This document shows positions 1-12,019 of a stretch of DNA of 12,019 nt, piece after piece. This stretch comes from Methanobacteriota archaeon (GTDB lineage Archaea; Thermoplasmatota; Poseidoniia; MGIII; CG-Epi1): NCBI GenBank assembly GCA_002731905.1, contig PCBV01000010.1, forward strand, positions 1-12,019, given 5' to 3'. Both the position numbers and the translations under genes were made by a program. How positions within the stretch are numbered: the first letter of the stretch is position 1; each line of letters starts with the position of its first letter. The notes beneath the pieces were generated by a model. It saw only the letters and a list, made by a program, of their open reading frames with translations. It was not told the origin of the DNA and made no database searches.

Positions 1-1394
1 ACGAATGTCAGGAGAAGCGCAGCAGCAACAAGTGCCAGTGGCGTTTGAATCTCCGCTTTGTCAAAGGCGTAACTTACCAGACTGTACGGCACCAATGCGA
101 ATGCCATCATCTCGAGGGTAGCGATCGCTGAAATCTTAAAATTCGAGCGGGAAGCCCAGATTGTTCGGCCCTTCGCTTGCTTGAACAGCCAACCGGTGTA
201 AGCACCTGTCATCCATGCAAGGGGGATACCAACGATTGCCAATGACTGGTGGAATGAAGCATCGAGTTCGAGCAACTCAACGCCAATATGTGCGGTTAGT
301 ACTGCCCCGAAAGCACCCAAGATATAGGCCCCTCGAACCAACCAAGACTCCCAATTCGGCCGGAGAAGTACATACAGGAATCGCTCAGGCCGGTCCAGAT
401 CCTTGACCAACAACAAGCCGGTCAATCCCAATAGGACGATGCAAGAGGCGGCTACCCAGATGATAACGCCATTACTGGCTACAAGCACACTGTAATCCAA
501 TAGGACCCCGAGCATGGCGACGATGTAGAAACCGGCCGCCATCGACTTCGTCATGATATAGGCTGAGACCTCCCAGCCCCATAAGATTCCCTTGGAGGGC
601 TGGTCATAGGAGCGCTTTGCCTTGGGTGAGTCGTCGCCGAGCTTCGCCATCACGTCTCGGATGATGGCTTGGTCCCGCGGCTGCGCCTCGCTCGCCTTCT
701 TTTCCAGCGCGAGCTGGACCAGTAGAGAGTCGGTATCAGCCGCACCGAGTCGGTTCTCCGCGTACTTGGCGAAGTGGCCGACGCCGGCGACCTGTTCGCT
801 CCACATGCCGGTCCCGGTGTGCTCGGTGGCAGCTGGGTCGAGCATCTCCTCGCTGGTCTCGATGTAGAAGACGTTTGGCTTGGCCCCTGACTCTGGTTTC
901 CTCACTGTCGTATCGTGTGAGGCCACTAACTGGGCTATCTTGGAGGCCGGGTCGTCAAGGTCGCCCGATACGATAGCTTCGGTGGGGCAGACGATAACGC
1001 AGGCCGGTTCGTAGGCATTCTCCAGACGGTGGACGCAGTAGTTGCACTTCGCTGCGGTCCCCTGGTCGGGGTCGATGTAGAGCGCATCGTAGGGGCATGC
1101 CTGCATGCAAGATCTGCAGCCGATGCAGCGGGCATCGTCGAAATCGACGATGCCGTCCGGGCGTGTAAACAGGGCGGTGGTCGGGCAGATAGTGACGCAG
1201 GGCGCGTCCTCGCAGTGGTTGCAGCGGTGGACGCTGAACTCACGGCTGCTGTCCGGGAAGGTGCCTTTCTCGATGTACTTGACATGGGTGCGGTTGACCC
1301 CGATGGGGATGTCGTGCTCCGACTTGCAGGCAACCGTGCAGGCGTGGCAACCGATACAGGAACGGTTGTCAATGACAAAGCCGTAGTTGGTCAC
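1..1394 (-). CDS. Fused four-[4Fe-4S] ferredoxin / NrfD-type quinone-interacting membrane protein, 3' end off window
   Basis: Manual translation from GTG at 1394 gives 464 residues without a stop, continuing past base 1. Residues 1-145 are a DmsB/PsrB-type ferredoxin with sixteen cysteines in four groups: C13/16/19/23, C58/61/66/70, C90/93/96/100 and C117/120/132/136. Residues 146-265 form a soluble linker. From residue about 275 hydrophobic helices follow, with the NrfD-family stretch DLDRPERFLYVLLRP at 332-346 directly after a helix; about five helices are visible and the rest is cut off. The GTG overlaps the EMO stop by 4 bases (GTGA), with GAGGG about 9 bases upstream, so the two are translationally coupled. 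In PsrABC, TtrABC and SoeABC the ferredoxin and membrane parts are separate subunits that link a molybdopterin catalytic subunit to quinone; here they are one chain. No catalytic subunit is visible. SoeBC-like function in sulfite oxidation is inferred from the neighbours. Confidence 0.88.
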   Translation of the reverse strand, partial: MTNYGFVIDNRSCIGCHACTVACKSEHDIPIGVNRTHVKYIEKGTFPDSSREFSVHRCNHCEDAPCVTICPTTALFTRPDGIVDFDDARCIGCRSCMQACPYDALYIDPDQGTAAKCNYCVHRLENAYEPACVIVCPTEAIVSGDLDDPASKIAQLVASHDTTVRKPESGAKPNVFYIETSEEMLDPAATEHTGTGMWSEQVAGVGHFAKYAENRLGAADTDSLLVQLALEKKASEAQPRDQAIIRDVMAKLGDDSPKAKRSYDQPSKGILWGWEVSAYIMTKSMAAGFYIVAMLGVLLDYSVLVASNGVIIWVAASCIVLLGLTGLLLVKDLDRPERFLYVLLRPNWESWLVRGAYILGAFGAVLTAHIGVELLELDASFHQSLAIVGIPLAWMTGAYTGWLFKQAKGRTIWASRSNFKISAIATLEMMAFALVPYSLVSYAFDKAEIQTPLALVAAALLLTF

Positions 1395-3403
1395 GCGGCA
1401 ACGCCCTCGATTCCCATCGCCGAGTGGACCAGGTCGATGATGTCCTCGACGACAATTTCCTCCTCGTGCCCGCTGGTCTTGGCCGCGTCGGAATACATGG
1501 TCATGTCCTTGGGGCAGGCGACCAGAAAGCGCGAGACCCCGACCGAAAGCGCCTCCTCGATGCGCATCTCCGAAGGGCGCTGCGTCATGTCGTCGTGGTC
1601 GTTGAGCCAGATTTGCCCGCCGCCAGCACCGCAGCAGAACGAGTTTTCGCGGTTGCGCGGCATCTCGACCAGCGCCAGTCCACACCTCTCGATGACCTCT
1701 CGCGGTGCGTCATAGATGCCGTTGTAGCGCCCGAGATAGCAGGGGTCGTGGAAGGTGGCATTGCCCGCCAGCGGCTGCTCCAGCTGAATGGCGCCACCCT
1801 CGATGAGCTCGACCAGCAGCGTCGAGTAGTGTACCACCTCGTATTCGCCACCGAGTGCCGGATACTCGTTCTTGAGCGCGTTGTAGGTGTGTGGGTCGGT
1901 GGTCATGATGCGGTCGAATTCGCACTTCTCGAGCAGCTCGATATTTTGCTCCGCGAGCGACTCGAAGAGTCCTTCCTCGCCCACTCGCCGCACGTCGTTA
2001 CCGGCGCTGCGCTCACCCTTGCGGATGACGCCGAAGTCGACGCCGGCGGCGGTCAGCACTTCGGCCACCTTGCGGGTGGTGGCGGTGCAGGACTGGTTGA
2101 ACGAAGCGAAGTCGCCGACGAACCAGAGCAGGTCGACCGCCTCTTTCCGGGCATCCTTGATGTTGAGCTTCCTTGTCCACTTGCTCCGTCTGCGGTTTGA
2201 CTCGCCGAAGGAGTTGCCCTGCTCGTCCAGGCTGCGCAGCACCTCACCCAGCTCGTCGGGCATTTTGCCGTCGAAAACCAGGCTGCGGCGCAACTCCAGA
2301 ATGTCGTGCATCGGCTCGTTACCGACCGGGCAGATTTGCACGCAGGCGTAGCAGGCGGTGCATGACCAGACTGCATCCGGCGAGATAGCGTATTCTAGCA
2401 TGTTCTGTCGGGCGCCACTCGCCGCCACTTCCGTTGCATGGGCATTGATGTGGTAGCGTTTGTTGATTTCCAGCGCCGACGGCGAGAGTGGCGTACCGCT
2501 TTCGTGTGCGGGGCAGACTTCGTGGCAGCGGGTACACATGATGCAGGCGAACGCGTCGAGTACCTGCGGCCACGGCAGCCCCGCCAGCGTAGTGCTCCCC
2601 GGCTGCGCAGGGTCCTGCACAGCGTCGAGTGCACCGCGTGGCGTCTCGCGGCGCAGCGCCAGGTTCACCGGCGCCACCATCAGGTGGATATGCTTGCTGC
2701 GCGGGAAGTAGGGGATGAATAGCAGGATGAGTCCCAGCGCCAGCCACCATGTGGCGCGAATTGTCTGTTCCAGCAGCCCCGGCTCCATCTCGGTGAATAG
2801 CGGTAGCAATATACTGGCGGTCGGCAACCAGGGGTCGGGACCCCCCGCTTCCGCCAGCTGTAACGCACTGCCGACCCAGCGCGAGCCGACGTGCAGCAGG
2901 ATAAATCCGCCGACGATGAGCGAGTCGCGTCGCACTCCGCCCGCGGCGACGCCGGGGTGCAGCAGCACGTTGGAGTTGAATTCCAGTACCTTTGGCTTCG
3001 TGATAAAGCGGCGGTGCAGGAAGAAGAGCATTCCCACCAGCACGAAGACGCTGAAGAGGTCGGCCAGCAGGTTGAAGCCGTCCGCCAGCGGCCCCTGCCA
3101 GATTGTTTCCCAGTTGGGGACGAACGCTTCCAGCACATCTACCACGTTCACCAGCAGGTAGAAGCTGAATCCGAAGAAGATGAAGGTGTGGAAGATATTC
3201 ACTAGCGGTCGCGCGCTCGCGAGCGGCTTCTGCATTGCCACTTCCAGCAGCGCGCGCGCGAAGCGAGTCGGCAGTTTGTCCGAGCGGTCCGCCGGCTGTC
3301 CCTGCCGCACGGTCGCGAAAATTCGCCGGAAGCCCGGCCACGCCAGCGCCAGGCAGGCGCCCAGCAGCGCTAGGAAAGCCAGCCGGTCAGCGAGTGGGAG
3401 CAG
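1391..3403 (-). CDS. emo: Membrane Fe-S ETF:quinone oxidoreductase (EMO-like; NarI-like membrane domain plus HdrD-like domain)
   Basis: Probably accepts electrons from the adjacent EtfAB and reduces membrane quinone. Numbered from the GTG at 3310 (639 residues): about four membrane helices lie between residues 36 and 200, with histidines such as H41 and H140 that could bind haem. Two ferredoxin motifs follow (C256/259/262/266 and C317/320/323/327), then two CCG-type domains. The second is intact (C524, C559-C560-G561). The first reads GERSAG at 432-437, where a cysteine is expected. The frame stays open upstream to the etfA stop (3424-3422) and encodes another hydrophobic helix (roughly LADRLAFLALLGACLALAW) followed by RRIF, as in the actinobacterial homologues I recall. 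The GTG at 3310 therefore looks internal. The coordinate given is a CTG at 3403, the first near-cognate codon in frame. A better start is ATG at 3425, reachable if one G in 3412-3418 is extra. Confidence 0.85.
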   Translation of the reverse strand: MLPLADRLAFLALLGACLALAWPGFRRIFATVRQGQPADRSDKLPTRFARALLEVAMQKPLASARPLVNIFHTFIFFGFSFYLLVNVVDVLEAFVPNWETIWQGPLADGFNLLADLFSVFVLVGMLFFLHRRFITKPKVLEFNSNVLLHPGVAAGGVRRDSLIVGGFILLHVGSRWVGSALQLAEAGGPDPWLPTASILLPLFTEMEPGLLEQTIRATWWLALGLILLFIPYFPRSKHIHLMVAPVNLALRRETPRGALDAVQDPAQPGSTTLAGLPWPQVLDAFACIMCTRCHEVCPAHESGTPLSPSALEINKRYHINAHATEVAASGARQNMLEYAISPDAVWSCTACYACVQICPVGNEPMHDILELRRSLVFDGKMPDELGEVLRSLDEQGNSFGESNRRRSKWTRKLNIKDARKEAVDLLWFVGDFASFNQSCTATTRKVAEVLTAAGVDFGVIRKGERSAGNDVRRVGEEGLFESLAEQNIELLEKCEFDRIMTTDPHTYNALKNEYPALGGEYEVVHYSTLLVELIEGGAIQLEQPLAGNATFHDPCYLGRYNGIYDAPREVIERCGLALVEMPRNRENSFCCGAGGGQIWLNDHDDMTQRPSEMRIEEALSVGVSRFLVACPKDMTMYSDAAKTSGHEEEIVVEDIIDLVHSAMGIEGVAA

Positions 3404-3421
3404 CGCGGCCGCCCTCCCAGC

Positions 3422-4360
3422 TCATTCCAGCTCCTCAACTAGCTCTTCGCAAACATCGAATAAGTCCTCGGTGAGCCCATAGTGGGCGACGTCGAAGATA
3501 GGCGCGTCCTCGTCGCTGTTGATGGCTATAATCGTCGCCGAATTTTTCATCCCTTCGATGTGCTCCGGTGCACCGGAGATGCCGAGGGCGATGTAGACAC
3601 GTGGCTTGACCTTGAAGCCTGACTTGCCTACTTGCCGCGATTTCTCCATCCATCCAGCGTCGACGATAGGGCGCGAGCAAGCGAGGTCAGCGTCAAGAAG
3701 CTCGGCCAGCTCTGCCACCAGCTCGATGTCATCCTTGCTCCCAATGCCACGGCCAATGGCTACCAGCACTCCCGACTGGGTGATGTCGACATCCCCTGCC
3801 TCGGGCTCGATGAGTCGGTTGAAGCGCACCTTCCCGGCGGACTCCGGAATGGCGAGTTCGTTCACCGCAGGCGATCCAGCAACGCGCCCCGCATCACCGT
3901 CACAACTGCCCGGCAGGACCATCGCCACTGCCGGGCTGGAGACCTGCGAGCTGACACCCAGCTTGCCGCCGTAGAGCGAACTGCTACAGGCGAAGCCCCC
4001 ATTGGTGGCCTCGACAGTAGTGCAGTAGGCGACCAGTGGCAGCCCGTGCGCAGCAGCGACCGGTGCGGCAATATCCATGCCCATTGAGGTCGAGCCGATC
4101 AGGATCAGGTCGGGCGAGTGCGCATCTACCGCCGTGCTGACGGCCGCTGCGTAGCTCTCAGGGTTGTACTCATCCTCACATCCAGCGTCAATGACGCAGG
4201 CGGCACTGCCCAGTTCACTCGCCTTGCCTGCCATGGAGCCAAAGGTGACTGCGCTCACATCGCCCGCCCCAAGGCTGTTGGCGAGCGCGAGCAGCTCGAA
4301 GGTAATATCAGCGAACTCGCCCGAGAGGTGCTCGCAAACGACCAGCACGCCGCTCATCAC
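3422..4360 (-). CDS. etfA: Electron transfer flavoprotein alpha subunit
   Basis: Alpha subunit of the heterodimeric EtfAB flavoprotein, 312 residues, close to the usual family length. The N-terminal domain (1-190) has the Etf alpha/beta fold. The C-terminal FAD domain is clearly conserved at about 226-300: [10 protein letters not shown], then [29 protein letters not shown], then [20 protein letters not shown] (each a known FAD-binding EtfA block). A start at GTG 4360 overlaps the etfB stop by 4 bases; ATG at 4357 (residue 2) overlaps it by 1 base and is equally likely. GAGGG lies upstream. Its place between an HdrCB fusion and an EMO-like gene suggests that it carries sHdr-derived electrons to the membrane, not fatty-acid beta-oxidation electrons. 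Whether the pair can bifurcate electrons is not evident by eye. Confidence 0.95.
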
Positions 4361-5097
4361 GCCACACCCTCACCGCGCAGCACTTCCAGCAGCGCGGCCG
4401 CATCGTCGAGCATCTTCGCACTCGCGCCGACCTCAGGCGGCGCCATCGCGGTTACCTCGCTCTCCGCCCCACCACCGGCACCACCGACCGTCAGCGATTC
4501 GATCGTTGCAGTCTGCTGCATCTGCCGCACCTTGCTGACCGGTGCATAGCGCGGTGGCTGTTGCGCCGATTGGATTCCAAGCACCGCTGGGAGCGTGACC
4601 TCGAACTCGGCCATCACGCCTCCGGAATATTCCTTGTTGACCGTCGCGCCTCCATCGGTGACAGATACGCCAGTGACGACCGAGACGCACGGAAGTCCCA
4701 TTCGCGCCGCTAGCAGTGGTCCTAGCTGCCCTTCGCGGTCGTCAACTGACTGGACGCCGGTCAGGATCAAATCGAAGCTGCTTTCTGCTAGCGCAGCGGC
4801 GAAGGCTGTCGCCTGTTCGCCCGAGCCCCCCGGCTGCACGCCGGTGAGTTGCACTGCACGGCTGGCTCCCTTTGCGAGCGCGGTGAAAAGCAGCTTTTCG
4901 TTTCCCTCACCCTCCAGCGCGAGGGCAACGACCTCGTCTTCCTCGCCACCGAGCAGCAGTGCCTCTTCCAGCGCGTGGTCGTCGAATTCGTTAAGCTTGA
5001 ACTTGAGCTCCTCTGTGTCGAGCGCCTTACCCGTGGAATCAACTTCGAGCTCCTCAACTAGGTCGGGTACCATTTTCAGCAGGACTGCGATTTTCAT
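4357..5097 (-). CDS. etfB: Electron transfer flavoprotein beta subunit
   Basis: Beta subunit of EtfAB, 246 residues, typical of the family. It begins MKIAVLLKMVPD, the standard EtfB N-terminus, at ATG 5097, with AAGGAG 7 bases upstream; the longer reading from 5133 would add twelve residues overlapping the previous gene and is rejected. Residues 119-128 (DDREGQLGPL) match the nucleotide-binding loop. Residues 155-184 carry the EtfB signature (KEYSGG, then VTLPAV, then PPRYAP). A Gly/Ala-rich tail follows (205-246). The gap after the HdrCB fusion is 10 bases, and the stop overlaps the etfA start. It should act as the redox partner of the upstream sHdr complex, with the HdrCB fusion as the probable contact. 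Confidence 0.95.
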   Translation of the reverse strand: MKIAVLLKMVPDLVEELEVDSTGKALDTEELKFKLNEFDDHALEEALLLGGEEDEVVALALEGEGNEKLLFTALAKGASRAVQLTGVQPGGSGEQATAFAAALAESSFDLILTGVQSVDDREGQLGPLLAARMGLPCVSVVTGVSVTDGGATVNKEYSGGVMAEFEVTLPAVLGIQSAQQPPRYAPVSKVRQMQQTATIESLTVGGAGGGAESEVTAMAPPEVGASAKMLDDAAALLEVLRGEGVA

Positions 5098-5108
5098 ATG
5101 TACTCCTT
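5098..5108 (-). promoter_or_regulatory. Ribosome binding site fixing the etfB start
   Basis: AAGGAG on the minus strand is followed by TACAT and ATG at 5097. It supports the start MKIAVLLK over the in-frame start at 5133, which lies inside the HdrCB gene. Confidence 0.75.
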
Positions 5109-6388
5109 CAGTCGTCTCCAAGGCAGCTGTCAAGGATTTCGATTATGTCAAGCACCTCCAGCTTGCCGTCGTTGTCTGTCGATTTGACTGCGTCTTCGAA
5201 GCGGGAGACTTCGTAGGGACAGCAAACGGCCAGCACCTCGGCGCCCACGTCCACCGCCTCGCGCACCCTGTTCTCCGAAAGCCTTTCGAAGGTGTGGTCG
5301 GCGGTCAGTCCGTCGAGCCACATCCCGCCTCCGCCGCCGCCGCAGCAGTAGCCCTGCTCTTTGCAGCGAAACATTTCAACGAAGTCGATGCCGGGGACCG
5401 CTTCGATAAGCGTGCGCGGGGCTTCGTATTCCCCATTATGCCGTCCGAGATAGCAGGGGTCGTGGAAAGTGACCTTGCGCGGGAATTCTCCCGTGAACAT
5501 TCCGGCTAGTTGCTCTGTCTTTTCGGCTAGGAACTGGGTGTAGTGCTGGACATTATATTCCGTCCCAGTCAGTTTTGGATACTCGTTCTTGAAGGCATTG
5601 TAGGCGTGCGGGTCACTGACCACCAGCCGCTCGTGCGGGTTCTGCTCGAACAGTGCGTGGTTATGCTCTGCCAGTTCCTCGAAGAGCCCGGTCTCGCCGC
5701 AGAGCCGTTGTGAATCCCCGTCGCAGCGCTCGTTGCGCCCAAGGACCCCAAAGTCCACGCCCAGCCGGTTGAACACGCGCACCATCGCCTTCGCGGCGTC
5801 AATGCCACGCGGATGGTAGCTGAAATAATCGCTGACGTACCAGAGTACATCCACTTCGCCCGGTTCCTTCGAGAGGTCGCGCACCGGCTCATCGAATTTC
5901 TTCAGCCAGCGCATTCGCTTGCGCGCCGACTCACCCATTGGGTTGCCGTACTCGGCGACGTTCTGTAGCATCTCCTGCAGCTCGCCGGGGACGTTGCCGT
6001 TGAGTATCGCCTGTTCGCGCACGGCAGGCATAATCTGCATCATGTCCACCTCCTTAGGGCAGACCCGCAGGCAGTTGCGACAGGTGGTGCAGAGCCAGAG
6101 GTCGGGGTGGTCGAATAGGTCCAGCCCGATTTGCAGCTTGCGGTAGAGCTTGCGCGGACCATACGAGCCGACATTGTCCACTGGGCAGACGCCAATGCAT
6201 TCAGCACACTCGTAGCACCACCCCATCGACTCGCCGCCAGACAAGTCGGTGACTCTGTCGAGGAAAGTGAAGTCATACTCGGTCACCTCGCGCGGCACCC
6301 ACATCCGGTTCCAGGCACCGGAGACGTCGATGCCATCGATGACTGCGTCATCTTTCTCGACATATTCCTGATAGCGGTGGTCACCCAC
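5108..6388 (-). CDS. Fused HdrC-HdrB iron-sulfur protein (sHdrB3-like)
   Basis: 426 residues from GTG 6388. The start is supported by AGGTGG 6 bases upstream and by the 8-base overlap with the preceding stop; a reading from 6556 adds a low-complexity shadow of the previous gene. The HdrC-like N-terminal half has two ferredoxin motifs, C58/61/64/68 and C100/103/106/110. The HdrB-like C-terminal half has two CCG-type domains: RNERCDGD at 218-225, where the cysteine pair is reduced to one, and an intact C312 ... C348-C349-G350. The HdrB half resembles the EMO protein closely (shared blocks such as DPHxYNAxKNEYP and HDPCYLGRxNGxYxAPR), so the two genes probably share ancestry. No membrane helices are present, so it should be cytoplasmic. 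It sits where separate hdrC2 and hdrB2 genes lie in other sHdr loci and probably hands electrons to EtfAB. Confidence 0.88.
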   Translation of the reverse strand: MGDHRYQEYVEKDDAVIDGIDVSGAWNRMWVPREVTEYDFTFLDRVTDLSGGESMGWCYECAECIGVCPVDNVGSYGPRKLYRKLQIGLDLFDHPDLWLCTTCRNCLRVCPKEVDMMQIMPAVREQAILNGNVPGELQEMLQNVAEYGNPMGESARKRMRWLKKFDEPVRDLSKEPGEVDVLWYVSDYFSYHPRGIDAAKAMVRVFNRLGVDFGVLGRNERCDGDSQRLCGETGLFEELAEHNHALFEQNPHERLVVSDPHAYNAFKNEYPKLTGTEYNVQHYTQFLAEKTEQLAGMFTGEFPRKVTFHDPCYLGRHNGEYEAPRTLIEAVPGIDFVEMFRCKEQGYCCGGGGGGMWLDGLTADHTFERLSENRVREAVDVGAEVLAVCCPYEVSRFEDAVKSTDNDGKLEVLDIIEILDSCLGDD

Positions 6389-7148
6389 TGGCAGCCACCT
6401 CCATCTTGTGCACGCCGAGCACTCGCTCGACAAGCTCAGGGAGTTCAGGCAAGATGCGGTTAAACTCGTCTGAAAGCTTAAGCCGGAAGACAGTGTACAT
6501 GTAGACCGCGTGTACGCAGGCGAGGAGCAGGTTGGTCCCCAGCATCCCGGTGGCATTCCCGGAGATGTTCCGGGCGTGGCCTACCTCGTTCACCTGCAGC
6601 AGAGCGGCGCCGACATTGCAGTACCGTTCCGCGGTGCTTGCGCCTCCGATTTCAACCCCTTCCTGCACGACCATCGGCAGCGCGCCCGAGCCGGTGGCAG
6701 GGTCCCAGACCCAGTTGGTCCAGAGGCAGTACTGGTCGGGGTCATGGAAGTGGAGCAGTTCGCTGGCGAGGTTGATGGCCCGCCGCTCGTCAAGCCGTCC
6801 CTCGAACGCGGTGACGAAGCACTCGAACCGGTCGGCGACGTCGCCTTTGCCGTAGAGCAGCTCCTGCGTTTGTTGGCGGAAGGGCTCGACGCCGACCAGC
6901 CGCAGCAGCTTGCGTGCCTTGCGCCGGATTGAGAAAACGTGGCTCAGCAGCAGGACGAAGTCCGTCTTCGCTAGAGCTGCGAGCCGTCTAGGGGCGAGCA
7001 ACTCTGCGAACAGCTCCTGTTTCGCCTCCAGTCGCTGAGCGATGTTTTCGAGCTCGCGCGAAGTGGCGAGCTTGGTCGCCTCCTTCAGGAATTCTGCCGA
7101 AGATTCGGAGTCGACCACTTCTTGGACGGTCAACGAATCGTAGAGCAT
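6381..7148 (-). CDS. Conserved hypothetical protein of sHdr clusters (HdrH / 'hyp')
   Basis: 255 residues starting at ATG 7148, one base after the hdrA stop. I recognise it by position, length and character as the uncharacterised protein usually found directly after hdrA in sHdr operons; I know of no assigned reaction. The first 110 residues are mainly charged, amphipathic helix. A conserved-looking centre, about 133-168, contains HFHDPDQYCLWTNWVWDP followed by a Gly-rich loop (ATGSG) and VVQEGVEIG. A moderately hydrophobic helix lies at about 202-222. Cysteines C110, C141, C177 and C211 do not form a ferredoxin motif. There is no signal peptide. No strong ribosome binding site is visible, so it may depend on coupling to hdrA. 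The stop overlaps the start of the HdrCB fusion by 8 bases, which implies co-production with the complex. Confidence 0.8.
   Translation of the reverse strand: MLYDSLTVQEVVDSESSAEFLKEATKLATSRELENIAQRLEAKQELFAELLAPRRLAALAKTDFVLLLSHVFSIRRKARKLLRLVGVEPFRQQTQELLYGKGDVADRFECFVTAFEGRLDERRAINLASELLHFHDPDQYCLWTNWVWDPATGSGALPMVVQEGVEIGGASTAERYCNVGAALLQVNEVGHARNISGNATGMLGTNLLLACVHAVYMYTVFRLKLSDEFNRILPELPELVERVLGVHKMEVAASG
6389..6400 (-). promoter_or_regulatory. Ribosome binding site fixing the GTG start of the HdrCB fusion
   Basis: On the minus strand AGGTGG is followed by six bases and GTG at 6388. It lies inside the end of the hyp gene. This site decides between the 426-residue form and the longer form from 6556. 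Confidence 0.7.
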
Positions 7149-7149
7149 G

Positions 7150-8214
7150 TTACCCGACTACCGGCAGCTGGATGCGGCGCACGAACGCGCATGCCTTGAG
7201 CGCTGCGGCGCCCCCCATTGAGATGGAATCCTCGAGGTCGGCCGGTCCCGCGGCTGCACCGGCGACAAAAACCCCGTCAACCGGGGTCTGCACTGTGTTC
7301 AGTGCGCCGCCCACAGTCTCTATCCAGCCGTGGCATTCGAGCGGCAGGTTGAACATTTCGGCCATCGCGATGGTCCCGTCGCTGGGCTCCATCCCGATTG
7401 AGAGGATAACGACATCCATCAGCACCTCCATTGGCCGTCCCATGGTGGTATCCTCGCCCTTGACCATGACCGAGTCCCCCCGCATGGTGACTTCGCTGAC
7501 GATACCGCGGATGAAGGCGACCTTCTCCTCCTCCTGCGCCTTCCAGTAAAGCTGGTCCTCCCAGAAGCCATACATGCGCATATCGATGTAGAATACAATC
7601 ACTTTGCAGTCGGGCAGCAGTTGTCGGATTTCAATCGCCTCCTTGGTGGCGATGCCGCAGCAGACTTTCGAGCACCACTTGTTTCCCAGTTGTCGGTCGC
7701 GGCTGCCGACACACTGGATGAAGCAGACCTGCTTCGGTGGCTCTCCCGTCGACGGTCGGATGAACTTGCCCGCCTTAAGCATCTTCTCGGCATCGACCAG
7801 CGTGATTACGTCGTCATACTCGTAGTAGCCGTAGCGCTGTGTTTCCTTGCCGGGGTCGAAGTGTTTGAACCCGGTGGCGACAACCACGGCGCCGACCTCG
7901 ACCACTTCGGAGCTGTCGCCCTTCACGAGCGTAATTCGCAGGTCGGGGGCGGTTCCCTCGACGGCAGTGATGGTGCTGCCGAGCCGGATGTCCGCGAGCG
8001 AATCGTTAGTGACGGCGTCAACCATGCGCGCCATCGCGGTCTCGGTATCCTCCATGTCGGGCGTCAGCGCCGCGTAGCTCGCCGAGATGGGGGTGCCACC
8101 CAGCTCGTCTCGCTGTTCCACTAGCACCAGCTCGTATCCCAGATCGACAATGCCGCGCGCCGCCTCAAGGCCGGCTGGCCCGCCGCCGATGACCATTATC
8201 CGGTTATTGCTCAT
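7150..8214 (-). CDS. hdrA: sHdrA, FAD-containing subunit of the sulfur-oxidising heterodisulfide-reductase-like complex
   Basis: 354 residues, the short sHdr form of HdrA and about half the size of methanogen HdrA. The N-terminal dinucleotide-binding motif (VIGGGPAGLEAARG, 8-21) begins an FAD-binding Rossmann fold; EQRDELGG (33-40) and VVVATGFKHFDPG (110-122) are further flavoprotein blocks. An HdrA iron-sulfur motif lies at C164, C168, C181, C185, C186 (QCVGSRD ... WCSKVCC). The C-terminal FAD block is GVFVAGAAAGPADLEDS (314-330). Start ATG 8214 has GGAGG 9 bases upstream and overlaps the hdrB1 stop by 11 bases. It is expected to be the flavin core of a cytoplasmic complex oxidising sulfur bound to LbpA. 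The neighbouring lbpA, hyp and dsrE genes argue for the oxidative sHdr system and against methanogenic CoB-CoM heterodisulfide reduction. Confidence 0.94.
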   Translation of the reverse strand: MSNNRIMVIGGGPAGLEAARGIVDLGYELVLVEQRDELGGTPISASYAALTPDMEDTETAMARMVDAVTNDSLADIRLGSTITAVEGTAPDLRITLVKGDSSEVVEVGAVVVATGFKHFDPGKETQRYGYYEYDDVITLVDAEKMLKAGKFIRPSTGEPPKQVCFIQCVGSRDRQLGNKWCSKVCCGIATKEAIEIRQLLPDCKVIVFYIDMRMYGFWEDQLYWKAQEEEKVAFIRGIVSEVTMRGDSVMVKGEDTTMGRPMEVLMDVVILSIGMEPSDGTIAMAEMFNLPLECHGWIETVGGALNTVQTPVDGVFVAGAAAGPADLEDSISMGGAAALKACAFVRRIQLPVVG

Positions 8215-9424
8215 CCAGGCATTCCTCCCAGGTCAGGTACTCTTCTGGATTATCCTTCAGGTGGTCCGCAACCCTCTCGAATTCCTTCCATGCCTTCACG
8301 TGGTCGATACCCATCAGTTCCAGCAGCGGCTTCATGTCGACGCCATGCCAGTGCAGCTGGCAGATTAGGTAGGGGTGCGCCCCCATCGAGAGCGCGGCGA
8401 ACTGTGCGTCGGACATCACTGGGATGCCGACGTTGCGGTTGTGCGCTTGTGTCGAGAACTGGCTCTTGTCGAGCGTCGTGACGCAGCCAGTATCGTGGGT
8501 CAGCGTGACGTCAGGGTCAGCCTCTTCCTTCATGCGCTCAATTTTGCGGATGGTCGCGAACGAGCGTGAGAAGTCTCGGCTCACCAAGATATGCCTGAAA
8601 CCAAATCCGCAGCAGTCGTGCCAAGTCGAGTAGTCGGCCACTGTCGCCCCCAGCGCCTTGACCAGCCCGGAGACGATGGCGGTGCGCTGCCCGTCGTACA
8701 GGTCTCGGTCATAGATGGCGTCCTCGACCACCAATTTGTGGTAGTGGCAGGCGGGGTGGACGGTCGCGGTGATGTCGGAGAAGTCGTAAATCTGTTTTTT
8801 GGCAATATCATCTCGCATCACATGTACCCACTCGGAGTAGTGTACCACCTCCTCTGGGAAGACGAAGGGCAGTCCGAGCCGCTCTAGGATTTGCCGCACT
8901 TGCGCACGCAATTCGGGGTGGTGCAGCAACTCGTTGCGCACTTCTTTGTAATGGCCGTAGCTGGTGCCGCAGTGGATGAGTGGGAAATAGCCGTCCAGCT
9001 TCGCCTGCGCGAAGTTGCGACAGGCGACCGCCGCCTGCGCTGCTGGATTCGAGGTGGATGAGGCGTAGTAGTTCCAGGCAGTGCAGGAAGTCTGGTCGCG
9101 CGGGTCGTGGTAGTCGAGGCCGAACTGGCGATTCAGCCAGAAAATAGCGGTTGAGTAACCGGGAATATGCCCGCACTGCCCGCATGACTTGTGGTGCCAG
9201 GTGTTCTCGATGGGAATTTTTTTCTTACGGCCGTATTTCGTCTCGACCTCGATAAAAGGCTCGGGCACCCGTTGCACCTCCAGCTCGCCTGCTGCCTCCA
9301 GCTCGAACAGCTGTTCCCGGAGGTCCTCGGTCGGCGGCTCCGCTGGCCGCTCGAATCCACGCTCCGACGCTTTGAGGGGGGCGGATTTGTCCGCCATTTC
9401 CAGCTGGACTGGTGCGCTGGTCAT
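8204..9424 (-). CDS. hdrB1: sHdrB1, CCG-domain subunit of the sHdr complex
   Basis: 406 residues with two CCG-type domains. The first has C81, C84, C114, C135 and C152 (SCGQCG, SCTAWNYY, AVACRNF, IHCGTSYGHY). The second has C226, C271-C272-G273, C314 and C355 (HPACHYH, HDCCGFG, TGCVTTLD, ICQLHWHG). In HdrB, such motifs bind unusual non-cubane [4Fe-4S] clusters that handle disulfide chemistry, so this is a likely site of sulfur-substrate oxidation. About 75 charged residues precede the first motif, making it longer than methanogen HdrB (about 290-300 residues). Start ATG 9424 lies 3 bases after the hdrC1 stop, with GGAGG 8 bases upstream. The stop overlaps hdrA. Histidine-rich surroundings of both clusters are visible; their role is unknown. 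Confidence 0.9.
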   Translation of the reverse strand: MTSAPVQLEMADKSAPLKASERGFERPAEPPTEDLREQLFELEAAGELEVQRVPEPFIEVETKYGRKKKIPIENTWHHKSCGQCGHIPGYSTAIFWLNRQFGLDYHDPRDQTSCTAWNYYASSTSNPAAQAAVACRNFAQAKLDGYFPLIHCGTSYGHYKEVRNELLHHPELRAQVRQILERLGLPFVFPEEVVHYSEWVHVMRDDIAKKQIYDFSDITATVHPACHYHKLVVEDAIYDRDLYDGQRTAIVSGLVKALGATVADYSTWHDCCGFGFRHILVSRDFSRSFATIRKIERMKEEADPDVTLTHDTGCVTTLDKSQFSTQAHNRNVGIPVMSDAQFAALSMGAHPYLICQLHWHGVDMKPLLELMGIDHVKAWKEFERVADHLKDNPEEYLTWEECLDEQ

Positions 9425-9427
9425 CCG

Positions 9428-10150
9428 TCAGTCCTCCAGTATATTGTCAAAATCATCGATATCATATCCATGCTCCTCCAGCAATTCCTCCATGACCTCC
9501 TCGAGAATCATGAAGAGCCCTTCATCTATATTCTCAATCATTTCGAGGTTGCCGGTCAGCTTCCAGATCATGTAGAGTTCCAGTCGGGTCTTCTCACTGA
9601 CATCCCATGCCAGCTCGACGGTGTGCATAGTTTCCGGGGGTATCGCCCGGCGCCAGACGTCGAGATTTTCAGCAACGTCGCGTACGTCCTGCCCCCAGTC
9701 CGGGAAGAAATCAGGCTGTAGCATGTCCGGCGAGACCTGGGTGCCGGTAGACATTATCTTGAAGATGATACGAGAATAGGCCTGCAGCGCCTCCTTGGCG
9801 GAGGCGAGTCCGTTGTTCACCGCCACTTCGCGCATGATGGTGATGATGGCTCCGGGGTTGTTCTCACGCGGACAGCAGGTGCAGGAGAAGCACTGCGAGC
9901 AGTCCCAGACTGAATCGTTGAGCAATTCGTAGAAAGTGTGGACATCCTCGCGTGCCATCACCTGTGCGAAGACGCGTGGGCTGAAGTCGTAGAAGCGCGC
10001 CGAGGGGCAGGCGGCGACGCAGATGCCGCACTCGTAGCAGCCATAGAGCGTCTCCGGGTAGCGCATGTCCTGCGTTACCTGATCGAAAAGCGCCTGTTTT
10101 TCCTCGACCAGCACATCCTGGTATCCTGCATCTTTGTAGAGTGCGAACAT
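9428..10150 (-). CDS. hdrC1: sHdrC1, ferredoxin-like subunit of the sHdr complex
   Basis: 240 residues carrying two iron-sulfur motifs in HdrC arrangement. The first is regular, C38/41/44/48 followed by Pro. The second reads CSQCFSCTCCPR (C84, C87, C90, C92, C93), one residue shorter than the normal C-x2-C-x2-C-x3-C-P spacing; I rechecked this against the bases at 9860-9905. The C-terminal half is helical and ends in a very acidic stretch (about 205-240). The protein probably relays electrons between HdrB1 and HdrA in the cytoplasm. Start ATG 10150 follows the lbpA stop by 3 bases, and the stop precedes hdrB1 by 3 bases. The ribosome binding site is weak (GAGGGG about 15 bases upstream), so translation may be coupled to lbpA. 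Confidence 0.92.
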   Translation of the reverse strand: MFALYKDAGYQDVLVEEKQALFDQVTQDMRYPETLYGCYECGICVAACPSARFYDFSPRVFAQVMAREDVHTFYELLNDSVWDCSQCFSCTCCPRENNPGAIITIMREVAVNNGLASAKEALQAYSRIIFKIMSTGTQVSPDMLQPDFFPDWGQDVRDVAENLDVWRRAIPPETMHTVELAWDVSEKTRLELYMIWKLTGNLEMIENIDEGLFMILEEVMEELLEEHGYDIDDFDNILED

Positions 10151-10153
10151 GCG

Positions 10154-10615
10154 TTACTCTTCAAACCCCTCGCAGTGGATGCAGCTCGCCAGGTCCTTTT
10201 CCTGCATGTAGGCCTCGTAGAGCGTACTTGCCTCCTCGACGCCGACCAGCGTTGCTCGGTCTCCCTCCATGTCGGCTGGTGTGATGCGCACAATCCAGCC
10301 CTCCCCGTAGGGGCTGCGGTTCAGGATGGTAGCGTCGTTGACCACTGCGTCGTTGCGCTCGGTGATATTGCCGGCGAAGGGCGAGCGCACCGGGCCGACC
10401 CATTTCCCGCTCTCGACTGTAGCTACGCTCTTGCCTTTCTTGACTTTCTTGCCCACCTTCTTGGGGCGGCAGTGTATGATCGAACCTGCCAGCGTCTGTG
10501 CGATATCAGTCATCCCGATTTCGACCATGCCGTCATCCAGTTCCCGCACCCAGATGTTGGTCGGCACGTCGTAGAGCAGGTCTGACGGCAGCAGACAGTT
10601 CCGAACTAGCGCCAT
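10154..10615 (-). CDS. lbpA: Lipoate-binding protein of the sHdr pathway (GcvH-like)
   Basis: 153 residues related to glycine-cleavage H protein. The lipoyl-attachment region is ESGKWVGPVRSPFAG (68-82), making K71 the predicted lipoylated lysine, followed by the GcvH-type block NRSPYGEGWIVRI (99-111). No glycine-cleavage genes are nearby, and the gene directly precedes hdrC1. Both facts fit LbpA, which carries sulfur intermediates for the sHdr complex, and argue against a true H protein. A basic patch (KKVGKKVKKGK, 52-62) precedes the lipoyl hairpin. The C-terminus adds CIHC (C145, C148) within SCIHCEGFEE, which I do not expect in GcvH. The ATG at 10615 overlaps the dsrE-like stop by one base (TGATG). 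No lipoate ligase or lipoyl synthase is encoded in the window. Confidence 0.92.
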   Translation of the reverse strand: MALVRNCLLPSDLLYDVPTNIWVRELDDGMVEIGMTDIAQTLAGSIIHCRPKKVGKKVKKGKSVATVESGKWVGPVRSPFAGNITERNDAVVNDATILNRSPYGEGWIVRITPADMEGDRATLVGVEEASTLYEAYMQEKDLASCIHCEGFEE

Positions 10616-10992
10616 CAGTAAGTCAGCACCATGTTGCTTTCTAGGCCTGCCTCGGTCATGTAGGCCGCACCCACCACATCGTTACATTCCTCAATGAGGT
10701 CTTCTTTGGTCATGCCGTGCAACGCTAGCGAGGCGGAGCAGACATACATCTCTACTCCCATCTCTTTCGCATCACGGATGAAATCGATAATCTTCTTCCC
10801 CCCTTCCCGGGCATCCAGGTTCTCGGCAACTCCCTTCTTCATCAGCAGGGTGCCATCAATCTGAAACACCATCCGCGCCTCGCTGTCCATAGCTGCCGCC
10901 ATGGTCGCCATGTAGAATGGCGTCGCGCAGCGCTGCGGCGTGGTGGGGCCAGTGGTCATGAATATTGTTACACTGCCTTCGTCGTCGTCCAT
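10615..10992 (-). CDS. DsrE-family sulfurtransferase
   Basis: 125 residues with the small DsrE/F alpha/beta fold. The N-terminus has VTIFMTTGPTTPQRCATPFYMA (8-29), followed by an amphipathic helix and a hydrophobic strand. The probable persulfide-carrying cysteine is C85 in VEMYVCSASLALHG (80-93), the position of the active cysteine in DsrE/TusD-type proteins; C22 and C103 are further cysteines. It is expected to move sulfane sulfur towards LbpA/sHdr in the cytoplasm. Start ATG 10992 has AAGGAAAA immediately upstream and lies 24 bases from the arsR stop. The stop overlaps lbpA by one base. The subtype (DsrE, or one of the DsrE3 groups often found with sHdr) cannot be fixed by eye. No tusA or rhodanese gene is present in the window. 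Confidence 0.85.
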   Translation of the reverse strand: MDDDEGSVTIFMTTGPTTPQRCATPFYMATMAAAMDSEARMVFQIDGTLLMKKGVAENLDAREGGKKIIDFIRDAKEMGVEMYVCSASLALHGMTKEDLIEECNDVVGAAYMTEAGLESNMVLTY

Positions 10993-11016
10993 TTTTCCTT
11001 GCGTGGTAATTCCCTT

Positions 11017-11382
11017 TCAGGAATGAATTCGTTCCTCCCCGGTTTCCTGATTCACAACGCCGAAGTCGAAATCCCATTCCCCGGAATCCAGCTTCTCTTG
11101 GACCTCAGCCATGCAATCCAGAATCTTGATGATGAAATTGTTTGCCAGTGAGTAGTAGTACCGGGTCCCCTCCTGTCGGAAGGTGACAATATCCCGTTCA
11201 TAGAGTACTTTGAGGTGCTGGCTGGTCACCGGCTGGAGCAGGTCGAATTCCCGTTGGATCTGCCCCACGGTCCTTTCCCCATGTTCGAGGAGTTCGACAA
11301 TCTTCAATCGGTCGGGATGGCCAAGGGTCTTTAGGATACGGGCAGCAGTCTGGATGAATTCAGTCGAAATTGTGGCTGCCAT
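11017..11382 (-). CDS. ArsR-family winged-helix transcriptional regulator (sHdrR-like position)
   Basis: 121 residues. The winged helix-turn-helix spans about 16-79: LGHPDRLKIVELLEHGERTVGQI, then the recognition helix around QPVTSQHLKVLYERDIV, then the wing RQEGTRYYYSL. The C-terminal helix ends in an acidic tail. It is the first gene of the tightly packed run and probably controls it, as the ArsR-type sHdrR does in Hyphomicrobium. The metal-site motif ELCVCDL of classical ArsR is absent. Only one cysteine (C90) exists, so the two-cysteine sulfide/persulfide sensor of BigR, SqrR and sHdrR is missing; the signal is unknown. ATG 11382 has no ribosome binding site, while TATA-like sequences lie upstream, suggesting a short-leader transcript. 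The nearby repeats may be its operators. Confidence 0.92.
   Translation of the reverse strand: MAATISTEFIQTAARILKTLGHPDRLKIVELLEHGERTVGQIQREFDLLQPVTSQHLKVLYERDIVTFRQEGTRYYYSLANNFIIKILDCMAEVQEKLDSGEWDFDFGVVNQETGEERIHS
11019..11036. repeat. 18-base near-perfect palindrome at the arsR/dsrE junction
   Basis: AGGAATGAATTCGTTCCT is self-complementary except for one mismatched base pair (11024 with 11031). It covers the last codons of arsR and lies 27-44 bases upstream of the dsrE-like ATG. With no loop it would make a poor RNA hairpin, so a dimeric DNA-binding protein such as the adjacent ArsR regulator is a more natural reader. It could also be a chance feature of the coding sequence. Confidence 0.4.
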
Positions 11383-11404
11383 AGTTCACTGGTTAATCTT
11401 CGGC

Positions 11405-11453
11405 CGGCCACTATATAGAAAAACCTGTATATAATGTAATCTGTATATTTAAG
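11405..11453 (-). promoter_or_regulatory. Probable promoter and operator region of the arsR-sHdr operon
   Basis: This AT-rich island lies in a GC-rich window upstream of arsR. Read on the minus strand, TTAAATATA (11453-11445) resembles an archaeal TATA box, and a second element, the palindrome CTATATAG (11418-11411), is centred 32 bases before the arsR ATG, about right for a short-leader archaeal transcript. ATATACAG occurs twice (11448-11441 and 11432-11425), exactly 16 bases apart. Such repeats beside an autoregulated ArsR gene are candidate binding sites. No bacterial -35 element is evident. Promoter function is inferred; the repeats are directly visible. Confidence 0.5.
11425..11448. repeat. 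Two direct copies of CTGTATAT, 16-base period
   Basis: CTGTATAT is found at 11425-11432 and again at 11441-11448 on the plus strand, with an 8-base spacer. The centre-to-centre distance of 16 bases is about one and a half helical turns. The repeats overlap the presumed arsR promoter, so a protein bound here could block transcription start. An operator role is inferred only from position. Confidence 0.6.
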
Positions 11454-11492
11454 GCATCCGCAGTTTCCGTACCGTGTAATTTGCTGTCAGGC

Positions 11493-12008
11493 TCAGACGA
11501 ATAGCTGGATGTCTGCGTCCGCCGCGAATTCGAGGAATGTCGCTGCACCGCCGATATCGACGCCGTCGATAAAATCGTCTTTCTTGAAGCCGAAGACGTC
11601 CATTGTCATCTGACAGCCTATCAGCTTCACGCCGCTTTCGAGGCAGATGTCGCGCAGCTCTTCAACGGTTGCGACGCCCTTGTTCTTGAAAGTTTTCTTC
11701 ATCAGCGAAGTGGCGACTGTCTCGAAGCCGGGGACATTTCCGCTCACGATGTTGGGGATAGGCCAGCTGAGGTTCTGGAACCCCTCCGGGCCGAAAGGCA
11801 TCTTCATCGGCATCGCGGGGTTGCCCGCCGGCGAAACGCTCGCCTTGATTTTCTTCTTCAGCAACGTCAGCCCGTAGAATGTGAAGAAGACTGCCACTTC
11901 CATCTCCATCGCCACCGCGGTCGAGGCAAGGATAAAGGGAGGATAGGCCCAGTCTAGCGTTCCTTTGGAGGCAATCAACGCCATACGCTTGGTTCCGTTT
12001 TCACCCAT
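11493..12008 (-). CDS. DsrE2-like (DsrE/F/H superfamily) sulfur-carrier protein
   Basis: 171 residues. The N-terminal part reads ALIASKGTLDWAYPPFILAS (10-29) followed by a hydrophobic segment ending VAVFFTFYGLTLL (38-50). The C-terminal part has GVKLIGCQMTMDVFGFKKDD (126-145) and GVDIGGAATFLEF (149-161), blocks typical of DsrE2-type proteins. C132 is the likely sulfur-binding cysteine; C122 is a second. A mobile Met/Pro/Gly-rich stretch at 58-90 separates the two halves. DsrE2 proteins are commonly linked to sulfur-oxidation loci as sulfur donors. The ATG at 12008 lies 11 bases from the window edge with a purine-rich lead (GAGAAAAAA); an internal Met at residue 9 is an alternative start, and upstream extension cannot be excluded. 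A 110-base gap separates it from arsR, so it may be a separate transcript. Confidence 0.88.
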   Translation of the reverse strand: MGENGTKRMALIASKGTLDWAYPPFILASTAVAMEMEVAVFFTFYGLTLLKKKIKASVSPAGNPAMPMKMPFGPEGFQNLSWPIPNIVSGNVPGFETVATSLMKKTFKNKGVATVEELRDICLESGVKLIGCQMTMDVFGFKKDDFIDGVDIGGAATFLEFAADADIQLFV

Positions 12009-12019
12009 TTTTTTCTCGT

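Follow-up and report, generated by a model that had tools for sequence, protein, structure and literature searches.

A type II sHdr operon of a small-genome Poseidoniia archaeon, probably coupled in the same gene run to a Soe-like sulfite:quinone oxidoreductase

In the sections cited here, type II sHdr loci are defined by shdrC1B1AHB3 plus etfAB within one cluster (PMC11582611), and relatives are described as hdr cluster II of Sulfobacillus (PMC4378227), as Group III (PMC6067878) and as trd_0160-0142 of Thermomicrobium roseum (PMC6776052). According to a 2024 abstract, oxidation of elemental sulfur is known among archaea from the Sulfolobaceae alone (PMC11323534). The holders of SoeC named in the cited part of another study are Proteobacteria, Clostridia and Aquificae, with no archaea among them (PMC8076601). 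In Marine Group II, genes for a molybdopterin oxidoreductase, a 4Fe-4S ferredoxin and a TraB/PrgY-like protein have been read as possible DMSO respiration, in the portion cited (PMC6741140).

The window (the whole stretch of DNA analysed, 12,019 nucleotides) is the end of contig C10 of genome G000. All 13 genes listed in the earlier note, from the DsrE carriers to a ferredoxin-NrfD fusion, are present on the minus strand, in the order and of the families that it gave, and are tightly packed (Table 1). Its statement that nearly all of them overlap was too strong: of the 12 junctions, five are overlaps of 1-29 nt, six are gaps of 0-24 nt and the dsrE2-arsR gap measures 110 nt, the values for HdrH-HdrB3 and EtfA-EMO resting on provisional start codons. 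By gene content the run is a type II sHdr locus, as the note had suggested from HdrB3, EtfAB and EMO, and the window locus contains every gene of the published definition as given in the part cited (PMC11582611). The sHdrH gene is found in 59 of 60 loci compared, the 60th (L059) ending directly after HdrA. The EMO frame is open from the EtfA stop with no ATG, GTG or TTG before base 3310, where a GTG is a possible start; an NCBIfam scan yielded no model naming EMO, and the name is one that we assume from architecture. The complete copy of the NrfD fusion matches PF13247 (Fer4_11; E 3.8e-23) and PF03916 (E 1.2e-9), and the orthologue in a relative, G003, has 16 Cys within its first 136 residues.

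Table 1. Features of the window, with the evidence for each
Feature	Position	Strand	Evidence or remark
Four-[4Fe-4S] ferredoxin-NrfD anchor fusion (SoeB-SoeC-like)	3..1394	-	cut by contig end; complete on C12 (L005 7857-9314)
EMO, ETF:menaquinone oxidoreductase-like	1391..3421	-	N-terminal membrane part (hydropathy), Fer4, CCG; start provisional
EtfA	3422..4360	-	PF00766 E 8.9e-32, PF01012
EtfB	4357..5097	-	PF01012 E 2.1e-23
sHdrB3 (HdrC2-HdrB2 fusion)	5108..6409	-	Fer4 and CCG domains; start codon provisional
sHdrH	6381..7148	-	no Pfam or NCBIfam family
sHdrA, Fe-S flavoprotein	7150..8214	-	HdrA models matched over part of model length
sHdrB1, proposed catalytic CCG-domain subunit	8204..9424	-	PF02754; tree
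sHdrC1, two-cluster Fe-S protein	9428..10150	-	Cys 38, 41, 44, 48 and 84, 87, 90, 92, 93; HdrC family match
LbpA, lipoate-binding GcvH-like carrier	10154..10615	-	PF01597 E 3.5e-35
Second DsrE-type carrier, here named DsrE3	10615..10992	-	PF02635 E 1.9e-16; subtype label provisional
ArsR-family repressor, single Cys	11017..11382	-	NCBIfam HTH_metalloreg 77 bits, cut-off 55
110-nt gap before arsR	11383..11492	-	candidate promoter and candidate ArsR operator
DsrE2 sulfur carrier	11493..12008	-	NCBIfam SulfCarrDsrE2 218 bits, cut-off 210

The run extends beyond the window on both sides. A tusA gene lies upstream (L006 12030-12284), and downstream the overlapping contig C12 carries a molybdopterin oxidoreductase (MoOR) with Molybdopterin, Fe4S4 and dinucleotide-binding Pfam domains, followed by lipS2, lipS1, lplA+DUF116 and a flavoprotein gene. 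The MoOR that the earlier note had expected left of base 1 is thus found on C12 and also in G003, in which the entire order from TusA to the flavoprotein gene stands on a single contig in N-free stretches. Per 300 bases, the identity of C10 to C12 is 95.7-100% across window bases 1-3300 and then falls to 87% and 80%; on this alignment the two are therefore versions of one place from different strains and do not amount to a proven join. A second match at 98%, considered as a duplicate operon, is this overlapping contig end and reveals no second copy. LbpA, of which there is one per archaeal locus, carries a lysine within ESGKWVG, which we take to be the lipoyl-lysine motif, and falls below the cut-offs of the NCBIfam GcvH models scanned. 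The best NCBIfam matches of the assembly genes, LipS1 (208/230 bits) and LipS2 (205/270 bits), are likewise under cut-off, and a lipoyl-ligase domain is encoded further downstream in the run (Pfam); the locus thus has both the lipoyl lysine and the dedicated lipoate assembly genes of type II sHdr.

The gap preceding arsR is a candidate promoter and ArsR operator. It contains a TATA-like CTTAAATA at 11446-11453, and YTTAWATA matches once in the window against 0.13 expected, with at least one match in 22 of 200 shuffles. An inverted repeat TATATAC-(8)-GTATATA, read by eye before arsR in G003, is imperfect in the window, and a search with default lengths around the operon start found no inverted repeat. 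The window ArsR scores 56/155 bits against the BigR model and has one Cys in place of the two conserved Cys of the sHdrR/BigR sulfane-sulfur sensors. In the cited parts of the Hyphomicrobium study, sHdrR is likewise an ArsR-family gene inside the operon, but with two sensing Cys, and many shdr-linked ArsR proteins are described without this pair (PMC12423496).

The host is archaeal, of the class Poseidoniia by inference, and belongs to the small-genome marine plankton. HdrB1 occurs in 6 of 339 Poseidoniia genomes, which in the HdrB1 tree (59 of 73 extracted rows, those under 330 aa or from duplicate loci having been dropped) form a single clade beside Marinimicrobia/SAR324 rows, and the sHdr block is therefore likely of bacterial source. 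HdrB1 is placed among etf-linked sHdr rows, in a tree from which type I clusters are absent and whose sole non-type-II row is a distant long-branch plasmid protein; this A. ferrooxidans HdrB1, outside any sHdr cluster, was rejected as an sHdr member and kept solely as a distant outgroup. The contig of a bacterial sulfur oxidiser misplaced in an archaeal bin would also put HdrB1 inside a bacterial tree, and G000 is 75% complete in 53 contigs, yet we give this explanation very little weight: the 144-kb operon contig of G003 also bears archaeal GatE, FlaI and DNA polymerase II small subunit, six archaeal genomes share the one clade, and the block of a further archaeon, G249, is flanked by neighbours common to G252. 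The archaeal genes on the G003 contig and an archaeal 16S in both G000 and G003 contradict bacterial contamination, and it was rejected. A MoaA-type Moco gene is present in 2 of 3 sHdr-positive genomes of the window's family versus 2 of 18 others, and in 2 of 3 sHdr-positive genomes of families f2/f3; none was found in the 75% of G000 that is available. The archaeal host, the likely bacterial origin of the block and the occurrence of the second module without sHdr in sister families go beyond the earlier note.

The NrfD-MoOR pair is more widespread than HdrB1, being found in 83 of 339 Poseidoniia genomes. MoOR is present in 6/6 HdrB1-positive Poseidoniia versus 77/333 HdrB1-negative ones (Fisher p 0.00019; 0.0008 without the window's own genome), and, among 246 genomes sampled from the phylum to which G376 (Gordonia) belongs, in 4/4 versus 27/242 (p 0.0002; 3/3 and p 0.0017 without G376, which was picked for having the locus); with related rows and unequal cut-offs (E 1e-60 or 1e-100), the p values can serve only as a rough guide. 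Among genomes with type II sHdr loci, 42 of 50 have MoOR, and many of the eight without a match are MAGs. This count uses 50 of 56 loci (L043, L059, L077, L082, L085 and L087 left out; L061 never entered; L030, L031 and L084 counted as archaeal), and its comparison with 27/242, which mixes phyla and cut-offs, was set aside. In the window's own family NrfD-MoOR is seen only together with sHdr (3 of 21 genomes). In families f2/f3 its history is not shared with sHdr, according to a tree of 31 hand-chosen rows (28 from Poseidoniia and three from bacteria, with G207 represented by a 551-aa fragment); a wider MoOR tree, made by a quick method, used 67 of 77 rows after removal of duplicates and those under 480 aa. 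Since 77 MoOR-positive genomes are HdrB1-negative and 11 slots in family f3 are empty, the enzyme must have some further use as well, or draw on another sulfite source.

The sHdr block could run alone, with sulfite released and exported and NrfD-MoOR catalysing an unrelated oxidation. Hyphomicrobium excretes sulfite, according to the parts cited (PMC10332631, PMC12423496), and a separate role is in keeping with the 77 of 339 genomes that have MoOR but no HdrB1. We nevertheless consider this arrangement quite improbable, because the EMO and NrfD genes share 4 nt and just 9 nt separate NrfD from MoOR, because NrfD-MoOR is again found downstream, on the same strand, in one contig from Acidimicrobiia and in one from Marinimicrobia, in the latter some 11 kb beyond EMO, and because sHdr and MoOR co-occur as described above. 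Moreover, no gene of TauE, a sulfite-exporter family, was found in the stretches examined around the operons of the window and G003; elsewhere, a TauE gene adjoins MoOR in 13 of 27 loci, two of them checked by Pfam.

In family f3, the slot between TraB and NrfD exists in three states: empty (11 loci), occupied by a TusA/rhodanese-MBL dioxygenase-type set, or occupied by the sHdr block. Two genomes of the same genus differ in this way between the same neighbours, one having the sHdr block and the other the rhodanese-MBL set. Rhodanese-MBL fusions of persulfide-dioxygenase type occur in 20 of 339 Poseidoniia genomes, in 16 of which the gene lies 1.4-1.5 kb (the NrfD gene length) from MoOR, and none of these 16 has HdrB1. 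All five archaeal slot proteins scanned have rhodanese and metallo-beta-lactamase domains, with a weak glyoxalase II match as the sole NCBIfam result; from its domains, the slot gene encodes a putative persulfide dioxygenase. On R. jostii pRHL3, genes for ArsR, rhodanese-MBL, DsrE, TusA, the NrfD fusion and MoOR are grouped. Persulfide dioxygenases use O2 directly and pass no electrons to quinone, whereas sHdr-Etf-EMO should send electrons there. Both slot inserts should give cytoplasmic sulfite, which makes a Soe-like sulfite:quinone oxidoreductase the most likely identity of NrfD-MoOR, rather than the DMSO reductase of the published reading. Co-occurrence and slot exchange thus lend good, if indirect, comparative support to the suggestion in the earlier note that the NrfD module is a second entry to the quinone pool, perhaps for sulfite.

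The domains of the oxidoreductase are consistent with SoeABC: the N-terminal Fe-S motif of a Mo-bisPGD subunit is present in 71 of 72 MoOR rows, and the four-[4Fe-4S] subunit and the NrfD anchor are present as a fusion (16 Cys, Fer4_11, NrfD). A DMSO, polysulfide or thiosulfate reductase for anaerobic respiration, merely beside the sHdr genes, is an unlikely alternative that draws on several observations. The best curated NCBIfam models for the intact MoOR of G003, scanned since the C12 copy contains N, are PhsA (193/694 bits) and DmsA/YnfE (169/778 bits), among solved chains the nearest is PsrA of Thermus, which carries the label thiosulfate reductase, and NrfD-MoOR genomes without adjoining sulfur genes exist. 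Both scores are, however, far under the cut-offs, and NCBIfam and PDB comparison gave no subfamily. In addition, a Cys aligns to position 173 of the Thermus chain 2vpw, presumably its Mo ligand, in 69 of 72 rows (duplicates counted; two X, one gap). DmsA has Ser at the Mo-ligand position; the Cys does not count against a Psr/Phs-like enzyme. The organism's own MoOR starts MVVKRSII, and a twin-Arg motif is absent from it and from the first 45 residues of the extracted rows, which are possibly clipped. The DmsA score, the Cys and the lack of this motif led us to reject a DmsABC identity, and the association of NrfD-MoOR with TauE genes and with two distinct gene sets for sulfite formation argues against a respiratory reductase more generally. 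The Marine Group II genes, as described in the passage cited, are presumably the same as the NrfD-MoOR set here (PMC6741140).

We consider it probable that the window carries a type II sHdr operon for sulfane-sulfur oxidation, coupled in the same gene run, possibly as a single transcript, to a cytoplasm-facing Soe-like sulfite:quinone oxidoreductase. By analogy with known sHdr systems, TusA and the DsrE proteins would hand sulfane sulfur to lipoylated LbpA, whose cofactor LipS1/S2, the ligase and the flavoprotein would make. The sHdrC1B1AHB3 proteins would oxidise the LbpA-bound sulfur to sulfite, with electrons passing through EtfAB and EMO to the quinone pool; MoOR would oxidise sulfite to sulfate, its electrons reaching the same pool through the four-cluster domain and NrfD. 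More broadly, we lean towards a modular Poseidoniia locus in which a sulfite:quinone oxidoreductase would stand behind exchangeable upstream engines, either the O2-using persulfide dioxygenase set or the electron-conserving sHdr-Etf-EMO block of bacterial origin, fullest in the window's genus with lipoate assembly genes in the run; the Marine Group II "DMSO respiration" genes would then be for sulfite oxidation, which suggests revisiting that annotation. Poseidoniia are among the commonest planktonic archaea and are regarded as heterotrophs. If our reading is true, a near-complete route from sulfane sulfur to sulfate would give them lithotrophic electrons, and the slot would offer a natural exchange experiment, in which one oxidoreductase is paired with either an oxygenase or sHdr and which is relevant to the fate of type II sHdr electrons and sulfite.

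The comparisons with known systems that follow refer to the cited parts of each source. The rhodanese/persulfide dioxygenase route, as in Beggiatoa, likewise leads from sulfane sulfur to cytoplasmic sulfite, and such genes fill the same slot in the sister archaea; SoeABC was not detected in the Beggiatoa proteome (PMC11507549). SoeABC of Allochromatium and Aquifex (PMC8076601) has in common with the present set a Mo-bisPGD-type catalytic subunit, a four-[4Fe-4S] part and an NrfD-type anchor, but the B and C parts are fused in one chain here; the likeness is one of domains. Sulfolobaceae share the archaeal host, sHdr and LbpA, although their sHdr genes are scattered and the window has one type II run with EtfAB-EMO, and Group III has two or three LbpA versus one in the archaeal loci (PMC6067878). 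With type II clusters the window shares sHdrC1B1AH, fused B3, EtfAB, a long CCG protein with membrane helices, DsrE/TusA, LbpA and lipoate ligase. It is distinct from them in its Poseidoniia host, in the NrfD-MoOR genes within the same run and in its own HdrB1 clade beside Marinimicrobia/SAR324.

The window holds the thirteen same-strand genes claimed in the earlier note, all on the minus strand and running from dsrE2 to a Fer4_11+NrfD fusion that is cut at the window edge. The encoded families are, in order, DsrE2, ArsR, DsrE, a GcvH-like lipoate-binding carrier (LbpA), HdrC, HdrB, HdrA, a family-less protein, a Fer4-CCG fusion, EtfB, EtfA, a Fer4-CCG protein with a membrane part (the ETF:menaquinone oxidoreductase-like EMO) and Fer4_11+NrfD. 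Eleven of the twelve junctions overlap or are separated by at most 24 nt, the remaining one being the 110-nt dsrE2-arsR junction, which contains a TATA-like box. sHdrH matches no Pfam or NCBIfam model, yet is present in 59 of 60 sHdr loci, the contig of the 60th stopping before its position. Read backwards, the EMO frame stays open as far as the EtfA stop, and none of the usual start codons occurs ahead of base 3310; this segment encodes a hydrophobic stretch and is likewise open in two genomes of the same genus (G003 and G004).

Base 1 of the window is the end of contig C10, and an overlapping contig, C12, carries on with the rest of NrfD and then a molybdopterin oxidoreductase (MoOR) of 930 aa, the gene that the earlier note had suggested seeking at this place. 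Next on C12 come radical SAM proteins resembling LipS2 and LipS1, then a lipoate ligase that carries DUF116 and a flavoprotein similar to geranylgeranyl reductase. In the other direction, tusA lies upstream of the window genes, and the three same-genus contigs examined (the window's own, that of G003 and L030) bear tRNA-Asn and tRNA-Met genes immediately upstream of tusA, a possible integration site. The gene order is identical, on a single contig, in G003 (97% complete). The host is archaeal: the 16S rRNA of the window's genome (G000) is a full-length match to the archaeal SSU model (1497 bits, top of the clan), and the G003 contig with the operon also encodes GatE, FlaI and the DNA polymerase II small subunit. 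It probably belongs to the class Poseidoniia (phylum Thermoplasmatota), to judge by homologues named Poseidoniales and by its membership of the same class as G207, which is taken to be Poseidoniaceae; its family may be Marine Group III.

Positions of features in the window and in loci extracted from other sequences
Feature	Sequence	Coordinates	Strand
dsrE2, first gene of the operon	window	12008	minus
ArsR	window	11017-11382	minus
sHdrH	window	6381-7148	minus
Open segment of the EMO frame	window	3311-3421	minus
tRNA-Asn and tRNA-Met genes	same-genus contig, L006	12405-12570	
tRNA-Asn and tRNA-Met genes	same-genus contig, L027	1656-1841	
tRNA-Asn and tRNA-Met genes	same-genus contig, L030	6855-7020	
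NrfD fusion and MoOR	T. roseum megaplasmid, L110	6093-10844	
NrfD-MoOR pair, Mrp/NBP35 ATPase gene after it	R. jostii pRHL3, L111	7935-11968	
NrfD-MoOR pair, Mrp/NBP35 ATPase gene after it	Natrinema plasmid, L112	7974-12165	

Twenty-seven MoOR loci were compared, of which 17 come from family f3 of the class Poseidoniia; the other ten, from families f1 and f2, are arranged otherwise or cut. In 16 of the 17 f3 loci, TraB (adjoining FolP) is followed by an interval, here called the slot, then by NrfD-MoOR and mostly by a TauE or thiolase gene. The slot is empty in 11 genomes (G038, G329, G333, G335, G320, G047, G313, G240, G260, G259 and G332), contains ArsR-TusA-DsrE2 and a rhodanese-MBL fusion (the dioxygenase set) in G252 and G239, and contains the same set with DsrE2 reduced to a remnant in G235. 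In G249 and G327 it is filled by the sHdr-Etf-EMO block, together with lipoate genes in G327, while the 17th locus (G042) has the dioxygenase set in a different arrangement. Between G249 and G252, which belong to one genus, identity is high for FolP (88%), TraB (90%), ArsR (87%), NrfD (97%), MoOR (95%) and thiolase (97%), and lower for TusA (59%), DsrE2 (79%) and TauE (72%). From this pattern, the exchanged piece begins after ArsR and stops before NrfD. The resemblance of the G249 regulator to that of G252 is unlike the case of the window, whose ArsR is 84% identical to a Marinimicrobia ArsR (locus L075) and therefore probably arrived together with the sHdr block.

The rhodanese-MBL protein occurs in 20 of 339 Poseidoniia genomes (E 1e-40) and, counted from match positions, lies 1.4–1.5 kb from MoOR in 16 of them. 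Two others (G116 and G046) gave no MoOR match in the genome search, and G191 has the two on separate contigs. A 38% relative is found on another contig of G207, the sole overlap with HdrB1 among the 20. Ten MoOR loci without sHdr were extracted; the dioxygenase set is present in five and absent from five.

The MoOR gene starts 9 nt after NrfD, and its product has an N-terminal Fe-S motif, a Cys aligned to Cys173 of the Thermus chain and no twin-Arg motif at the N-terminus, while the fused Fe-S domain of the NrfD protein has 16 Cys. The Moco gene (PF06463) is present in G003, G004, G249, G327 and two of the 18 remaining members of the window's family, and was not found in G000 (75% complete) or G207 (71%). 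These features are in keeping with a functional Soe-type enzyme that faces the cytoplasm, and would also be compatible with a Psr/Phs-like enzyme. Both sHdr and persulfide dioxygenase yield cytoplasmic sulfite. We predict that NrfD-MoOR is a sulfite:quinone oxidoreductase, mainly because these two unrelated sulfite makers alternate before the one oxidoreductase; part of PMC11507549 describes the formation of sulfite in the cytoplasm by persulfide dioxygenase. With such an enzyme, the window would be a sulfane-sulfur-to-sulfate unit in which electrons enter the quinone pool at two points, in line with the combined unit put forward in the earlier note, which the gene content (sHdr-Etf-EMO and NrfD-MoOR) supports.

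HdrB1 was found in six of the 339 genomes (E 1e-100): three belong to the window's genus, two to f3 and one to f2. Together they make up a single starred clade (100/98) within the bacterial rows of a tree rooted by a distant outgroup only and containing no type I clusters, and the seven neighbouring rows bear the titles Marinimicrobia, SAR324 or Deltaproteobacteria (common fork 98/91). The best-fitting history is a single acquisition of the sHdr block from a marine bacterium, with patchy spread or loss thereafter, and we infer the direction from bacterium to archaeon because the archaeal HdrB1 are nested among bacterial rows. The HdrB1 of G207, G249 and G327 also form a starred clade (97/94).

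Judging from the trees, the history of MoOR differs from that of sHdr in f2 and f3. MoOR occurs in 83 of the 339 genomes (E 1e-60), including all six with HdrB1, and its tree tracks relatedness in these families, joining G249 with G252 (100/99) and G207 with G195 of f2 (95/96) and placing G327 among f3 rows. Constraining the six sHdr rows to monophyly was rejected (p-AU 1e-81), as was grouping G207, G249 and G327 (p-AU 0.0002), the same three that are a clade for HdrB1. The MoOR rows of the window's family branch beside all remaining archaeal rows; since MoOR is found there in three of 21 genomes, exactly those with sHdr, it may have arrived along with the block, or been retained only in sHdr genomes.

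Elsewhere, among 50 genomes that carry type II sHdr loci, 42 have MoOR. In 246 genomes sampled from the phylum to which Gordonia rhizosphera (G376) belongs, HdrB1 occurs in four, one of them G376, and MoOR in 31, among which are all four; the Fisher tests on such counts take no account of relatedness or of gaps in MAGs. In Gordonia, Paraconexibacter and Amycolatopsis MoOR is close to sHdr; in an Acidobacteria MAG it comes directly after EMO in convergent orientation, and in an Acidimicrobiia and a Marinimicrobia MAG it is downstream on the same strand. EMO-like proteins were found in 50 of 60 archaeal relatives (E 1e-60), mostly at 31–37% identity. The NrfD-MoOR pair on R. jostii RHA1 pRHL3 is accompanied by rhodanese-MBL, DsrE, TusA and ArsR. 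On the T. roseum megaplasmid it follows a metal-sensitive regulator, which we take to be CsoR-like, with no sHdr gene in the surrounding 18.8 kb, and one haloarchaeal plasmid region has the pair with no annotated sulfur-oxidation gene within 8 kb. Searches of the open-licence PMC literature found no description of sHdr for Poseidoniia or for Marine Group III, though supplementary tables of sHdr surveys may contain such genomes, and none of a MoOR-NrfD pair inside a type II sHdr locus. For Marine Group II, part of PMC6741140 interprets MoOR, ferredoxin and TraB genes as possible DMSO respiration.
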